Shown here: piece after piece, positions 1 through 64,000 of the stretch
Numbering within the stretch: position 1 is the stretch's first letter
Layout: every line of letters starts with the position of its first letter
The notes under the pieces: model-generated
Seen by the model: only the letters and a program-made list of their open reading frames with translations
Databases searched by the model: none
Told to the model about the DNA's origin: nothing
Origin: Wenyingzhuangia heitensis
GTDB lineage: Bacteria; Bacteroidota; Bacteroidia; Flavobacteriales; Flavobacteriaceae
NCBI RefSeq assembly: GCF_011762155.1
Contig: NZ_JAASQL010000003.1
Span: 62,001 to 126,000 of the forward strand
Direction: 5' to 3'
Length of the DNA: 64,000 nt
Translations under genes and position numbers: made by a program

Positions 1-1552
1 TGGCAACTCTTTGACGTTGTCCACCTGAAAGTGAATTCCCTCCATCTCCTACATTACTTTGATATCCTTTTTCAAATTCTGTAATAAAGTTGTGAGCATT
101 TGCAATTTTTGCAGCTCTTACCACATCTTCTTGAGAAGCTTCATCTACACCCAATGATATATTATTTGATATAGTATCGTTAAATAGTATTGAATCTTGT
201 GCTACAATTCCCATTTGACTTCTTAAAGACTTTGTGGTAACTTCTTTAATATCTAAACCATCAAATGTAATTCTACCTTCATTCACATCATAAAACCTAG
301 TTACTAAATTTGCCAATGTAGATTTACCACTACCAGACTCTCCTACCAAAGCTATTGTTTTTCCTTTAGGAACGGTTAAATTAAAATCTCTTAGTACATA
401 TTCATTATCATATTTAAAAGAGACATTTTCAAATCTAATTTCTTTATTAAATCCATCAATCACTTTGGCTCCTTCTTTATCTTTTAATGGGTTTAAAGCA
501 TCCAGAATAAAACGTACTCTTTCAGAAGCAGCATTTCCTCCTTGAATTGCGTGACTTGCTTTTGCCATAGCTTTTGCTGGCGTTAAAATTTGATAAGCCA
601 GCCCCATATAAGTAATGAATGCTCCACCAGTCAAACTCTCTTCTACTAACACTAAAGTTCCTCCATAAACAAATAAAATAGAGATTGTAAAAACTCCTAA
701 AAATTCACTCAGTGGCCCTGCCATAGCCATTCTAGCACCAATTACATTATTCATATAATTAATCTGTTCCGCTTGTTTGCTAAATTTATTTTTAAAAAAA
801 GTTTCTGCTGTAAAGTTTTTAATAATCTTTATTCCCCCAAGTGTTTCTTCTATTTTAGAAAGTAAATTTCCTTCCATAGCAAAAATATCACCAGAAATAC
901 TCTTTATCGTTCTACCTAATCTTGATATTAACAAACCAGCTATTGGTAGGAATACTAACACAAAAATGGTTAACTTCCAACTAATCCATAGCATTGCTCC
1001 TAAAGTAAATAACAATGTTAAAGGCTCTCTACCAATCATCATAATTGCATTCATAAATGATGTCTTAATGGTCGTAATATCAGCTGTCATTCTAGATATT
1101 AAGTCCCCTTTTTTCTCTCCTGAAAAGAAAGAAACATTTAAAGAAGTAACTTTATTATAAACATCATTCCTTAAATCTTTTAAAACTCCATTATTTAAAT
1201 AGGTCATATAGACCATAGATAAGTATGCAAATAAATTCTTTAAAAAGAAGGCTATGATCATAAAAATCATCATCCAAATTAAAGTACTAAAAGCTCCTTT
1301 TTCTTGCGTATTTGTTGTTATAAAATAATTAAGAAAATCTTCTAAACTATCTTTATTTAAGCTACTAAAACCAGTAAAAACAGGTTTTTCATACACTTTT
1401 TCTGATTCTTTAAAAAGTACATTCATAACTGGCATTAGAGACAACATAGACAATGCCGAAAAAAAGGAGTATAAAAAGTTAAAGAAAATACTTGAGAAAA
1501 AATTTAGCTTATAAGGAGCCAAGTATTTAAAAAAATGCTTTAGGTTATTCAT
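1..1552 (-). CDS. MsbA-like ABC exporter, membrane plus ATPase domains (C-terminus beyond window)
   Basis: The reading frame opens with ATG at 1552 and runs off the left edge after 517 codons, so the gene is partial only because of the window. An N-terminal membrane region of about 330 residues with several hydrophobic helices is followed by a nucleotide-binding domain: Walker A (GESGSGKST) near residue 400, the Q-loop near 446, and the LSGGQ signature at about 507; Walker B and the H-loop lie outside. This half-transporter architecture is typical of homodimeric lipid or lipid-glycan flippases (MsbA family). Lying beside a large glycosyltransferase island, it may flip lipid A-core or another lipid-linked glycan across the inner membrane; that substrate is inferred. 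Multidrug export is the main alternative. Confidence 0.9.
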   Translation of the reverse strand, partial: MNNLKHFFKYLAPYKLNFFSSIFFNFLYSFFSALSMLSLMPVMNVLFKESEKVYEKPVFTGFSSLNKDSLEDFLNYFITTNTQEKGAFSTLIWMMIFMIIAFFLKNLFAYLSMVYMTYLNNGVLKDLRNDVYNKVTSLNVSFFSGEKKGDLISRMTADITTIKTSFMNAIMMIGREPLTLLFTLGAMLWISWKLTIFVLVFLPIAGLLISRLGRTIKSISGDIFAMEGNLLSKIEETLGGIKIIKNFTAETFFKNKFSKQAEQINYMNNVIGARMAMAGPLSEFLGVFTISILFVYGGTLVLVEESLTGGAFITYMGLAYQILTPAKAMAKASHAIQGGNAASERVRFILDALNPLKDKEGAKVIDGFNKEIRFENVSFKYDNEYVLRDFNLTVPKGKTIALVGESGSGKSTLANLVTRFYDVNEGRITFDGLDIKEVTTKSLRSQMGIVAQDSILFNDTISNNISLGVDEASQEDVVRAAKIANAHNFITEFEKGYQSNVGDGGNSLSGGQRQRVA

Positions 1553-1753
1553 TTAAATTAATTTGTTAATGCAAATTTATATATTTTATAATTGTAACTA
1601 GCCTTAATTTTATCTTAAAACTTTAAAACTATAAAGCAAACCTTCAAAATATATCCGTTATTTTAGCTTTTCTAAATCAACTTTAAATAAAAAAATAATA
1701 TGTTTAGTTTAATAAAACATATATAAATTTATTTTTAGTTTTAAAAAAGTAGT

Positions 1754-2965
1754 ATGAAGATTTTATTTTTAACTGATATTTATAAACATCCTGTAGATCA
1801 TTTGCCTACAAACCACGATTGGTTAGCTAATTTATGGTTTTCGAATAAAAAATATACCATTACTAAAATAAACGATATTCTAAAACCGAACGAGTCTAAT
1901 ATAGGACCAGAACTCCCAAAGAAACCCTATACTTCCGTACTAAAAAACTCTTCTATTACTAAAATAACTAATTATTTAAAAGAAACAATCCCCTCTTTTG
2001 ATTACGTTATAGCTTTTGAATGCTGTGAAGAAACTCGCATTATTTTAGAACAAATACACCCTAAAATTATTTATATTTATTTTAGTCCACTAAGGTATTC
2101 TAATAGACAAACCTTTACCTTAAGTTCTAATGATAAAGAATTACAACAAAAAATAGTTGAAGTAAGTAATTTAGGTATTAACTATTATCAACAACAAGCT
2201 AATTACGTTAAAAACCTTGTCAATAACAAACAATCTCCTTTAGATATTCAACCTAAAAGTATCCTTTTAATAGGGCAAGTAGAAGCTGATTTGTCTGTTT
2301 GGGATGGAATAAAGTATACAAACTTAGATGATTATTTTGATGAAATCATTAAGATTGCTTCTAACTATAATACTATTTATTACAAGCCACATCCCTTTGC
2401 TAAAAAAAATAACGATAAAATTGCAAACGCAACAAATATTATTAACACTGATATAGAAATTTACAGACTTCTTAGTTCTGATTGTATAGAGCACGTAATT
2501 ACAGTATCTTCTAGCGTTGCCAAGGAAGCCAAATTCTTTAACAAAAAAGTAACACAGTTTTCTAGCTTATATATATCTGATGATTGTAAAAGCGTTCCCT
2601 ACACAATGGACGAAAATTTTTGGAATTATATGTTTGATACCTCTAACAATAGCCTTTCAAAACAATTAACTATTGACTACCTTGATATTAGACCTATAAG
2701 AAACACTTATTGGGGTTACAAGTTTATACTAGAATTAGAACTCAAACCTCATGAAGTTTATAAAACACTATTAGAGTCCATAAATAACGATTTAGTTAAA
2801 ACTCAACAACTAGCGACTGAACTAAGCAACAATATAGAAAAGATCACCAAAGAACAGTGTAAAACTAAAATTGATATAATAAAACTTCAAAATAAAAGTA
2901 TATTATACATCCTTAGTAAAACAGTAAAAAAAATTAAAAAAAATTATATTAAAAAAAACAGGTAA
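1754..2965 (+). CDS. KpsC/KpsS-like capsular polysaccharide-type protein (probable glycosyltransferase)
   Basis: A 403-residue soluble protein starting at ATG 1754. The central part carries features resembling the capsule-synthesis (KpsC/KpsS) superfamily: a GQ-x-EAD segment at residues 174-179, a KPHP motif at 211-214, and an SSSVAKEA segment at 252-259 of the kind that binds the sugar nucleotide in these GT-B enzymes. The C-terminal 60 residues are lysine-rich and probably helical. It is transcribed away from the MsbA-like exporter and towards a GT2 gene. The family assignment rests on motif recognition only; a generic GT-B transferase is the alternative. A Kdo-type sugar donor is possible by analogy but not shown. 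Confidence 0.55.
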   Translation: MKILFLTDIYKHPVDHLPTNHDWLANLWFSNKKYTITKINDILKPNESNIGPELPKKPYTSVLKNSSITKITNYLKETIPSFDYVIAFECCEETRIILEQIHPKIIYIYFSPLRYSNRQTFTLSSNDKELQQKIVEVSNLGINYYQQQANYVKNLVNNKQSPLDIQPKSILLIGQVEADLSVWDGIKYTNLDDYFDEIIKIASNYNTIYYKPHPFAKKNNDKIANATNIINTDIEIYRLLSSDCIEHVITVSSSVAKEAKFFNKKVTQFSSLYISDDCKSVPYTMDENFWNYMFDTSNNSLSKQLTIDYLDIRPIRNTYWGYKFILELELKPHEVYKTLLESINNDLVKTQQLATELSNNIEKITKEQCKTKIDIIKLQNKSILYILSKTVKKIKKNYIKKNR

Positions 2966-3122
2966 GTTCTTTTACTATTATTTGTCTACTTTTAGAATTC
3001 ATCATAAAGTATTATACCTTTATCAAAAACAATCTTTTTCTAATAGAAATTTTAGTTTTTAATACTATTTCCTTCATTATATATAACAATACTTGAAGCA
3101 GTATCTATTTAATATATCCATT

Positions 3123-3968
3123 TTATGTTTTTTCCATAAATTTATTTAATTCACTTTTAGATGTAAATAAAATCAATACATTAAACAGTAACTTGATTAT
3201 TTTCCACGAATATATTTTTTGACTAAAGTAAATAAAATGCTTTAACCTCTTTGGACTTATCCTTGATAATTTACTTTCATAAAAATCATCGAAAAAAGAG
3301 TCAAAATAAGAGTTTAAAGTAAAATTTCGCTCATTATAATAAAGATCCAAGTTTTTGGGATCAGCTGATATTCCTGAAAAATCATATTTACAGATAAAAA
3401 GCTCAATTTTTTTATAAGAAATACTATTCAAGCAGATGTTTCTTATAAAAAACTCCCAATCAGAACAAATTTTATAATCTTCATTATAAAAAAAGGTTTC
3501 ATAAAACAATTGTTTCCTAATGAAAGCTGCTTGATGATTAATTCCTCCAACTCTTAAAAAACTATAAGTCATTTTTTTGGGAGGGAATTCTTCTCTCTCA
3601 TAACCATCATCATTATAATATAATGTATTTCCATATACTAAATCTATACTTTGATTTAGTTCTGGTACAATTTTCTCTAAAACAAAATCATCGTAAAAAA
3701 TATCTCCACTATTCATAAAAATAACATATTCATTAGAAGCCATTTTTATTCCTTTATTCATAGCATTGTATACACCTTTATCTTTTTCAGATATATACTT
3801 GTCTTTTCTTTTACATCTTTCAATAACATTTTTTGAATCATCATCACTATTTCCGTCAACTATAATAAACTCAAACTCTTTATAACTCTGATTTTCAACA
3901 CTATTAATAGTCTTTACTAATCCTTTTTCATTGTTATAATTAATTGTAATTATTGATACCTTATTCAT
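3123..3968 (-). CDS. GT2-family glycosyltransferase (WcaE-like)
   Basis: A 281-residue GT-A-fold inverting glycosyltransferase. The N-terminal strand SIITINYNN, the nucleotide-binding VDGNSDD (37-43), the EKDKGVYNAMN segment (61-71) and the MNSGD metal-binding motif (85-89, in place of a classical DxD) match the WcaE-like branch of GT2. No membrane helix is evident, so it should act at the cytoplasmic face of the inner membrane on a lipid-linked acceptor. Its start overlaps the stop of the upstream GT4 gene by 4 bp (ATGA type), so the two are translationally coupled. Donor and acceptor cannot be read from the sequence. Confidence 0.88.
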   Translation of the reverse strand: MNKVSIITINYNNEKGLVKTINSVENQSYKEFEFIIVDGNSDDDSKNVIERCKRKDKYISEKDKGVYNAMNKGIKMASNEYVIFMNSGDIFYDDFVLEKIVPELNQSIDLVYGNTLYYNDDGYEREEFPPKKMTYSFLRVGGINHQAAFIRKQLFYETFFYNEDYKICSDWEFFIRNICLNSISYKKIELFICKYDFSGISADPKNLDLYYNERNFTLNSYFDSFFDDFYESKLSRISPKRLKHFIYFSQKIYSWKIIKLLFNVLILFTSKSELNKFMEKT

Positions 3969-5104
3969 GAATTATTTTTTAATACACTTTTATAAACTTT
4001 ACTACATTCTTCTGTGGCAATATCCCAGTTAAATAGTTGAATTCTTTTATACCCCAAATCAATATGCTTTTTTCGTTTTTCTGAATTATTTATTAGCATC
4101 ACTATTTTGTCTCTCAAATCTTCTACACTATCTTTCTCATAATAAACACCTGCATTATCAGAAACCTCAGGAAATGAGCTATAATTTGTTAAAACAACAG
4201 GACACCCACAATACATAGCCTCTAAAACAGGAATACCGAACCCTTCATATTTAGAAGGAAACACAAAACACAATGCTTTATTATATATTGTACCTAATTC
4301 ATTTTCCTTAAAATCATATTGATTTACTTGATTCATTATCCCTAAAGCTTTAAACTTACCACACTCTTCTTCTGTAAACTCACCAGCCCCAGCAAATAAA
4401 ACACTAATACTAGCATCATTTTTTAAAATTGGTGTAACAGAATCTAAAAAAAACTCGAAATTTTTATATGTAGCTCTACTTCCTACGTATAGGATATATT
4501 TCTGAGGAAGTTTTATGCTTGGTATATTAAAATCCGATTTTTTGATTGATTGTCCATGATAAACAACTTCAATTTTTTTCTCATCAATTTCAGGATAAAA
4601 TCTTAAAATATCTTTTTTAGTGTTTTTTGAAACAGCTATAATTTTAGAAGCTTTTTTTAATAGAATCTCTTTATTCTGAACTACATTAAAAGAATCATCT
4701 TGAAAATATTCCGGAAACAATTCATGAATCATGTCGTAAACTGTTACTACAAAAGGCTTGTCACCTATGTAATCCAAAAAATAAGGATTATAATAAGTCG
4801 TTACAAAGACATCAAATTCTCCTTTAGTTAATTTACTTATTGTTTTTTTTATATTTTTTTTATCATAATAATCTCTTAAATTTTTACCTAGGAGTTTCAT
4901 AAGTAAATAAATAAAATTATGTAAAATTTGCTTAGGTCCTATTAGAATACTTTCATTAAAGTATATATTTCTTGAATTATAAATAGGATTTATAATTTTA
5001 TTATTTGTTTGTTTTTCTATTCTAGAAAATATTTCTGTATAGTATCTTGATATACCTCCATATTTCTGAAAGTTAAATACTTGGGGATCTATTAAAAGTT
5101 TCAT
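3965..5104 (-). CDS. GT4-family glycosyltransferase
   Basis: A 379-residue GT-B-fold retaining transferase. It has the acceptor-side KYGGISRY segment near residue 14, the donor-domain opening YVGSRATYKN around 206-215, and the E-x7-E motif (E287 and E295 within EGFGIPVLEAM) that binds the nucleotide-sugar diphosphate. Length and layout are normal for GT4 mannosyl- or rhamnosyltransferase-like enzymes. It is the first gene of a two-gene unit with the overlapping GT2 gene, and is divergent from the next GT4 gene at 5386. Specificity is not predictable. Confidence 0.9.
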   Translation of the reverse strand: MKLLIDPQVFNFQKYGGISRYYTEIFSRIEKQTNNKIINPIYNSRNIYFNESILIGPKQILHNFIYLLMKLLGKNLRDYYDKKNIKKTISKLTKGEFDVFVTTYYNPYFLDYIGDKPFVVTVYDMIHELFPEYFQDDSFNVVQNKEILLKKASKIIAVSKNTKKDILRFYPEIDEKKIEVVYHGQSIKKSDFNIPSIKLPQKYILYVGSRATYKNFEFFLDSVTPILKNDASISVLFAGAGEFTEEECGKFKALGIMNQVNQYDFKENELGTIYNKALCFVFPSKYEGFGIPVLEAMYCGCPVVLTNYSSFPEVSDNAGVYYEKDSVEDLRDKIVMLINNSEKRKKHIDLGYKRIQLFNWDIATEECSKVYKSVLKNNS

Positions 5105-5385
5105 TTACATAATTATTTTAACACTACTATTCTTTAAATTTTTACTTTCTTTTATCAATACAACCCTATTTTTCTTGCTACATTTATCACAAAAAAATGT
5201 AAATCATATGTCTAAAATTTCAATTTTTGATTACAGTTAAACCTTTTTTATCATTCTTTCATTTTCAACTTAAAATATAAACATTTTGTCAATCAGCACA
5301 ACTTGTTGATCTAACATTTTCCAAAATAATCGAAACACCAAATTTAAACTTAAAATGATTACTTTTATCTTTTTAATTAAAAAAA
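5105..5385. other. AT-rich divergent intergenic region
   Basis: A 281-bp spacer between two divergent GT4 genes. It must hold the promoters of both, but no convincing TTTG-N19-TAnnTTTG pair was found by eye on either strand. No RNA gene, repeat or small conserved reading frame is apparent. Confidence 0.5.
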
Positions 5386-6624
5386 ATGACTAAAATAGCT
5401 ATCGTAATACAACGATATGGAGACGAAATCAATGGAGGGGCAGAAACACACGCTAGACTTTTAGCTAAAAAACTAAGCATTGATTATGAAATTACTATTC
5501 TAACAACAAAAGCAGTAGATCACTCTAATTGGAAAGATTATTACTCTGAAGATTTAGAATATATAGATAATATTAAAACAAAACGTTTTTCTTGTACTTC
5601 ATCTAAACCAGATAAAAAATTCAGAAAATATAGACGAATTATTCTTAAAAGAACAAAATTTCAACAATTATTATCCAAAGTAGGTCTTTATTCATTTTTT
5701 AATAAAAGAAAATATTTTGAAGCAACAGAAAAGGAAAATGATCTCTGGTTAAAATCAGTTGGGCCTAATAGCCCCGAATTAGTTGAATATATCTATACAA
5801 ATAAAGACCAGTATGATTGTTTTATTTTTTTCACATATCTATATTACACAACAGTTGAAGGCTTAAAAATTGTAGGCAACAAAAGTATATACGTACCCAC
5901 AGCACATGATGAACCAGAATTTTATGCATCTGTTTACAACAGTACTTATAAAAATGCGAAATTCATAATGTACAACACTTCTTTTGAAAAAAAGCTTATA
6001 GAGGCAAACCATAAAATAGCAAAAACAAAACGTAATAATATTGCAGGAATTGGACTAGAACAAGTTAATTATAATCAACAACCTGAGCACAACTACTCAT
6101 TTAAATATCTGTTATATATAGGTAGAATTGAAGGAGGAAAAGGGTGCTTTGAACTTTATGATTTTTTCAATAAATTTAAAGTATCAAATCCTAATTTAAA
6201 GTTAAAGTTAATTTTTGTTGGAAAGAAAAACCCTAAGCTACTTCCTAATAATGATATAATTTTCACTGGATTTGTTTCAAATAATGTAAAACAACATCTT
6301 TTATTAAATTGTGAAGCTTTGATAATCCCATCATATTATGAAAGTTTATCCATGGTTACACTAGAAGCTATGTTTGAAAAAAAGATAGTTATTGCTAATG
6401 GGAATTGTGAAGTTCTAAAAAATCATATTACAAATAGCGATTCTGGATTTTACTATCATAATGAAAATGAATTTTACAATACCATCAATAAATTAATGAG
6501 TCTTTCTGAACATGAATTAAAACAACATGGAGAGAAAGCAAGGAAGTATGTTAAACAGAATTACACTTGGCCACATATTATAGAAAAATTTGACTCAGCT
6601 ATTAAGTTTATTAAAAATTCTTAA
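5386..6624 (+). CDS. GT4-family glycosyltransferase
   Basis: A 412-residue GT-B transferase. The N-terminal GGAETHARLLAKKL motif (about 17-30) is the classic acceptor-domain glycine-rich loop. The donor domain begins with LLYIGRIEGGKG, and the E-x7-E motif appears as YYESLSMVTLEAM. Residues 80-130 are a lysine/arginine-rich insertion that may lie against the membrane surface. It is a single-gene unit, divergent from the GT4-GT2 pair and convergent with the next GT4 gene. Substrate unknown. Confidence 0.9.
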   Translation: MTKIAIVIQRYGDEINGGAETHARLLAKKLSIDYEITILTTKAVDHSNWKDYYSEDLEYIDNIKTKRFSCTSSKPDKKFRKYRRIILKRTKFQQLLSKVGLYSFFNKRKYFEATEKENDLWLKSVGPNSPELVEYIYTNKDQYDCFIFFTYLYYTTVEGLKIVGNKSIYVPTAHDEPEFYASVYNSTYKNAKFIMYNTSFEKKLIEANHKIAKTKRNNIAGIGLEQVNYNQQPEHNYSFKYLLYIGRIEGGKGCFELYDFFNKFKVSNPNLKLKLIFVGKKNPKLLPNNDIIFTGFVSNNVKQHLLLNCEALIIPSYYESLSMVTLEAMFEKKIVIANGNCEVLKNHITNSDSGFYYHNENEFYNTINKLMSLSEHELKQHGEKARKYVKQNYTWPHIIEKFDSAIKFIKNS

Positions 6625-6666
6625 TTCTGATCTAGTCTAGCTAAACGACTATTATTTTAAAACTGT

Positions 6667-7776
6667 TTAATTATTTTTTATTAATAAAGATTGATATATC
6701 TTATAATATTGAGAAGCCATTACTTTATAATCAAATTCTTTAGATCTATTAATTAACTGCTCTCTCATTTTCTGGGGACTAGCATCAAACAATTCCACTC
6801 CTCTCTTGTAACTAGCTACCATGTTTTTAGTTTCAAAATCATCAAAATAAAAAGCAACATCACCACCTATTTCTGGCAAACTGGTTAGTTTGCTTAAAAA
6901 GACAGGTTTTCCAAAGCACATAGCCTCTATAGGAGGTATTCCAAAACCTTCTGCTGTAGAAGGGTGACACATAACCTTACAATTTTGTATCAAAGCCCAC
7001 TTTTGCTCATCAGACACATGGTAACAAAAATGCACACGGTCTGTAAGTTCTAGTTTTTGTATTTCTATTTGAATTTCCTTAGCATAAAACTGATTTTCCC
7101 CTGAAACGACAAAAACCAAATCTTCTTTAATATAAGGCAACATTTTAACCAAAGACAATTGATTTTTTTTGGCAAACAAAACTCCTATGTTTAAAACATA
7201 ATTTTTCTCTTTTAAAAAAGAAAAGGCTCCTAAATCGTAATTAACTTTAGTGTCTGGAAAAGAAATCCCATTATGTACAACTTTAACTTTAGGTTCTTTA
7301 TCAAAAGAAAACAGACTTTTATTAGACAAAAAATCTTGCTTTACAAACTCTGATATACAAACAATAACATCCGCATTTTTTAAGTTTTTGCGGACCTTGT
7401 TTAACTCTTTTTTATATTTTTTTTCAGAAATATTTTCATGCAGAAAATTTAAATCATGTAGTGTTACAATTTTTTTCTGACAAAATCTTTTAAATCTAAA
7501 ATATGAAGATAACTGATGACTTGTATGTAACACATCGTAACTAAAACTATAAAAAGGAACAATTTTATGAAAAGACTCTCTTTTTATTAATGGAAAGCTA
7601 GTATTTAAGTTTTTCAAAGGAGTTAACGGACCATATAAATCTATTTTACTTTTAGATTCTTTGGTTACTATCTCCGATAAGCCTTTAGCAAGGTTTTTAA
7701 AAACATTTGCAATCCCTGAATTGGAATATCTCAGCCTTTCTAGATCTACTAAAACTTTTATTTTTTTCTTTTTCAT
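6667..7776 (-). CDS. GT4-family glycosyltransferase
   Basis: A 369-residue GT-B transferase related to the mannosyltransferase-like GT4 group. It has HDLNFLH in the acceptor domain, VLNIGVLFAKKNQ opening the donor domain, and HPSTAEGFGIPPIEAM with the E-x7-E pair, followed by the usual SLPEIGGDVAFYFD. The ATG at 7776 precedes a run of lysines (MKKKKIK). It faces away from the DUF616 gene at 8080 and converges on the GT4 gene at 5386. Confidence 0.9.
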   Translation of the reverse strand: MKKKKIKVLVDLERLRYSNSGIANVFKNLAKGLSEIVTKESKSKIDLYGPLTPLKNLNTSFPLIKRESFHKIVPFYSFSYDVLHTSHQLSSYFRFKRFCQKKIVTLHDLNFLHENISEKKYKKELNKVRKNLKNADVIVCISEFVKQDFLSNKSLFSFDKEPKVKVVHNGISFPDTKVNYDLGAFSFLKEKNYVLNIGVLFAKKNQLSLVKMLPYIKEDLVFVVSGENQFYAKEIQIEIQKLELTDRVHFCYHVSDEQKWALIQNCKVMCHPSTAEGFGIPPIEAMCFGKPVFLSKLTSLPEIGGDVAFYFDDFETKNMVASYKRGVELFDASPQKMREQLINRSKEFDYKVMASQYYKIYQSLLIKNN

Positions 7777-8079
7777 TCAATTTTCACTCCTAAATAGTTT
7801 ATCTAAACATATGATTTGCTTAAAACAACTCAACACTTTTCGTTAACAATAAATTAACACTTCGTAAAAATATAAAGCAACAAAGATAACACTTATCAAA
7901 CGTCTAGCAAAGCATATAATTGTTCAAGACCTAAAACATAATCTATCAAAATAAGTTTATTCATAACCAAACCATATTTATAGACGTAACTTTAACAAAA
8001 AGGTTGCGTGAAATTTTACTTTCATCAATTACAAATTAATTGTTCCTTTGCTAACAAGTCTAGTACTTAAATAAAACGT
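7777..8079. other. Gene-free divergent intergenic region
   Basis: These 303 bp separate the divergent GT4 and DUF616 genes. The stretch is AT-rich, with no coding potential supported by homology, no hairpin ending in a T-run, and no RNA gene seen. It presumably holds the two promoters, but no clear TAnnTTTG element could be assigned. Confidence 0.5.
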
Positions 8080-8820
8080 ATGAAAACAGTTATATATACT
8101 GCCATTTTCGGAAAAAAAATTGGTCTTTTTAAACAACCTGCATTTAAGAATGTTAAGTATGTATGCTATACAGATCAAGATATTAGCTCTAAACACTGGG
8201 AAGTAAGAAAGGTAGAGCCTTGGTTTGATGACCCTACTAGAAACAATAGGTACGTAAAAATTCTGCCTCATTTATTTTTTAAAGAATACGATCTTAGTAT
8301 TTATCTTGATGTCAATTATTTAATTACGGGTAACGTTCCTTCTCTTTTAAAAAAAGTATACAAAGACAACACCTTTATGTGCTTTAATCACAATAAAATT
8401 ACAGGAGATGCCAGAAATTGTATTTACAAAGAATTAGAACATATTTTGTACTTAGGAGAACTACGTGGTGAGTTTAAAGATGATCCTAAACTCATGAAAG
8501 CTCAATTAGAAAACTATAAATCTGAAGGATATCCTAAAGACAATGGTATGATAAGAGGTTCTGTACTGATAAGAAATCACAACAATACTAAGGTAATTGA
8601 ATTTATGAACGAGTGGTGGCAACAACTAACCTCTTGGAGTCGTAGAGACCAGCTAAGTTGTAATTATGCAGCCTGGAAAACTAATTTCACCATAAACTAT
8701 TTACCTGGTAATGGAGTAAAAAGGAATGACTGGTTTTTAAACTTAGGCTCCAACCGAACAAATTTTAGTCGTAAACTATTTAAAGTAAAACTTAAAAAGC
8801 TATTAAAAGGAACGTATTAA
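8080..8820 (+). CDS. DUF616 / TOD1-MUCI70-type glycosyltransferase-like protein
   Basis: A 246-residue protein with the layout of the DUF616 family (related to plant TOD1/MUCI70): an N-terminal VIYTAIFG strand, KYVCYTDQD, RNNRYVKILPHLFF, and a putative nucleotide/metal segment YLDVNYLITG where relatives more often have D-G-N. Later come NGMIRGSVLIRNH and a conserved W-rich end (EWWQQLTSWSRRDQLS). The DxN motif implies a GT-A-like fold. It sits among glycosyltransferases and converges on the GT4 gene at 8817 with a 4-bp overlap of the 3' ends. Probable sugar transferase; activity in bacteria of this family is poorly characterised. Confidence 0.7.
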   Translation: MKTVIYTAIFGKKIGLFKQPAFKNVKYVCYTDQDISSKHWEVRKVEPWFDDPTRNNRYVKILPHLFFKEYDLSIYLDVNYLITGNVPSLLKKVYKDNTFMCFNHNKITGDARNCIYKELEHILYLGELRGEFKDDPKLMKAQLENYKSEGYPKDNGMIRGSVLIRNHNNTKVIEFMNEWWQQLTSWSRRDQLSCNYAAWKTNFTINYLPGNGVKRNDWFLNLGSNRTNFSRKLFKVKLKKLLKGTY

Positions 8821-9893
8821 ATCAACTCCAAAAGATAATTCTCTACCTTTTGCTGATTTACTTTCGCATCAAAATTTTCTTTAACAAACGTATTTCCTGC
8901 CAGTCCCATTTGAGCTATTAAATCTCTATTTTTTTGCAATTCAACAACATGTTTTACTATTTGCTCAATATTATCTTTTGCTACCAAAAAACCTGTTTTA
9001 TTATCTAAAACCACTTCAGGATTACTACTTACATTATAAGCAATTACAGGTTTTTTAAAGTAGGAAGCTTCTGCAACCACATAACCAAATCCCTCCCAAT
9101 GAGACGTTAACACAAACACATCAATTTGCGACATAAATTCGCTTACCTTAGTAACATAGCCTGTAAACCTAACAACATCTGTTACTTTTAATTGCTCAGC
9201 TTTTTGCTTTAATTCTTGTAACAACCTTCCATCTCCTCCTATTACAATTTCAAAATCTGTTATTTTTTGTTTTAAAACTACGGCCAAATCTAACAACGCT
9301 GTCTGATTTTTTTGATACTCTAACCTCCCTAAATTTCCTATGGTAAAAATATCTTTTGCTTGCTTTTCTTTAAACTTATAATGATTTAACCGCAATCCGT
9401 TATAAATTACTTTTATTTTATCCTCAGGAAACATATTGGCATTTTTCTGGTTAATGGTCTTTTTAGTTTCAAAAGAATTCACCAGTATTTGAGATATTAT
9501 GTTTTTAAAATACCATCTATTTAAAAAATTGTTTTTTATAGGGATTGCACTACCTCTCCGGTAAATAATTGTCTTTACACCTGCCCATTTTGCCGCCAAA
9601 GCACCTACCTTAATATCTTTTGATATATTATAAATGACAGCATTGGGCTTGTCTTTTATAAACAAAAACATTAATTGTAAAATTTTAAAAAGGTTTAAAA
9701 AACTCAAATTCCCAATAGAGATCAATCTAATTTCAATTCCGTCCTTTTCTAATTTTTTACGCAGTTCTCCATTTTTATGACAATAAACAATAACTCTATA
9801 ATCTTTATTATTTAGATAAGATGAGGTTTCTAAATGCCATTTTTCTCCACCTCCCCAGGCCAGTTCAGAATTAAATAAACAAATTGTTTTCAT
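8817..9893 (-). CDS. GT4-family glycosyltransferase
   Basis: A 358-residue GT-B transferase. The glycine-rich acceptor loop is ELAWGGGEKWHLE (about 10-22). The donor domain starts TIGNLGRLEYQKNQ, and the E-x7-E motif is in TSHWEGFGYVVAEAS, followed by SSNPEVV. This arrangement is typical of LPS or O-antigen GT4 enzymes. It begins 1 bp after the stop of the upstream GT4 gene at 9895, so these genes and the GT-D-type gene at 11009 form a tight minus-strand operon. Confidence 0.9.
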   Translation of the reverse strand: MKTICLFNSELAWGGGEKWHLETSSYLNNKDYRVIVYCHKNGELRKKLEKDGIEIRLISIGNLSFLNLFKILQLMFLFIKDKPNAVIYNISKDIKVGALAAKWAGVKTIIYRRGSAIPIKNNFLNRWYFKNIISQILVNSFETKKTINQKNANMFPEDKIKVIYNGLRLNHYKFKEKQAKDIFTIGNLGRLEYQKNQTALLDLAVVLKQKITDFEIVIGGDGRLLQELKQKAEQLKVTDVVRFTGYVTKVSEFMSQIDVFVLTSHWEGFGYVVAEASYFKKPVIAYNVSSNPEVVLDNKTGFLVAKDNIEQIVKHVVELQKNRDLIAQMGLAGNTFVKENFDAKVNQQKVENYLLELI

Positions 9894-9894
9894 A

Positions 9895-11004
9895 TTACAG
9901 TCCCTTATACAAATCCATTATAGCGTTGGCAATTACCGTATCGTTAAATTGCTGAGCGTAGTTCCATCCTTGTTCTTTCATTTTATCTTGCAATAACGTA
10001 TCGTTTTCTATTCTATTTATTTCTTTTAACAATGCCAAATCATCATGCGGTTCTATGTATATAGAATCTGGTCCACCAGCTTCTGAAAAACAACTACCTA
10101 CAGAAGATATTACAGGAGTTTTAGAATACAATGCCTCTACTATTGGAATTCCAAACCCCTCAAAAATACTTGGATAAATAAATATAGAAGTTTTTTGGTA
10201 AATGATTGCCAATTCTTCCATACTTACTCCTTTTAAAAAACAAACACGGTTTTGCATGTTGTTCTCTTTTATATACGCTTTAACCTTATCTGCGTAATTG
10301 GTTTCTTTTCCCACCACCACCAAATAATGGTTTGTATTTTTGATGGCTTTTACAATCGTCAATAAATTTTTACGCTCTTGTATGGTTCCTACATTTAATA
10401 AATACTTGTTAGGTAAATCATACTTTTTAGCGACTTGTTCTTTTTCTTTAGATGTGTAATCTTTTTGAAATGCCGAATGACATCCTTGATACACCACCTC
10501 TATTTTTGTTGGAGAGACCTGTAAAAACTCAACAATATCTCTTTTTGTTTGCTCACTAATTGCAATTACCTTGTCTGCAACTTGAGCGGCTCTTTTAAAT
10601 TTTTTGTAATGGATTTTTCCATCTATATAAGAGTACAATTCTGGATAACGAACAAAAATTAAATCATGAATAGTAACTACCGTTTTAATATTTGTGGTTT
10701 CTATCCCTACAGGCAATTCATTCGTTAACCCATGATAAATCTCAATTTTATCTGATACTAAATCTTTTACAATTGCTTTTTGCCTCCATAAAGAATTTAA
10801 CTTTTGCCAAACTTTACTTTTTGGAAAACAAACTTTTAAATTATCAGCAATTTTAAGTCTATCTATTTTACCTGGTTTTGGATTGTACAAAAAATAAGAG
10901 TTTTTAGAAAAATAACTCGACATTATTCTAACCGTATCTCTACTGTAGTTTCCTAAACCTGTGATATTATGAAAAATTCGTTTTGCATCAAAACCGACCC
11001 TCAT
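9895..11004 (-). CDS. GT4-family glycosyltransferase (mannosyltransferase-like)
   Basis: A 369-residue GT-B transferase opening MRVGFDAKRIFHNITGLGNYSR, the signature start of the WbdA/MtfB-like GT4 subgroup. VTIHDLIFVRYPE and LNVGTIQERKN are family segments, and the E-x7-E pair lies in YPSIFEGFGIPIVEAL. It is the middle gene of a three-gene operon: 4 bp downstream of the GT-D gene and 1 bp upstream of the next GT4 gene. A mannosyl- or rhamnosyltransferase is plausible, but the donor is not established. Confidence 0.9.
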   Translation of the reverse strand: MRVGFDAKRIFHNITGLGNYSRDTVRIMSSYFSKNSYFLYNPKPGKIDRLKIADNLKVCFPKSKVWQKLNSLWRQKAIVKDLVSDKIEIYHGLTNELPVGIETTNIKTVVTIHDLIFVRYPELYSYIDGKIHYKKFKRAAQVADKVIAISEQTKRDIVEFLQVSPTKIEVVYQGCHSAFQKDYTSKEKEQVAKKYDLPNKYLLNVGTIQERKNLLTIVKAIKNTNHYLVVVGKETNYADKVKAYIKENNMQNRVCFLKGVSMEELAIIYQKTSIFIYPSIFEGFGIPIVEALYSKTPVISSVGSCFSEAGGPDSIYIEPHDDLALLKEINRIENDTLLQDKMKEQGWNYAQQFNDTVIANAIMDLYKGL

Positions 11005-11008
11005 GTTT

Positions 11009-11884
11009 TTATTGAATTTGTCTTTTAAAAAAGAACTTTACATCTTTTAATGTGAAAATTATTTTTTGTTTTAAACTAATTTTTATTGTTCCTTTTGATA
11101 AAATATTTAAAACTTTATGCCCTTGTAATCTAATCCAAGTTCTTGTTTGTTTTAAACTAACAGCATCAATAACAGATCCGAAATCAAACACAAAACATCG
11201 TATACCCGCGTTCCATAATCTTACTTGAACTACATTGGAAGAACTCCCTATACTAGGTATAATTAAATCTACATTATGCATATTTTCCTCAACTAACGGC
11301 CACCATTCTCCTATTCTTTCATATGCGTGTTTAAAAGGTGTTTGAATGTAATAGTCTATATTCCCATATAATTTTTCAGCATCTTCTTTAGATGCCCCCC
11401 CCACAAACATTTTCTTTTTTGGTCTAACATAATTATCTAATAGCTCTTTTAATTTTTTAGGTTTAAAAATCATCATTATATGGATAATACATGGATTGTG
11501 ATAAACCGGTTTTAACTTATATGAGTTTTCTCCTATTAAATCAATCATTTTATTTTCCCAATTAAAACGCCCATAAATTCCACGAACCCAATATCCATCA
11601 TAAGGATAACTTATTGGTAGTGATATTAAATAATCAATATCTTCAACTAAAAAAGAAGCCTCTAACTCCTTGGCTAAATTATTGTTGTATTTATAATTTC
11701 TATGATTTTTTCCTAATAAAGTTAAAAACTCTCCATCACCAAAACGAACATAGTAAAATGGTCTGTTCTCTTCAAACCTTCTAAATACCTCATTAAAACT
11801 TTCATCAATCCCCATAGTTGTAACGGATTGATCTTTATTTATAGAATATTTTCTTTTTTGAAAGTAATATTTTAAATGCTTCAC
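11009..11884 (-). CDS. GT-D fold (DUF1792-like) glycosyltransferase
   Basis: A 291-residue protein with the hallmark VRFGDGEF near residue 45; the DGE triad is the metal-binding motif of GT-D-fold transferases, the fold first described for the DUF1792 domain in streptococcal adhesin glycosylation. Further family features are ISLPISYPYD, FVGGASKEDAEKLYG, the IPSIGSSSNVVQVRLWNAG loop and a terminal FDFGSVIDAV...RTW. It is the first gene of the three-gene minus-strand operon with two GT4 genes, so it probably adds a sugar to the same envelope glycan. The C-terminal 40 residues are basic and may contact the membrane. Confidence 0.75.
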   Translation of the reverse strand: MKHLKYYFQKRKYSINKDQSVTTMGIDESFNEVFRRFEENRPFYYVRFGDGEFLTLLGKNHRNYKYNNNLAKELEASFLVEDIDYLISLPISYPYDGYWVRGIYGRFNWENKMIDLIGENSYKLKPVYHNPCIIHIMMIFKPKKLKELLDNYVRPKKKMFVGGASKEDAEKLYGNIDYYIQTPFKHAYERIGEWWPLVEENMHNVDLIIPSIGSSSNVVQVRLWNAGIRCFVFDFGSVIDAVSLKQTRTWIRLQGHKVLNILSKGTIKISLKQKIIFTLKDVKFFFKRQIQ

Positions 11885-11947
11885 TGATTAAGTTTCTTTT
11901 TCTCAAAAATACAATCTTTTATGTTTTATTAATTACAATCCATCAGA

Positions 11948-11955
11948 TATCTTTG
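11948..11955 (+). promoter_or_regulatory. -7 element of the ruvX promoter
   Basis: TATCTTTG matches the Bacteroidota -7 consensus TAnnTTTG, 24 bp upstream of the ATG at 11980. The -33 box is weak (GTTTTA near 11923-11928). The element overlaps the upstream in-frame TTG at 11953, which argues against that TTG being the translation start. Confidence 0.5.
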
Positions 11956-11979
11956 TTACTAACTAAACTAAAAATAAAA

Positions 11980-12387
11980 ATGTCTAAAATACTCTCTTTT
12001 GATTACGGAACCGTAAGAACCGGATTGGCAGAAACTGATGATCTAAAAATGATGGCTTTTAGCTTGGATACTGTTCCTACCAAAGAAATTTTTAGTTACC
12101 TAAACAACTATTTAAAAAACAATCAAGTAGATCTTTTTGTAGTTGGAGAACCTAAACAAATGAATGGTTTAGAAAGCGAAAGTGAAGTGTATATTAAGGA
12201 GTTTATCAAAAAATTAAAAACAACATACCACATTCCTATTGTTAGATTTGATGAACGTTTTACTTCTAAAATGGCTTTTGACACTATGATTGCTAGCGGT
12301 ATTGGTAAAAAGAAAAGACAAAATAAAGGTTTGGTAGACAAAATTAGTGCGACTATTATTTTACAAGGCTATCTAGATAGTTTATAA
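11980..12387 (+). CDS. ruvX: RuvX/YqgF Holliday-junction resolvase-like nuclease
   Basis: A 135-residue RNase H-fold protein, normal length for the family. Starting at ATG 11980 (MSKIL), it shows LSFDYGTVRTGLA with the first catalytic aspartate, VGEPKQMNG, RFDERFTS and the C-terminal VDKISATIILQGYL, together carrying the acidic triad. An in-frame TTG nine codons earlier sits on the probable promoter and is rejected. YqgF proteins act in pre-16S rRNA 5'-end maturation in E. coli; the resolvase role is historical. It is a lone housekeeping gene between glycosyltransferase genes, and its 3' end overlaps the convergent GT2 gene by 6 bp. Confidence 0.93.
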   Translation: MSKILSFDYGTVRTGLAETDDLKMMAFSLDTVPTKEIFSYLNNYLKNNQVDLFVVGEPKQMNGLESESEVYIKEFIKKLKTTYHIPIVRFDERFTSKMAFDTMIASGIGKKKRQNKGLVDKISATIILQGYLDSL

Positions 12388-13170
12388 ACCTTTAGACAAA
12401 CCATTTTTACACACAATAGCATTGTTTTCTTTTTTGGGTTGCATTAATTCCATATTTAAACGCAAGCCATTTTTGCAGTAACATTCTTCGTGAAAAATAT
12501 GATATACAATAGCTTTATTTTTTACGGAGGCCATTTTAAGTCCGCTATTTCTTAATCTCCATTCAATATCGGTATCTTCTCCTACAGAAGCAATTTTATA
12601 ATCCTCATCAAAACCATTAAGTGCTAACAAATGTTCTTTCATAACACCCCAATTACAACCTAAAATACCTCTATCTTTTTTAAAATTTAAAACAGAACTA
12701 TAAAACCCTTCTTTCTTTTTTTTAGAATCAGAAAACAATACATTTAAAAAAGATAGCTTTTCTATTTCTTTTGATTCTTTTAATTTGTCAGAAATTTGTT
12801 TACCCAACATCACTCGTCTACCACAATAAAAATAACCTGACTCTATTAATTTAACATACGTTTTTACAAAATGCTTGTGCGGAATGCAATCTCCATCAAT
12901 AAAAACCACTTTATCTGCATTGGCAATACGCACAGATTTGTTTAGCATTTCACATTTTCTAAAACCGTTATCTTCTTTTTGCTTGGTGTGTAGTATTCTA
13001 AAATTATAATACTGAGCTTCATTTTTTATAAAATCATCCGTAACATCACTGCAATCGTCTTCAGATATAACTACTTCAAAACCCTGCTTACTTTGCATAT
13101 TTAACGCACTCAAAATCAGCTTTAAATTATCTAAAGCTTTGTAGTAAGATATAATGATAGACAACTCCAT
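12382..13170 (-). CDS. GT2-family glycosyltransferase with galactosyltransferase-type C-terminal motif
   Basis: A 262-residue GT-A transferase. The N-terminus MELSIIISYYKALDNL, the EDDCSD nucleotide-binding region (about 37-42), and FIDGDCIPH as the DxD metal site are clear. The second half has GCNWGVMKEHLLALNGFDEDY followed by GEDTDIEWRLRNSG, the conserved acceptor-side motif of the Glyco_transf_7C type. No membrane helices. It is divergent from rfbA, so it may use or follow the dTDP-rhamnose made there, though that link is only positional. Confidence 0.88.
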   Translation of the reverse strand: MELSIIISYYKALDNLKLILSALNMQSKQGFEVVISEDDCSDVTDDFIKNEAQYYNFRILHTKQKEDNGFRKCEMLNKSVRIANADKVVFIDGDCIPHKHFVKTYVKLIESGYFYCGRRVMLGKQISDKLKESKEIEKLSFLNVLFSDSKKKKEGFYSSVLNFKKDRGILGCNWGVMKEHLLALNGFDEDYKIASVGEDTDIEWRLRNSGLKMASVKNKAIVYHIFHEECYCKNGLRLNMELMQPKKENNAIVCKNGLSKGL

Positions 13171-13327
13171 TAAAATAAGTTTTTTGACAAAAATATTCTT
13201 TTATATAGAAATTAAAAATATAATTTTTGTTAAATCTTCTATTTTATTATTAAGGTTTGTTAATAATAATTACTTTGAAACCTTTCAAATGAATAACAAA
13301 TCCTTTTAATTTGTAATAAAACATATT

Positions 13328-14203
13328 ATGAAAGGAATCATACTAGCAGGAGGATCAGGAACAAGGTTGTATCCTTTAACCAAAGCCACCTCCAAACAAT
13401 TATTAGCTATTTATGACAAACCTATGATATACTATCCTTTATCTGTATTGTTATTAGCAGGTATTAAGGATATTTTAATTATTACCACTCCCGAAGATCA
13501 AGAACGTTTTGTAAACTTATTAGGAGATGGGACTCAATTAGGGATACAACTTTCTTACGAAATACAACCCAATCCAGAAGGGTTGGCACAAGCTTTTATT
13601 ATTGGTAAAGAATTTATTGGAGATGATGATGTTGCTTTAATTTTAGGAGATAATATTTTTTACGGACAAGGATTTCCTGATTTACTAACCCAAGCGATTA
13701 AAAGTTGTAAAGAAGAACAAAAAGCAACTATTTTTGGTTACTACGTTAGTGATCCACAACGTTACGGAGTTGTTGAATTTGACAAAGACAAAAATGCTTT
13801 AAGCATAGAAGAAAAACCTAAAGAACCGAAAAGTAATTACGCTGTTTCTGGTTTGTATTTTTACCCTAACAATGTAGTAAACATAGCTCAAAACGTAAAA
13901 CCTAGCCACAGAGGAGAGTTAGAAATAACTTCTGTAAATCAGGCTTATTTAAACCAGAAAGAATTAAACGTTTTATTAATGGGTCGAGGTTATGCTTGGT
14001 TAGACACGGGTACACACGAATCCATGCTAGAAGCTTCTAACTTTATACATACCATAGAAAAAAGACAAGGGTTAAAAGTAGCTTGTATAGAAGAAATTGC
14101 TTTTGAACAAGGATACATTTCTAACACGCAATTAACCCTATTAGGAGAAGAAATGAAAAAGAACGAATACGGACAATACTTAATTAGAAGAGCCAAAAAA
14201 TAA
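13328..14203 (+). CDS. rfbA: Glucose-1-phosphate thymidylyltransferase
   Basis: A 291-residue RmlA enzyme: converts dTTP and glucose-1-phosphate to dTDP-glucose, the first step to dTDP-L-rhamnose. The pyrophosphorylase signature [18 protein letters not shown] begins at residue 8. [44 protein letters not shown] and [15 protein letters not shown] are family landmarks. Length is standard. It opens the compact rfbA-C-D-B operon and lies only 1 bp before rfbC. Confidence 0.97.
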
Positions 14204-14204
14204 C

Positions 14205-14777
14205 ATGAAATTTACACGTACAGAAATCCCAGATGTAATTGTTTGTGAACCCAAAGTTTTTGGAGATCATAGAGGTTATTTTATGGAATCATTCAAAGCA
14301 GATACACTTGCCGAATTTTTAGGATATACAATCAATTTTTGTCAAGACAACGAATCTAGCTCTACCAAAGGAGTTTTAAGAGGGTTGCATTATCAAATTA
14401 ATGGTTTTGAACAAACCAAATTGGTACGAGTGATACAAGGTAGTGTGATAGATGTTGCGGTAGATATCCGTAAAGGATCTCCTACTTTTGGAAAACATGT
14501 GGCTGTAGAATTATCTGCAGAAAACAAAAAACAATTGCTAGTTCCTAAAGGTTTTGCTCACGGATTTATTGTACTAAGTGACACTGCCATTTTTAGCTAC
14601 AAAGTAGATGCTCCTTACAGTTTTGAAAACGAAAGAGGATTGGCTTTTGATGATGCTTCTTTAGGGATTGATTGGCAATTAAATCCTGATGAATTTGTCT
14701 TGTCCGAAAAAGACACTCAAAACCCGACTTTAGAAAAAGCCGAATTATTAGACTATAACACCAATTATTATGAGTAA
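14205..14777 (+). CDS. rfbC: dTDP-4-dehydrorhamnose 3,5-epimerase
   Basis: A 190-residue cupin-fold epimerase, third step of dTDP-L-rhamnose synthesis. GVLRGLHYQ supplies the catalytic-region histidine; DVAVDIRKGSPTFGK and VPKGFAHGF are the characteristic strands of RmlC. Its 3' end overlaps the start of rfbD by 8 bp, indicating coupled translation. The gene order A-C-D-B differs from the common B-D-A-C order of enterobacteria. Confidence 0.96.
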   Translation: MKFTRTEIPDVIVCEPKVFGDHRGYFMESFKADTLAEFLGYTINFCQDNESSSTKGVLRGLHYQINGFEQTKLVRVIQGSVIDVAVDIRKGSPTFGKHVAVELSAENKKQLLVPKGFAHGFIVLSDTAIFSYKVDAPYSFENERGLAFDDASLGIDWQLNPDEFVLSEKDTQNPTLEKAELLDYNTNYYE

Positions 14778-15627
14778 TGTATTAGTTACAGGTTCTAACG
14801 GTCAATTAGGATCTGAAATTCAATCTTTAGCAAACAACTATCCTCAGTACAATTTCTTTTTTACAGATGTTGCTACTTTAGATATTACTGATTTAAAAAA
14901 AGTAGAAGATTTTTGTCTTACAAACAATATCAACGTAATTTTAAATTGCGCAGCTTATACGGCTGTAGACAAAGCGGAAGAACAAACAGATTTGTGCAAT
15001 GCTGTAAACAATACTGCTACTTTTAATTTGGCAACGGTAGCAAAAGCACAAAATATTCAGCTAATACATACCTCTACAGATTATGTGTTTAACGGAATGA
15101 ACCATGTAGGTTTTAAAGAGGACGATACTCCAAATCCCATCAATGTTTATGGAAAAACAAAATGGTTGGGAGAAGAAGCTATGAAGAAAATAAATCCAAC
15201 AAATTCTATAATTATTAGAACTTCTTGGGTGTACTCTACTTACGGAAACAATTTTGTAAAAACCATGTTAAAATTGGCCGAGACTAGAGAGTTGTTAACC
15301 ATTATTGCAGATCAAACAGGGACTCCTACCTATGCGTATGATTTGGCAAAAACCATGTTAGACATTTTACCAAAAGTGACCAATACAAACGTAGAAACCT
15401 ATCATTATTCTAATGAAGGAGTTTGTAGTTGGTACGATTTTGCTTTTGAAATTTTTAGTCAAACCCAAACAAACTGTAAAGTGTTGCCTATTGAAACCAA
15501 GGAGTATCCTACAGCAGCAGAAAGACCTTTATTTAGTTTAATGAACAAATCAAAAATTAAAAAAACCTTTGATATTGAAATTCCACATTGGAAAACTTCT
15601 TTAAAAAATTGTTTAGAAAAATTATAA
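14770..15627 (+). CDS. rfbD: dTDP-4-dehydrorhamnose reductase
   Basis: A 285-residue short-chain dehydrogenase-type reductase that makes dTDP-L-rhamnose using NAD(P)H. GSNGQLGSE (about 8-16) is the nucleotide-binding loop, STDYVFNG carries the catalytic-site threonine region, and NVYGKTKWLGE holds the YxxxK pair. RTSWVYSTYGNNFVKTML and ADQTGTPTYAYDLA are RmlD-typical. It starts inside the end of rfbC. Confidence 0.96.
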   Translation: MSNVLVTGSNGQLGSEIQSLANNYPQYNFFFTDVATLDITDLKKVEDFCLTNNINVILNCAAYTAVDKAEEQTDLCNAVNNTATFNLATVAKAQNIQLIHTSTDYVFNGMNHVGFKEDDTPNPINVYGKTKWLGEEAMKKINPTNSIIIRTSWVYSTYGNNFVKTMLKLAETRELLTIIADQTGTPTYAYDLAKTMLDILPKVTNTNVETYHYSNEGVCSWYDFAFEIFSQTQTNCKVLPIETKEYPTAAERPLFSLMNKSKIKKTFDIEIPHWKTSLKNCLEKL

Positions 15628-15695
15628 AAATAGGGCATCAAGCACAGGCGAGATACTTATTGCTTAGCTAACTAGCAAAACAAAACCATGAACAA

Positions 15696-16706
15696 ATGAA
15701 AACAATATTAGTCACAGGAACAGCAGGTTTTATCGGTTCTAACTTTATTTATCATTTTATAAAATCTTACCCAGATTATCAATTAATCAGCTTAGATAAA
15801 TTAACTTATGCAGGTAGTTTAGAGAATTTAACAGAGGTAGAAAATCACGCTAGACATACCTTTATTAAAGGGGATATTTGTGACAGACCTTTAATTGAAA
15901 AAATATTTTCAGAAAACGATGTACAAGGAGTACTTCATTTTGCTGCAGAATCTCATGTAGACAATTCTATTAGCAATCCTGGAGTGTTTGTAGAAACCAA
16001 CGTAAACGGAACTTTTACCTTGATAGATGTTGCCTACAAACATTGGATGGAAAAACCATTTACCTTTAAAAAAGGTTATGAAAACTGTAAATTTTTACAC
16101 GTATCTACCGATGAAGTTTATGGAACTTTAGGAGAAACTGGTTTGTTTACAGAAACCACTTCTTATGCCCCTAACTCTCCCTACAGTGCTTCTAAAGCGA
16201 GTAGTGATATGTTGGTGCGTAGTTATCATCATACTTATGGAATGAACACCATTATTACCAACTGTTCTAACAATTACGGACCGCAACAACACGATGAAAA
16301 ACTGATTCCGACCGTAATTAGAAAAGCTTTAAATGGAGAAGAAATTCCTATTTATGGTGATGGTAAAAACATTCGTGATTGGTTGTATGTCTTAGACCAT
16401 TGCAAAGGAATAGATTTGGCTTATCACAAAGGAGTGTTTGGAGAAGTTTACAATATTGGAGGTAGAAACGAAAGAAACAACAATTACATTGCCGATAAAA
16501 TTTGTGAAATTTTAGATACTCTTAAGCCTGCAAAAAACAGCTACAAAGATTTAATTAATTATGTAGAAGACAGAGCGGGTCACGATAGACGTTATGCTAT
16601 TGATGCTACAAAAATTGAATCTGATTTAGGCTGGAAAGCGGATGAAAATTTTGAATCTGGGATTCTTAAAACCATAGAATGGTATTTAGAAAAATATACT
16701 TCTTAA
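15696..16706 (+). CDS. rfbB: dTDP-glucose 4,6-dehydratase
   Basis: A 336-residue extended SDR enzyme, second step of dTDP-rhamnose synthesis. The NAD-binding GTAGFIGSNF starts at residue 7; STDEVYGTLGE supplies the catalytic Thr-Asp-Glu set, YSASKASSD the YxxxK pair, and NCSNNYGPQQ and YGDGKNIRDWLYV follow in family order. It is the last gene of the operon, 68 bp after rfbD, and is followed by a strong terminator. Four genes in this short block suffice for dTDP-L-rhamnose from glucose-1-phosphate. Confidence 0.97.
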   Translation: MKTILVTGTAGFIGSNFIYHFIKSYPDYQLISLDKLTYAGSLENLTEVENHARHTFIKGDICDRPLIEKIFSENDVQGVLHFAAESHVDNSISNPGVFVETNVNGTFTLIDVAYKHWMEKPFTFKKGYENCKFLHVSTDEVYGTLGETGLFTETTSYAPNSPYSASKASSDMLVRSYHHTYGMNTIITNCSNNYGPQQHDEKLIPTVIRKALNGEEIPIYGDGKNIRDWLYVLDHCKGIDLAYHKGVFGEVYNIGGRNERNNNYIADKICEILDTLKPAKNSYKDLINYVEDRAGHDRRYAIDATKIESDLGWKADENFESGILKTIEWYLEKYTS

Positions 16707-16717
16707 TCCATAAAATC

Positions 16718-16748
16718 AAAAGCCAAAGCAAATCACTTTGGCTTTTTT
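16718..16748 (+). terminator. Intrinsic terminator of the rfb operon
   Basis: An 11-bp perfect stem (AAAAGCCAAAG / CTTTGGCTTTT) with a 7-nt loop, running into six Ts, begins 12 bp after the rfbB stop codon. Confidence 0.9.
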
Positions 16749-16756
16749 ATTACTGT

Positions 16757-16795
16757 AATGCAAAAGTATAAAGCAATTCTTTGTACTTTTGCATT
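16757..16795. promoter_or_regulatory. Near-perfect inverted repeat carrying a -7 element on each strand, upstream of def
   Basis: AATGCAAAAGTA (16757-16768) is repeated perfectly in inverse as TACTTTTGCATT (16784-16795); five more inner bases pair with one mismatch, giving a 17-bp arm around a 5-nt centre. Each arm reads TACTTTTG on its own strand, the Bacteroidota -7 box. The right arm ends 19 bp before the def start and is the likely def promoter; the left arm would fire towards the rfb terminator. Confidence 0.5.
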
Positions 16796-16814
16796 CGAAT
16801 TTTAGCAAACGATT

Positions 16815-17402
16815 ATGATATTACCAGTTATTGCCTATGGAGACCCTGTCTTAAGAAAAGTAGGTAAAGAAATAGACAAAGATTATCCACAACTTTCTAC
16901 CTTAATTGCAAATATGTGGGAAACTATGGAAAACGCAAATGGTGTAGGTTTGGCTGCTCCTCAAATTGGTAAAGACATTCGCTTATTTGTTATTGATGCA
17001 ACTCCTTTTGCAGATGATGAAGAAGCAACTCCTGAGGAGAAAGAAGTATTGTCTTCTTTTAGAAAAGTATTTATCAATGCTAAAATAGAAAGTGAAGAAG
17101 GTGATGAATGGGCTTTTGAAGAAGGATGTTTAAGTATTCCTGAAATTAAAGAAGATGTTTGGAGAAGCGAAACCATTCATGTAACCTATCAAGATGAAAA
17201 TTTTGAAACACAAAAAGCTACATATAGTGGTTTAGCTGCTAGAGTTTTTCAACACGAATATGATCATATAGAAGGAGTGTTATTTACGGATAAACTTTCT
17301 TCTTTAAAAAAGAGATTGATCAAAAAGAAACTGGATAACATCTCTAAAGGTAAAATTGGAGCTGATTATAGAATGCGATACTTTAACGCAAAAAGAAAAT
17401 AA
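16815..17402 (+). CDS. def: Peptide deformylase
   Basis: A 195-residue Fe/Zn deformylase that removes the formyl group from nascent proteins. All three motifs are intact: GVGLAAPQIG (43-52), EGCLS with metal ligand Cys105, and HEYDH (147-151) with the two histidine ligands and catalytic glutamate. An acidic insertion at 66-78 (DDEEATPEEKEV) is common in Bacteroidota forms. It starts an apparent housekeeping unit with the DUF5606 gene 16 bp downstream. Confidence 0.97.
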   Translation: MILPVIAYGDPVLRKVGKEIDKDYPQLSTLIANMWETMENANGVGLAAPQIGKDIRLFVIDATPFADDEEATPEEKEVLSSFRKVFINAKIESEEGDEWAFEEGCLSIPEIKEDVWRSETIHVTYQDENFETQKATYSGLAARVFQHEYDHIEGVLFTDKLSSLKKRLIKKKLDNISKGKIGADYRMRYFNAKRK

Positions 17403-17418
17403 ATTAAACATAATTAGA

Positions 17419-17853
17419 ATGAGTTTAACAAAAGTAATAGCAATTGCTGGTAAACCAGGATTGTATGAGATTTTAGGACAAACAAAAGGTGGGTTTATTA
17501 CTACGTCATTAATTGATGGAAAAAAAGCTCCTGTTAAAAATACTCAAAACGTAAGTGTTTTAAGCGATATAGGAATTTATACATATGAAACCGAAGCTCC
17601 TTTAGGAGAAGTATTCTTAGCACTTCACGAAAAATTTGAAGGAAAAGAAGCTATTAGCCACAAAGCACCAAACAATGAATTGGCTGCTTTATTTAGCGAG
17701 GTTTTACCAGCATATGATGAAGAAAGAGTATATGTTTCTAACATCAAAAAAGTAATACAATGGTACAACCTTTTAATTACTTCTGGTTTTGACTTTGAAA
17801 CCATTAAAGAAGACATTAAAAAATTAGAAGAAGCTCAAAATCAGGCTGAATAA
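17419..17853 (+). CDS. DUF5606 family protein
   Basis: A 144-residue protein of unknown function, conserved in Bacteroidota next to def. The start chosen is ATG 17419 (MSLTKVIAIAGKPGLYEI); the open frame extends 21 codons upstream into def, but that part looks unrelated to the family. The N-terminal half (IAGKPGLYEILGQTKGGFITTSLIDGKK) looks like a small beta-barrel; the C-terminal half is helical and acidic. No signal peptide. Followed by a strong terminator. Confidence 0.85.
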   Translation: MSLTKVIAIAGKPGLYEILGQTKGGFITTSLIDGKKAPVKNTQNVSVLSDIGIYTYETEAPLGEVFLALHEKFEGKEAISHKAPNNELAALFSEVLPAYDEERVYVSNIKKVIQWYNLLITSGFDFETIKEDIKKLEEAQNQAE

Positions 17854-17872
17854 TTTTTAAAAACATACTTTT

Positions 17873-17919
17873 AAAAGAGTTATAATTTCTAGTTTTACAA
17901 GAAATTATAACTCTTTTTT
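17873..17919 (+). terminator. Intrinsic terminator after the def-DUF5606 unit
   Basis: An 18-bp perfect stem (AAAGAGTTATAATTTCT and its complement, with flanking A/T pairs), a 9-nt loop, then six Ts. It lies just before mazG, so mazG probably has its own promoter or depends on read-through. Confidence 0.9.
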
Positions 17920-17934
17920 ATTTCCCACAATTTT

Positions 17935-18714
17935 ATGAATACAAGAAAAGAACAATTAGCTGCTATAGATCGTTTGTTAACCATTATGGACGAGTTAAGA
18001 GAACAATGTCCTTGGGATAAAAAACAAACTTTAGAAAGTTTACGTCACTTAACCATTGAGGAAACTTATGAGTTAGCGGATGCTATTCTTGCCAATGACT
18101 TGGAAGAAATAAAAAAAGAATTGGGAGATTTGCTTTTACACATTGTTTTTTACGCAAAAATAGGAAGCGAATCTAAATCCTTTGATATTGGTGATGTTGC
18201 CACCTCTATATCTGAAAAATTAATTCACAGACATCCACATATTTATGGTGATGTAAAAGTGAAAGATGAAGAAGAAGTAAAACAAAACTGGGAACAACTT
18301 AAATTAAAAGAAAAAGGAACTACTTCTCTTTTACAAGGTGTCCCTACTTCTTTGCCGGCCTTGGTGAAAGCCAATAGAATTCAAGAAAAAGTTTCTGCTG
18401 TTGGTTTCGACTGGGAACATCCGGAACAAGTTTGGGAAAAAGTACAAGAAGAACTAGGAGAGTTTAATGATGAATTAAAAACAGGTGATAAAAACAACAT
18501 AGAAGCCGAATTTGGTGATATTTTATTCTCTATGGTAAATTACGCTAGACTAATAGGGATTAACCCTGAAAATGCTTTAGAACGCACCAATATTAAATTT
18601 AAAAAGCGCTTTGAGTATTTAGAAGATCGTACCATGAAAAAAGGAATTCAGCTTAGCAATTTATCTTTAGAAGAAATGGATGTCTATTGGGAAGAAGCAA
18701 AAAAGTTTGATTAA
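17935..18714 (+). CDS. mazG: Nucleoside triphosphate pyrophosphohydrolase MazG
   Basis: A 259-residue protein with two MazG domains, close to the E. coli length. It hydrolyses NTPs and dNTPs to monophosphates and pyrophosphate. The first domain has CPWDKKQTLESLRHLTIEETYELADAI and ELGDLLLHIVFYA, giving the E-x-x-E...E-x-x-D metal set; the second has EELGEFNDEL and EFGDILFSMVNYARL. The end is convergent with the GT90 gene, one base apart. Confidence 0.96.
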   Translation: MNTRKEQLAAIDRLLTIMDELREQCPWDKKQTLESLRHLTIEETYELADAILANDLEEIKKELGDLLLHIVFYAKIGSESKSFDIGDVATSISEKLIHRHPHIYGDVKVKDEEEVKQNWEQLKLKEKGTTSLLQGVPTSLPALVKANRIQEKVSAVGFDWEHPEQVWEKVQEELGEFNDELKTGDKNNIEAEFGDILFSMVNYARLIGINPENALERTNIKFKKRFEYLEDRTMKKGIQLSNLSLEEMDVYWEEAKKFD

Positions 18715-18715
18715 T

Positions 18716-19624
18716 CTAAACTTCTTGCAATTCAAAATACTTATCAACCACACCAAAAGAAATTGCGCTTTCTAACTTGTCGTCTTTAAACTGTAAAGTA
18801 TATTCATTTGCATTTTTAACAATTTCCAATGCTTCATCCGTATTGTTTATATAATAAGTAAGTTTTTCTTCCAAATCAGAATAATCATCTTTGATACAAA
18901 TAAAATGATAATTAGGAATTAGCGTTCCTTCCATAAACCAAGTTTCGTATGTGGGCATGGGCATTACCGCTATAGAATTAGAAGACATTACCCATTTTAA
19001 ATTGGTTGCCACATCGTTTCCTTCTAATGATAAAATAAATTTATACTGTAAATGCTCTTTAATAGAAAGTTTTGGAGTATCCCATTCTTGTGTTACTTTG
19101 GGTGAATTTACCGCTCCTAAATTACATAAAGGATGATGAAAATATTTTTCATAAAAAGCAATTCTATGTGGATGGTATGCAAATATTTTAGCTCTTCCAA
19201 TTAATTGATTTTTTTTATCACTAAAATTGATGCTGTCTTTTACAAACTTAAAGTGTCTTACTTTGTTTAATTTCATCAAAACCGAATTTTGATTATCTCC
19301 TTTTATAGGTCTACTTTTCACAAAGGTAGGAACTGCAGGGATTTTTACAACATCACCAAACTCATAATTAATTTTGTTTGATTTTGAATAATAGCGTAAG
19401 AATTCAATCAAATCAAAATAGTATGTTTTTAATTTTTTAGGTTTTCTAAATGCTTCAATTGTAGTTCCAGAGATTACTTTATAAGTTGATTCTAATTTAT
19501 TATAATAATCAAGTCTATTTTTAATATTAAAGTCGGATCGATTTGTTCCTTTTTTAAATAAAGTACGAGGTAATATGTCTAAAATTGTGTTTTTAACATA
19601 GTACTTTAATTTTGTGAATCCCAT
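18716..19624 (-). CDS. GT90-family (LpsA/CAP10-like) glycosyltransferase
   Basis: A 302-residue protein matching bacterial LPS glycosyltransferase family 90. Conserved segments include KSRPIKGDNQNSVLMKLNKVRHF, the phosphosugar-binding stretch around IGRAKIFAYHPHR, and the diagnostic SLEGNDVATNLKWVMSSNS followed by PTYETWFMEG and LIPNYHFICIKDD. GT90 enzymes include LpsA of animal pathogens and fungal/plant xylosyltransferases. It lies outside the main glycan island but is probably part of the same envelope-glycan function. Confidence 0.88.
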   Translation of the reverse strand: MGFTKLKYYVKNTILDILPRTLFKKGTNRSDFNIKNRLDYYNKLESTYKVISGTTIEAFRKPKKLKTYYFDLIEFLRYYSKSNKINYEFGDVVKIPAVPTFVKSRPIKGDNQNSVLMKLNKVRHFKFVKDSINFSDKKNQLIGRAKIFAYHPHRIAFYEKYFHHPLCNLGAVNSPKVTQEWDTPKLSIKEHLQYKFILSLEGNDVATNLKWVMSSNSIAVMPMPTYETWFMEGTLIPNYHFICIKDDYSDLEEKLTYYINNTDEALEIVKNANEYTLQFKDDKLESAISFGVVDKYFELQEV

Positions 19625-19716
19625 AAATACAAATCTTATCTTTACCCCTCAAAACTACAATATATTTTGTAGAAATCAAGAAACTAAAAACTAAGTACAT
19701 TTACGTAATATATACG

Positions 19717-19724
19717 TATATTTG
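19717..19724 (+). promoter_or_regulatory. -7 element upstream of the thioesterase gene
   Basis: TATATTTG fits TAnnTTTG and lies 23 bp before the start codon at 19748. No good TTTG -33 box is seen at the expected 19-bp spacing, so this is a partial match. Confidence 0.4.
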
Positions 19725-19747
19725 TTCCAAGAAACAAAACTATAATT

Positions 19748-20305
19748 ATGCCAGAAAACATAAAAAGCCCTCAAGATTCAGCCGTAGAAATAACAGAATT
19801 AATGAAACCTTTAAACTCTAATTTTAGTGGTAAAATACACGGAGGGTACATTTTAAATTTAATGGATCAAATTGCATTTGCCTGTGCTTCTAAATATTCT
19901 GGACAATATTGTGTAACTGCTTCTGTCAATACTGTAGATTTTAAAAACCCTGTAAGTGTTGGTGAGTTTTTAACATTAAAAGCGAGAGTTAATTATGTAG
20001 GTAATACATCTATGACTGTTGGAATTAGAGTTATTTCTGAAAACATACAAACTGGAGAAAAAAAACATTGTAACTCATCATACTTTGTAATGGTGGCTAA
20101 AACTAAAGAAGGTAAAAATGCTACAGTTCCTAAATTAAAATTAAGAAACTCCGAAGATGTAAGACGTTTTATTCGTTCTAAAAGTAGATTAGAAACTAAC
20201 AAATTAAGGAAACAAGCTTTTAGCAAGCAGTCTTTTAATTACAAAGAACATTTAGAAGAGCTAAATAACTTTAATGTATATATAGATCCATCATTGTTGG
20301 ATTAA
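19748..20305 (+). CDS. Acyl-CoA thioesterase (hotdog fold)
   Basis: A 185-residue single-hotdog protein of the YciA/BFIT type, which hydrolyses acyl-CoA to free acid and CoA. GKIHGGYILNLMDQIAFACASKYSG contains the central helix and the catalytic-region aspartate; VNTVDFKNPVSVGEFLTLKARVNYVGNTSMTVGI is the conserved strand pair. The 40-residue lysine/arginine-rich tail after the fold is longer than in YciA. It ends at a bidirectional terminator shared with carA. Confidence 0.88.
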   Translation: MPENIKSPQDSAVEITELMKPLNSNFSGKIHGGYILNLMDQIAFACASKYSGQYCVTASVNTVDFKNPVSVGEFLTLKARVNYVGNTSMTVGIRVISENIQTGEKKHCNSSYFVMVAKTKEGKNATVPKLKLRNSEDVRRFIRSKSRLETNKLRKQAFSKQSFNYKEHLEELNNFNVYIDPSLLD

Positions 20306-20310
20306 AAAGA

Positions 20311-20346
20311 AAAAGCCTTAGTTTATTAATAAACTAAGGCTTTTTT
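20311..20346. terminator. Bidirectional terminator between thioesterase gene and carA
   Basis: A 16-bp perfect palindrome (AAAAGCCTTAGTTTAT / ATAAACTAAGGCTTTT) with a 2-nt loop, flanked by As on the left and Ts on the right, serves both convergent genes. Confidence 0.9.
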
Positions 20347-20368
20347 ATATTTTATAATTAAGATATTC

Positions 20369-21469
20369 TTAACTCTTCATATTATCAATAAATTGATCAA
20401 ATAAGTAAGTCGCATCATTCGGTCCAGGTCCCGCTTCTGGGTGGTACTGTACAGAAAACACTTTTTTATCTTTAATAGCAATCCCTGCTACAGTATTGTC
20501 ATTTAAATGAACGTGTGTAATTTCAACATTTTCATTCGCTTCAACATCTTCTCTACTAATATTAAACCCATGATTCTGAGATGTAATTTCACCTTTACCT
20601 GTAACTAGGTTTTTTATTGGGTGATTGATACCTCTATGTCCATTGTGCATTTTATAGGTAGAAATTCCTTGAGACAAGGCAATTATTTGATGACCTAAAC
20701 AAATACCAAATAACGTTAAACCTTTCTCTATAATTGTTTTTGCAATTTCTTGAGCAGATTCTAATGGTTCTGGATCACCAGGTCCATTTGATAAAAAGTA
20801 TCCATCAGGGTTAAAAGCAGCCATTTCATCAAAAGTAGCTGTAGATGGATATACTTTTATATAACAATCTCTTTTTGCTAAATTTCTTAAAATGTTCTTT
20901 TTAATTCCTAAATCTAAAGCAGAAACTTTATAAGTAGCATTCTCATCGCCAAAATAATAAGGCTCTTTTGTAGATACAACAGAAGCTAAATCTAAACCAA
21001 CCATACTAGGTGCTTCAGCTAATTTTCTCATTAAACCTTCAACATTATCAACATCTGTAGATACTAATGCATTCATAGCACCATGCTTTCTAATATAGCT
21101 AACCACGGCTCTAGTATCAACATCTGTAATAGAAATTAATCCATGCTCTTTTAAATAGTCCTCCAAAGAACCATTAGAACGTTCTCTAGAATATTCATAG
21201 CTAAAATTTCTACATACTAATCCAGCAATCTTAATTCCGTCAGATTCTACTTCGTCATTATTTACACCATAATTACCAATGTGTGCATTAGTAGTTACCA
21301 TAATTTGACCAAAGTAAGAAGGATCTGTAAAAATTTCTTGATAACCAGTCATTCCAGTATTGTAACAGATTTCACCTATAGTAGTTCCATCAATTCCAAC
21401 AGACTTTCCTTCAAAAATAGTTCCGTCTTCCAATAATAGAATTGCTTTCTTTAATTCTTTGTACTTCAT
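20369..21469 (-). CDS. carA: Carbamoyl-phosphate synthase small subunit
   Basis: A 366-residue glutaminase subunit that supplies ammonia to CarB for carbamoyl phosphate (pyrimidine and arginine synthesis). The start chosen is ATG 21469 (MKYKELKKAILLLEDGTIFEG); the frame extends 12 codons to a GTG with no homology. The class I amidotransferase triad is present: Cys257 in FGICLGHQ, His343 and Glu345 in QYHPE. NTGMTGYQEIFTDPSY is the N-terminal domain signature. carB is not adjacent. It follows the rplQ terminator and has its own -7 box. Confidence 0.96.
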   Translation of the reverse strand: MKYKELKKAILLLEDGTIFEGKSVGIDGTTIGEICYNTGMTGYQEIFTDPSYFGQIMVTTNAHIGNYGVNNDEVESDGIKIAGLVCRNFSYEYSRERSNGSLEDYLKEHGLISITDVDTRAVVSYIRKHGAMNALVSTDVDNVEGLMRKLAEAPSMVGLDLASVVSTKEPYYFGDENATYKVSALDLGIKKNILRNLAKRDCYIKVYPSTATFDEMAAFNPDGYFLSNGPGDPEPLESAQEIAKTIIEKGLTLFGICLGHQIIALSQGISTYKMHNGHRGINHPIKNLVTGKGEITSQNHGFNISREDVEANENVEITHVHLNDNTVAGIAIKDKKVFSVQYHPEAGPGPNDATYLFDQFIDNMKS

Positions 21470-21547
21470 AAAAGTTGTTTTTGTTGTTGGGTGGAGGTTG
21501 TTCACCTAAGCTTTCAACAAAGAATGTTTGTAAAAATATTTTTTTTT

Positions 21548-21557
21548 TGCAAATATA
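21548..21557 (-). promoter_or_regulatory. Extended -7 element of the carA promoter
   Basis: Read on the minus strand, TATATTTGCA matches TAnnTTTG and the CA extension seen at other promoters here. It overlaps the end of the rplQ terminator T-run, giving a carA leader of about 75 nt. The leader contains a small GGT-GAACA-ACC hairpin of unknown meaning. Confidence 0.5.
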
Positions 21558-21594
21558 AAAAAAGGGATAAACTATTTAATAGTTTATCCCTTTT
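21557..21594 (-). terminator. Terminator of the ribosomal-protein operon
   Basis: On the minus strand a 13-bp stem (GGGATAAACTATT / AATAGTTTATCCC), extended by four A/T pairs, runs into seven Ts. It lies 25 bp past the rplQ stop and ends the long minus-strand block. Confidence 0.9.
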
Positions 21595-21619
21595 ATATTT
21601 CAATCTAAGTAAATCATGA

Positions 21620-22093
21620 TTACTCTTCAGTAGTTTCTTTAGATTCAGCAGCAGCCTCAACTTGAGGTGCATCAGCCTTCTTCTTAGATCTACGAGTCGT
21701 CTTTTTCTTTTTAGCTCCGTTAGGGTTGTAAATTTCGTTGTAATCAACTAATTCTACCATTGCCATTGGTGCATTATCTCCTTGACGATTTCCTAGTTTA
21801 ATGATACGTACATATCCACCTGGTCTATCAGCTACTTTTACAGCAATCTGTTGAAATAACTCAGATACAGCATATTTGTTTTTCAAATAAGAAAAAACAG
21901 TTCTACGGTTATGAGTAGTATCTTCTTTAGATTTTGTAATAATAGGCTCAACATACATACGTAAAGCTTTTGCTTTAGCTACAGTTGTGTTGATACGCTT
22001 GTGCTCTATTAAAGAACAAGCCATGTTTGCTAACATTGCACTTCTATGCGCTGTTTTTCTACCTAAGTGGTTAAATTTCTTTCCGTGTCTCAT
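21620..22093 (-). CDS. rplQ: 50S ribosomal protein L17
   Basis: A 157-residue L17. The core ([34 protein letters not shown]) is highly conserved. After residue 125 comes a Bacteroidota-type tail rich in lysine ([12 protein letters not shown]) and then acidic ([11 protein letters not shown]), which makes it about 30 residues longer than the E. coli protein. Last gene of the block, 64 bp downstream of rpoA. Confidence 0.98.
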
Positions 22094-22157
22094 TTTAAAT
22101 GATTTTGGCTTTCATCTTGCTCATACCCTCTTTGGGGAGCAAACTATGAAAGAGTTA

Positions 22158-23150
22158 TTAGTCTTTGTCTAATTTATATTTGCTTAAATCCATTCCGAAA
22201 TGTAAATTTTTAACGTTTACCAATTCGTCTAACTCTGTTAAAGATTTTTTACCAAAGTTTCTAAATTTCATTAAGTCATTTTTGTTAAATGATACTAAAT
22301 CACCCAACGTTTCTACCTCTGCTGCTTTTAAACAATTTAAAGCTCTTACAGATAGGTCCATGTCCACTAATTTAGTTTTTAACAACTGTCTCATGTGTAA
22401 TGACTCCTCATCGTAAGTCTCTGTTCTAGCAATTTCATCTGCCTCTAAAGTGATACGCTCATCAGAGAATAACATAAAGTGGTGAATTAAAATTTTTGCA
22501 GCTTCAGTTAAAGCATCTTTAGGATTGATTGATCCATCAGTAATCACATCAAAAACTAATTTTTCATAATCAGTTTTTTGTTCTACACGATAGTTTTCTA
22601 CAGCATATTTTACATTCTTTATAGGAGTGTAAATTGAATCTGTAAAAATAGTTCCTAAAGGCACGTTTACTTTTTTGTTTTCTTCAGCAGGAACAAATCC
22701 TCTACCTTTTTCAATAGTAATATCAAAACTTACAGCTACAGAGCTATCTAAGTTACATATTACTAAATCTGGGTTTAATACTTGAAAACCTGAAGTAAAC
22801 TTTTGTATATCACCAGCAGTGATTTGGTTCTGACCTGATACTGATACAGAAACAGTTTCTTTATCAGTGTCTTCTATCTGTTGCTTAAAACGAACTTGTT
22901 TTAAGTTTAAGATGATTTCAGTAACATCCTCTACAACACCTTCCACAGTTGAGAACTCATGCTCAACTCCTTCAATGCGTAAAGATGTAATAGCGAAACC
23001 CTCTAAAGAAGACAATAATACTCTTCTCAAAGCATTACCTACTGTTAAACCAAAACCTGGCTCTAACGGTCTGAATTCGAATTTACCTTCAAAATCGGTA
23101 GATTCAATCATGATAACTTTATCTGGTTTCTGAAAATTTAATATTGCCAT
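22158..23150 (-). CDS. rpoA: RNA polymerase alpha subunit
   Basis: A 330-residue alpha subunit. The N-terminal assembly domain includes [20 protein letters not shown]; the C-terminal domain has the [20 protein letters not shown] helix-hairpin-helix and [16 protein letters not shown] that contact UP elements and activators. Length matches E. coli alpha. It lies between rpsD (20 bp) and rplQ. Confidence 0.98.
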
Positions 23151-23170
23151 AGCTAACTGGTGTCTATTTA

Positions 23171-23776
23171 TTATTTCGAGTACAACTCGACGATTAATTG
23201 CTCTTTGATGTTTTCTGGAATCTGAAGTCTTTCAGGAACGCTTACAAAAGTTCCAGTTTTAGTATCATTATTCCAAGTTAACCACTCAAAGACAGTTGAA
23301 GTAGTCGCTAAACTATCCTCAATTACTGTAAGTGATTTAGATTTTTCTCTTACACCAACAACATCACCAGGCTTCAATTGGTAAGAAGGAATGTTAAGGA
23401 TTTCTCCGTTAACAGTAATATGTCTGTGAGATACTAATTGACGAGCACCACTTCTTGAATTTGATAATCCCATACGGAATACAGTATTATCTAAACGAGA
23501 TTCACATAACTGTAATAAAACTTCACCAGTAATACCTTTACTAGCTGAAGCTTTCTTAAATAAATTAGAAAACTGACGTTCTAAAATACCATAAGTATAC
23601 TTTGCTTTTTGCTTTTCTTGTAATTGTAAAGAATATTCAGAACGTTTAGCTCTTTTCTTTGCCTGTCCGTGTTGTCCAGGTGGGTAATTACGTTTTTCAA
23701 AAGACTTGTCGTCACCAAAAATTGCTTCACCAAACTTACGAGCAATTTTAGTTTTAGGTCCATTATATCTTGCCAT
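23171..23776 (-). CDS. rpsD: 30S ribosomal protein S4
   Basis: A 201-residue S4. It has the S4 RNA-binding domain ([35 protein letters not shown]). The N-terminal region lacks the four cysteines of zinc-type S4. S4 nucleates 16S rRNA assembly and in many bacteria represses its own mRNA; a complex hairpin directly before the start codon suggests that here too. Confidence 0.98.
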
Positions 23777-23790
23777 AATAAAAATTTAAA

Positions 23791-23845
23791 AAATTGGCAG
23801 TTATGAATTAAGGCTTAGTCCTTCGATAACTTAATGTGCCAATTT
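23791..23845 (-). ncRNA. Probable S4-binding autoregulatory leader upstream of rpsD
   Basis: In the 89-bp gap between rpsK and rpsD the minus strand folds into three stacked helices: an outer 9-bp AAATTGGCA / TGCCAATTT, a middle GTTAT / ATAAC, and an inner AAGG-actaag-CCTT, separated by small internal loops. The structure ends 15 nt before the rpsD ATG and its 3' side lies just above the translation initiation region. S4-responsive leaders upstream of rpsD are known in Bacteroidota and Flavobacteria; the identification here is from position and shape, not from a covariance-model search. Confidence 0.6.
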
Positions 23846-23865
23846 AATGTTAATAAAAAAATAAA

Positions 23866-24258
23866 TTATATTCTTCTTCTTTTTGGAGGTCTACATCCGT
23901 TATGTGGTAATGGAGTAACATCAATAATTTCTGATACTTCAATTCCAGCATTATGTATTGTACGGATAGCAGATTCTCTACCATTTCCAGGTCCTTTTAC
24001 GTAAACTTTAACTTTACGCAACCCTGCTTCATGTGCAACACCTGCACAATCTTCAGCAGCTGTTTGTGCAGCATAAGGAGTGTTCTTTTTAGATCCACGG
24101 AATCCCATTTTACCTGCAGATGACCATGAGATTACATCTCCTTTTTTATTTGTTAAAGAAATGATGATGTTGTTAAATGATGCAGTAATGTGCGCTTCAC
24201 CAACAGACTCAACAATAACTTTACGCTTTTTAGCGGTCTTTGTATTAGATTTAGCCAT
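23866..24258 (-). CDS. rpsK: 30S ribosomal protein S11
   Basis: A 130-residue S11, normal length. Conserved [45 protein letters not shown] and the basic C-terminus [18 protein letters not shown]. Seven bp after rpsM. S11 forms part of the platform that binds the mRNA near the exit. Confidence 0.98.
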
Positions 24259-24265
24259 AACTTAA

Positions 24266-24631
24266 TTATTTCTTTTTGTTCGCTACAGTTTTACGTTTTC
24301 CTTTTCTTGTTCTAGAGTTGTTTTTGGTTCTTTGACCTCTTAACGGTAAACCAGCACGGTGGCGGATTCCTCTAAAACATCCAATATCCATTAAACGCTT
24401 AATGTTTATTTGGATTTCTGAACGCAATTCACCTTCTATAGTGAATGTACCTGCTTGTTCACGAATTGCTCCGATTTGAGTATCTGTCCAATCTTGAACT
24501 TTGATATTCTCATCTACTCCAGCATTTGCTAAAATCTCTTTAGCTCTAGTTCTACCAATTCCAAAAATATAAGTCAACGCGATAACACCACGTTTGTTCT
24601 TTGGAATGTCAATACCTGAAATTCTTGCCAT
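24266..24631 (-). CDS. rpsM: 30S ribosomal protein S13
   Basis: A 121-residue S13. Opens [30 protein letters not shown] and ends in [29 protein letters not shown]-type basic sequence that reaches into the 30S head and contacts tRNA in the P site. Two bp after rpmJ. Confidence 0.98.
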
Positions 24632-24633
24632 AA

Positions 24634-24750
24634 CTAACCTTGTCTTTGTTTGAATCTAGGATTCTTTTTATTGATTACATATAATCTGCCTTTTCTACGC
24701 ACAATCTTGCACTCGGCACTTCTCTTTTTTATTGATGCTCTTACTTTCAT
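24634..24750 (-). CDS. rpmJ: 50S ribosomal protein L36 (zinc-free form)
   Basis: A 38-residue protein, read directly from the minus strand from ATG 24750 to TAG 24634. It has the family ends MKVRASIKK and KQRQG. The zinc-ribbon ligands of the classical form (Cys11, Cys14, Cys27, His33) are here Ser, Cys, Asn and Phe, so only one remains and zinc cannot be bound in the usual way. It lies between infA and rpsM, the standard place in the alpha operon. Confidence 0.95.
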
Positions 24751-24761
24751 CGTATGATATT

Positions 24762-24977
24762 TTAGTATCTATAAGTAATTCGAGCCTTCGATAAATCGTA
24801 AGGACTCATTTCTAACTTAACTTTATCTCCTGGTAACAACTTAATATAATGCATACGCATTTTACCAGAAATGTGTGCAGTAACAATGTGACCATTTTCT
24901 AATTCTACTCTAAACATAGCGTTAGATAATGCTTCTGTAATTGTACCGTCTTGTTGTATTGACGCTTGTTTTGCCAT
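24762..24977 (-). CDS. infA: Translation initiation factor IF-1
   Basis: A 71-residue OB-fold protein ([53 protein letters not shown]-type sequence). It blocks the A site during initiation. Located 2 bp after secY; the map and adk genes found here in many bacteria are absent. Confidence 0.98.
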
Positions 24978-24979
24978 AA

Positions 24980-26314
24980 TTAAATTGTCGCTCTTCTTTT
25001 AGTTCCAGTTTTCATTAGACCGTCATAATGTCTGTTTAGTAAATACGAGTTAATTTGTTGGATAGTGTCTATAGCAACACCTACCATAATTATTAACGAA
25101 GTACCTCCATAAAACAGAGCCCAGTTTTGTTGTACACCAAAATGAACAACAATGGCCGGGAAAACAGCCAGCAAAGCTAAGAAAATAGATCCAGGTAACG
25201 TAATTTTTGACAAAATACTATCTAATTTTTCTGCAGTCTCAGTACCTGGGCGGGTTCCCGGGATAAATCCTCCACTTTTTTTAAGGTCATCAGCCATTTT
25301 ATTCGTAGGAATTGTAATTGCTGTGTAGAAATAACTAAACACAATAATCAAAACACAGAATAAAATATTGTAACCCCAACCATTAAAATCAGACAATGCA
25401 TTAAATACTGTTTGTAAAGTTCCATCAGAGTTTCTTGCAATTAATCCCGGTACAAACATAATTGCTTGTGCAAAAATAATTGGCATTACTCCAGCTGAAT
25501 TTAACTTTAACGGAATATACTGTCTTGCTCCTTGAGCATCATCTATACTTCCTACAACAGTACGTCTAGCGTATTGCACTGCAATTTTTCTTACAGCTGT
25601 TACTAATAATATACTTGCCAAAATAATTGCCAACCATACTATAATTTCTAAAAGAATCATCATGAAACCTCCAGAACCTGCTGCATATTTAGATGTTAAT
25701 TCTTGCATGAATGCACCTGGGAATCTAGCAATAATACCAATCATAATTAATAATGATATTCCATTACCAATTCCTTTTTCTGTAATACGCTCTCCTAGCC
25801 ACATTGCAAAAACGGTTCCTGCAGTTAATAAGATCATTGAAGAAATCCAGAACATTCCACCCTGACCTAACAAGTATGCCTCTTGAGGGATACCTAAGGT
25901 TGGTAAACTTGTTAAATAAGCTCCTCCTTGCACAACAGTAATACCTATTGTTAACCAACGTGTAATTTGGTTGATCTTATTTCTTCCGCTTTCACCATCT
26001 TTTTGTAATTTTTGTAAATAAGGAACCGCAATTCCCATTAACTGAACTACAATAGATGCTGATATATATGGCATAATCCCAAGAGCCATAATAGAAGCTC
26101 TTGAGAATGCACCACCTGTAAATGCGCTTAATAAACCTAAAAGACCATCCGATGTTTTATCACCTAATGCTGTTAATTGTTGAGGGTCTATACCGGGTAA
26201 TGTTACCTGAGCCATAAACCTGTAAACTGCCATTAACCCAAGAGTTAATAATATTTTACCTTTTAACTCATCAATTGACCAAATGTCTTTTATAGTTTGG
26301 ATAAATTTCTTCAT
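24980..26314 (-). CDS. secY: Protein translocase subunit SecY
   Basis: A 444-residue inner-membrane channel with about ten hydrophobic helices. The signature regions [25 protein letters not shown] near residue 80 and [30 protein letters not shown] are clear. The end has GTKRRATI. It lies downstream of rplO with a 14-bp gap, as in the usual spc operon. Confidence 0.98.
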
Positions 26315-26328
26315 CTACTTAATAATAA

Positions 26329-26778
26329 TTATAAAGTTACAGCTTCTCCTCCAGCAGCTTCAATAGCAGCTTTCGCAGTTCCTGTAAATTTGTGAGCAGT
26401 TACATTTAATTTAGCTTTTAATTCTCCACCACCTAATATTTTTACTAAGTCGTTTTTACCAGCTAAACCATTTTCAACTAATACAGCTAAATCAACAGTA
26501 TCTGTAATTTTACCACTATCTACTAAAGATTGTAACTTGTCTAAATTAATACCATTATATTCCTTACGGTTTATGTTGGTAAATCCAAACTTAGGTACTC
26601 TTCTTTGTAATGGCATTTGACCTCCTTCGAATCCTACTTTTCTAGAATAACCCGAACGTGATTGCTGCCCATTGTGTCCTCTAGTAGCAGTACCTCCGTG
26701 ACCAGAACCTTCACCTCTAGCAATACGTTTACCACTCTTTACAGAACCCTTGGCAGGTTTTAAATTGTTTAAACTCAT
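26329..26778 (-). CDS. rplO: 50S ribosomal protein L15
   Basis: A 149-residue L15. The N-terminal extension NLKPAKGSVKSGKRIARGEGSGHGGTATRGHNGQQSRSGYSRKVGFEGGQMPLQRR is glycine- and arginine-rich and threads into 23S rRNA. Eleven bp after rpmD. Confidence 0.98.
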   Translation of the reverse strand: MSLNNLKPAKGSVKSGKRIARGEGSGHGGTATRGHNGQQSRSGYSRKVGFEGGQMPLQRRVPKFGFTNINRKEYNGINLDKLQSLVDSGKITDTVDLAVLVENGLAGKNDLVKILGGGELKAKLNVTAHKFTGTAKAAIEAAGGEAVTL

Positions 26779-26789
26779 CTTTTTATAAC

Positions 26790-26972
26790 TTATTTAACTT
26801 CTTCAACAGAAATTAAGTGTTTAATTTTATTAACCATTCCTACAATTGATGGAGTAGCATCATGCTCAACAACCTTTCCAATTCTAGTTAAACCTAACGC
26901 TTCTAAAGTTCTTTTTTGAACTTGCGTACGATTAATTTGGCTCTTTACTTGTGTTAATTTAATTTTTCCCAT
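26790..26972 (-). CDS. rpmD: 50S ribosomal protein L30
   Basis: A 60-residue L30 from ATG 26972 (MGKIKLTQVKSQINRTQVQKRTLEALGL). The frame continues three codons upstream to a TTG, which is less likely. Conserved RIGKVVEHDATPSIVGMVNKIKHL. It sits between rpsE and rplO as usual. Confidence 0.96.
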   Translation of the reverse strand: MGKIKLTQVKSQINRTQVQKRTLEALGLTRIGKVVEHDATPSIVGMVNKIKHLISVEEVK

Positions 26973-26983
26973 GGTATTCAATA

Positions 26984-27505
26984 TTAACCGTTAAATACTT
27001 TGTCTAAAGAAATTCCTCTCTCAGCAGCCACTTGTTGTGGACTTCTTAATTGTAATAAAGCATCAAAAGTTGCCTTTACAACGTTGTGAGGGTTAGATGA
27101 TCCTTGAGACTTCGATAATACATCATGTACACCTACAGATTCTAATACCGCACGTACAGCACCACCAGCAATAACTCCGGTACCATGAGATGCAGGTAAT
27201 AATAATACCTTAGATCCACCAAATTTACCTTTTTGTTCGTGAGGTAAAGTTGCACTTATTAATGGAATACGAACTAAATTCTTTTTAGCCTCTTCCACAG
27301 CCTTAGCAATTGCAGATGCAACATCTAAAGATTTACCAGATCCGTAACCAACCACACCTTCACCATTTCCTACTACTACAATAGCAGAAAATCCAAAAGT
27401 ACGTCCACCTTTTGTAACTTTAGTCACACGGTTTACAGCTACTAAGCGATCCACTAATTCTAATCCGCTTGGCTTAACTCTTTCTACGTTTTTATATCCT
27501 TGCAT
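26984..27505 (-). CDS. rpsE: 30S ribosomal protein S5
   Basis: A 173-residue S5 with the double-stranded-RNA-binding domain ([42 protein letters not shown]) and the S5 C-terminal fold ([40 protein letters not shown]). It affects decoding fidelity. Twelve bp after rplR. Confidence 0.98.
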
Positions 27506-27517
27506 AATATAATTTTC

Positions 27518-27871
27518 TTAAAATTTTAAACCAGCTTCTCTAGCTGCTTCAGCTAATGCTTTAACTCTACCATGGTATAAATAACCATTTCTATCGAATG
27601 CAACTGTTGCAACACCTGCTGCAGAAGCTTTTTCTGCAATTGATTTACCTACTAATGCAGCTACTTCAATTTTTGTTCCTTTCGCATCGATTTCTTTATC
27701 TCTTGATGATACAGAAGCTAATGTTACTCCTGATTTGTCATCAACTAATTGAGCGTAAATTTCTTTATTACTTCTAAATACAGACAATCTTGGTTTAGAT
27801 GCTGTACCTGTAGAAATCTTTCTGATTCTACGCTTAATTCTTTGTCTTCTTTCAAGCTTTGATAATGCCAT
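27518..27871 (-). CDS. rplR: 50S ribosomal protein L18
   Basis: A 117-residue L18, which binds 5S rRNA. It has [41 protein letters not shown] and ends [26 protein letters not shown]. Eleven bp from rplF. Confidence 0.98.
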
Positions 27872-27882
27872 AATACTATAAA

Positions 27883-28428
27883 TTATGCAGATTTACCTGC
27901 TTTTCTTCTTAATTCTTCACCTACAAACTTAATTCCTTTTCCTTTGTATGGTTCAGGGCTACGGAAAGAACGAATCTTTGCTGCTACTTGACCTACCAAT
28001 TGCTTATCGAAAGAAGTAAGTTTTACGATTGGGTTTTTCCCTTTATCTGATACTGTTTCAACTTTAACTTCTGGAGCTATGTCTAACACAATATTGTGAG
28101 AGTATCCAATTGCTAAATCTAAAACTTGACCTTGGTTTGAAGCTCTATATCCAACACCAACTAATTCTAATTGCTTAGACCATCCATTAGACACACCTTC
28201 AATCATGTTATTGACTAAAGCTCTGTATAATCCGTGTTTTGCTCTATGCGTTTTAGATTCAGTAGGTCTATCTAAGATAAGTTTTCCTTCTTCTTCTTTA
28301 ATACTGATTCCATCAGTAATTTCTTGAGATAATTCTCCTAATTTCCCTTTTACAGTAACTGTGTCTCCGTTAATAGTAACAGTAACACCAGCTGGAATTG
28401 CGATTGGGCTTTTTCCTATTCTTGACAT
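27883..28428 (-). CDS. rplF: 50S ribosomal protein L6
   Basis: A 181-residue L6 with its two homologous beta-alpha domains. The conserved start [15 protein letters not shown] and the C-terminal signature [24 protein letters not shown] are present. L6 lies near the sarcin-ricin loop. Confidence 0.98.
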
Positions 28429-28441
28429 ACTATTCTATTTT

Positions 28442-28840
28442 TTAGTAAACGTGACAAATTACTTCTCCACCAATGTTTTCACTTTTAGCTTGCTTAGATG
28501 TCATTACTCCTTTAGAAGTAGAAACAATAGCAATACCTAATCCGTTTAATACACGTGGTAAATCTTCAACACCTACATACTTTCGTAAACCTGGTGTAGA
28601 AATACGTTCAATTTTCTTAATAACTGATTCGTTCGTTTCAGGATTGTATTTTAAAGCTATTTTAATTGAATCTTGAGCATCTCTTTCTTCAAATTTATAA
28701 CTTAAAATAAATCCTTGGTCAAATAAGATCTCTGTGATTGCTTTTTTAACCTTTGATGCAGGAATCTCCACTACTCTGTGTCCCGCTAAATAAGCATTTC
28801 TTACTCTTGTTAAGTAATCTGCTATTGGATCTGTATACAT
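28442..28840 (-). CDS. rpsH: 30S ribosomal protein S8
   Basis: A 132-residue S8. It opens [32 protein letters not shown] and carries the C-terminal [34 protein letters not shown]8 binds helix 21 of 16S rRNA and is the spc-operon repressor in E. coli. The 73-bp gap to rpsN is the longest within this part of the block. Confidence 0.98.
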
Positions 28841-28913
28841 ATTATTTGTATTGGTTTAGATTATCACCCTGAAACAAGTTCAGGGCTAGCATCTAAAATT
28901 AATTCTTAAAATT

Positions 28914-29183
28914 TTACCAACTTGCTTTTGTAACACCTGGGATCAACCCTTGGTTAGCCATTTCACGAAAAGTTACACGAGAAATTCCAAATTGTCTCAT
29001 ATATCCTTTTGGTCTTCCTGTTAACTTACAACGGTTATGACCACGTACAGGAGAAGCATTTTTTGGTAACTTCTGTAATCCTTCGTAATCACCAGCTTCT
29101 TTTAAAGCTTTACGTTTTTCAGCGTATTTAGCAACTGTTTTAGCTCTTTTTCTCTCACGAGCTTTCATTGATTCTTTAGCCAT
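28914..29183 (-). CDS. rpsN: 30S ribosomal protein S14 (zinc-free form)
   Basis: An 89-residue S14, the longer form that lacks the CxxC...CxxC zinc site; only one cysteine is present ([21 protein letters not shown]). It starts [15 protein letters not shown] and ends [20 protein letters not shown]. Two bp after rplE. Confidence 0.97.
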
Positions 29184-29185
29184 GA

Positions 29186-29737
29186 CTAGTTCTTTTTAAA
29201 TGGTAAACCTAATTCTGTTAATAATGATTTAGCTTCTTTATCGGTAGGTGCAGAAGTTACAAAAGTAATATCCATACCACCAATCTTTTTCACTTGATCA
29301 ATATTAATTTCAGGGAAAATAATTTGCTCAGTAATTCCTAAGTTATAATTTCCTCTTCCATCAAAACCAGTAGCTTTAATACCATTAAAATCTCTTACAC
29401 GTGGTAAAGAAGCAGTAATTAATCTATCTAAGAATTCATACATTTTAGTTCCGCGTAAAGTAACTCTTGCCCCAATTGGCATACCTTTACGTAGTTTAAA
29501 TGTTGCAATATCTTTTTTAGACAATGTTGCAACTGCTTTTTGTCCTGAAATAGTACTTAACTCTTCAACAGCGTAATCTACTAATTTCTTATCTGCAATA
29601 GCAGCACCTACACCTTTAGAGATAACTATTTTCTCTAATTTAGGTACTTGCATAATATTGCTATATCCGTACTCTTCAGTTAAGGCAGCCTTAATTCTGT
29701 CAGTGTACTCTTGTTTAAGTCTTGGAATATAACTCAT
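29186..29737 (-). CDS. rplE: 50S ribosomal protein L5
   Basis: A 183-residue L5 from ATG 29737 ([25 protein letters not shown]); an upstream in-frame start would overlap rplX and add 16 residues not expected in the family. [35 protein letters not shown]-type and [28 protein letters not shown] segments identify it. It binds 5S rRNA. Confidence 0.97.
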
Positions 29738-29738
29738 A

Positions 29739-30047
29739 TTAAATAGCTTTTTCTGATTTTTTAGAAAAACGTACTTTTTTACCATCTTCTACTCTGTAAC
29801 CAACTTTAGTAGTGTTTCCATCTTCTAAAATAGCTAAGTTAGAAATTGGCAAAGCAGCCTCTTTCTTTACAATTCCTCCTTGAGGGTTTTGAGCGCTTGG
29901 TTTAGTGTGCTTAGAAACTAAGTTTACACCTTCTACAATTGCTTTGTTTTTATCAGTAATAATCTTTACTACTTTCCCTTCTTTACCTTTCTGATCTCCA
30001 GCAATTACTCTTACTGTATCTCCTGATTTAATTTTAATCTTTGCCAT
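29739..30047 (-). CDS. rplX: 50S ribosomal protein L24
   Basis: A 102-residue L24 with the KOW motif ([25 protein letters not shown]) and [31 protein letters not shown]. One of the first proteins to assemble on 23S rRNA. Separated from rplE by one base and 12 bp after rplN. Confidence 0.98.
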
Positions 30048-30059
30048 CTTTTACAAATA

Positions 30060-30428
30060 TTAAAGCACCTCAGGTGCTAATGATACAATTTTCATGAATT
30101 GCTTATCACGAAGTTCTCTTGCTACAGGTCCAAATACACGTGTTCCAGACATTTCTCCAGTCGCATTTAACAACACACAAGCGTTGTCATCAAAACGAAT
30201 GTAAGAACCGTCTTTTCTTCGTACTTCCTTAGAGGTACGAACAACAACAGCTTTAAATACTTGACCTTTTTTAGCGTTTCCATTTGGAGTTGCAGACTTT
30301 ACAGTTACTACAATTTTATCTCCAATAGATGCATAACGCTTTCCTGTTCCTCCTAAAACACGGATCACTAAGACCTCTTTAGCTCCAGTGTTATCTGCTA
30401 CGTTTAATCTTGATTCTGTTTGTAACAT
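30060..30428 (-). CDS. rplN: 50S ribosomal protein L14
   Basis: A 122-residue L14 ([27 protein letters not shown]... ending [11 protein letters not shown]). Conserved [19 protein letters not shown] and [13 protein letters not shown]. One bp from rpsQ. Confidence 0.98.
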
Positions 30429-30429
30429 A

Positions 30430-30687
30430 CTATTTCGCTCTTTCTAGGATTTCTACTAATCTCCAACGCTTAGATTTACTTAAAGGTCTTGTTTCCATGA
30501 TTCTTACAGTATCTCCAATGTTGCAATCGTTTTGCTCATCGTGTGCAACGTATTTCTTCGTATTTAACACGAATTTTCCATACATTGGGTGTTTCACTTT
30601 TTTTACCTCTGCAACAACAATAGACTTGTCCATTTTGTTACTAGATACAACACCAATTCTTTCTTTTCTAAGATTTCTATTTTCCAT
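30430..30687 (-). CDS. rpsQ: 30S ribosomal protein S17
   Basis: An 85-residue OB-fold S17. It has [34 protein letters not shown] and [28 protein letters not shown]. Follows rpmC by 13 bp. Confidence 0.98.
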
Positions 30688-30700
30688 CTTGTAAAAATAC

Positions 30701-30886
30701 TTATTGTCTGTTAGTTAACTCAGTAGCTACTCTTGCTACAGTTTTTCTAAGCGCTCTCAACTCTAAAGGATTCTCTAATGGAGAAATAGCATGAGCCATC
30801 TTAAGATCAGTATAGCTCTTTTTAAGAGAAACTAATTTCTCTTGTAAGTCTGCAACTGATAATTCTTTAATTTCTGATTGTTTCAT
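30701..30886 (-). CDS. rpmC: 50S ribosomal protein L29
   Basis: A 61-residue, two-helix L29 ([18 protein letters not shown]...). The family's R-A-L-R-x-T-V-A-R motif is at residues 49-57. It lies at the peptide exit tunnel and binds trigger factor and SRP in other bacteria. Gap of 11 bp to rplP. Confidence 0.97.
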
Positions 30887-30897
30887 TCTCTTAGATA

Positions 30898-31326
30898 TTA
30901 AGCGTTATCATAATCTCTCGCAACAACGAACTTAGTTTTAACTGGCATTTTTTGAGCTGCTAAGCGCAATGCTTCTTTAGCAACATCGAAAGGTACCCCT
31001 CCGATTTCAAACAATATTCTACCAGGCTTAACTACCGCTACGAAATATTCAGGAGCACCCTTTCCTTTACCCATACGAACCTCTAATGGTTTCTTTGTAA
31101 TAGGTTTATCTGGAAAAATTTTGATCCATAATTGACCTTCTCTTTTCATATAACGTGTCGCAGCAATACGACCTGCTTCTATTTGTCTAGAGGTAATTAA
31201 GGCTTGTTCTAAAGATTTCATCCCGAACATACCAAAAGCTAATTGATTCCCTCTGTGAGAATCACCGCTCATATTACCTTTACCTTTCTGTACCTTACGG
31301 TACTTTACTCTTTTAGGCTGTAACAT
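30898..31326 (-). CDS. rplP: 50S ribosomal protein L16
   Basis: A 142-residue L16 ([21 protein letters not shown]...). It shows [46 protein letters not shown] and [23 protein letters not shown], typical of this A-site-proximal protein. Between rpsC and rpmC. Confidence 0.98.
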
Positions 31327-31352
31327 TTCTAAATTCTAATTTTTGTGAAAAA

Positions 31353-32075
31353 TTATTTTCTCCTACGAGGTCCTTTCTTAGCTCCTGTGTTAGCTCCACC
31401 TTTTCCTCCTGTCTTTTTAGACAAGCCTACTAATGGAGATAATTCACGTTTACCATAAACCTCACCTTTCATTATCCACACTTTAACCCCGATTCTACCG
31501 TAAGTTGTATGTGCTTCTACCAAAGCATAATCAATATCAGCTCTAAAAGTAGATAGAGGAATTCTACCTTCTTTATAGTGCTCTGAACGTGCCATTTCTG
31601 CTCCGTTTAAACGACCTGAAATTTGGATTTTAATCCCTTCAGCGTTCATACGCATTGTTCCAGCAATAGCCATTTTAATTGCACGTCTGTATGAAATTCT
31701 ATTTTCAATTTGACGAGCAACACTTGCTGCAACTAAATTAGCATCCAATTCTGGACGTTTAATTTCAAAAATATTGATTTGTACTTCGTTTCCAGTTAAT
31801 TTCTTTAACTCTTCTTTTAACTTGTCTACCTCTTGTCCACCTTTTCCGATAATAATACCAGGTCTAGCAGTAGTGATAGTAACGGTTACAAGTTTAAGTG
31901 TACGTTCAATAATTATTCTAGAAACGCTTGCTTTGTATAATCTAGCGTTTAAATACTTTCTTATCTTATTGTCTTCAGCAATCTTATCTCCGTAGTCATT
32001 ACCTCCGTACCAGTTTGAGTCCCATCCTCTGATGATTCCTAAACGATTTCCTATTGGATTAGTCTTTTGTCCCAT
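31353..32075 (-). CDS. rpsC: 30S ribosomal protein S3
   Basis: A 240-residue S3 with the KH RNA-binding domain ([26 protein letters not shown] loop GKGG) and the C-terminal [53 protein letters not shown]. The C-terminus is a glycine/lysine tail. S3 forms part of the mRNA entry pore. Confidence 0.98.
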
Positions 32076-32087
32076 TTCTACTTATGA

Positions 32088-32495
32088 TTATTTGCTTTCA
32101 ACATTTTTACTTCCCAACACAATAGTAACGTGATTAGAACGCTTACGAATTCTATGTGCACGACCTTGTGGAGCTGGTCTTAATCTCTTTAACATTGCTG
32201 CAGAATCTACAGTAATTGTTTTAACATATAAATTAGCTTCTTCTAAACTAGCGTCTTCGTTCTTTGCTTGCCAATTAGCAATTGCAGATAACAATAACTT
32301 TTCTACGTTTATAGATGCTTCCTTAGAGCTAAACTTCAAGATTTGTAAAGCTTTTTCAACCTCTACTCCTCTTACTAAATCAGCCACCAATCTCATCTTT
32401 CTTGGTGATGTAGGACAACCAGTCAATTTAGCGAAAGCTACTTCTTTCTTTGCCTCCTTGATCTGTTTTGCCATATTATGTTTACGAACTCCCAT
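32088..32495 (-). CDS. rplV: 50S ribosomal protein L22
   Basis: A 135-residue L22. ATG 32495 ([11 protein letters not shown]) was kept because this extended N-terminus is usual in Flavobacteriia; a second ATG seven codons in is possible. The core [27 protein letters not shown] and the tunnel-loop region [26 protein letters not shown] are intact. Confidence 0.97.
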
Positions 32496-32501
32496 ATCCT
32501 A

Positions 32502-32783
32502 CTATTTTTTTCCTTTGTTTTTCTTGTCAGCACCATGACCTCTAAAGGTACGTGTTGGTGAAAACTCTCCTAATTTATGACCTACCATGTTTTCTGTAAC
32601 ATATACTGGTACAAATGTTCTTCCGTTGTGAACTCCAATAGTTTGACCAACGAAATCTGGAGTAATCATAGAAGCTCTAGACCAAGTCTTGATTACTTCT
32701 TTGCTACCTGCCTCAGCATTAGCAACTACTCTTTTCTCAAGTTTATGAAAAATGAAAGGTCCTTTTTTTAATGAACGTGCCAT
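32502..32783 (-). CDS. rpsS: 30S ribosomal protein S19
   Basis: A 93-residue S19: [70 protein letters not shown]. It contacts S13 in the head. Six bp each from rplB and rplV. Confidence 0.98.
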
Positions 32784-32789
32784 GTCTTC

Positions 32790-33617
32790 TTATTTTTTTC
32801 TACGTTCTAAAATATACTTATTACTCGCTTTTGTCTTAGATCTAGTCTTGTATCCTTTAGCAGGTATACCATTTCTTGATCTTGGGTGACCTCCTGAAGA
32901 ACGTCCTTCTCCACCTCCCATTGGGTGATCGACTGGGTTCATTCTAACAGCGTTTGTTCTTGGTCTTCTACCTAACCATCTAGATCTACCAGCTTTACCA
33001 GAAACTAGTAATTGGTGATCAGAGTTTGAAACAACTCCGATAGTTGCGATACAAGTCAACAAGATCAATCTTGTTTCACCTGACGGTAACTTTACTGTAG
33101 CATACTTTCCTTCTTTTGCCATTAATTGCGCAAAAGAACCTGCAGAACGAGCCATAACAGCTCCTTGACCTGGTCTTAGTTCAATACAACAAATTGTTGT
33201 ACCTAAAGGCATGTTTGCTAAAGGCATTGCATTACCAACATCAGGAGTAACACCTTCTGCTCCAGAAACAATAGTTTGACCTACTTGTAATCCTGCTTGA
33301 GCAATAACGTATCTTTTTTCTCCATCAGTATATTCTACTAATGCAATAAATGCAGTACGATTTGGATCGTACTCAATTGTTTTTACAGTTGCTTCAACAC
33401 CGAATTTATCTCTATTAAAATCGATAATACGGTATCTTTTTTTATGACCACCACCTACGTAGCGCATTGTCATTCTACCACTGTTGTTTCGACCTCCAGA
33501 TCTTTTATTCGGTGTCAATAATGACTTTTCCGGCTTATCAGTAGTGATGGCGTCGAACCCATTTACTACTCTAAAACGCTGACCTGGTGTGATTGGTTTT
33601 AATTTTCTAACTGACAT
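32790..33617 (-). CDS. rplB: 50S ribosomal protein L2
   Basis: A 275-residue L2, standard length. It has the OB and SH3-like domains and the C-terminal peptidyl-transferase-proximal loop [24 protein letters not shown] with the conserved histidine. Between rplW and rpsS. Confidence 0.98.
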
Positions 33618-33641
33618 GTTAAAATTTAAAATTATTTATAA

Positions 33642-33932
33642 TTAAATATTGCTGTAAAAGTCAATATTCTCTCCCTCAGCTACCTCTATGATAGCTTTTT
33701 TATATGCAGAAATTTTCGACTGAACAATACCTTTTTTGGTATATTTAGTCGAACGTTTTACTGGATATACCATTGTTCTTACCTTCTCAACTGAAACTCC
33801 ATAAGTTGCTTCTACAGCTTCTTTAATTTCAATCTTGTTAGCTTTCAAATTCACAACAAAAGCATAACGGTTTAATAACTCGCTATCTTTTGTTGCTTTT
33901 TCTGTAATAATAGGCTTTATTAAAATACTCAT
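33642..33932 (-). CDS. rplW: 50S ribosomal protein L23
   Basis: A 96-residue L23 (MSILIKPIITEKATKDSELLNRYAFVVNLKANKIEIKEAVEATYGVSVEKVRTM). It is the main docking site for trigger factor at the tunnel exit. Nine bp after rplD. Confidence 0.97.
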   Translation of the reverse strand: MSILIKPIITEKATKDSELLNRYAFVVNLKANKIEIKEAVEATYGVSVEKVRTMVYPVKRSTKYTKKGIVQSKISAYKKAIIEVAEGENIDFYSNI

Positions 33933-33941
33933 ATCTGTATC

Positions 33942-34571
33942 CTATTTACTTAAATTAGCTTCAATATCTGCAATTGCACCTTCTAACAAAACTACCTTAC
34001 CAGCATTCAATACCTTGTAAGTGTTTAATTCTGAACTAGTTACAACCTCAGACCCTTTTAAATTTCGTGAAGACAAATATACATTATTATTTGATTCACC
34101 CAACACAAATAGAGATTTTTTATTATCTAACTCTAATGCTTTCAATACATTAATGAAATTTTTAGTATTTGGAGCTTCAAAAGTGAAGTCCTCTAAAACG
34201 ATAATATTTGCCTCTTTTGCTTGTAAACTAAAAGCAGATTTTCTAGCTAATCTCTTTAAGTTTTTGTTTAATTTGAAAGAATAATCTCTGTTTCTTGGTC
34301 CAAAAACTCTACCTCCTCCTCTAAACACTGGAGACTTGATAGATCCTGCACGAGCAGTACCTGTACCTTTTTGTTTCTTAATCTTTCTTGTAGACCCTGC
34401 AATCTCAGCTCTTTCCTTAGCTTTGTGAGTACCTTGTCTTCTATTTGCCAAGTGCTGTTTTACATCTAAGTAAACTGCATGATCGTTTGGCTCTATAGCG
34501 AATACTGAGTCAGACAATTCAATCTGACGTCCTGTATCTTTTCCTGTATAATCTAAAACTGCTACTTTCAT
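33942..34571 (-). CDS. rplD: 50S ribosomal protein L4
   Basis: A 209-residue L4. It has the extended loop with [30 protein letters not shown], which lines the exit tunnel. In E. coli L4 represses the S10 operon; whether that holds here is unknown, but a hairpin lies upstream of rplC. Overlaps rplC by one base. Confidence 0.98.
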
Positions 34572-35185
34572 TATTTCTCGATAGTTAAGTAAGAGTTCTT
34601 AGCACCAGGAACACATCCTTTTACTACGATTAAGTTCTTGTCAGCAACAACTTTTAAAACTCTTAAGTTTTCAACTTTAACTTGATCTCCTCCCATTCTT
34701 CCTGCCATACGCATTCCTTTGAATACACGTGCAGGGTAAGATGCAGCACCAATAGATCCTGGAGCTCTTAAACGGTTATGTTGACCGTGAGTAGCTTGAC
34801 CTACACCAGCAAATCCATGACGTTTTACAACACCCTGAAAACCTTTACCTTTAGAAATCCCACTTACATCAACAAATTCACCTTCTACAAATAGATCTAC
34901 ACCTACTGTATCACCTAAATTCAACTCCTCATCAAAACTAAACTCAACGACTTTCTTCTTAGAAGTAGTACCAGCTTTTGCAAAGTGACCTTGCAAAGCT
35001 TTGGTAGTATTCTTGTCAGATTTGTCATCGAAACCTAATTGGATAGCAGAATAACCATCTACTTCCTCAGTTCTGACTTGGGTAACTACACATGGACCAG
35101 CTTGAATTACAGTACAAGGAATATTTTTCCCGTTCTCATCAAAAATGCTAGTCATTCCGATTTTTTTTCCTATTAACCCAGACAT
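34571..35185 (-). CDS. rplC: 50S ribosomal protein L3
   Basis: A 204-residue L3 ([34 protein letters not shown]) with the conserved [53 protein letters not shown] loop reaching the peptidyl transferase centre. Its stop shares a base with the rplD start. Confidence 0.98.
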
Positions 35186-35232
35186 TATTATTAATTAATT
35201 ATTGTTATTAAATTCTATATTTTAAGAGACAG

Positions 35233-35264
35233 AAAAACCGGCCTAACAAGGTTAGACTGGTTTT
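35233..35264 (-). promoter_or_regulatory. Hairpin between rpsJ and rplC (candidate attenuator or processing site)
   Basis: On the minus strand AAAACCAGTCTAAC pairs with GTTAGGCCGGTTTT across a 3-nt CTT loop (14 positions, one mismatch and one G-U), followed by one more T then CT. It resembles a weak intrinsic terminator in the 98-bp rpsJ-rplC gap, the largest gap within the S10 part of the block. Confidence 0.55.
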
Positions 35265-35283
35265 ACATGTCTATTAAGTTTTA

Positions 35284-35589
35284 TCAAACTTTGATTTCTA
35301 CTTCAACACCAGAAGGTAATTCTAATTTCATTAAAGCATCAATAGTCTTAGATGAAGAACTATAAATGTCTAACAATCTTTTATAAGAAGATAATTGGAA
35401 TTGCTCTCTAGATTTTTTGTTTACGTGTGGAGAACGTAAAACCGTAAAAATCTTTTTATTTGTTGGCAAAGGAATAGGACCGTTTACAACAGCTCCTGTA
35501 GACTTTACCGTCTTTACGATTTTCTCAGCAGATTTATCTACTAAGTTATAGTCGTAAGACTTTAATTTTATTCTGATTTTTTGACTCAT
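35284..35589 (-). CDS. rpsJ: 30S ribosomal protein S10
   Basis: A 101-residue S10 ([45 protein letters not shown]). It also serves as NusE in antitermination in other bacteria. Here it follows fusA by 17 bp, so the str and S10 operons are fused; tuf is not present between them. Confidence 0.98.
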
Positions 35590-35606
35590 TTTCTAATGTT
35601 TTAAAA

Positions 35607-37730
35607 TTAAGCTTTAGAAGCTGCGATTACTTCTTCTGATACGTTAGAAGGTGTTTGTGCATAGTGAGAGAACTCCATTGTAGAAGTTGCTCTACCAGAT
35701 GATAACGTACGTAAAGTAGTTACATATCCAAACATTTCTGATAACGGCACATCAGCTTTAACAACTTTTGCTCCTCCTCTATCACTCATATCGTTTACTT
35801 GACCTCTACGTCTGTTTAAGTCACCAACAATATCTCCCATGTTTTCTTCTGGTGTAATTACATCCATTTTCATGATAGGCTCTAGGATAACAGCACCTGC
35901 AGCTTTCGCACAAGATTTATATCCTAATTTTGCTGCCAATTCAAATGATAATGCATCAGAATCCACTGGGTGGAAAGATCCATCCTTTAAAACAACTTTT
36001 AATGAATCCATAACGAATCCAGCTAAAGGTCCATTTGCCATAGACTCTTTAAATCCTTTTTCTACAGCTGGAATGAATTCTTTAGGAATACGTCCACCTT
36101 TAATTTGATCAACAAACTGTAATCCAGACCCTTCAAAATCTTCATCAACAGGTCCCATTTCAAATACAATATCACCAAACTTACCACGTCCTCCAGATTG
36201 CTTTTTGTAAGTCTCTCTGTGTTCTGTTGTTTTTGTTACAGCTTCTTTATATTCTACTTGTGGTTGTCCTTGGTTCACTTCAACTTTAAACTCACGTTTC
36301 ATACGGTCTACTAAAACCTCTAAGTGCAACTCACCCATTCCTGAAATAACTGTTTGACCAGAAGCCTCATCAGTTTTAACAGTAAATGTAGGATCCTCTT
36401 CAGCTAATTTAGACAAGGCTAACCCCATCTTATCAACATCTGCCTTAGTTTTAGGCTCAATAGAAATACCAATTACCGGAGCAGGAAAATCCATACTCTC
36501 TAATACGATTGGTGCATCTAATGCAGACATAGTATCTCCAGTCTTAATATCTTTAAATCCAACAGCAGCTCCAATATCTCCAGCTTCAATATAATCGATA
36601 GAGTTTTGTTTGTTTGCATGCATTTGGTAGATACGAGAAATACGTTCTTTTTTACCTGAACGGTTATTCAATATATAAGAACCTGCATCTAAACGTCCTG
36701 AATAAGCACGGAAAAATGCTAAACGTCCTACAAAAGGATCTGTAGCAATTTTAAAAGCTAAAGCTGCAAAAGAATCTTTTACATCTGGGCTTCTTGTCTC
36801 TTGCTCATCTGTGTCAGGGTTTGTTCCTACAATCTCTGGTCTATCCATAGGAGAAGGTAAGTAACGACAAACTGCATCTAACAAGAATTGAACTCCTTTG
36901 TTTTTAAATGAAGATCCACAAATCATAGGTATGATAGCCATATCCATAACAGCAGCTCTTAAAGCAGCATGCACTTCTTCTTCTGTGATAGAGTTTTCAT
37001 CTTCCATGAACTTCTCTAACAAGTTTTCGTCGTAACCTGCAACCTCTTCAATCAATCTAGCACGAGCTTCTGCAGCTTCATCAACTAAATCTTCAGGAAT
37101 ATCAATTTCATCAAAAGTAGCCCCTTGTGTGTCGTCATGCCAAACAATAGCTCTGTTCTTAACTAAATCAACAATACCTTTAAATTCGTTCTCTTCACCA
37201 ATAGGTAAAACGATTTCAACTGCATTAGAACCTAACATTTCCTTAACCTGCTTACATACGTTTGCAAAGTTAGATCCTTGACGGTCCATTTTGTTTACAA
37301 AACCAATACGAGGCACTTTATAGTTATCAGCTAATCTCCAGTTAGTTTCTGACTGAGGCTCAACACCATCAACAGCACTAAACAAGAAAACCAATCCATC
37401 TAATACACGTAAAGAACGGTTTACTTCAACCGTAAAATCTACGTGACCAGGAGTATCAATAATATTAAAATGATAACCTTTAGTCTCAGGTAATGGTTGT
37501 GCATTTTCTAAAGGAAACTGCCATGTACAAGTTGTAGCAGCAGAAGTAATTGTAATACCTCTTTCTTGCTCTTGCTCCATCCAGTCCATAGTCGCTGCAC
37601 CATCATGAACTTCTCCAATTTTATGAGAAACTCCTGTATAATACAAAATACGTTCTGTAGTGGTAGTTTTACCCGCATCAATATGCGCTGCAATACCAAT
37701 ATTTCTTGTAAGTTTTAAATCTTTAGCCAT
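35607..37730 (-). CDS. fusA: Elongation factor G
   Basis: A 707-residue translocase GTPase. The G motifs are [17 protein letters not shown] (G1, residues 17-33), DTPGHVDFT (G3) and NKMD (G4); the five-domain length is normal and it ends [14 protein letters not shown]. It drives tRNA-mRNA translocation and ribosome recycling. Six bp between rpsG and fusA. Confidence 0.98.
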
Positions 37731-37735
37731 TTCTA

Positions 37736-38215
37736 TTAAAATCTAAAATGTGAAAATGCTTTGTTAGCTTCTGCCATCTTGTGAACATCCACTCTCTTTT
37801 TAACAGCAGCTCCTTCTTCTTTAGCAGCAGCTAATACTTCTGCAGCTAATTTTTGAGCCATAGTCTTTTCATTTCTCTTTCTAGAGTAAGAAATCAACCA
37901 TTTCATTGCCATAGAAACCTTACGGTCTGGTCTAATTGGCATTGGAATTTGAAAAGTAGCACCCCCTACACGACGGCTACGTACTTCTACTTGAGGCATT
38001 ACATTTGACAATGCATCTTTCCATATTTCTAATGAAGACTTCTCTTCTTCATCACCTTTTTTGTTTTCTACAATCTCTAATGCATCGTAAAAAATCTTGA
38101 ACGCTGTAGATTTCTTCCCATCCCACATTAAGTTATTCACAAAACGTGTTACCAACTGATCGTTGAACTTTGGATCTGGTAAAAGAACTCTTTTTTTTGC
38201 TCTTCTTTTTCTCAT
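37736..38215 (-). CDS. rpsG: 30S ribosomal protein S7
   Basis: A 159-residue S7 ([39 protein letters not shown]), with [30 protein letters not shown]. It organises the 3' domain of 16S rRNA and is a str-operon regulator in E. coli. Confidence 0.98.
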
Positions 38216-38245
38216 GTTTTCTTAAGAATTTAAAAGATTAATAGA

Positions 38246-38620
38246 TTATTTTTTTGGACGCTTAGTTCCATACTTAGATCTACGTTGAGTTCTTCCCTCA
38301 ACACCAGCAGTATCTAAAGCTCCACGTACTACGTGATACTTTACCCCTGGTAAATCTTTTACTCTTCCTCCCCTTACTAATACTATCGAGTGCTCTTGTA
38401 GGTTATGTCCTTCTCCTGGGATGTAAGCGTTTATCTCATTACCGTTAGTCAATCTAACACGGGCTACTTTACGCATTGCCGAGTTAGGTTTCTTAGGTGT
38501 TGTAGTATAAACACGTGTACATACTCCACGACGTTGTGGACATGCCTTCAAAGCAGCCGATTTACTCTTCTTAGTAACTTGGGCTCTTCCTTTTCTAACT
38601 AATTGTTGAATAGTTGGCAT
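38246..38620 (-). CDS. rpsL: 30S ribosomal protein S12
   Basis: A 124-residue S12, first gene of the long block. [18 protein letters not shown] and [21 protein letters not shown] keep the lysines whose substitution gives streptomycin resistance elsewhere, so the sequence looks wild-type. Preceded by a 5' hairpin and a strong promoter. Confidence 0.98.
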
Positions 38621-38652
38621 AAATTAATATATATATAACGTTTTAATATTTC

Positions 38653-38674
38653 CCCTTGGAATTCTCTCCAAGGG
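38653..38674 (-). other. 5'-terminal stem-loop in the rpsL leader
   Basis: CCCTTGGA and TCCAAGGG form a perfect 8-bp stem with a 6-nt loop. It begins 5 nt after the -7 element, so it should lie at the very 5' end of the ribosomal-protein transcript, where it may protect the RNA or take part in regulation. No T-run follows, so it is not a terminator. Confidence 0.6.
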
Positions 38675-38678
38675 TCTG

Positions 38679-38709
38679 CAAAAGTACAAATATTTTCTAA
38701 ATAATCAAA
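38679..38709 (-). promoter_or_regulatory. Promoter of the rpsL-rplQ ribosomal-protein block
   Basis: On the minus strand TTTG (38709-38706), a 19-bp spacer, and TACTTTTG (38686-38679) followed by CA match the Bacteroidota consensus TTTG-N19-TAnnTTTG exactly. The expected transcription start is near 38673-38676. Confidence 0.75.
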
Positions 38710-38846
38710 TATCAAGCAGTTAATTTTATTTCAAACTTATTTTTATGATTTTTTAGACTCTAAAATCATCTTAAATTTTTAGAGTTCATTTTTTATTTAG
38801 AAAAGGTAAATTGCAATATCTAAAGAAATCTACTAGTTTTGATTTT

Positions 38847-40445
38847 ATGAATTTTTTAAAATTTATTTTTCCTTTTTTTCTCTTCATTTTGATAACCACA
38901 TCAAATTGGGGACAACAAAAAACATCCTCATTTATTCTTAATGATAGTTTAAATGTGAATTTTACAATAAAAGAAATTCATACTATTGAAGATTTAAACC
39001 AAACCTTAAACAATAAAGGATACTATTTTTATACCTCTGAACTTATTCAAAAAGATAGTATTGATACATATAACATATCCTTAGGTAGAAAAACATCTAT
39101 TCTTAAAATTAAAAACACTTCTAATTTTATTAAAAATATTTTAAAAACTAAAAAGGAATATAATTATGTAAGTCCGAACAATTTAAACATCTGGTTAAAA
39201 CAAATAACAAATGAGTTTGACAAAGAAGGAGAGAATTTTACAGAAATCGAATTAAAAAATCAACAATTTCAAAACGACACTCTTTACTGTGATTTACAAT
39301 TAAAGGAGTCCAATAAAAGATTTATTAACAAAACCATCATAAAAGGATACAATCGTTTTTCTAAACGTTTCTTAAAATACTACATAAAGTCTAGAAAACC
39401 CTTCAGCAAAGAATTACTAGAAGAAACTGAACAAAAAATAAACCAACTAACATTTGTACAAAACAAACAAAAGCCAGCAGTACTATTTACCAAAGATTCC
39501 ACTTACCTTTATTTGTATTTAGAAAAAATAAAAGCCAACAAACTAGATGCCTTAATAGGATTTAGTAATCAAGAAGGGCAAGATAAAATTCAGTTTAACG
39601 GTTATATAGATCTATCCTTAACCAACACACTACACAAAGGAGAAACGTTTGCTTTTAAATGGAACAACTCAGGTCAAGATCAACAGGAAATTGATTTAAA
39701 CATAGATAATCCCTATATTTTTAACACCCCCATAAACTTAGGGTATCAGTTAAATATATTTAGACAAGACAGCACCTTTGTAAACACCAAGCAATTTTTT
39801 AACCTAAGCTACAGACCTCATTTTAAACATTTGCTTCGTTCTTATTACTCTACAGAAACATCTACCACTATTACCAATATAACTAACAATACAGAATACA
39901 AAAAAAACTTTATAGGGTTAGGCTACGAATACAAAGTATTAAACAAATGGAAAATTCCTAAAGTAAAAATTGAATTTGAAATTGCTTACGGAAATAAAAA
40001 AACAACTGAAGCTACACAACAACAAACTTTTAAAAGTGATATTATTTACAATATAGAAATTTCTCCCAGCAATCATTTTTACATACAGAACAGAAATGCT
40101 TATTTGCGATCTAACAACATATCTAACAACGAACTCTACAGAATTGGAGGTGCCACTACTATGCGTGGTTTTTTAGAACAAAGCATTTTATCTCACCTAT
40201 ACAACTATGCTAATTTTGAATACAGGTACTTTAACAACCCTATTAGTTATTTATACGCATTTACAGATGTTGGTCAGTTTAGAAATTCATCAAACAAAAA
40301 CAATCTAGTAAGTTTAGGATTAGGGTATACATTAGGAACCCCCTCTGGATTATTAAAAATTAGTTATGCTGTTGGAAAAAACCAAGACACAACTTTTAAC
40401 TTAAGTAATGGATTATTTCACATAAACTTTGTAACTATTTTTTAA
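38847..40445 (+). CDS. Omp85/BamA-type outer membrane protein
   Basis: A 532-residue protein from ATG 38847; the frame opens 12 codons earlier at a TTG that would spoil the signal peptide. A signal peptide (FLKFIFPFFLFILITTSNWGQ) is followed by a periplasmic region of about 200 residues and a beta-barrel rich in alternating aromatic strands. The end has SLGLGYTLGTPSGLLKISYAVGK and finishes in Phe, as in Omp85 barrels. It is shorter than BamA and seems to have only one or two POTRA-like units, so a TamA-like or lipid-delivery role is possible. Divergent from rpsL. Confidence 0.75.
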   Translation: MNFLKFIFPFFLFILITTSNWGQQKTSSFILNDSLNVNFTIKEIHTIEDLNQTLNNKGYYFYTSELIQKDSIDTYNISLGRKTSILKIKNTSNFIKNILKTKKEYNYVSPNNLNIWLKQITNEFDKEGENFTEIELKNQQFQNDTLYCDLQLKESNKRFINKTIIKGYNRFSKRFLKYYIKSRKPFSKELLEETEQKINQLTFVQNKQKPAVLFTKDSTYLYLYLEKIKANKLDALIGFSNQEGQDKIQFNGYIDLSLTNTLHKGETFAFKWNNSGQDQQEIDLNIDNPYIFNTPINLGYQLNIFRQDSTFVNTKQFFNLSYRPHFKHLLRSYYSTETSTTITNITNNTEYKKNFIGLGYEYKVLNKWKIPKVKIEFEIAYGNKKTTEATQQQTFKSDIIYNIEISPSNHFYIQNRNAYLRSNNISNNELYRIGGATTMRGFLEQSILSHLYNYANFEYRYFNNPISYLYAFTDVGQFRNSSNKNNLVSLGLGYTLGTPSGLLKISYAVGKNQDTTFNLSNGLFHINFVTIF

Positions 40446-40490
40446 ATTTATGAGGTTACAAAAAATCACATATTCTTAAAATCAAAATAG

Positions 40491-40500
40491 TACATTTGCA
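40491..40500 (+). promoter_or_regulatory. Extended -7 element immediately before rlmB
   Basis: TACATTTGCA matches TAnnTTTG plus CA and ends 2 bp before the rlmB ATG. If used, the transcript would start at or within a base or two of the start codon, i.e. leaderless. Confidence 0.5.
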
Positions 40501-40502
40501 CC

Positions 40503-41246
40503 ATGGAAAAACAAACTTCAAAAATATTCGGTATTAGAGCAATCATAGAAGCAATTAACGCTGGAAACTCTATCGACAAAGTTTTTTTACAAAAAGACGT
40601 AAACGGTCCTTTAATGATTGAATTGAAACAATTAATTAAAGAAAAAAATATAACATCTAGTATTGTACCTGTTGAAAAGCTAGATCGTATGTCTAGAGAC
40701 AACAATCATCAAGGTGCTGGTGCCTTAATTGCTCCCGTTCCTTTTTACGATCTTGATACTCTTATTACAGCCACTATAGAAAAAGGAGAAACACCTTTAT
40801 TTATCTTATTAGATCAAATATCTGATGTTCGTAATTTTGGAGCTATTATTCGTACTGCAGAATGTACAGGTGTACACGGAATTATTATTCCAAAAACAGG
40901 AAACGCTCCTATTAATGGAGAAACCGTAAAAACATCGGCTGGTGCTGCTTTTAATGTACCTGTTTGTAAAGTAGACCATATTAAAGATGCTATTTTTATG
41001 CTACAAGCCGCAGACATTAAAATTGTTTGTGCTACCGAAAAAACAGAAGATACTATTTTTGATGTTAATTTTAATCAGCCTACAGCCATCGTAATGGGAT
41101 CTGAGGACAGAGGAATTAATCCTTCTATTTTAAAAATTGCTGACACAAAAGCAAAATTACCTTTGTTAGGAAAAATTGGTTCTTTAAATGTATCCGTAGC
41201 TTGTGGTGCATTTTTATATGAAACCGTAAGACAGAGAATGTCTTAA
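40503..41246 (+). CDS. rlmB: 23S rRNA (guanosine-2'-O-)-methyltransferase RlmB-like (SPOUT/TrmH family)
   Basis: A 247-residue SPOUT methyltransferase. The N-terminal substrate domain begins KIFGIRAIIEAINAG, as in RlmB. The knotted SAM-binding domain has VRNFGAIIRTAECTG, VMGSEDRGI and LGKIGSLNVSVACGAFLYE, the three TrmH motifs. RlmB methylates G2251 of 23S rRNA in E. coli; another TrmH paralogue function is possible. In an apparent operon with the PhnA-like gene. Confidence 0.9.
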   Translation: MEKQTSKIFGIRAIIEAINAGNSIDKVFLQKDVNGPLMIELKQLIKEKNITSSIVPVEKLDRMSRDNNHQGAGALIAPVPFYDLDTLITATIEKGETPLFILLDQISDVRNFGAIIRTAECTGVHGIIIPKTGNAPINGETVKTSAGAAFNVPVCKVDHIKDAIFMLQAADIKIVCATEKTEDTIFDVNFNQPTAIVMGSEDRGINPSILKIADTKAKLPLLGKIGSLNVSVACGAFLYETVRQRMS

Positions 41247-41275
41247 TTGATTATTGACAATTATAAAATTTAAAA

Positions 41276-41875
41276 ATGAATATTAGAGAAGAATTAGAAA
41301 ACAGAAGCGGAAATAAATGCGAGCTATGTACAGCTACAGGAAACTTAAACGATATTAGATTAAAACCAAGCTTAACAGACACATTAGACACAAATATTTT
41401 AGTGTGTGATACTTGTAAAGATCAAATAGAGAATCCTGAAAACATAGATGCAAATCACTGGAGATGTTTAAATGATTCTATGTGGAGCGAACATAAAGCT
41501 GTGCAAATTACAGCTTGGAGAATGTTAAATAGGTTAAAAGGTGAAGGATGGCCACAAGACCTAATTGATATGATGTATTTTGAAGATACAGACTTACGCT
41601 TTGCTGAAGCTACAGGAGATCATTTAAGTGATGATGAAAAAATTATCCATAGAGATTCTAACGGAGCTATTTTAGAAAACGGAGACACCATTACTTTAAT
41701 TAAAGATTTAGATGTTAAAGGAGGTGGAAACTTTACTGCAAAAAGAGGTACTGCTGTAAGAAACATTTCTTTAGTACACGACAATGCAGAACATATTGAA
41801 GGACGTGTAGAAGGAACACATATTGTAATTTTAACCAAATTTGTTAAAAAAGCAAATGCTCCTCAACAGTCTTAA
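41276..41875 (+). CDS. PhnA (YjdM)-like zinc-ribbon protein
   Basis: A 199-residue protein. The N-terminal zinc ribbon has Cys15, Cys18, Cys44 and Cys47 (CELC...CDTC). A middle helical region holds WSEHKAVQITAWRMLNRLKGEGWPQDLIDMMY, and the C-terminal domain reads DSNGAILENGDTITLIKDLDVKGGGNFTAKRGT, the SH3-like PhnA domain. Despite the name, PhnA/YjdM proteins are not shown to break phosphonates generally; no phn genes are nearby. Thirty bp after rlmB. Confidence 0.85.
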   Translation: MNIREELENRSGNKCELCTATGNLNDIRLKPSLTDTLDTNILVCDTCKDQIENPENIDANHWRCLNDSMWSEHKAVQITAWRMLNRLKGEGWPQDLIDMMYFEDTDLRFAEATGDHLSDDEKIIHRDSNGAILENGDTITLIKDLDVKGGGNFTAKRGTAVRNISLVHDNAEHIEGRVEGTHIVILTKFVKKANAPQQS

Positions 41876-41891
41876 AATCTTTTTACAAAAC

Positions 41892-41926
41892 AAAAAAGCT
41901 CGTAGATTATATCTACGAGCTTTTTT
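41892..41926. terminator. Bidirectional terminator between the PhnA-like gene and ccsBA
   Basis: A 16-bp perfect stem (AAAAAAGCTCGTAGAT / ATCTACGAGCTTTTTT) with a 3-nt loop lies between two convergent genes. Confidence 0.92.
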
Positions 41927-41927
41927 G

Positions 41928-44900
41928 TTATTTAACATTTTTAAGCTGTCTATTTTTATAGTAAGCAACTAATGAAATTAAAATCATAAGTGCCATTATT
42001 ACATATGTAAATTTTGGAATAGGTATAGGATCACCTGATGCATAACTATGCAAGCCCGTTAAATAATAATTCACCCCAAATGAAGTCATTATAATAGACC
42101 AAAAAGCAAACATACTTACCATATTTAAAACATAATCGTTTTTTAGCTTTGGAATTAAACGTAAATGTAGCACTACCGCATATACAATAATACTAATCAA
42201 TGCCCAAGTCTCCTTTGGATCCCAAGCCCAATATCTCCCCCAAGATTCATTTGCCCAAACCCCTCCTAAAAAAGTTCCTATAGAAAGAACAAACAAACCA
42301 ACAGTCATAGCTAATTCATTTAAATAGGTTAGCTCTTTTATTTTTATATTAATTCTATCTTTATTTTGGTTTGTTCTTACCATCATTAAAAGTAAAGCCA
42401 TCATACCTAAAACAGCAGACAAAGCTAACGGTGCATAACTGCTTACAATAGTAGCCACGTGTACTTTTAGCCAATAAGATTTTAGCACAGGCATTAAGTT
42501 GGTTATTTCTGGGCTTAACCAATCTAGATAACTTACAAACAATAATGCACCTGTAAATATGGTGGCTAGTGGCAATGCAAAATCAGATTTTTTATTAATA
42601 ACCAAACCACACAACAACAATACCCAAGCTACAAAAACCAACATTTCATACCCATTACTCCACGGTGCATGTTGCGCTATATACCAGCGTAAAATTATAT
42701 TGGCAGCAAACAACAAAAAACCTAACCAAACCAAGCTTACAATTCCTTTCCACGAATAATGAATTACTTTATGATGGGTAAAAACACGTACGACTGCAAA
42801 AATTAACAAAACAAAACCAAGGCTAAAAAATAACTGAAACAGCCAAAAATTTAAATTCAGCTTATTGTATAGTAATTCTGCGTTAATTCTTTTTTGAGAA
42901 GGAATAATCTCTTTTCCTAACACTTGTTGATATGTACTGATGTAAGCCAAATCTTTTTCGGCAGCTTCCCAATTTTTTAAGGTTAAATTTTTAAAATAAT
43001 TGACAATTACACTTTTTGCAAACTGAGCATCCTCATTTGGAAAATCTTTAAAATGATGTGTATAAGTAAACCAAGTATCATTGGTATCTAACTTGTTCGG
43101 AAATATTTTTAAATAACTCCCAATAAACAAATTGTATAAAATATTAAATCGTTCGTCAATTTTTAAAATCTCTTTATCAAATTCCGATCTTTCTGCTGGC
43201 TTTTTCTGATTTGCTTGTTCTACATTTTTAGACAACATATAACTACCATCATCTTGTAATAAATCTCTAAAAGCAACGGTCTTAAATTCTGAAATACTTA
43301 AGTTCTTAAAAACATCTTTGGTCTTTTTTACATCTACCTTAATAATTGGAATATTCTGACTTACTTCTGATGCCATTTGCAAAGCCAAAAACACCTGACT
43401 CGCGTTTAACTTTTTAACAACTCCATTCTCTCTATACTTGTAATACGTTTTTCCTGATATTTTTCTTAGAAATTCTGAAGCTAAAGTTCCAATGGGTTTT
43501 ATTCTTCCATCTAAATCTTGAACCAATAATTTTTCAAACTTTTTAGAATGATTGTTATCCATAGAAACCGCTACAAAGTTTGCTACATTTTTATCTAAAG
43601 GCACCGATTGTGTATGCCCTAAAAAAGATGAAAATAATGCAATAAACAGAATACAAACTTTTAACGATTCTAACTTTTTCATTTTATTCAAAATTGTTCT
43701 AAATCTAGTCCCTTTGCCAAACAAAGTAAAAAACATCCCTAAACCCATTAATAAATATCCTAAGTAAGTTAGATTAGTTCCTATAGCATCATGATTTACA
43801 GACAACACCGTTCCTTTCTCATCAGTATCATAGCTTGCCTGAAAAAAACGATAGCCTTTATAATCCAATACATTGTTCATAAAAATTCTAAAAGGAATCA
43901 CCTTATCCCCATCTAATACAGAAACCTCACTCGCATAAGCGGCAGGACTTGTAGAACCAGGATAACGATCTAACTGAAAATCATTTAATTTGATAGAAAA
44001 CGGCAACTTAATTTCTTTAGAACCGTAGAAAACATCTATATGAGTTCCTTTTAAATTAACACTGTAAGGCTCTGGTGCAAATCCTTCACGATACAACAAA
44101 GAAACCTCTATTTGTTGATCTCCTGAGCTTGCCAACAACAATAAAACATCGTCTTTATTCTTGTCATTCTCTTTAGATCCTTTTTTTGTTCCCGACACAA
44201 AAGCTACTTTCCCTTTTGGATGAAAAGCCAAAGGCACAATAGATAAATTCTGAAATCTATACAATGTACTTAAATGCATTTTACCCCAAGTATTACTTTC
44301 TATTTTTCCAGCATCTTGCGAAGCCATGATAAAATAATCTAACTGACTAGGTGCTTTTATTTTAAACTCTTCTTTTTGATAAACAATATTAATTACATTC
44401 TTTTCATCTGTATTCAACCCTATTTTATACGCTTCTTTTCCTACAGATCTAATTTCACCTTCTTTTAAAAAAATTGTTTTTCGTCCATCTCCTACAGAAA
44501 CTACCAACTCTAAAATTGGTTTACCAACTACTGAATCTACCACTATTTTTGACGTTGCATCTGGAATGTAATTCACATATTCTAACGCTACAGGAGTATT
44601 ATTATAATCTGTAGACAAATAAAAAGAATTGCCTTTTGCGTGAGAAAAAGATGCCTTTTTTTGAACAACTTTAGTTTGTCCATTATGGTGTAATTTTATT
44701 GTCACATAATTATTAGTAGACAATACAGTGTTGGTTTGTTTTCCTTCTCTAACTCTTAACACACCTCCATAGGAACAATACCTGGTAACAGCCGCTCCTA
44801 CCATAATAAGAACAAATGCTAAATGAAACATTAACACCGCCCACTTTTCTTTCTTTAACAATTTGTATTTAAAAATATTAAAGACAAAACTTACAGTCAT

Positions 44901-45068
44901 TAACAACATAATCATCTCAAACCACCAAGCATCATAAACCAATACCCAGGCAGTTGCGGTACCATAATCATTTTCTACAAAAGTAGCTACTGCCATAGAT
45001 ACAGCAAAGGTTACTAGTGATAAGACCGCTAATGCAGGAGAAGCAAAAATTCTATATAAAATTTTCAT
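41928..45068 (-). CDS. CcsBA cytochrome c biogenesis protein (fused ResB and CcsA/ResC)
   Basis: A 1046-residue system II cytochrome c synthetase that exports haem and attaches it to CxxCH motifs. Roughly residues 1-460 are the ResB-like part (membrane helices at about 12-30, 50-70 and 75-95, large periplasmic domain, then a helix near 435). After a linker the CcsA part has about eight helices and the haem-binding WWD segment ESWGRYWAWDPKETWALIS, with conserved external histidines. It is the third gene of nrfH-nrfA-ccsBA, 83 bp after nrfA, so it probably matures these multihaem proteins. NrfA haem 1 (CWTCK) normally needs a dedicated CcsA-type protein, for which this is a good candidate. Confidence 0.92.
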   Translation of the reverse strand: MKILYRIFASPALAVLSLVTFAVSMAVATFVENDYGTATAWVLVYDAWWFEMIMLLMTVSFVFNIFKYKLLKKEKWAVLMFHLAFVLIMVGAAVTRYCSYGGVLRVREGKQTNTVLSTNNYVTIKLHHNGQTKVVQKKASFSHAKGNSFYLSTDYNNTPVALEYVNYIPDATSKIVVDSVVGKPILELVVSVGDGRKTIFLKEGEIRSVGKEAYKIGLNTDEKNVINIVYQKEEFKIKAPSQLDYFIMASQDAGKIESNTWGKMHLSTLYRFQNLSIVPLAFHPKGKVAFVSGTKKGSKENDKNKDDVLLLLASSGDQQIEVSLLYREGFAPEPYSVNLKGTHIDVFYGSKEIKLPFSIKLNDFQLDRYPGSTSPAAYASEVSVLDGDKVIPFRIFMNNVLDYKGYRFFQASYDTDEKGTVLSVNHDAIGTNLTYLGYLLMGLGMFFTLFGKGTRFRTILNKMKKLESLKVCILFIALFSSFLGHTQSVPLDKNVANFVAVSMDNNHSKKFEKLLVQDLDGRIKPIGTLASEFLRKISGKTYYKYRENGVVKKLNASQVFLALQMASEVSQNIPIIKVDVKKTKDVFKNLSISEFKTVAFRDLLQDDGSYMLSKNVEQANQKKPAERSEFDKEILKIDERFNILYNLFIGSYLKIFPNKLDTNDTWFTYTHHFKDFPNEDAQFAKSVIVNYFKNLTLKNWEAAEKDLAYISTYQQVLGKEIIPSQKRINAELLYNKLNLNFWLFQLFFSLGFVLLIFAVVRVFTHHKVIHYSWKGIVSLVWLGFLLFAANIILRWYIAQHAPWSNGYEMLVFVAWVLLLCGLVINKKSDFALPLATIFTGALLFVSYLDWLSPEITNLMPVLKSYWLKVHVATIVSSYAPLALSAVLGMMALLLMMVRTNQNKDRINIKIKELTYLNELAMTVGLFVLSIGTFLGGVWANESWGRYWAWDPKETWALISIIVYAVVLHLRLIPKLKNDYVLNMVSMFAFWSIIMTSFGVNYYLTGLHSYASGDPIPIPKFTYVIMALMILISLVAYYKNRQLKNVK

Positions 45069-45151
45069 AGCGTTTACTTTTTAAATAAGTAAAGACACAA
45101 CAGGTATATTACCTTATGTGCCTTTACCGTAAATTATAGATTTAGTTTAGT

Positions 45152-46639
45152 TTATTCTATCGTTATTTCAGGATAATTAGCTTCACGCTCTTTAGCCTCT
45201 TTTAACCATTTTGGTAATAAAGTCTTTTTAAACTCTTCTTTTTCTAAGTGAAGCTGTTTCATGTCTAGACCAATATAAGCTTGTGCTTTTTCTTTAGAAG
45301 AAATATCTGGCATATCTACAGGTTTGTTATATCCTAAATCGGCCAACAACCTTGCTAACTTTACACGACCTTCTTGCACAACATCTAACCCAGAACTTAT
45401 AACTCTTGCAATCTCTACAGGTGAGTGAAAAGAAGCTCCATGAGAAGCCGCAGCATAATCCCATCTCCATTGAGCATGACGAATATCCATTAAAATATCT
45501 TTCATTTGAAGATCTGTTGCTCCCAAATCCCACGCTTTTTTAGCTTCTATATGTGCTTTTACCAAAAAGTCTTCTAATTTCAATCTACTTTCTGTAGATT
45601 TTTGTTGACGTTCATAAACATTCTCTATCAACTTATCTTTATCTTCTCTATGACATACCTGACATGAATTTGCCACATTGTTTAAAGGAGATTGAATATG
45701 ATGATCTGTATATTTTTGCCCTCCCTCACTCTTGTATGGCATGTGACAATCTGCACAAGAAACTCCTCTATCTGCATGCACTCCTGTTAAATATGTTTCA
45801 TAGCCAGGATGTTGAGCTTTTAACATAGGTGTTTTACTTAATTTATGAGTCCAATCAGAAAATTCAATCTCATCATAATACTTTTCCATGTCTTCTACAG
45901 ACATTCCATTTTTCCAAGGAAACGTTAAATAAGGAACTCCTTCTTTTCCAGGTTTCTTTTTATCAAAATAATATTCTACGTGACATTGTGCACACACCAA
46001 AGATCTCATTTCTTGATGAGAAGCTTTGTTAATGTCTTTCCCCATTGCTTTAAATCCTTCTATTAAAGCAGGTCTTGTTATGGTTAATTTCATTGTTTTA
46101 GAATCGTGACAATCTGCACATCCAATAGGATTTACAACTTCAGCACCTTTATCTGCCCATTTACCAGAGTAAAACTCAGTCACTCCTTTTTCATTCATTA
46201 AACGAGGTACATCAGGTCCCTTACAAGTCCAACACGTAGCGGGCATAGGTCCATCTCCCTCTCCTTTTGGACCACCTGTTCTTAAAGAGTTTCTAATATC
46301 TTTTACCGCATTCATATGTCCTCCTCCCTGATTGTAATCTTTAGAAAAACCATATCCAGCCCAAAGCACTACCAATCTTGGATCCTCTTCTAACATATCT
46401 CTTTTTGCAGAACCTCCTTGAAAAGAAGCAAAAGTAGTATCTGCTGTTTTTATATAAGATTGATATTCTGCTGGAAAATTTTCTCCCCAAACTTCATTCC
46501 TCGGCTCATTTTCATTAATTTTTACTTTAGGCAGATACTTGTATTTTGCTTCATTTTTTCTATTAATGATGCTTGAGGCCAACAACCCCAACAAAAACAC
46601 AAATACTGCTGTTAAAGCAAATAGTACCTTATTTTTCAT
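45152..46639 (-). CDS. nrfA: Cytochrome c552 nitrite reductase (ammonia-forming)
   Basis: A 495-residue periplasmic pentahaem enzyme that reduces nitrite to ammonium with six electrons. Five haem-binding motifs are visible: the lysine-ligated catalytic CWTCK (136-140), then CADCH (174-178), CAQCH (216-220), CADCH (295-299) and CQVCH (326-330). An N-terminal uncleaved-type hydrophobic segment (residues 4-22) precedes the mature part. It lies 36 bp after nrfH. Confidence 0.97.
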   Translation of the reverse strand: MKNKVLFALTAVFVFLLGLLASSIINRKNEAKYKYLPKVKINENEPRNEVWGENFPAEYQSYIKTADTTFASFQGGSAKRDMLEEDPRLVVLWAGYGFSKDYNQGGGHMNAVKDIRNSLRTGGPKGEGDGPMPATCWTCKGPDVPRLMNEKGVTEFYSGKWADKGAEVVNPIGCADCHDSKTMKLTITRPALIEGFKAMGKDINKASHQEMRSLVCAQCHVEYYFDKKKPGKEGVPYLTFPWKNGMSVEDMEKYYDEIEFSDWTHKLSKTPMLKAQHPGYETYLTGVHADRGVSCADCHMPYKSEGGQKYTDHHIQSPLNNVANSCQVCHREDKDKLIENVYERQQKSTESRLKLEDFLVKAHIEAKKAWDLGATDLQMKDILMDIRHAQWRWDYAAASHGASFHSPVEIARVISSGLDVVQEGRVKLARLLADLGYNKPVDMPDISSKEKAQAYIGLDMKQLHLEKEEFKKTLLPKWLKEAKEREANYPEITIE

Positions 46640-46675
46640 TTGTATAGTTTTTAGTTTACGTTTTTTTTGATTTGA

Positions 46676-47275
46676 TTATTCTTTATCTAACGATTTTTGC
46701 AACCATTTAGGAACTACTGTTTTTTGAGAATCTGTAGGCAAGGGTGCAATATTATATTTTACCGTAGAAATTCCATGAATTGTTCCATGAGGCACTTCTT
46801 GATGACACTCCCAACACTTTCTTTCAGTTCTATTTTTTCCATGAGTAGCTATAAAACCATCATATTTAGTTTGTGTTACCTGTTGTATATGGCATCTTAA
46901 ACAGTTATTTTGTACTACTGTTGCAGACTCAGACCTCATAAACATTACTTCTGGTTCTGCTCTTGCCGTAAAAACAGAAGCGTGAAACAATCCATCTTTT
47001 GCCTTAAAAAAATATTTATTAAATACGTTGTTGTGAGGCACATGACAATCGTTACAATTAGCCCATTCCCTGTGCGAGCTATGCATCCAAGCGTTGTAAA
47101 CAGGAACCATAACATGACAATTTACACAAGCCTTTGGATCATCGGACATATAAGACACTATAGAAGATTCTTTTGCCATAAAAGCCCCTAAACCAACAAC
47201 TATAGCTATTGATAAAACTGCTACCAACCTCCATTTTGTCTTTTTCTCAGGCAAAAACATTTTACTTTTTTCCAT
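46676..47275 (-). CDS. nrfH: Tetrahaem quinol dehydrogenase NrfH
   Basis: A 199-residue membrane-anchored NapC/NirT-type cytochrome that passes electrons from menaquinol to NrfA. One membrane helix (about residues 15-33) is followed by four haem motifs: CVNCH (50-54), CNDCH (74-78), CLRCH (125-129) and CWECH (154-158). First gene of nrfH-nrfA-ccsBA; a candidate Fnr-type site lies upstream. Confidence 0.96.
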   Translation of the reverse strand: MEKSKMFLPEKKTKWRLVAVLSIAIVVGLGAFMAKESSIVSYMSDDPKACVNCHVMVPVYNAWMHSSHREWANCNDCHVPHNNVFNKYFFKAKDGLFHASVFTARAEPEVMFMRSESATVVQNNCLRCHIQQVTQTKYDGFIATHGKNRTERKCWECHQEVPHGTIHGISTVKYNIAPLPTDSQKTVVPKWLQKSLDKE

Positions 47276-47356
47276 ATCCTTTTCTAAAGATTGTTACGCT
47301 GTAATTAGGACTTTACAATTGATTATAAATTTATAGGTTACAAAAATCAGCTTATA

Positions 47357-47368
47357 TGATATAAATCA
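47357..47368. promoter_or_regulatory. Candidate Crp/Fnr-family binding site upstream of nrfH
   Basis: TGAT-ATAA-ATCA, a perfect TGAT-N4-ATCA core with flanking A and T (ATGATATAAATCAT), lies 82 bp upstream of the nrfH start and 48 bp before the divergent RluA-family gene. The position suits oxygen- or nitrite-responsive control of nrfH-nrfA-ccsBA, but the sequence alone cannot name the regulator. Confidence 0.4.
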
Positions 47369-47400
47369 TAAAAACAAAAAATTAATAAATACTTATCTTT

Positions 47401-47410
47401 TATCTTTGCA
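47401..47410 (+). promoter_or_regulatory. -7 element of the RluA-family gene
   Basis: TATCTTTGCA fits TAnnTTTG with the CA extension and ends 5 bp before the ATG at 47416, implying a very short leader. Confidence 0.5.
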
Positions 47411-47415
47411 ATCTA

Positions 47416-48363
47416 ATGGAAATCAATCAAGAATATTTTAACAGTCAAATCCATAAGGCAACACAACCATTGCCAGGTAGCATAGCTATGCCTACACATT
47501 ACAAACTACCTGTTAAAAAAAAATATGAAGGATTATTTATTATTGATTTCTTTTTACAACTTGTACCTAGATCTACAAAAGATATTTGGTTAGAAAAAAT
47601 AAACAACCAAACCTTACTAATTAATAAAAAACCCGCTACAGAGCTAACCATTGTAAAAGGTGGAGACATTACCGAACATAGCTCTGCTCCAAAAACAGAA
47701 CCTTGGATTAACACTACTATTGAATTATTATATAGCGATGCAGACATTTTTATAATCAACAAACCTGCTCCATTACCCATGCATCCGAGCGGAAGATTTA
47801 ATAGAAACTCCTTGACGGAAATTTTAAAATTAGCTTTTCCTAAAGAGGATTTAAAAATCATTCATAGACTAGATGCTAATACTACAGGAATTGTAATTTT
47901 AGGAAGAAATAAAGAAATTGTAAAAACAATAGGAGCTCAGTTTGAAAGTAAACAAACGCAAAAAACATACTTAGCTTTAGTTGAGGGACTCCCTACAGAA
48001 GACTACTTTAACACCAACACCAAAATAGGGCTAGACAAAACTGCTGGAGGAGGTAGAGCCTCATCAGAAAACGGAATAGATGCTTTTACAGAGTTTAAAG
48101 TTTTAGAACGCAGAAAATCTTATAACCAAACACTATTAGAAGTTACCCCACATACGGGAAGAACCAATCAAATACGATTACATCTAGCTCAGTTAGAATT
48201 CCCTATTGTAGGAGATATTGGTTACAAAGATTCTAATTATTTCAAAAACCATCCACTTACCTACACCACAGATTGTTTGTTTTTACACGCATGGAAACTT
48301 AGCTTTAAACATCACAATCAAGATTTTTTAATAGAAGCTCCTTGTCCACAAAAATTTAGATAA
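47416..48363 (+). CDS. RluA-family 23S/tRNA pseudouridine synthase
   Basis: A 315-residue pseudouridine synthase. The catalytic motif HRLDANTTG (150-158) places the nucleophile at Asp153. INKPAPLPMHPSGRF, QTQKTYLALVEG and PHTGRTNQIRLHLAQLEFPIVGD are family landmarks. An N-terminal S4-like region (about 37-95) is degenerate. The 3' end of this gene is duplicated, in decayed form, 1.6 kb downstream. The exact RNA site (RluA, RluC or RluD type) is not determined. Confidence 0.9.
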   Translation: MEINQEYFNSQIHKATQPLPGSIAMPTHYKLPVKKKYEGLFIIDFFLQLVPRSTKDIWLEKINNQTLLINKKPATELTIVKGGDITEHSSAPKTEPWINTTIELLYSDADIFIINKPAPLPMHPSGRFNRNSLTEILKLAFPKEDLKIIHRLDANTTGIVILGRNKEIVKTIGAQFESKQTQKTYLALVEGLPTEDYFNTNTKIGLDKTAGGGRASSENGIDAFTEFKVLERRKSYNQTLLEVTPHTGRTNQIRLHLAQLEFPIVGDIGYKDSNYFKNHPLTYTTDCLFLHAWKLSFKHHNQDFLIEAPCPQKFR

Positions 48364-48447
48364 CTAATTTTAACCTAGCTACAATCAATATCAAAAACTT
48401 GTTCCCTTAATTTTATAAAGAGAAATTTTAGTTAAAATGATTTTGGA
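48226..48447 (+). repeat. Copy A of a ~220-bp imperfect direct repeat (3' end of the RluA-family gene plus downstream spacer)
   Basis: This stretch contains the last ~46 codons of the pseudouridine synthase gene and about 85 bp after its stop. It aligns with 49886-50118 at roughly 80% identity by eye. In this copy the coding part is intact; the similarity stops at TTTTGGAGC around 48441-48449, where different sequence begins. Confidence 0.85.
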
Positions 48448-48621
48448 GCTTTGATTGTATTAACAGCAACCCTTGATGATGAATATCAATTTAATAATTG
48501 GTCTAAAGATACTTCGGAAACAACAAATCGATTATCTACAACCATGAATACCGATAAGAAAGAAAACAATCTTTTACTAATTTGCTTAGAAAGCACTAAT
48601 TTTTTTCTGGAAACTAAATAG
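48436..48621 (+). pseudogene. Remnant of an InlB-type B-repeat protein
   Basis: A frame without a start codon encodes a stretch with LTATLDDEYQFNNWSKDTSE followed by TTNRLSTTMNTDKK, then a stop at 48619. This closely follows the divergent InlB B-repeat pattern (LTATPxxGYxFxxWSGDxSGTxNPLxxTMxxDK), usually found in secreted Bacteroidota surface proteins. Only about one repeat survives, the key glycines are lost, and it is joined directly to repeat copy A, so it is a decayed gene end rather than a working gene. Confidence 0.65.
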
Positions 48622-48692
48622 CTTTGTTAGGAAATAAAGAACCCATATAACGAAGAGCTTGTCTTTAATTTGTCTAATAAAAATAGATAAAT

Positions 48693-49673
48693 ATGAAAAC
48701 AAAATTACTTCTATCACTAGGCTTACTAATTGCAACTAATGCCTTTTCACAAATCCCAACGACTAACTTAATAAAAGAGTACACCTTTACCAATGGTAGT
48801 TTACAAAACACTGTAAACCCTGGTACAAATGATTTGACTACAGTTGCAACAACATCAACTTTTACTCAAACAGCAGACCCAATAAACACTAATAATGCAA
48901 TTGTATTAAATGGAGAACAACTTCTAGGAGGTCAACACCCTACAAATGCAATAATAGAGGCCGATTTCTCTATTAGTTTTTGGATAAAAACAAGCTATAC
49001 TGGAGTAAATTCTCAATATATTTTCCGCCAATACGGAATAAGAAACACTAATAGCAATGCTGGTATTAGAGCTTATTTAAATAATGGAATCATTATATTC
49101 GCAGGTAACTTTAGATTAGGTACTTCTAATTACAATGCAGAAACTTATTTAAGATCAAGTAGTATTGCAGATGGCAACTGGCATCATATTGTAATAACAG
49201 GTGCTTATAAACACCGACTACACCCTGTTAATCCGGCTTATACTCTTGTAAAATATGACTATAAATTGTATATAGACAATATTTTAGACAAATCTGGATC
49301 AACTGCAGAAGGGTTTGATTATGACCAAGATGTCTATTTATTTGAAGGAAATCCAGACTTAAAGATTGGTTCTGTACAATTTCAAGATAGCATGGATAGT
49401 TTTAGAGTTTACACCAGTGCATTATCAGTAAACGATATTGCTCTCTTATATCAAGAGTTTGGTTCTTCCTTACATGCAAAAGATCCTAAAATAAAAGGAT
49501 TAGAAATAAAAACAGAAAATAGAACTATCAAAACAAACCTACCACAAATTACCATTAAAGTATTAAACCTATTAGGACAACAAGTAGAAAACCAACACCT
49601 AAGAGGACTGTATATGGTTCTTTTTCAAAACAAAAATGGAGTTATTCAACTTGAAAAAATTTTAATACCCTAA
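48693..49673 (+). CDS. Secreted LamG-domain protein with type IX secretion C-terminal signal
   Basis: A 326-residue protein. A signal peptide (MKTKLLLSLGLLIATNAFSQ) is followed by a concanavalin-type LamG domain (about 28-245) with FSISFWIKTSYTG, DGNWHHIVITG and MDSFRVYTSALSVNDIALLYQ. The last 60 residues match the type A sorting domain (IKVLNLLGQQVENQHLRGLYMVLFQ...). It should be exported to the cell surface, where LamG domains bind glycans or proteins. It lies between two copies of the duplicated segment, suggesting it arrived by rearrangement. Ligand unknown. Confidence 0.85.
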   Translation: MKTKLLLSLGLLIATNAFSQIPTTNLIKEYTFTNGSLQNTVNPGTNDLTTVATTSTFTQTADPINTNNAIVLNGEQLLGGQHPTNAIIEADFSISFWIKTSYTGVNSQYIFRQYGIRNTNSNAGIRAYLNNGIIIFAGNFRLGTSNYNAETYLRSSSIADGNWHHIVITGAYKHRLHPVNPAYTLVKYDYKLYIDNILDKSGSTAEGFDYDQDVYLFEGNPDLKIGSVQFQDSMDSFRVYTSALSVNDIALLYQEFGSSLHAKDPKIKGLEIKTENRTIKTNLPQITIKVLNLLGQQVENQHLRGLYMVLFQNKNGVIQLEKILIP

Positions 49674-49885
49674 TCACAACAAATTCAGTTTTTAAGATTT
49701 TTTTAATTTTAAAAAAAAATTACGTTTACAAATCCCTCATTAAAATGTTTTTAATGAGGGATTTTATTTGCAAATCTACCCTCTCAAAACAACTACAACA
49801 TCAAACAAAAACACTTGGTTTTAGTAAAAAGAATCCCTACATAGGATTTTTTTCACACTCGCACCCAAATAGGCCTAAACAAAAC
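49674..49885. other. Gene-free spacer after the LamG gene
   Basis: Together with the following repeat copy B this makes 440 bp without a working gene. It holds the terminator at 49731-49765 and a small AATCC/GGATT hairpin with a T-run at 49832-49853. Nothing else was recognised. Confidence 0.6.
49731..49765 (+). terminator. Terminator of the LamG gene
   Basis: A 15-bp perfect stem (AATCCCTCATTAAAA / TTTTAATGAGGGATT) with a 3-nt TGT loop and flanking Ts, 57 bp after the stop codon. Confidence 0.88.
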
Positions 49886-50118
49886 TAAAGACTCTAATTG
49901 TTTCAAAAACAATTCACTTAACTACACCACAAATTATTTGTTTTTACAAGCATGTAAACTTTATCACTATCAAGATTTTGAATAGAAGCTTCTTGTCCAC
50001 AAAAATTTAGATAACTTATTTTTAAGTTGACTACAATCAATATCCATAATTTGAATTTTAGAATTTGTTCCTTTAATTTTATAGAGTAGAATTTTAACGA
50101 AAATGATTTAGGTATGGA
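49886..50118 (+). repeat. Copy B of the direct repeat: decayed 3' end of the RluA-family gene plus spacer
   Basis: It corresponds to copy A at 48226-48447 with small deletions and many substitutions. The coding part is broken by indels, but runs such as GAAGCT-x-CTTGTCCACAAAAA and ACTACAATCAATAT are identical or nearly so. The spacer part runs straight into the start of the JmjC-like gene. This suggests the ancestral order was RluA-family gene then JmjC-like gene. Confidence 0.85.
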
Positions 50119-50989
50119 GTTAAATTTAAAAAAAGTAGACATTGTTACAAAAATCAGCAAAGAAGATTTTATTAAAAATTATTATAAAAAACAAAAACCT
50201 GTAGTTGTTAAACAATTTACCAAAGAATGGTCTGCTTATAAAAAATGGGATTTAGACTACATTAAAGAAGTTGCTGGTAACAAATCTGTTCCTTTGTATG
50301 ATGATAGACCTATTGATCCTAAAGCAAAATTTAACAGTCCTCACGCATATATGCGAATGGACAAATACATCAACCTACTTAAAAACAAACCCACCAAATA
50401 CAGAATATTTTTATGGAATATTTTTAAAGAGGTTCCTAATCTTCAAAAAGATTTTAAATACCCCAACCTAGGAGTTACTTTTTTAAAATCTATTCCTACT
50501 CTTTTTTTTGGAGGCTACAATTCTTACACATTTATGCATTATGATATTGATTTGGCCAACATATTTCATTTTCACTTTGAAGGTAAAAAAGAATGTATTT
50601 TATTCGATCAAAGTCAATCAAAATATCTTTACAAAGTTCCCAACTCACTTATTGCGCATAGAGGAATTGATTTTTCTAAACCAGACATCAAAAAATGGCC
50701 TGCTTTAAAAAATGCAAAAGGCTACATTACAGAACTAGAACACGGAGATATGCTATATATTCCTGAAGGCTATTGGCACTATATGAAATATATAACCCCA
50801 GGGTTTTCTATGAGTCTACGCAGTTTAGCAACCCATCCTAAAAACCTAACACATGCACTTTATAATTTTACAGTAATGATTCCGCTAGAGAATTTAATGA
50901 GAAAAACACTAGGAGAAAAGTGGATGAATTGGAAAAACAAAAAAGCCAAAGAAGATACTGATGAAATTATAAAAAACATTGCTGTATAA
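50114..50989 (+). CDS. JmjC-like cupin (cupin_8) 2-oxoglutarate-type oxygenase
   Basis: A 291-residue protein with the cupin_8/JmjC fold. The metal triad appears as His142-x-Asp144 (TFMHYDIDLANIFHFHFEGKK) and His222 in IPEGYWHYM; Lys159 of FEGKK is well placed to bind 2-oxoglutarate. Relatives hydroxylate proteins or RNA-related substrates. The C-terminal region (VMIPLENLMRKTLGEKWMNWK) is helical and resembles dimerisation helices. It stands 78 bp before the Grx-TrxR fusion; a functional link is not shown. Confidence 0.85.
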   Translation: MELNLKKVDIVTKISKEDFIKNYYKKQKPVVVKQFTKEWSAYKKWDLDYIKEVAGNKSVPLYDDRPIDPKAKFNSPHAYMRMDKYINLLKNKPTKYRIFLWNIFKEVPNLQKDFKYPNLGVTFLKSIPTLFFGGYNSYTFMHYDIDLANIFHFHFEGKKECILFDQSQSKYLYKVPNSLIAHRGIDFSKPDIKKWPALKNAKGYITELEHGDMLYIPEGYWHYMKYITPGFSMSLRSLATHPKNLTHALYNFTVMIPLENLMRKTLGEKWMNWKNKKAKEDTDEIIKNIAV

Positions 50990-51067
50990 AATTATACAAC
51001 CACAATTATTATCTTGTATCTGTAAAAAAACTTTTTTATCAACGACAACATACACAAAACAAAAACA

Positions 51068-51547
51068 ATGGAAAAAGCAATAGTATTATATGGTGCCGAT
51101 TGGTGTCCGGATTGCAGAAGAGCTAAATCTTACCTAGACAGCAACAATATCAACTATCAATTTATTGATGTAGATTTAGACAAAGAAGCTACAGAAAAAG
51201 TAGAAGCTATTAATAATGGAAAGCGAATTATCCCTACTGTAATCATTAACAAAAACACCTATACCAACCCAAATAATGCTGTGTTAGCAAGTGTATTAGG
51301 TATCAACCCGCAAGGACAGTTAATTTTATTTGGTGCCGATTGGTGTCCAGACTGTAGAAGAGCTAAAAGTTATTTAGATGACAATTTAATCAACTATCAA
51401 TTTATTGATGTAGACCAACACGAATGGGCTACCGATCAAGTAGAAGCTATTAATAACGGAAAAAGAATTATACCTACAATTATTTTAAACGGAACCCCAT
51501 ATACCAACCCAAACAACGCTAAACTTAAAGAGTTATTAAATATTGAT
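51068..51547 (+). repeat. 240-bp tandem in-frame duplication encoding two Grx domains
   Basis: Two 240-bp units encode the two domains. Blocks such as GGTGCCGATTGGTGTCC and CAACTATCAATTTATTGATG are identical between units, whereas other parts differ at synonymous and non-synonymous sites. The high similarity points to a fairly recent duplication or ongoing gene conversion. Confidence 0.85.
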
Positions 51548-52477
51548 GCTGACAAAGAACACAAAGTATATGATAGCATTATTATTGGAGGAGGTGCTGC
51601 TGGTTTAACAACAGCTATTTATGCACAAAGAGACCGTTTTAATACTTTAATTTTAGAAAGAAAAAATATTGGTGGAAATGCTTTTTTAACCGAAAAGATT
51701 GAGAACTACCCTGGTTTTAATGAAATTTCTGGCCCCAAGCTTATGGAGCGTATGGAAAACCAAGCCAAAACTTATGGTGCTGAAATTAAAACAGGAGAAG
51801 AAGTTTCTAACATAGAAAAAAAAGGAGAATTGTTTGAGATCACTACCATTATGGGAACTTACTTAGCAAAAACCGTTGTACTATCTACAGGATCTACCTA
51901 TAGAAAACTAGGAATCCCTAATGAAAGTGACCTAATTGGTTCTGGAGTTCACTTTTGTGCTACTTGCGATGGTGCCTTTTATAGAAACAAAGAAGTCGTT
52001 GTTATTGGAGGCGGAAATTCTGCTTTAGAAGAAGGTATCTTTTTAGCTGGTTTTTGTAAAAAAGTAAAAATAATCAATAGATCAGCTCAATTTAAAGCTT
52101 CTAAAACTTATATAGAAAAATTAGAAACAATAGATAATATTGAAATTTATACAGACAACACTCCTGTGAAATTCACCAAAAATGATAAAAATTTATTTAA
52201 AGGAATTGTTGTAAAAGATAATACTACTAAAGAAGAAAAAGAAATTACAGCAGATGGTGCTTTTATTTTTGTGGGATTAATACCCAACACCAAAAGCTTT
52301 AAAGAAATTGTAAATCTAAACGAAAAAGGATTTATCACTACCCAAAACCTAGCAGAAACCTCTGTAAAAGGAATTTTTGCAGCTGGTGATTGTAGAGAAG
52401 GTGCCATTGCACAAGTAGCAGCTGCTACAGGAGAAGGTGTTTTGGCAAGTTATGGAATTAGAGATTTTTTGAAATAA
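51068..52477 (+). CDS. Fusion of two tandem glutaredoxin domains with thioredoxin reductase
   Basis: A 469-residue protein. Residues 1-80 and 81-160 are two glutaredoxin/mycoredoxin-like domains with identical active sites GADWCPDC (Cys13/Cys16 and Cys93/Cys96) and the cis-proline regions RIIPT; the period is exactly 80 residues. From about 168 to the end is a complete low-Mr thioredoxin reductase: FAD loop GGGAAG (174-179), redox pair CATC (297-300), NADPH loop GGGNSA (314-319) and GDCREG at the end. The enzyme could channel electrons from NADPH to its own Grx domains. No separate trx gene is adjacent. Ends at a bidirectional terminator. Confidence 0.93.
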   Translation: MEKAIVLYGADWCPDCRRAKSYLDSNNINYQFIDVDLDKEATEKVEAINNGKRIIPTVIINKNTYTNPNNAVLASVLGINPQGQLILFGADWCPDCRRAKSYLDDNLINYQFIDVDQHEWATDQVEAINNGKRIIPTIILNGTPYTNPNNAKLKELLNIDADKEHKVYDSIIIGGGAAGLTTAIYAQRDRFNTLILERKNIGGNAFLTEKIENYPGFNEISGPKLMERMENQAKTYGAEIKTGEEVSNIEKKGELFEITTIMGTYLAKTVVLSTGSTYRKLGIPNESDLIGSGVHFCATCDGAFYRNKEVVVIGGGNSALEEGIFLAGFCKKVKIINRSAQFKASKTYIEKLETIDNIEIYTDNTPVKFTKNDKNLFKGIVVKDNTTKEEKEITADGAFIFVGLIPNTKSFKEIVNLNEKGFITTQNLAETSVKGIFAAGDCREGAIAQVAAATGEGVLASYGIRDFLK

Positions 52478-52481
52478 GTCA

Positions 52482-52520
52482 AAACCTTCAAAGCTTTTGA
52501 ATAAAAGCTTTGAAGGTTTC
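52482..52520. terminator. Bidirectional terminator at the edge of the PUL
   Basis: A 17-bp perfect stem (AAACCTTCAAAGCTTTT and its complement) with a 4-nt loop lies between the convergent TrxR fusion and the first PUL gene. Confidence 0.88.
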
Positions 52521-52543
52521 TTATAATCAATATCCTTTTTGAT

Positions 52544-53725
52544 TTATAAACTTTTTAAATCTTTTCCCAATAACTTAATAGCAATCTTATTTAACTCTTC
52601 AAACTTACCTTCAAAATGATAAGTTTTGTGAATATGTTTGATTGATGCTCCTGGAGTTAACTCTTTTGCACTTGAGGATGATTCTAACTCATAAAATGGC
52701 CCTAATTGGTCTCCATTATCTAAAGGTCCATCATTGTAAGAATTTACTACATCTCCCTTATAAGGTTCATCTTGCAATTTCCAAATAGAATTTACATACG
52801 TAGAATCTCCCTTAAATGTATAATTTACAATTGTCAACATTTTAGTATCTGCATCATAACTACCTACATAAGGTATAATATTACGTGGTGACAATCCTAA
52901 TTTAAATCTTGCCGTTCCGTTACCTTTATAAGTTACATGTTTGTCCGTTTTTGTCAACCTGCCAGGAGGCACTTCTCCAAAATAGGATGTATTTAAAACC
53001 AATTCATTTTTATAGGGTAAAATTACCGTTGTGTTGTCTGATGGCATAAACATTCCTAAAATCCAAACAGAAAGTAACCCCGTATCTTTTGACCAAGCCT
53101 CTTCCCCTGTATTTATAATTTCATTAAAAGATTGATATCCTACACAATCTACATCATCTGAAAGATCAATTTCTAAATCTGTTTTAATTTCTTGATTGTT
53201 AAAAATGGTTACTTCTCGATTTACATCAATATCAAAAGCAAAACCTTTGTAATTAACTAACTTCATTTTTTTATGAAACAGCACGCTTTTGTCTGATTGA
53301 TTTACCACATCAAAAGCCTCTGTATCTATTTCTTTAGGTGTGAACCAATTTTCAAAGGTAAAATCTGTATCTTTTTTAAAGAAAATAGAATATTGACCTC
53401 CTTCTGGTCCTATCCAAAATCTATCTTCTCCTCCAAAAACATTGATATGTTTTTCAAAATCTCCAGAAGAAATTAAATCATAATTTACCCAACCATAACT
53501 ATTTCCTTGCTCTCCTTTTGCAGTACTGGTCATCACTCTTCCCTGATAATAAGGAAGCACCATCAACTGGCTCTTTCCTTTGTTTTCGTATAAATGAATT
53601 ACATGCTGATGACTTTCTAAAAATTGTTTATCATATCCATAAGTCCCTTTTTCAACATGACCTTTACAACCTACTACAACAACGGTACTTAAAATCCCAA
53701 CAATCAACCTAAAATAGTTATCCAT
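52544..53725 (-). CDS. DUF6786-like lipoprotein (possible galactose-mutarotase-like fold)
   Basis: A 393-residue lipoprotein: the lipobox is VVVGC with Cys20. The sequence is rich in beta strands and aromatic residues (GGEDRFWIGPEGGQYSIFF, NWFTPKEIDTEAFDVV), with a pattern similar to DUF6786/aldose-epimerase-like proteins seen in Bacteroidota polysaccharide loci. No catalytic residues can be assigned. Its start overlaps the GH117 stop by one base, so it belongs to the same transcript. Role in the PUL unknown. Confidence 0.6.
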   Translation of the reverse strand: MDNYFRLIVGILSTVVVVGCKGHVEKGTYGYDKQFLESHQHVIHLYENKGKSQLMVLPYYQGRVMTSTAKGEQGNSYGWVNYDLISSGDFEKHINVFGGEDRFWIGPEGGQYSIFFKKDTDFTFENWFTPKEIDTEAFDVVNQSDKSVLFHKKMKLVNYKGFAFDIDVNREVTIFNNQEIKTDLEIDLSDDVDCVGYQSFNEIINTGEEAWSKDTGLLSVWILGMFMPSDNTTVILPYKNELVLNTSYFGEVPPGRLTKTDKHVTYKGNGTARFKLGLSPRNIIPYVGSYDADTKMLTIVNYTFKGDSTYVNSIWKLQDEPYKGDVVNSYNDGPLDNGDQLGPFYELESSSSAKELTPGASIKHIHKTYHFEGKFEELNKIAIKLLGKDLKSL

Positions 53726-55038
53726 TATAATTCCTTATTTTTTAATATTTCTGTCTCTTTAGCAATACGCTCTTTTTGACTATTATTTAAACTATGTTCC
53801 AGCAAAAAGTCCATTTCATATCTTAAATGGTGTTTTTTCATTTGCTTGTCATCAACATCTAAACTTAAATCACAATCAAAACGAAGTAAAACCACATGAT
53901 TTCTTTTCCAATCTCCGTGAGGAATATAATAGTGGGAAATTCCCCAAGTAATCCCTCTCCCATCTTTAGTATTTGTAAAAGCATCTGCAACATAAGGCCC
54001 CGCAGCATCCGGCATTAATTCTACGGTAGATGCTATTTTAAAATTCACCCAATCTTTAGCATACTGTACTGTGTTACTTTCGTTTCCATCTCTAATAGAA
54101 AAAGCAGCAACCCCTTCTTTAAAAGGAAATAAAGTGGTCTCATGTCCTGAGTTTATCAAAGGATTTAAAGGATGTTTTGTAAAAGGTCCTAAAGGATTGT
54201 CTGCAATTGCCAAACCATGCATACGTACATTTCCTTTTCCCTTCTCTTTATCTCTTCCAAAATCAGATTTATAATACAAATAAACTTTTCCGTTATGTAT
54301 TAATGGATATGGGTCATGAATAGAATATTGATCCCATTCTCCAGGTGCTCCATTAGGAATTACCTCTTTTTTATAAGCTTTCCAAGGACCATCGGGAGAG
54401 TCTGCATAAGAAACAGCTACCGGACAATTGTCTCCTCCATTAGTTCCTGGTGCAGCACTAAACCCTTGGTAATATAAATAATACTTCCCTTTCCATTTTA
54501 AAATATCTGAAGTGGTTACAGAACGCCAACCTATTTCTGGTTTTTTTGGTCTGGGTATAGCAACTCCTTGCTCCTCCCATGTAAAACCATCTTTAGAAGT
54601 TGCATAGTATATATCTGCTAAATCCCAATCGGCAGAAGGAATTTTATCCGTAGCTGACTCTGCGTTTTTTAATCCTATAGGAGCAGAATCTGTATGTCTA
54701 TGTGTGTACCACATATAATATTTTCCATTCTCAAAAATTACTTTTGATGGATCTCTCCTTGATATTGTTCCATCTCCGTTATTATAATCAAATCCTTTTA
54801 ACTCTGTGTATTTAAATTGTGTGTACAATTCATTCCACTCAGGTCTAACCCCGGTATACATATCATAATTTCTTTCCATAGCAGCACTTAGCTGAATATT
54901 TGGTTTTTCTTCAGGAAAACTATAAGGAAATACTTTATTTTCTTTTAATTCTTTTGAAGTTACTGAACCTGTATCTGAATGTTGTTGACACGAATAAAAA
55001 CCGAAAGCAATCACTAAAAAGGCCATGTATTTTTTCAT
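53725..55038 (-). CDS. GH117-family enzyme (probable alpha-1,3-(3,6-anhydro)-L-galactosidase)
   Basis: A 437-residue lipoprotein (lipobox FYSC, Cys17). The N-terminal helix-turn-helix region YDMYTGVRPEWNELYTQFKY (59-78) and the five-bladed propeller starting RRDPSKVIFENGKYYMWYT are characteristic of GH117. Conserved acidic and histidine residues include Asp96, Asp242 (SIHDPYP) and His299-Glu300 (SGHETT). Known members release 3,6-anhydro-L-galactose from agar oligosaccharides; other clades may act on related galactans. Neighbouring sulfatase supports a red-algal galactan substrate. Seventeen bp after the sulfatase gene. Confidence 0.85.
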   Translation of the reverse strand: MKKYMAFLVIAFGFYSCQQHSDTGSVTSKELKENKVFPYSFPEEKPNIQLSAAMERNYDMYTGVRPEWNELYTQFKYTELKGFDYNNGDGTISRRDPSKVIFENGKYYMWYTHRHTDSAPIGLKNAESATDKIPSADWDLADIYYATSKDGFTWEEQGVAIPRPKKPEIGWRSVTTSDILKWKGKYYLYYQGFSAAPGTNGGDNCPVAVSYADSPDGPWKAYKKEVIPNGAPGEWDQYSIHDPYPLIHNGKVYLYYKSDFGRDKEKGKGNVRMHGLAIADNPLGPFTKHPLNPLINSGHETTLFPFKEGVAAFSIRDGNESNTVQYAKDWVNFKIASTVELMPDAAGPYVADAFTNTKDGRGITWGISHYYIPHGDWKRNHVVLLRFDCDLSLDVDDKQMKKHHLRYEMDFLLEHSLNNSQKERIAKETEILKNKEL

Positions 55039-55054
55039 ATATATTTACTTTTAA

Positions 55055-56497
55055 TTATTTGACAATCGGTTGAGGAATAACGGCTCCACTTTCTTTTAAA
55101 TATTTTTTTAATTTTTTGTGTAGACTATTTGTTAAACGAACTTTTTCGCTCGCTAAATCCTTTTTCTCATAAGGATCATTTACTACATCAAATAATTGTT
55201 TTTTATCATGATGATAGTGATAAATCATTTTATAATTACCTACACGAATGGCACTTGACGGGTAACTACCCTCTCCTTGATAATGAGGGAAATGCCAGTA
55301 CAATGCTTTGTGTTCAAACTTTTCACCTGCAAATAAAGGCACAAAACTTTTTCCATCTATATGTTGTTCTGGTTTTAAAGACAATCCAGCCATTTCTAAT
55401 AATGTAGGATAAAAATCCATACTAGTAACAGGTACATTTGTTTGCTTACCAGGTAAAGAATGTCCAGGCCAATGTATTAAAAGCGGGGTTCTTACGCCTC
55501 CTTCAAAAACAAATGTTTTTCCTCCTTTTAAGGGCTCGTTAGATGTAGGATGTCCATGCATAAAACAAGATCTACCTCCGTTATCTCCTGTAAACACAAT
55601 AATAGTATTATCGTACAAGCCTTTATCTTTTAAGGCTTTAACTAATTTTCCTATATTTTTATCTAAGGTAAATAACTCTCCTGCATACTCCGCATCGTCT
55701 TGACGTGCTTTTATTTTTTTATGAGCATAGTTATAATCTTTCCAAAAAGGACCATTTTCTGGTATTCTATTTGCTTTTTTTTCAAATTTAGTTCTCAACT
55801 CAAGAGTTGTTTCTATAGGTGCATGCATTGCAAAATGGGCTAAATGTAGGTAAAAAGGTTTCTCTCGTTTTTTTGAGACAAAATCTATTGCTTCATCTGT
55901 TAACAAATCTGTATAATTATCTCCTTCTTTTGCATTTGGAAAATACTCTGGATGATCCCAAAAAGGATAAAACATCCTACATACATTTGACTCAATTACG
56001 GCTTTTTGAGAATCGTATCCATGATTTAAAGGTCCTCCAGTAATTTTAAAACTTCCCATATGCCATTTTCCCATAAATGAAGTCTCATAACCTGCTTCTT
56101 GAAAAGCTTCTCCAATCGTAACATCTTTTTCTTCTATTCCTTGAACCAACGGTTTTGGACAAAAAACAGTTGCCTTTTCTCCTTTTTTTGTAAAAGGTAT
56201 TTTTAAACCCGGTAACCACTGAGTAATACCATGTCTTGCGGGGTTTTTTCCTGTAAGAATACTTGTTCTGGTTGGAGAACACATAGGACTTGGAGTGTAA
56301 CAATTATCAAAACGCATCCACTCCTTAGAAAGTTTATTTATTTCTGGAGTTTCGTAAAAACTACTTCCGTTATAACCAACATCCATCCAACCAAAATCAT
56401 CAATTAAAATAAATACCACATTTGGTTTAGATTTATTTTGAGATTGGCTAATAAATCCTTGCATGATAAGTGCTATATATACAATTACTTTTTTCAT
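55055..56497 (-). CDS. S1-family (formylglycine-dependent) sulfatase
   Basis: A 480-residue secreted sulfatase. A signal peptide (MKKVIVYIALIMQGFISQSQ) precedes NVVFILIDDFGWMDVGYNG with the metal-binding Asp33-Asp34; the active-site motif CSPTR (Cys73-Arg77) needs oxidation of Cys73 to formylglycine by a maturation enzyme (not in the window). GKWHMG, FTGDNGGR and the C-terminal subdomain are standard. Sulfatases of this type clip sulfate esters from algal glycans. In the GH117 transcript. Confidence 0.95.
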   Translation of the reverse strand: MKKVIVYIALIMQGFISQSQNKSKPNVVFILIDDFGWMDVGYNGSSFYETPEINKLSKEWMRFDNCYTPSPMCSPTRTSILTGKNPARHGITQWLPGLKIPFTKKGEKATVFCPKPLVQGIEEKDVTIGEAFQEAGYETSFMGKWHMGSFKITGGPLNHGYDSQKAVIESNVCRMFYPFWDHPEYFPNAKEGDNYTDLLTDEAIDFVSKKREKPFYLHLAHFAMHAPIETTLELRTKFEKKANRIPENGPFWKDYNYAHKKIKARQDDAEYAGELFTLDKNIGKLVKALKDKGLYDNTIIVFTGDNGGRSCFMHGHPTSNEPLKGGKTFVFEGGVRTPLLIHWPGHSLPGKQTNVPVTSMDFYPTLLEMAGLSLKPEQHIDGKSFVPLFAGEKFEHKALYWHFPHYQGEGSYPSSAIRVGNYKMIYHYHHDKKQLFDVVNDPYEKKDLASEKVRLTNSLHKKLKKYLKESGAVIPQPIVK

Positions 56498-56510
56498 TAT
56501 TTTTTAAATT

Positions 56511-57491
56511 TTATTCCCAAAAAAGTTTATCAATACTAACCCCATAACCTGGATACATAACACTTGAAATATACCATTGTCCATCTTCTCCTTTAAAAAT
56601 TTCAGGAGCATGTGCATTTAAAACGGTTATTTCCTTTTCTTTATCCGTTCCAAAATCCATTAAGTCGTCAGAAGCAAATACATGCGCTTTGTGTGTGTAA
56701 GCTCCTAGTAATTCTATACGATCCCAAGAACCCTTTTCCCATGCACATACAAAAAGATAAAAAGAATTATTATGAAATATTACCGATGGAGATTCTGGAT
56801 CAAAATCATTAGTTACTAAAATTGTTTTTGCTTCAGACCAATTTAGTAAGTCTTTTGAAGTTCTCATTCGAACACATTTTTCTGAACAATAGGTCATGTA
56901 ATAAATACCTTCATGAAGTATTAAATTTGGATCTCTTGCTCCTTTTTCCTCTTCGAACAAGGTTCCTTTTGGTGTCCAATTATTTAAATCTGGAGATGTT
57001 GCTAATCGTATAGGACTGTGTCCATACACCATGTGGTACAGATTGTCTTTTTTTACGATATAAGGCGCGTGATTTGCGGTAATCTCTCCCGGACGTTCTT
57101 TAGGTGGAAGAATTTTAGGTAAATCTGAATAATGATCTACTTCTACGGTTTCTTTAAAGTTATCGCTTGACGATATTGCATGAAAAGAAGCAAATTCACC
57201 TTGATGAATACCTCCTAATTTAGGATCTGTATAAGGATGTGTAATTCCAATTATATGCCATTTACCATCTGCTGTTTTCACAAAAGTGTGATCGTTAGGA
57301 ATCCATCTTTCATAAAACTGACCTTCTTTAAGTACTTTTGTATCTGGTCCAAAAAACACATCGCCATCTGGTTGATAAATTTCTACATATTTATTTTCTT
57401 GTTTTGGAATTAATACTTTTTTTACTGTTTTACTTTTACATTGAACCAAAAATATTGACAATACAAAAAGTAGTGATAATTTAGTTTTCAT
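56511..57491 (-). CDS. Beta-propeller glycoside hydrolase-like lipoprotein (GH43/GH32 clan type)
   Basis: A 326-residue lipoprotein (lipobox LVQC, Cys18). Repeated propeller blades are visible: NDHTFVKTADGKWHIIGI, NHAPYIVKKDNLYHMVYG, ARDPNLILHEGIYYMTYC, DPESPSVIFHNNSFYLFVC and HAPEIFKGEDGQWYISS. The blade-start acidic residues (Asp in NDH and ARDP, Glu in HAPEI) fit the catalytic positions of clan GH-F/J enzymes. Family and linkage are uncertain. Fourteen bp after the sulfatase in the operon order. Confidence 0.7.
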   Translation of the reverse strand: MKTKLSLLFVLSIFLVQCKSKTVKKVLIPKQENKYVEIYQPDGDVFFGPDTKVLKEGQFYERWIPNDHTFVKTADGKWHIIGITHPYTDPKLGGIHQGEFASFHAISSSDNFKETVEVDHYSDLPKILPPKERPGEITANHAPYIVKKDNLYHMVYGHSPIRLATSPDLNNWTPKGTLFEEEKGARDPNLILHEGIYYMTYCSEKCVRMRTSKDLLNWSEAKTILVTNDFDPESPSVIFHNNSFYLFVCAWEKGSWDRIELLGAYTHKAHVFASDDLMDFGTDKEKEITVLNAHAPEIFKGEDGQWYISSVMYPGYGVSIDKLFWE

Positions 57492-57548
57492 CTTATTATT
57501 TTTTAGTTATTTGTTGTGAAATTAGAGCTCCTTTTTTCTTTAAGAATC

Positions 57549-60014
57549 TTATTCTTTCTTATATACAATATCTTTTATTCTAGAAGAAGGTGTAACCGCT
57601 ACATCTTTTACTTTACTATTTATTTGTTTTGCCTCAACAATCGTTTTTTGTGGCGCGTGTAATTTAAAATCAACATCCCAATCCTTCGGCCAAGTAGGTA
57701 AAACGGTTAAATCTTTTCCATCGTTAGAAATAGTTTGCAAACACATTTCTTGTAAAGAAATCATACCAGATGTTCCCCATTCTAAATCTGGCATACAACC
57801 ATATCCTGGTCCGTAAAACACAGGGAAACGTGAAGGTTTCGCTTCTTTCCAAGGATCACCTTGAGCATCATCTAATTTTTTAGAAACATATTCTTTAGCC
57901 TCGTCTGTAAGACCAAGTCGTGCCAAAAACATGGCTTGTTGTCCCCAACCCCACCATTCTTCTTTTTGGGCGTAAATATCTCCTTTCATACCTTTTTGTC
58001 TAAAAGGTTTTAAAACATACTTAATAACACTTTTATCTAAACCATATTTCCAGGTATTTATCCCAACTTCTAAATCAGGCTGGCCAACTGCATATATTCC
58101 ATAAGGAAAAACAGGATATAATTGTGGAATTTCTCTATTTCCCCATCTAAAATTACCTTCCTTATATGGAGCTATGGTTTTATGACCATTTCGAGTTCTA
58201 TGTTCTAAATCGGGTACACGTTGGTTCCAATCTTTAAATTTTTCTTTTTCGACTTTACTTACCCATTTATCTGGTAATGAAATAAGCGCTTCTAGGTTTT
58301 TATGCAATCCTGCCACATTTGGTGCTGGATTATCTCCATGATGATAAGACTCAGTAGCTGGCATATTATGCATTACCAATTTTCCATCTGGTCCCCACTC
58401 TTTTCCATTTCTTTTTTTCTGCAACATTTTTTGGTATTCGAATTCAAAAACGACAACTCCTTTCATAAATGGAATATATTCTGATATATCTGCTCCTGTA
58501 AAACGATACCATTCATGCAACATATAAGCAAATTCTATTTGCGAATGATAATAATACGTATGCCTACCTGTAGTACCAATTTCATCTGTAGGTTTTCGCT
58601 TTCCAAGAGGCATTTCCCAACTGTAAGCTTGACCAAGAGGTAAACCGCCTGTTCCTATTTGTTCGCCAAAAGCACAACCTTCAACTCCCCAAGTGACTTC
58701 ACTTCTTAGTTTAGCATTGATGAAATTGTTTTTAAAATAATTGAATTGCGGACGTAATTCTTCAAAATCACCCGATTTTAAAAACGACCAATGTATCAAC
58801 CTTTGGTTCATACCTGTCCAAGCTCCCCATTTTCTATAATCGGCATTAAAATAGGATGGTGTGGTATTCTTTTCTTTTTGAATATACACAGGATCGAACT
58901 GAAAAAAACCACCACTAAAATGATTCGGTAATTCACCATAAGGATTACAACCTAACACATATCGCATTAGTTGATAATTTCTTCCAATTCTCCAGCCTAA
59001 ATCATTTTCGCCCTTGCCTTTATTAATAACAATATGACTTCTGTCCCAGAAATTCTCCCACCACTTTACACTCTTTTTCCAAGCATTTTTAGAAGGATTG
59101 TCTACTGTTTTATAAAGATTTTCTTTCCATGTTTTATCACTTTCAATTTGCTCTGTATGCAATGCTATTTTAATAGTATGCTTTTTAGATTTTTTGAGAC
59201 TCTCTAATTGCCAACCTTTATAGGGAGTACCTGCATATATTCCTTCTGTACCTTCAGATTGTTTTAAATTATCACCATACATAACCCCTCCAAATATTCT
59301 GTTTTTGGTTGGGTGATTAAATTGATCTTTTACACTGCTTAACTTTTGAAGTTTTACCGATTTATCAAAAATCCTGTCGTCTCCATTTTGATGATAGAAC
59401 ACCACCTTGTTCTTATCTTCGTGAAATATCTTGTCCGGGTAAGCAAATACATCACCTTTGTATTTAGCATAACCCCAACAAGCAAACCTAGAGCCGCCTC
59501 CGCCTGAAATTGGAATGGGCAGTTTTTCATTCCTCCAAGATTCAAAAGTCGCCGAAATTCTCGACGCTTTATCACTATCCATATCCACATGAATTACAGG
59601 TTTTAAAACCTCTGTCCAAATACGGATATTCACCGTATTTTCAGGTGTTTTACCTTTTATAATTATAGAACCTGTTTTAAGGTCTAATGTTTGTTCAAAT
59701 TCAACATCACTTCCATTATTAGAAAAAGGACTGGGATCCATTTTTATACGAACACGTCCATTTTTTCGCAACTGATCGTTCTCATCCAAATTTCCGCTAC
59801 GGTCAATATAAAAAAGTAAATCTCCGCTTTCTACCCAAACATTCATTCCTAAATCTCCACCTCCACAAGGCATAGATTCACTTGAGTTTTTACTTTGGCT
59901 ATTCCATACCACATTGTACTCATCAAGCCAATCTATCTGCTTATTTTGAGCAAAGGCTGAAAACGAAAACAGTAAAAAGGTTACGTAATAAATTACGTTT
60001 TTTAAAATATTCAT
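57549..60014 (-). CDS. DUF5703-containing (alpha/alpha)6-type putative glycoside hydrolase
   Basis: An 821-residue secreted protein. A signal peptide (residues 1-22) is followed by the DUF5703 N-terminal beta-domain (WNSQSKNSSESMPCGGGDLGMNVWVESGDLLFYID), then a helical region with repeated W/Y-rich segments (NYQLMRYVLGCNPYGELPNHFSGGFFQF, WGAWTGMNQRLIHWS, WGVEGCAFGEQIGTGG) and a short C-terminal domain. The overall layout resembles GH95/GH65-type enzymes, but the catalytic residues are not established. Commonly found in algal or plant polysaccharide loci. Confidence 0.7.
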   Translation of the reverse strand: MNILKNVIYYVTFLLFSFSAFAQNKQIDWLDEYNVVWNSQSKNSSESMPCGGGDLGMNVWVESGDLLFYIDRSGNLDENDQLRKNGRVRIKMDPSPFSNNGSDVEFEQTLDLKTGSIIIKGKTPENTVNIRIWTEVLKPVIHVDMDSDKASRISATFESWRNEKLPIPISGGGGSRFACWGYAKYKGDVFAYPDKIFHEDKNKVVFYHQNGDDRIFDKSVKLQKLSSVKDQFNHPTKNRIFGGVMYGDNLKQSEGTEGIYAGTPYKGWQLESLKKSKKHTIKIALHTEQIESDKTWKENLYKTVDNPSKNAWKKSVKWWENFWDRSHIVINKGKGENDLGWRIGRNYQLMRYVLGCNPYGELPNHFSGGFFQFDPVYIQKEKNTTPSYFNADYRKWGAWTGMNQRLIHWSFLKSGDFEELRPQFNYFKNNFINAKLRSEVTWGVEGCAFGEQIGTGGLPLGQAYSWEMPLGKRKPTDEIGTTGRHTYYYHSQIEFAYMLHEWYRFTGADISEYIPFMKGVVVFEFEYQKMLQKKRNGKEWGPDGKLVMHNMPATESYHHGDNPAPNVAGLHKNLEALISLPDKWVSKVEKEKFKDWNQRVPDLEHRTRNGHKTIAPYKEGNFRWGNREIPQLYPVFPYGIYAVGQPDLEVGINTWKYGLDKSVIKYVLKPFRQKGMKGDIYAQKEEWWGWGQQAMFLARLGLTDEAKEYVSKKLDDAQGDPWKEAKPSRFPVFYGPGYGCMPDLEWGTSGMISLQEMCLQTISNDGKDLTVLPTWPKDWDVDFKLHAPQKTIVEAKQINSKVKDVAVTPSSRIKDIVYKKE

Positions 60015-60195
60015 ATTACTTATATTTTGCTCATTCTATTATTAATTACTTTTAAAATTATTCATAAGCCACTAAAAACTGCCCAATTTAGAATTCTTGT
60101 CTAAGCGTTATTTTTAACAGTTTTACGGTTGTGGTATGTTTATAATCAGTATATAAATATTTGTTTTCATAATAGATATAATTTTTGAAATTCAT

Positions 60196-61566
60196 TTATT
60201 TAACACGAATTTCTTCAATTTCCCAAGCTCCACTATTCGTATCAGAAATAGGCTGCATAGCAATTTGCATTAGCTTTTCCTTTACTCCTTTAAATTGAGA
60301 TAATTGAATGGTATATGTTTTAAATGCATTATCGTTTGAGCTAATAGGAATACTTACCCATTCTTGTTGCTCCCATTTTATTGGATCGGTCTTCTTCCAA
60401 AAACCTTTCTCAAGATCTCGTGTATACAAGGCCAGTTTCAATTGCTTAGCATTGCTATTATTTTTAATTGAAATAGTGAAATGTGTACACTCTCCCGTAT
60501 CGGTATAAAGCCACGGAGCACTTTCTATAAGTGCATTATTACCTGAAATTTCGCCTTGTATCTTACCATTCTTAAATGAAAGTGAAGTACCATCTAAAGC
60601 TTTCCATCCCATCGTAGAATTTTTAAATTCAAAAGGTCTTCCAGGTGCGGGATACATACTATCATCTTCGGGAATAATGATAGTTTCATCTTTATTGAAA
60701 AATACAGGCTTTAAACTCGCACCACGGTAAAATGCACTAATGTCATGATTTTCTTGTAACACGTATAATTGGTCTTTCCATTCGAAAAAACTGGTATGTC
60801 CACCATCTAAAAACGCACCTTTAAACGTATAGGGACCATATAAATTTTTGGACATGGAGTACCTGCTTCCATACACTAAATAATACCAACCGTTTCGTTT
60901 AAAAAGGGTAGGTTTATCTTCAACTTTTAGACTGTTTCCTTTTTCATCCTGAACAATTATTTTTTGAGGCTTGGTTGATAGCGATTTCATATCCTTCGCC
61001 AAAGTTGCCATGTAATAGGTTCCGGCACCAAAACAAATGGTGTACACATTGTTTTCAATAAATATTTCGGGATCGTATGGATGCCCGGGAATTATATCTT
61101 TGGGAAGTAATGGTTTTCCTAATAAATCTTTGTATTCTCCTGTAATTTCATCGGCAACCATTACGCCTGTATTGATGTTTCGGTTTGAGAAAAACCAATA
61201 ATACTTTCCGTCTCTTTCACACACATCACCTGCCCAACAATTCGGGCTATCGCCAATATATGTATCCTTTGGATAAATATTTCTATGATGTTTCCAGTTT
61301 ACTAAATCATCAGAAGACCATACTTCCCAACGATCCATACGAAAAGAGCCTTTACCATCCCATGATTCATCATGACCACAAATTACATATACTCTATCAT
61401 TTTCAATCCATGCATGTGGGTCGGCCATACCATGTTCGGGAGTTATAACGTCTACCTTTACAGCATTGGGGTTAATACCATAATTGGCATTCTTTTGTTC
61501 TTTTGATGATGAACCACAACTACTTAAGAGTAGCATGCTCGTTAATAAAAAATAGGCTATCTTCAT
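60196..61566 (-). CDS. GH43-like beta-propeller lipoprotein with C-terminal beta-sandwich
   Basis: A 456-residue lipoprotein (lipobox LSSC, Cys17). The propeller runs from about 38 to 290: GMADPHAWIENDRVYVICGHD (first catalytic-position Asp), SPNCWAGDVCERDGKYYWFFSNRN, HPYDPEIFIENNVYTICFGAG (Glu/Asp) and DKPTLFKRNGWYYLVYGSRY. Residues 310-456 form a beta-rich domain (MGWKALDGTSLSFKNGKIQGEI...WEIEEIRV) like a carbohydrate-binding module. Substrate unknown. It is 15 bp after the beta-helix gene; 181 bp separate it from the DUF5703 gene. Confidence 0.75.
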   Translation of the reverse strand: MKIAYFLLTSMLLLSSCGSSSKEQKNANYGINPNAVKVDVITPEHGMADPHAWIENDRVYVICGHDESWDGKGSFRMDRWEVWSSDDLVNWKHHRNIYPKDTYIGDSPNCWAGDVCERDGKYYWFFSNRNINTGVMVADEITGEYKDLLGKPLLPKDIIPGHPYDPEIFIENNVYTICFGAGTYYMATLAKDMKSLSTKPQKIIVQDEKGNSLKVEDKPTLFKRNGWYYLVYGSRYSMSKNLYGPYTFKGAFLDGGHTSFFEWKDQLYVLQENHDISAFYRGASLKPVFFNKDETIIIPEDDSMYPAPGRPFEFKNSTMGWKALDGTSLSFKNGKIQGEISGNNALIESAPWLYTDTGECTHFTISIKNNSNAKQLKLALYTRDLEKGFWKKTDPIKWEQQEWVSIPISSNDNAFKTYTIQLSQFKGVKEKLMQIAMQPISDTNSGAWEIEEIRVK

Positions 61567-61581
61567 TTCAGTAAAATCAAT

Positions 61582-62973
61582 TTATTCTTCTATTATTATT
61601 GGTTTCTTTATTCTAATCGGAGGCAAGTCAAAATGCACCTTTTTAATATCTATATTCTTTTTGGTGATGTTTTGTCCAGCTTTAATGAGCACATCACCAC
61701 AACCTTCATCGTGTCCGCCTAAACTTATTTTTTTTGATGTAGTAGTTCCTCCAAGAAATTGGTTTAAAGCAACTGTACCATCCTTTTTGGTTCCAATCCG
61801 AATATTTTCTCCCTCTCCAATAGAGAGATATTGCGAGACTTTTTCTGATGCATTAAAAGTATTACCAGCAATATAAATATTACGAGGACCATAAGCATGT
61901 ACATCTCGCTTGCAATCTTTATTGATATTTCCTTCCGTTGCACAAGCTATATTTGCTCTACGCTCGTTACTTCCATGCACATAATAGGTCCAGCTTTTAT
62001 AGGTATCGCTTGGGCGTTGCTGTGTTGCGCGCTTATGTCCTTCAGTACCACTAATGCGTATGTATAAATAGTTTTTGCTTACGGTGTTGGGCATTTGGAA
62101 TGTATTATCATAGATTTCCATATTATGTGTACATTGCTCCAAATGAATTGCCTGACATCCACCACCTGCATTATCTACGATTCCCATAAATTGGTTGTTT
62201 CGAATAATAACATCGGCTGTTTGTACCATGCCTATGTTAAACTTCCTACTTTTTCCAAAAATGCAATTCTGAATAATAGTTCCGTTTAAACTTGTACTCT
62301 CGGTATATCTGCGGCCTGTTCCGTCTCCACTATCTTCCCTGTCATTTCCGTTATCGCTATTTATAGCACATTCGTAGCCTTCTTTAAAAACACAGCCATC
62401 TATCACTACTTTTTTCACACTTGTAATTAGTTCTCCGCCTCTTAAATTAGTATTCCTATTAAAAATTTGAACTGGATAATAATCAATATTAGAAAAAATA
62501 CAATTCTTTAAAACCAAGCCGTCAGTTGCATATGCGCGTTGAGCAGCTATCGCATTCCAAATAGAATTAGTAAATTCAACCTCTTCAAAATGATGTGATT
62601 TGCTTTTGTTAAATCTGAAGATACAATTCCCAAAACTTTTTTGATTATCTCCACCATCAATGGTTAAGTTTGTTATAAAAGCAGCATCTCCTACCGCATC
62701 AATAAACACTCCTCTCTTAGTAGTTAATTTAAGTACAGTTTTACCGATACCGCTCCCTTCTAGGATTAATTTATCGTTTTTTAAAGTGATAGGGTCTGAA
62801 AAATTATACGTTCCAGCAGGAAAGATAATTTTTGTGGTTTTTCCATCTTTCACCCATTTTAAAATATCCGTAGTATTTTTAGGGCTGGCTACTCTTTCCT
62901 GAGCATGAAGTAAAACTGAATTGAAAAGTCCAATAAGAAATAGTATCATTATTTTTATTGTGTCATGTTTCAT
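61582..62973 (-). CDS. Secreted right-handed parallel beta-helix protein (pectate-lyase-like fold)
   Basis: A 463-residue protein with a signal peptide (to about residue 25, LLHAQ). The opening TTKIIFPAGTYNFSDPITLKNDKLILEGSGIGKTVLKL is the usual start of beta-helix carbohydrate enzymes, followed by many coils with N-rich turns (NCIFRFNKSKSHHFEEVEFTNS, IIRNNQFMGIVDNAGGGCQAIHLEQC). No catalytic set could be recognised, so it may be a lyase, hydrolase or binding protein. First gene of the minus-strand PUL operon. Confidence 0.7.
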   Translation of the reverse strand: MKHDTIKIMILFLIGLFNSVLLHAQERVASPKNTTDILKWVKDGKTTKIIFPAGTYNFSDPITLKNDKLILEGSGIGKTVLKLTTKRGVFIDAVGDAAFITNLTIDGGDNQKSFGNCIFRFNKSKSHHFEEVEFTNSIWNAIAAQRAYATDGLVLKNCIFSNIDYYPVQIFNRNTNLRGGELITSVKKVVIDGCVFKEGYECAINSDNGNDREDSGDGTGRRYTESTSLNGTIIQNCIFGKSRKFNIGMVQTADVIIRNNQFMGIVDNAGGGCQAIHLEQCTHNMEIYDNTFQMPNTVSKNYLYIRISGTEGHKRATQQRPSDTYKSWTYYVHGSNERRANIACATEGNINKDCKRDVHAYGPRNIYIAGNTFNASEKVSQYLSIGEGENIRIGTKKDGTVALNQFLGGTTTSKKISLGGHDEGCGDVLIKAGQNITKKNIDIKKVHFDLPPIRIKKPIIIEE

Positions 62974-63316
62974 CTATTTAAATTTATTTAGTTATTCAAT
63001 AATTAATTTATCTGTGATTATTTCTCCCTCAAACCTTTGGTTTTTACTTTTATTCAATCAAAAAGTAACGTTCCATGTAGGTAATTTATACGTTGTTTTT
63101 ATTGGTTCGTTCGTTTTAAAGTAAGATGAATGAAAATAGAAATAGTTTTATACCTACTCCACAATGTTAACACAAAACAAATAAAACCAACAAGGATGAA
63201 ACTTAGTTTCAACTAAACAATTTGATGTTTTTTTAAAAAATAATATAAACATAATAGGTTTTAATATATATTTACATCCTGATTTTCAATACTTAATTAA
63301 AATAACAATATAAACA
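62974..63316. other. Gene-free divergent control region of the PUL
   Basis: These 343 bp lie between the divergent beta-helix and TPR-protein genes and must hold both promoters. They are AT-rich (about 25-30% GC). A perfect 7-bp palindrome is listed separately. No TAnnTTTG pair with a good -33 box was found by eye. Confidence 0.55.
63197..63211. promoter_or_regulatory. Palindromic candidate operator in the PUL control region
   Basis: TGAAACT-T-AGTTTCA is a perfect 7-bp inverted repeat around one base, 105 bp before the TPR-protein start and about 225 bp before the beta-helix gene start. It may bind a regulator, but a single 15-bp palindrome could be chance. Confidence 0.3.
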
Positions 63317-64000
63317 ATGATAAAAACCAATCACAAATACTTATTCCTTGTGATCACGTTACTATTATGCTATTCAGTAAAAACTCACTCTATAAACTCA
63401 CCCTATCCAGATAGCAAAATTTTTAAATCAACTAAAAAAGATTCAACTATTTTAGTACTTGAAAATGCAATTGAAACTAGCTCGAATATAAAAACCAACA
63501 AAAAACACATTCAACTAAAAATTCAATTAATAGAAAGGATGTCTGGTATTGGAGAATACCATAAAGCTTATCAATTATTAAACGAATTAACATCAAACCT
63601 AAAAAATTCTGAATTCACCAATTTAAAAGTGGAATTATTGTCCAAATTATCCATTCTGTATTTGATACTTGACCAAAACAAAAAGGCTAATGATTTATTT
63701 TATTCAAACTTTGACTCCCTATATATTGAAGCCAAGCAAAAAAAAGACAGTATTAAAATTACTAGGAAATTACTTCGTCTCCAAGCCAGTATTGAATCAA
63801 ATGCCAACGAAAATTACTTAAAAGCAGAAAAAGTACTTTTACAAAGTATTGCAATTAACAGTTACAACAAGCAAGATTCTTTAAGCGGTGATTATTGCAA
63901 ATTGTACTTAGGTGAACTTTACACTAAAATGTATCTTTTTGATAAAGCTGAAACTCAGTTTTTGGAAATAGAAAAAAAATATACAGCTACAAATCAACAC
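63317..64000 (+). CDS. TPR-type exported protein, probable regulator N-terminus (partial)
   Basis: The frame opens at ATG 63317 and continues to the window end (228 codons), so the C-terminus is missing. An N-terminal hydrophobic segment (YLFLVITLLLCYSV) is a signal or membrane anchor. What follows is helical with tetratricopeptide-like pairs (YHKAYQLLNELTSNLKN, YLKAEKVLLQSIAINS, YTKMYLFDKAETQFLEIEKKY). In Bacteroidota such N-termini often belong to membrane-bound regulators ending in an AraC- or LuxR-type helix-turn-helix. Position opposite the PUL supports that, but the DNA-binding part is not visible. Confidence 0.6.
   Translation, partial: MIKTNHKYLFLVITLLLCYSVKTHSINSPYPDSKIFKSTKKDSTILVLENAIETSSNIKTNKKHIQLKIQLIERMSGIGEYHKAYQLLNELTSNLKNSEFTNLKVELLSKLSILYLILDQNKKANDLFYSNFDSLYIEAKQKKDSIKITRKLLRLQASIESNANENYLKAEKVLLQSIAINSYNKQDSLSGDYCKLYLGELYTKMYLFDKAETQFLEIEKKYTATNQH

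Follow-up and report, generated by a model that had tools for sequence, protein, structure and literature searches.

Red-algal agarans bear sulfate, methoxyl, β-D-xylosyl and 4-O-methyl-α-L-galactosyl groups (PMC7511586), and the means by which bacteria clear sulfate, methyl, xylosyl and methyl-L-galactosyl groups from natural agars are only partly known. Among described systems, the ZGAL_3628-3640 genes of Zobellia galactanivorans (PMC5698469) are, by their reported gene types, like two other Zobellia loci that we compared (L012 and L014), both of which contain GH16, GH28, S1, GH117, DUF6786, 326-aa propeller and GH29 genes, with GH2 in L012 alone. GH117A of Bacteroides uniformis showed no activity on agarose (PMC5849685), and zgal_205, a Zobellia GH117, is reported in the putative fucose-polymer PUL3 (PMC9296495). 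GH117 alone is therefore not diagnostic of a red-algal galactan.

The window, a stretch of 64,000 nucleotides of Wenyingzhuangia heitensis contig NZ_JAASQL010000003.1, holds a cluster of seven ordered, testable genes. As a first-pass annotation of this DNA had proposed, they lie in a row: seven consecutive minus-strand ORFs fill 52544-62973 exactly, and the start of a divergent gene lies beyond them.

52544..53725, minus strand: DUF6786 lipoprotein with a predicted galactose-mutarotase fold (PF20583, structure model)
53725..55038, minus strand: GH117, 437 aa (solved GH117 chains, motifs, tree)
55055..56497, minus strand: S1 sulfatase with a formylglycine-type CSPTR motif at residue 73 (PF00884, nearest solved chains, motifs)
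56511..57491, minus strand: 326-aa five-bladed-propeller-type protein with a partial GH43 match (PF04616 partial, relatives)
57549..60014, minus strand: GH139-related protein (DUF5703), M/G/E branch (homology to 9hyq and 9hmb, residue table, tree)
60196..61566, minus strand: GH43 lipoprotein with an extra C-terminal domain, 456 aa (PF04616, 3qed, motifs)
61582..62973, minus strand: right-handed β-helix protein, predicted fold (structure model; no Pfam family)
63317..64000, plus strand, running beyond the window to contig position 126927: start of a TPR gene with a weak LuxR-type HTH, candidate regulator (ORF calls, Pfam)

The intergenic gaps are, in coordinate order, -1, 16, 13, 57, 181 and 15 bp, the longest being between the GH139-related and GH43 genes. 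Unlike the ZGAL_3628-3640 type, the cluster is without GH16, GH2, GH28, GH29 and SusCD. The whole-genome searches gave no SusD or GH16 match in the window, and tblastn with three GH2, two GH16, one GH86, one GH29, one SusC and one SusD query had no match there, while three positive-control queries did; this bears out the earlier statement that SusC/SusD, GH16-type and GH2 genes are missing from the window. On the same contig, SusD matches occur only at 49.5, 176 and 205 kb (contig coordinates). The cluster is thus not a PUL in the strict SusCD sense, as it had originally been called.

The 437-aa protein is confirmed by its sequence as a GH117 family member. It matches eight GH117 chains, 4u6d (629 bits) and 4u6b (511 bits) over their full length and the others at 191-210 bits (including 3p2n at 202 and 4ak5 at 196), so that the grouping outside GH117 for which a check had been suggested was not seen. 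Its RRDPS (residue 94), IHDPYP (240) and GHE (298) motifs line up with those of 4u6d, 4u6b and 5ta7, and we take the RRDP, HDP and GHE motifs to be the catalytic residues. The protein is nearest to 4u6d rather than to the solved anhydro-galactosidases; 4u6d and 4u6b, labeled "conserved hypothetical", are presumably Z. galactanivorans Zg3615 and Zg3597, and their gene neighbors are unlike those of the window GH117. In a 79-row tree (proteins above 150 bits and of 330-520 aa), the window GH117 falls in a seven-row clade with 99/94 support. A GH16 gene lies near the GH117 in four of the six other members, and the one tested (L014) matches β-porphyranases at 119-184 bits versus 29-33 for β-agarases. 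The remaining two, L016 and L175, have no GH16 within the locus DNA examined, and porphyranase-like GH16 genes, present in 17 of 78 loci, are not limited to the clade. One stretch labeled GH16 by eye (L220:12778-13599) was dropped because Pfam gave no family.

The DUF6786 gene overlaps that of GH117 by one base, and the two genes adjoin also in two Zobellia loci. Its product, clearly a DUF6786 protein (PF20583, E 6.8e-155), has by sequence no PDB match up to E 10. A structural model of high confidence (pLDDT 92.7), compared by Foldseek and VIA-align, has aldose epimerases and mutarotases as its best matches (top Z 22.3, with rmsd 4.3 and 261 aligned), which predicts a galactose-mutarotase fold, at the level of fold only. 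In contrast to galactose mutarotases and aldose 1-epimerases, with which it shares ~7-15% identity in aligned rows, the protein has a lipoprotein signal, and the canonical mutarotase acid His was not recognized by eye at the corresponding motif. Residues E346, E348, H364 and H370, at most candidates for the mutarotase Glu and His, are invariant. The protein may possibly interconvert the anomers of a released sugar or bind it, and mutarotase-like DUF6786 proteins are common in GH117-bearing genomes. In the limited literature searched, the terms DUF5703 and DUF6786 returned no paper.

The sulfatase (PF00884, E 2.5e-60), one of 80 sulfatase matches in the genome, has 6ust (333 bits) and 9fo1 (330 bits), both S1_16, as its two best matches among the chains listed, the latter being the κ-carrageenan sulfatase AMOR_S1_16A (subfamily named in PMC11760155). 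It keeps the Cys motif and the metal ligands, and also Trp79 and His125, whereas His149 (Val here), E270, N369 and Q370 are replaced in an alignment read by eye. Since the Trp79/His125/His149 set near the sugar is not fully kept, we file the protein as an S1 sulfatase nearest S1_16. Sulfatase relatives lie at most 155 bp from GH117 in six of seven loci.

While the DUF5703 assignment of the 57549..60014 product was correct (DUF5703_N, E 8.2e-100), its description as an unknown has to be rejected, since it is homologous over its full length to two solved GH139 chains, 9hyq (BT0984, 498 bits) and 9hmb (SDT91673.1, 185 bits). The count of four members without firm activity was consequently too high. 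GH139 is a 2-O-methyl-L-fucosidase family (PMC12282258). The proposed base N412, acid E561 and stacking W683, invariant in 38 of 38 rows of the GH139 alignment, are kept as N403, E555 and W690, as are W403, N639 and E641 of the solved proteins. In contrast, Q411, D723 and N729 become M (M402), G (G739) and E, and W162 and W490 become Y and R. Because Q411 and D723, which are more than 98% conserved in GH139 (PMC12282258), are both changed, we speak of a GH139-related branch and do not carry over the 2-O-methyl-fucosidase activity of BT0984. The M/G/E combination is common to the window protein and one Pontiella homologue with 61% identity, the other GH139 relatives having at most 44% among the matches listed from 249 family and 395 phylum genomes. 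On these sequences the branch is rare within GH139, and its three defined active-site changes suggest another substrate than that of known GH139. For an L-fucose positioned as in GH95, D723 would collide with O4 (PMC12282258), so Gly at this position would open the O4 side, and Met at Q411 would alter the pocket proposed for the O2-methyl group. The Glu that replaces N729 resembles the acidic residue D766 of AfcA, a member of GH95, and L-galactosidases are among the enzymes of that family. A new specificity, that of an inverting exo-α-L-galactosidase removing O4-substituted (e.g., 4-O-methyl) or plain α-L-galactosyl stubs from agarans, can be offered only as a long shot. As a marker of GH117 genomes GH139 was discarded, being found in 8 of 46 GH117-reached genomes (a figure that takes in the genome of the window itself and has Zobellia uliginosa DSM 2061 twice) versus 20 of 249 family genomes, without clear enrichment.

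The two propellers, both first described as GH43-like, are not equivalent. The 456-aa protein is, on sequence grounds, a GH43 (PF04616, E 8.1e-26, 91.5 bits, profile 11-200 of 288; 3qed, 89 bits), with Asp/Asp/Glu motifs MADP at 47, YDPE at 164 and VED at 215. The 326-aa protein is not clearly a GH43: its PF04616 match is above cut-off (E 3.5e-13, 50 bits), its best stretch covers just profile 11-137 of 288, and its family profile finds GH130 and GH43 chains mixed in the PDB, at 39 bits at best. Full-length relatives occur in ten other genomes, and D67, D187, E233 and E297 are invariant among 13 sequences. This family is tied to one GH117 clade, its gene being linked with the window GH117 clade in five other loci, an association that rests on clade plus locus; L056 was given its propeller label by hand, the gene lying ~22 kb away in that genome. 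The last protein, rightly described as a β-helix, is modeled as right-handed (pLDDT 77.3), belongs to no Pfam family and has no PDB match by sequence up to E 10. Enzymes and adhesins tie at Z 26-32, and because so many families tie the fold assigns no activity; relatives are found in Z. uliginosa DSM 2061 and Saccharicrinis aurantiacus. Both the 326-aa propeller and the β-helix protein would be further carbohydrate-active proteins of the module.

What, then, is the target? Elsewhere in the genome, porphyranase-domain (GH86-type), GH2 and GH29 genes lie beside other GH117s. On the same contig, 22 kb beyond, the 147-163 kb region groups a GH117 with RhaT-like transporter, aldose epimerase, enolase-superfamily, aldehyde dehydrogenase, SDR, ADH and IclR genes, resembling by gene content a cluster for 3,6-anhydro-L-galactose catabolism and like the agarose cassette in PMC5849685. 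Because of these genes and of the porphyranase-like GH16 near clade GH117s, we favor an agar or porphyran type over carrageenan. The red-algal galactan first proposed from GH117 and sulfatase is thus supported, mainly by genome and clade context, and of the types then listed agar and porphyran stand, with carrageenan less likely. From homologies, predicted folds, linkage and genomic context, we put at about an even chance that the target is a substituted sulfated agar-type galactan (agaran- or porphyran-like) and the cluster an extracytoplasmic, exo-acting clean-up module downstream of endo-enzymes coded elsewhere. Seven same-strand genes with short gaps speak for one module; against the reading stand the endo-enzyme and SusCD missing from the cluster, the fucosidase family of the GH139 relative, the zgal_205 setting, and the clade members without GH16 together with the occurrence of such GH16 beyond the clade. 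Also against it, the window sulfatase, GH43 and GH139-like genes have no close partner in the nine non-Pontiella comparison loci, which means that conservation does not extend to the module as a whole.

Some of these points would fit a brown-algal fucose-containing sulfated polysaccharide, attacked by a GH139-like fucosidase, the sulfatase, GH43 and a GH117 of other specificity: zgal_205 and GH139 are as described above, GH29-type genes recur in related loci, and sulfatases abound in the genome. Against this target, which we consider unlikely, speak the porphyranase-like GH16 genes close to GH117 in four of the six other members of the clade, and the porphyranase-domain and anhydrogalactose-type genes of the genome. 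That the seven genes are neighbors recruited for different glycans is more doubtful again. Clustering with the other ten loci at 38% identity leaves the sulfatase and GH43 without a partner and the GH139-like gene with just one, and the 181-bp gap splits the array, against which stand the single strand, the short gaps, the repeated GH117/DUF6786 adjacency and the propeller-clade linkage. A carrageenan, or a hybrid galactan from carrageenophytes, was rejected as first choice in favor of the agar type and is a very unlikely target. Although κ- and ι-carrageenan induce ZGAL_3629-3638 (GH2, GH28, GH29, S1, SusCD), whose gene types resemble L012/L014, and 9fo1 is the second-nearest sulfatase chain listed, the authors assign that locus to another sulfated galactan, e.g., sulfated agar (PMC5698469), four of the 9fo1 positions are replaced in the window sulfatase, and GH117 activity, where reported in the sources used, is on L-anhydrogalactose.

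For the agar-type target, porphyranase/agarase-type enzymes would release oligosaccharides, to be taken up by a SusCD pair whose genes lie outside the cluster. The sulfatase would then take off a galactose sulfate, the GH139-related enzyme a terminal α-L-galactose-type sugar, possibly methylated, GH43 a stub such as xylose, and GH117 a terminal α-1,3-linked (anhydro-)L-galactose, whose anomers the mutarotase-like DUF6786 lipoprotein might interconvert, if it does not simply bind the sugar.

A Bacteroidetes promoter pattern had no match in the three array gaps tested and nine in the whole window on both strands. The divergent gene, in which Pfam finds TPR repeats and a sub-threshold GerE, is by its position a candidate regulator of the array.

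The seven genes form a real and mostly interpretable CAZyme cluster, which bears out what the first-pass annotation had claimed of its layout and of the lack of SusC/SusD: seven ORFs, all on the minus strand, exactly fill window positions 52544-62973 (intergenic gaps of -1, 16, 13, 57, 181 and 15 bp), and none encodes SusC or SusD. Our window corresponds to contig C3, positions 62001-126000, of the Wenyingzhuangia heitensis genome (G000; 3.67 Mb, 26 contigs). Extending the sequence past 64000 revealed no further cluster genes. To the right lie one divergent gene, encoding a TPR protein with a sub-threshold LuxR-type HTH match, and then, by eye, housekeeping-like genes, and the cluster therefore does not run on beyond 64000. 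At 51068-52477 (plus strand), a single ORF seems, by eye, to fuse a pair of near-identical glutaredoxin-like repeats with a thioredoxin-reductase-like part.

The DUF5703 protein had been counted among several uncharacterized enzyme types. It is a relative of GH139, matching PDB chains 9hyq (498 bits) and 9hmb (185 bits), the two structures of the GH139 study (PMC12282258). We take 9hyq to be BT0984, because the positions Q411, N412, E561 and W683 agree with its chain numbering once that is shifted by one. In the window protein, N412, E561, W683, W403, N639 and E641 of BT0984 are conserved, while Q411 is replaced by M, D723 by G and N729 by E. This M/G/E combination recurs in one further protein only (28 aligned proteins; 38-row tree), from Pontiella sulfatireligans, which is 61% identical and forms a 100/100 clade with it; Q occupies position 411 in 36 of the 38 tree rows, and D position 723 in 35. 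The other GH139-related matches listed reach at most 44% identity. None of the 28 aligned rows has the complete Trp triad of the RG-II enzymes, in columns that align less surely, so the marine proteins as a whole may be distinct from BT0984. The M/G/E protein is one rare enzyme branch in the cluster, worth testing. The Pontiella locus contains sulfatases and, in the stretch that was read, no GH117; it also encodes an 801-aa protein whose relatives lie in three Zobellia GH117 loci (clustering of 11 loci). Members of this ~800-aa family, without a Pfam match for the L171 member tested, lie in these fetched loci:

L171:10209-12614, ~800-aa family protein
L167:14479-16959, ~800-aa family protein
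L012 and L014 (Zobellia), right ends, ~800-aa family proteins

As to the substrate, a red-algal galactan had been proposed, and within that proposal we favor an agar-type galactan. The window GH117, which has the RRDP, HDP and GHE motifs, best matches 4u6d (629 bits) and 4u6b (511 bits), and 5ta7, 3p2n, 4ak5-7 and 3r4y at 191-210 bits. In a tree of 79 GH117s it falls in a seven-row clade (99/94), and six of the seven loci carry the propeller gene; this label (seven rows in all) requires 3 changes, whereas shuffled labels average 6.8 (0/500 as low), a statistic inflated by near-copies among the rows. Upstream of GH117, four of the six other clade members (L012-L015) carry a GH16 scoring 544-992 bits; the fetched DNA of L016 and L175 has none at E 1e-3. 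The L014 GH16 scores 184, 137, 126 and 119 bits against beta-porphyranases versus 29-33 bits against beta-agarases. Porphyranase-like GH16 also occurs elsewhere (17/78 loci match), with four GH16-bearing loci outside both Zobellia and the clade at 444-517 bits. Agarans bear sulfate, methoxyl, beta-D-xylosyl and 4-O-methyl-alpha-L-galactosyl groups (PMC7511586), and a substituted agaran would suit a sulfatase, a GH43, a GH139-like exo-enzyme and GH117 together. Against the agar reading, a GH117 from Zobellia is reported in a PUL putatively directed at a fucose polymer (PMC9296495), and another study describes one GH117 without activity on agarose (PMC5849685). Carrageenan, a less likely target and not our first choice, draws on the induction of ZGAL_3629-3638 by carrageenans, but the authors ascribe these genes to another sulfated galactan (PMC5698469).

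The sulfatase belongs to S1, its closest PDB chains being 6ust and 9fo1, both classed S1_16 in PMC11760155. Judged from the PDB alignment, it retains Trp79 and His125 and its sugar pocket differs from that of the kappa-carrageenan enzyme, because H149, E270, N369 and Q370 are replaced. Sulfatase relatives above 220 bits lie at most 155 bp from GH117 in six of seven loci (68 scanned, every one fetched around GH117). The 456-aa protein is a GH43; neither it nor the sulfatase has a partner at 38% identity in the 11-locus clustering. For the 326-aa propeller, the profile reaches at most 39 bits to any solved chain, and D67, D187, E233 and E297 are invariant among 13 sequences. Its full-length relatives (E < 1e-140) are present in ten further distinct genomes out of the 46 searched, G001 and G284 being one genome.

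The DUF6786 protein has a predicted galactose-mutarotase fold (pLDDT 92.7). The family is present in 32 of 44 genomes reached via GH117 loci versus 29 of 249 family genomes, own genome counted in both, a rough contrast given that the 44 were picked for GH117 and span several phyla; 14 control genomes have none. Among 20 fetched neighborhoods, four (L228, L230, L233, L234) have a GH117/GH43-like protein (112-118 bits) within 3 kb. Most of the less similar members sit, by eye, among non-glycan genes, so the family is not bound to GH117. In Lutibacter oricola and Lutibacter citreus (L239/L240), the gene comes after a GH2-like gene and before corrinoid-methyltransferase-like genes (by eye), a possible link to methylated sugars.

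For the beta-helix protein, the model (pLDDT 77.3) matches adhesins, lyases, epimerases, fructotransferases, phage tailspikes and glycosidases in a near tie. Close relatives occur in Zobellia uliginosa DSM 2061 (68%), where the gene shares a single stretch with GH117, GH29-type, sulfatase, propeller and GH16 genes, and in Saccharicrinis aurantiacus (67% and 64%); two of the 249 family genomes, own counted, hold strong matches. A 47% paralogue lies at G000:C5:73903-75747 (L169), with a sulfatase and, by eye, uronate-catabolism-like and TRAP-transport-like genes nearby.

The host genome has seven GH117 matches above 150 bits, five of them above 500 (the window's counted), and two weaker ones. 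One stretch (L223) resembles the agarose cassette described in PMC5849685:

G000:C3:147058-162961, 22 kb past the cluster, porphyranase-domain protein (PF18206, PF18040), GH29, GH2, GH117
same C3:147-163 kb stretch, RhaT-like transporter, aldose epimerase, enolase-superfamily protein, aldehyde dehydrogenase, SDR, ADH, IclR

On C5, two GH2, porphyranase-domain, beta-helix and GH29 genes surround a GH117, and on C1 two porphyranase-domain proteins lie close to another. Genome-wide, matches number 9 for GH16, 15 for SusD and 80 for sulfatases, a few sulfatase matches being pieces of one gene; sulfatase genes form dense runs at C1:1.49-1.70 Mb and C3:212-269 kb.
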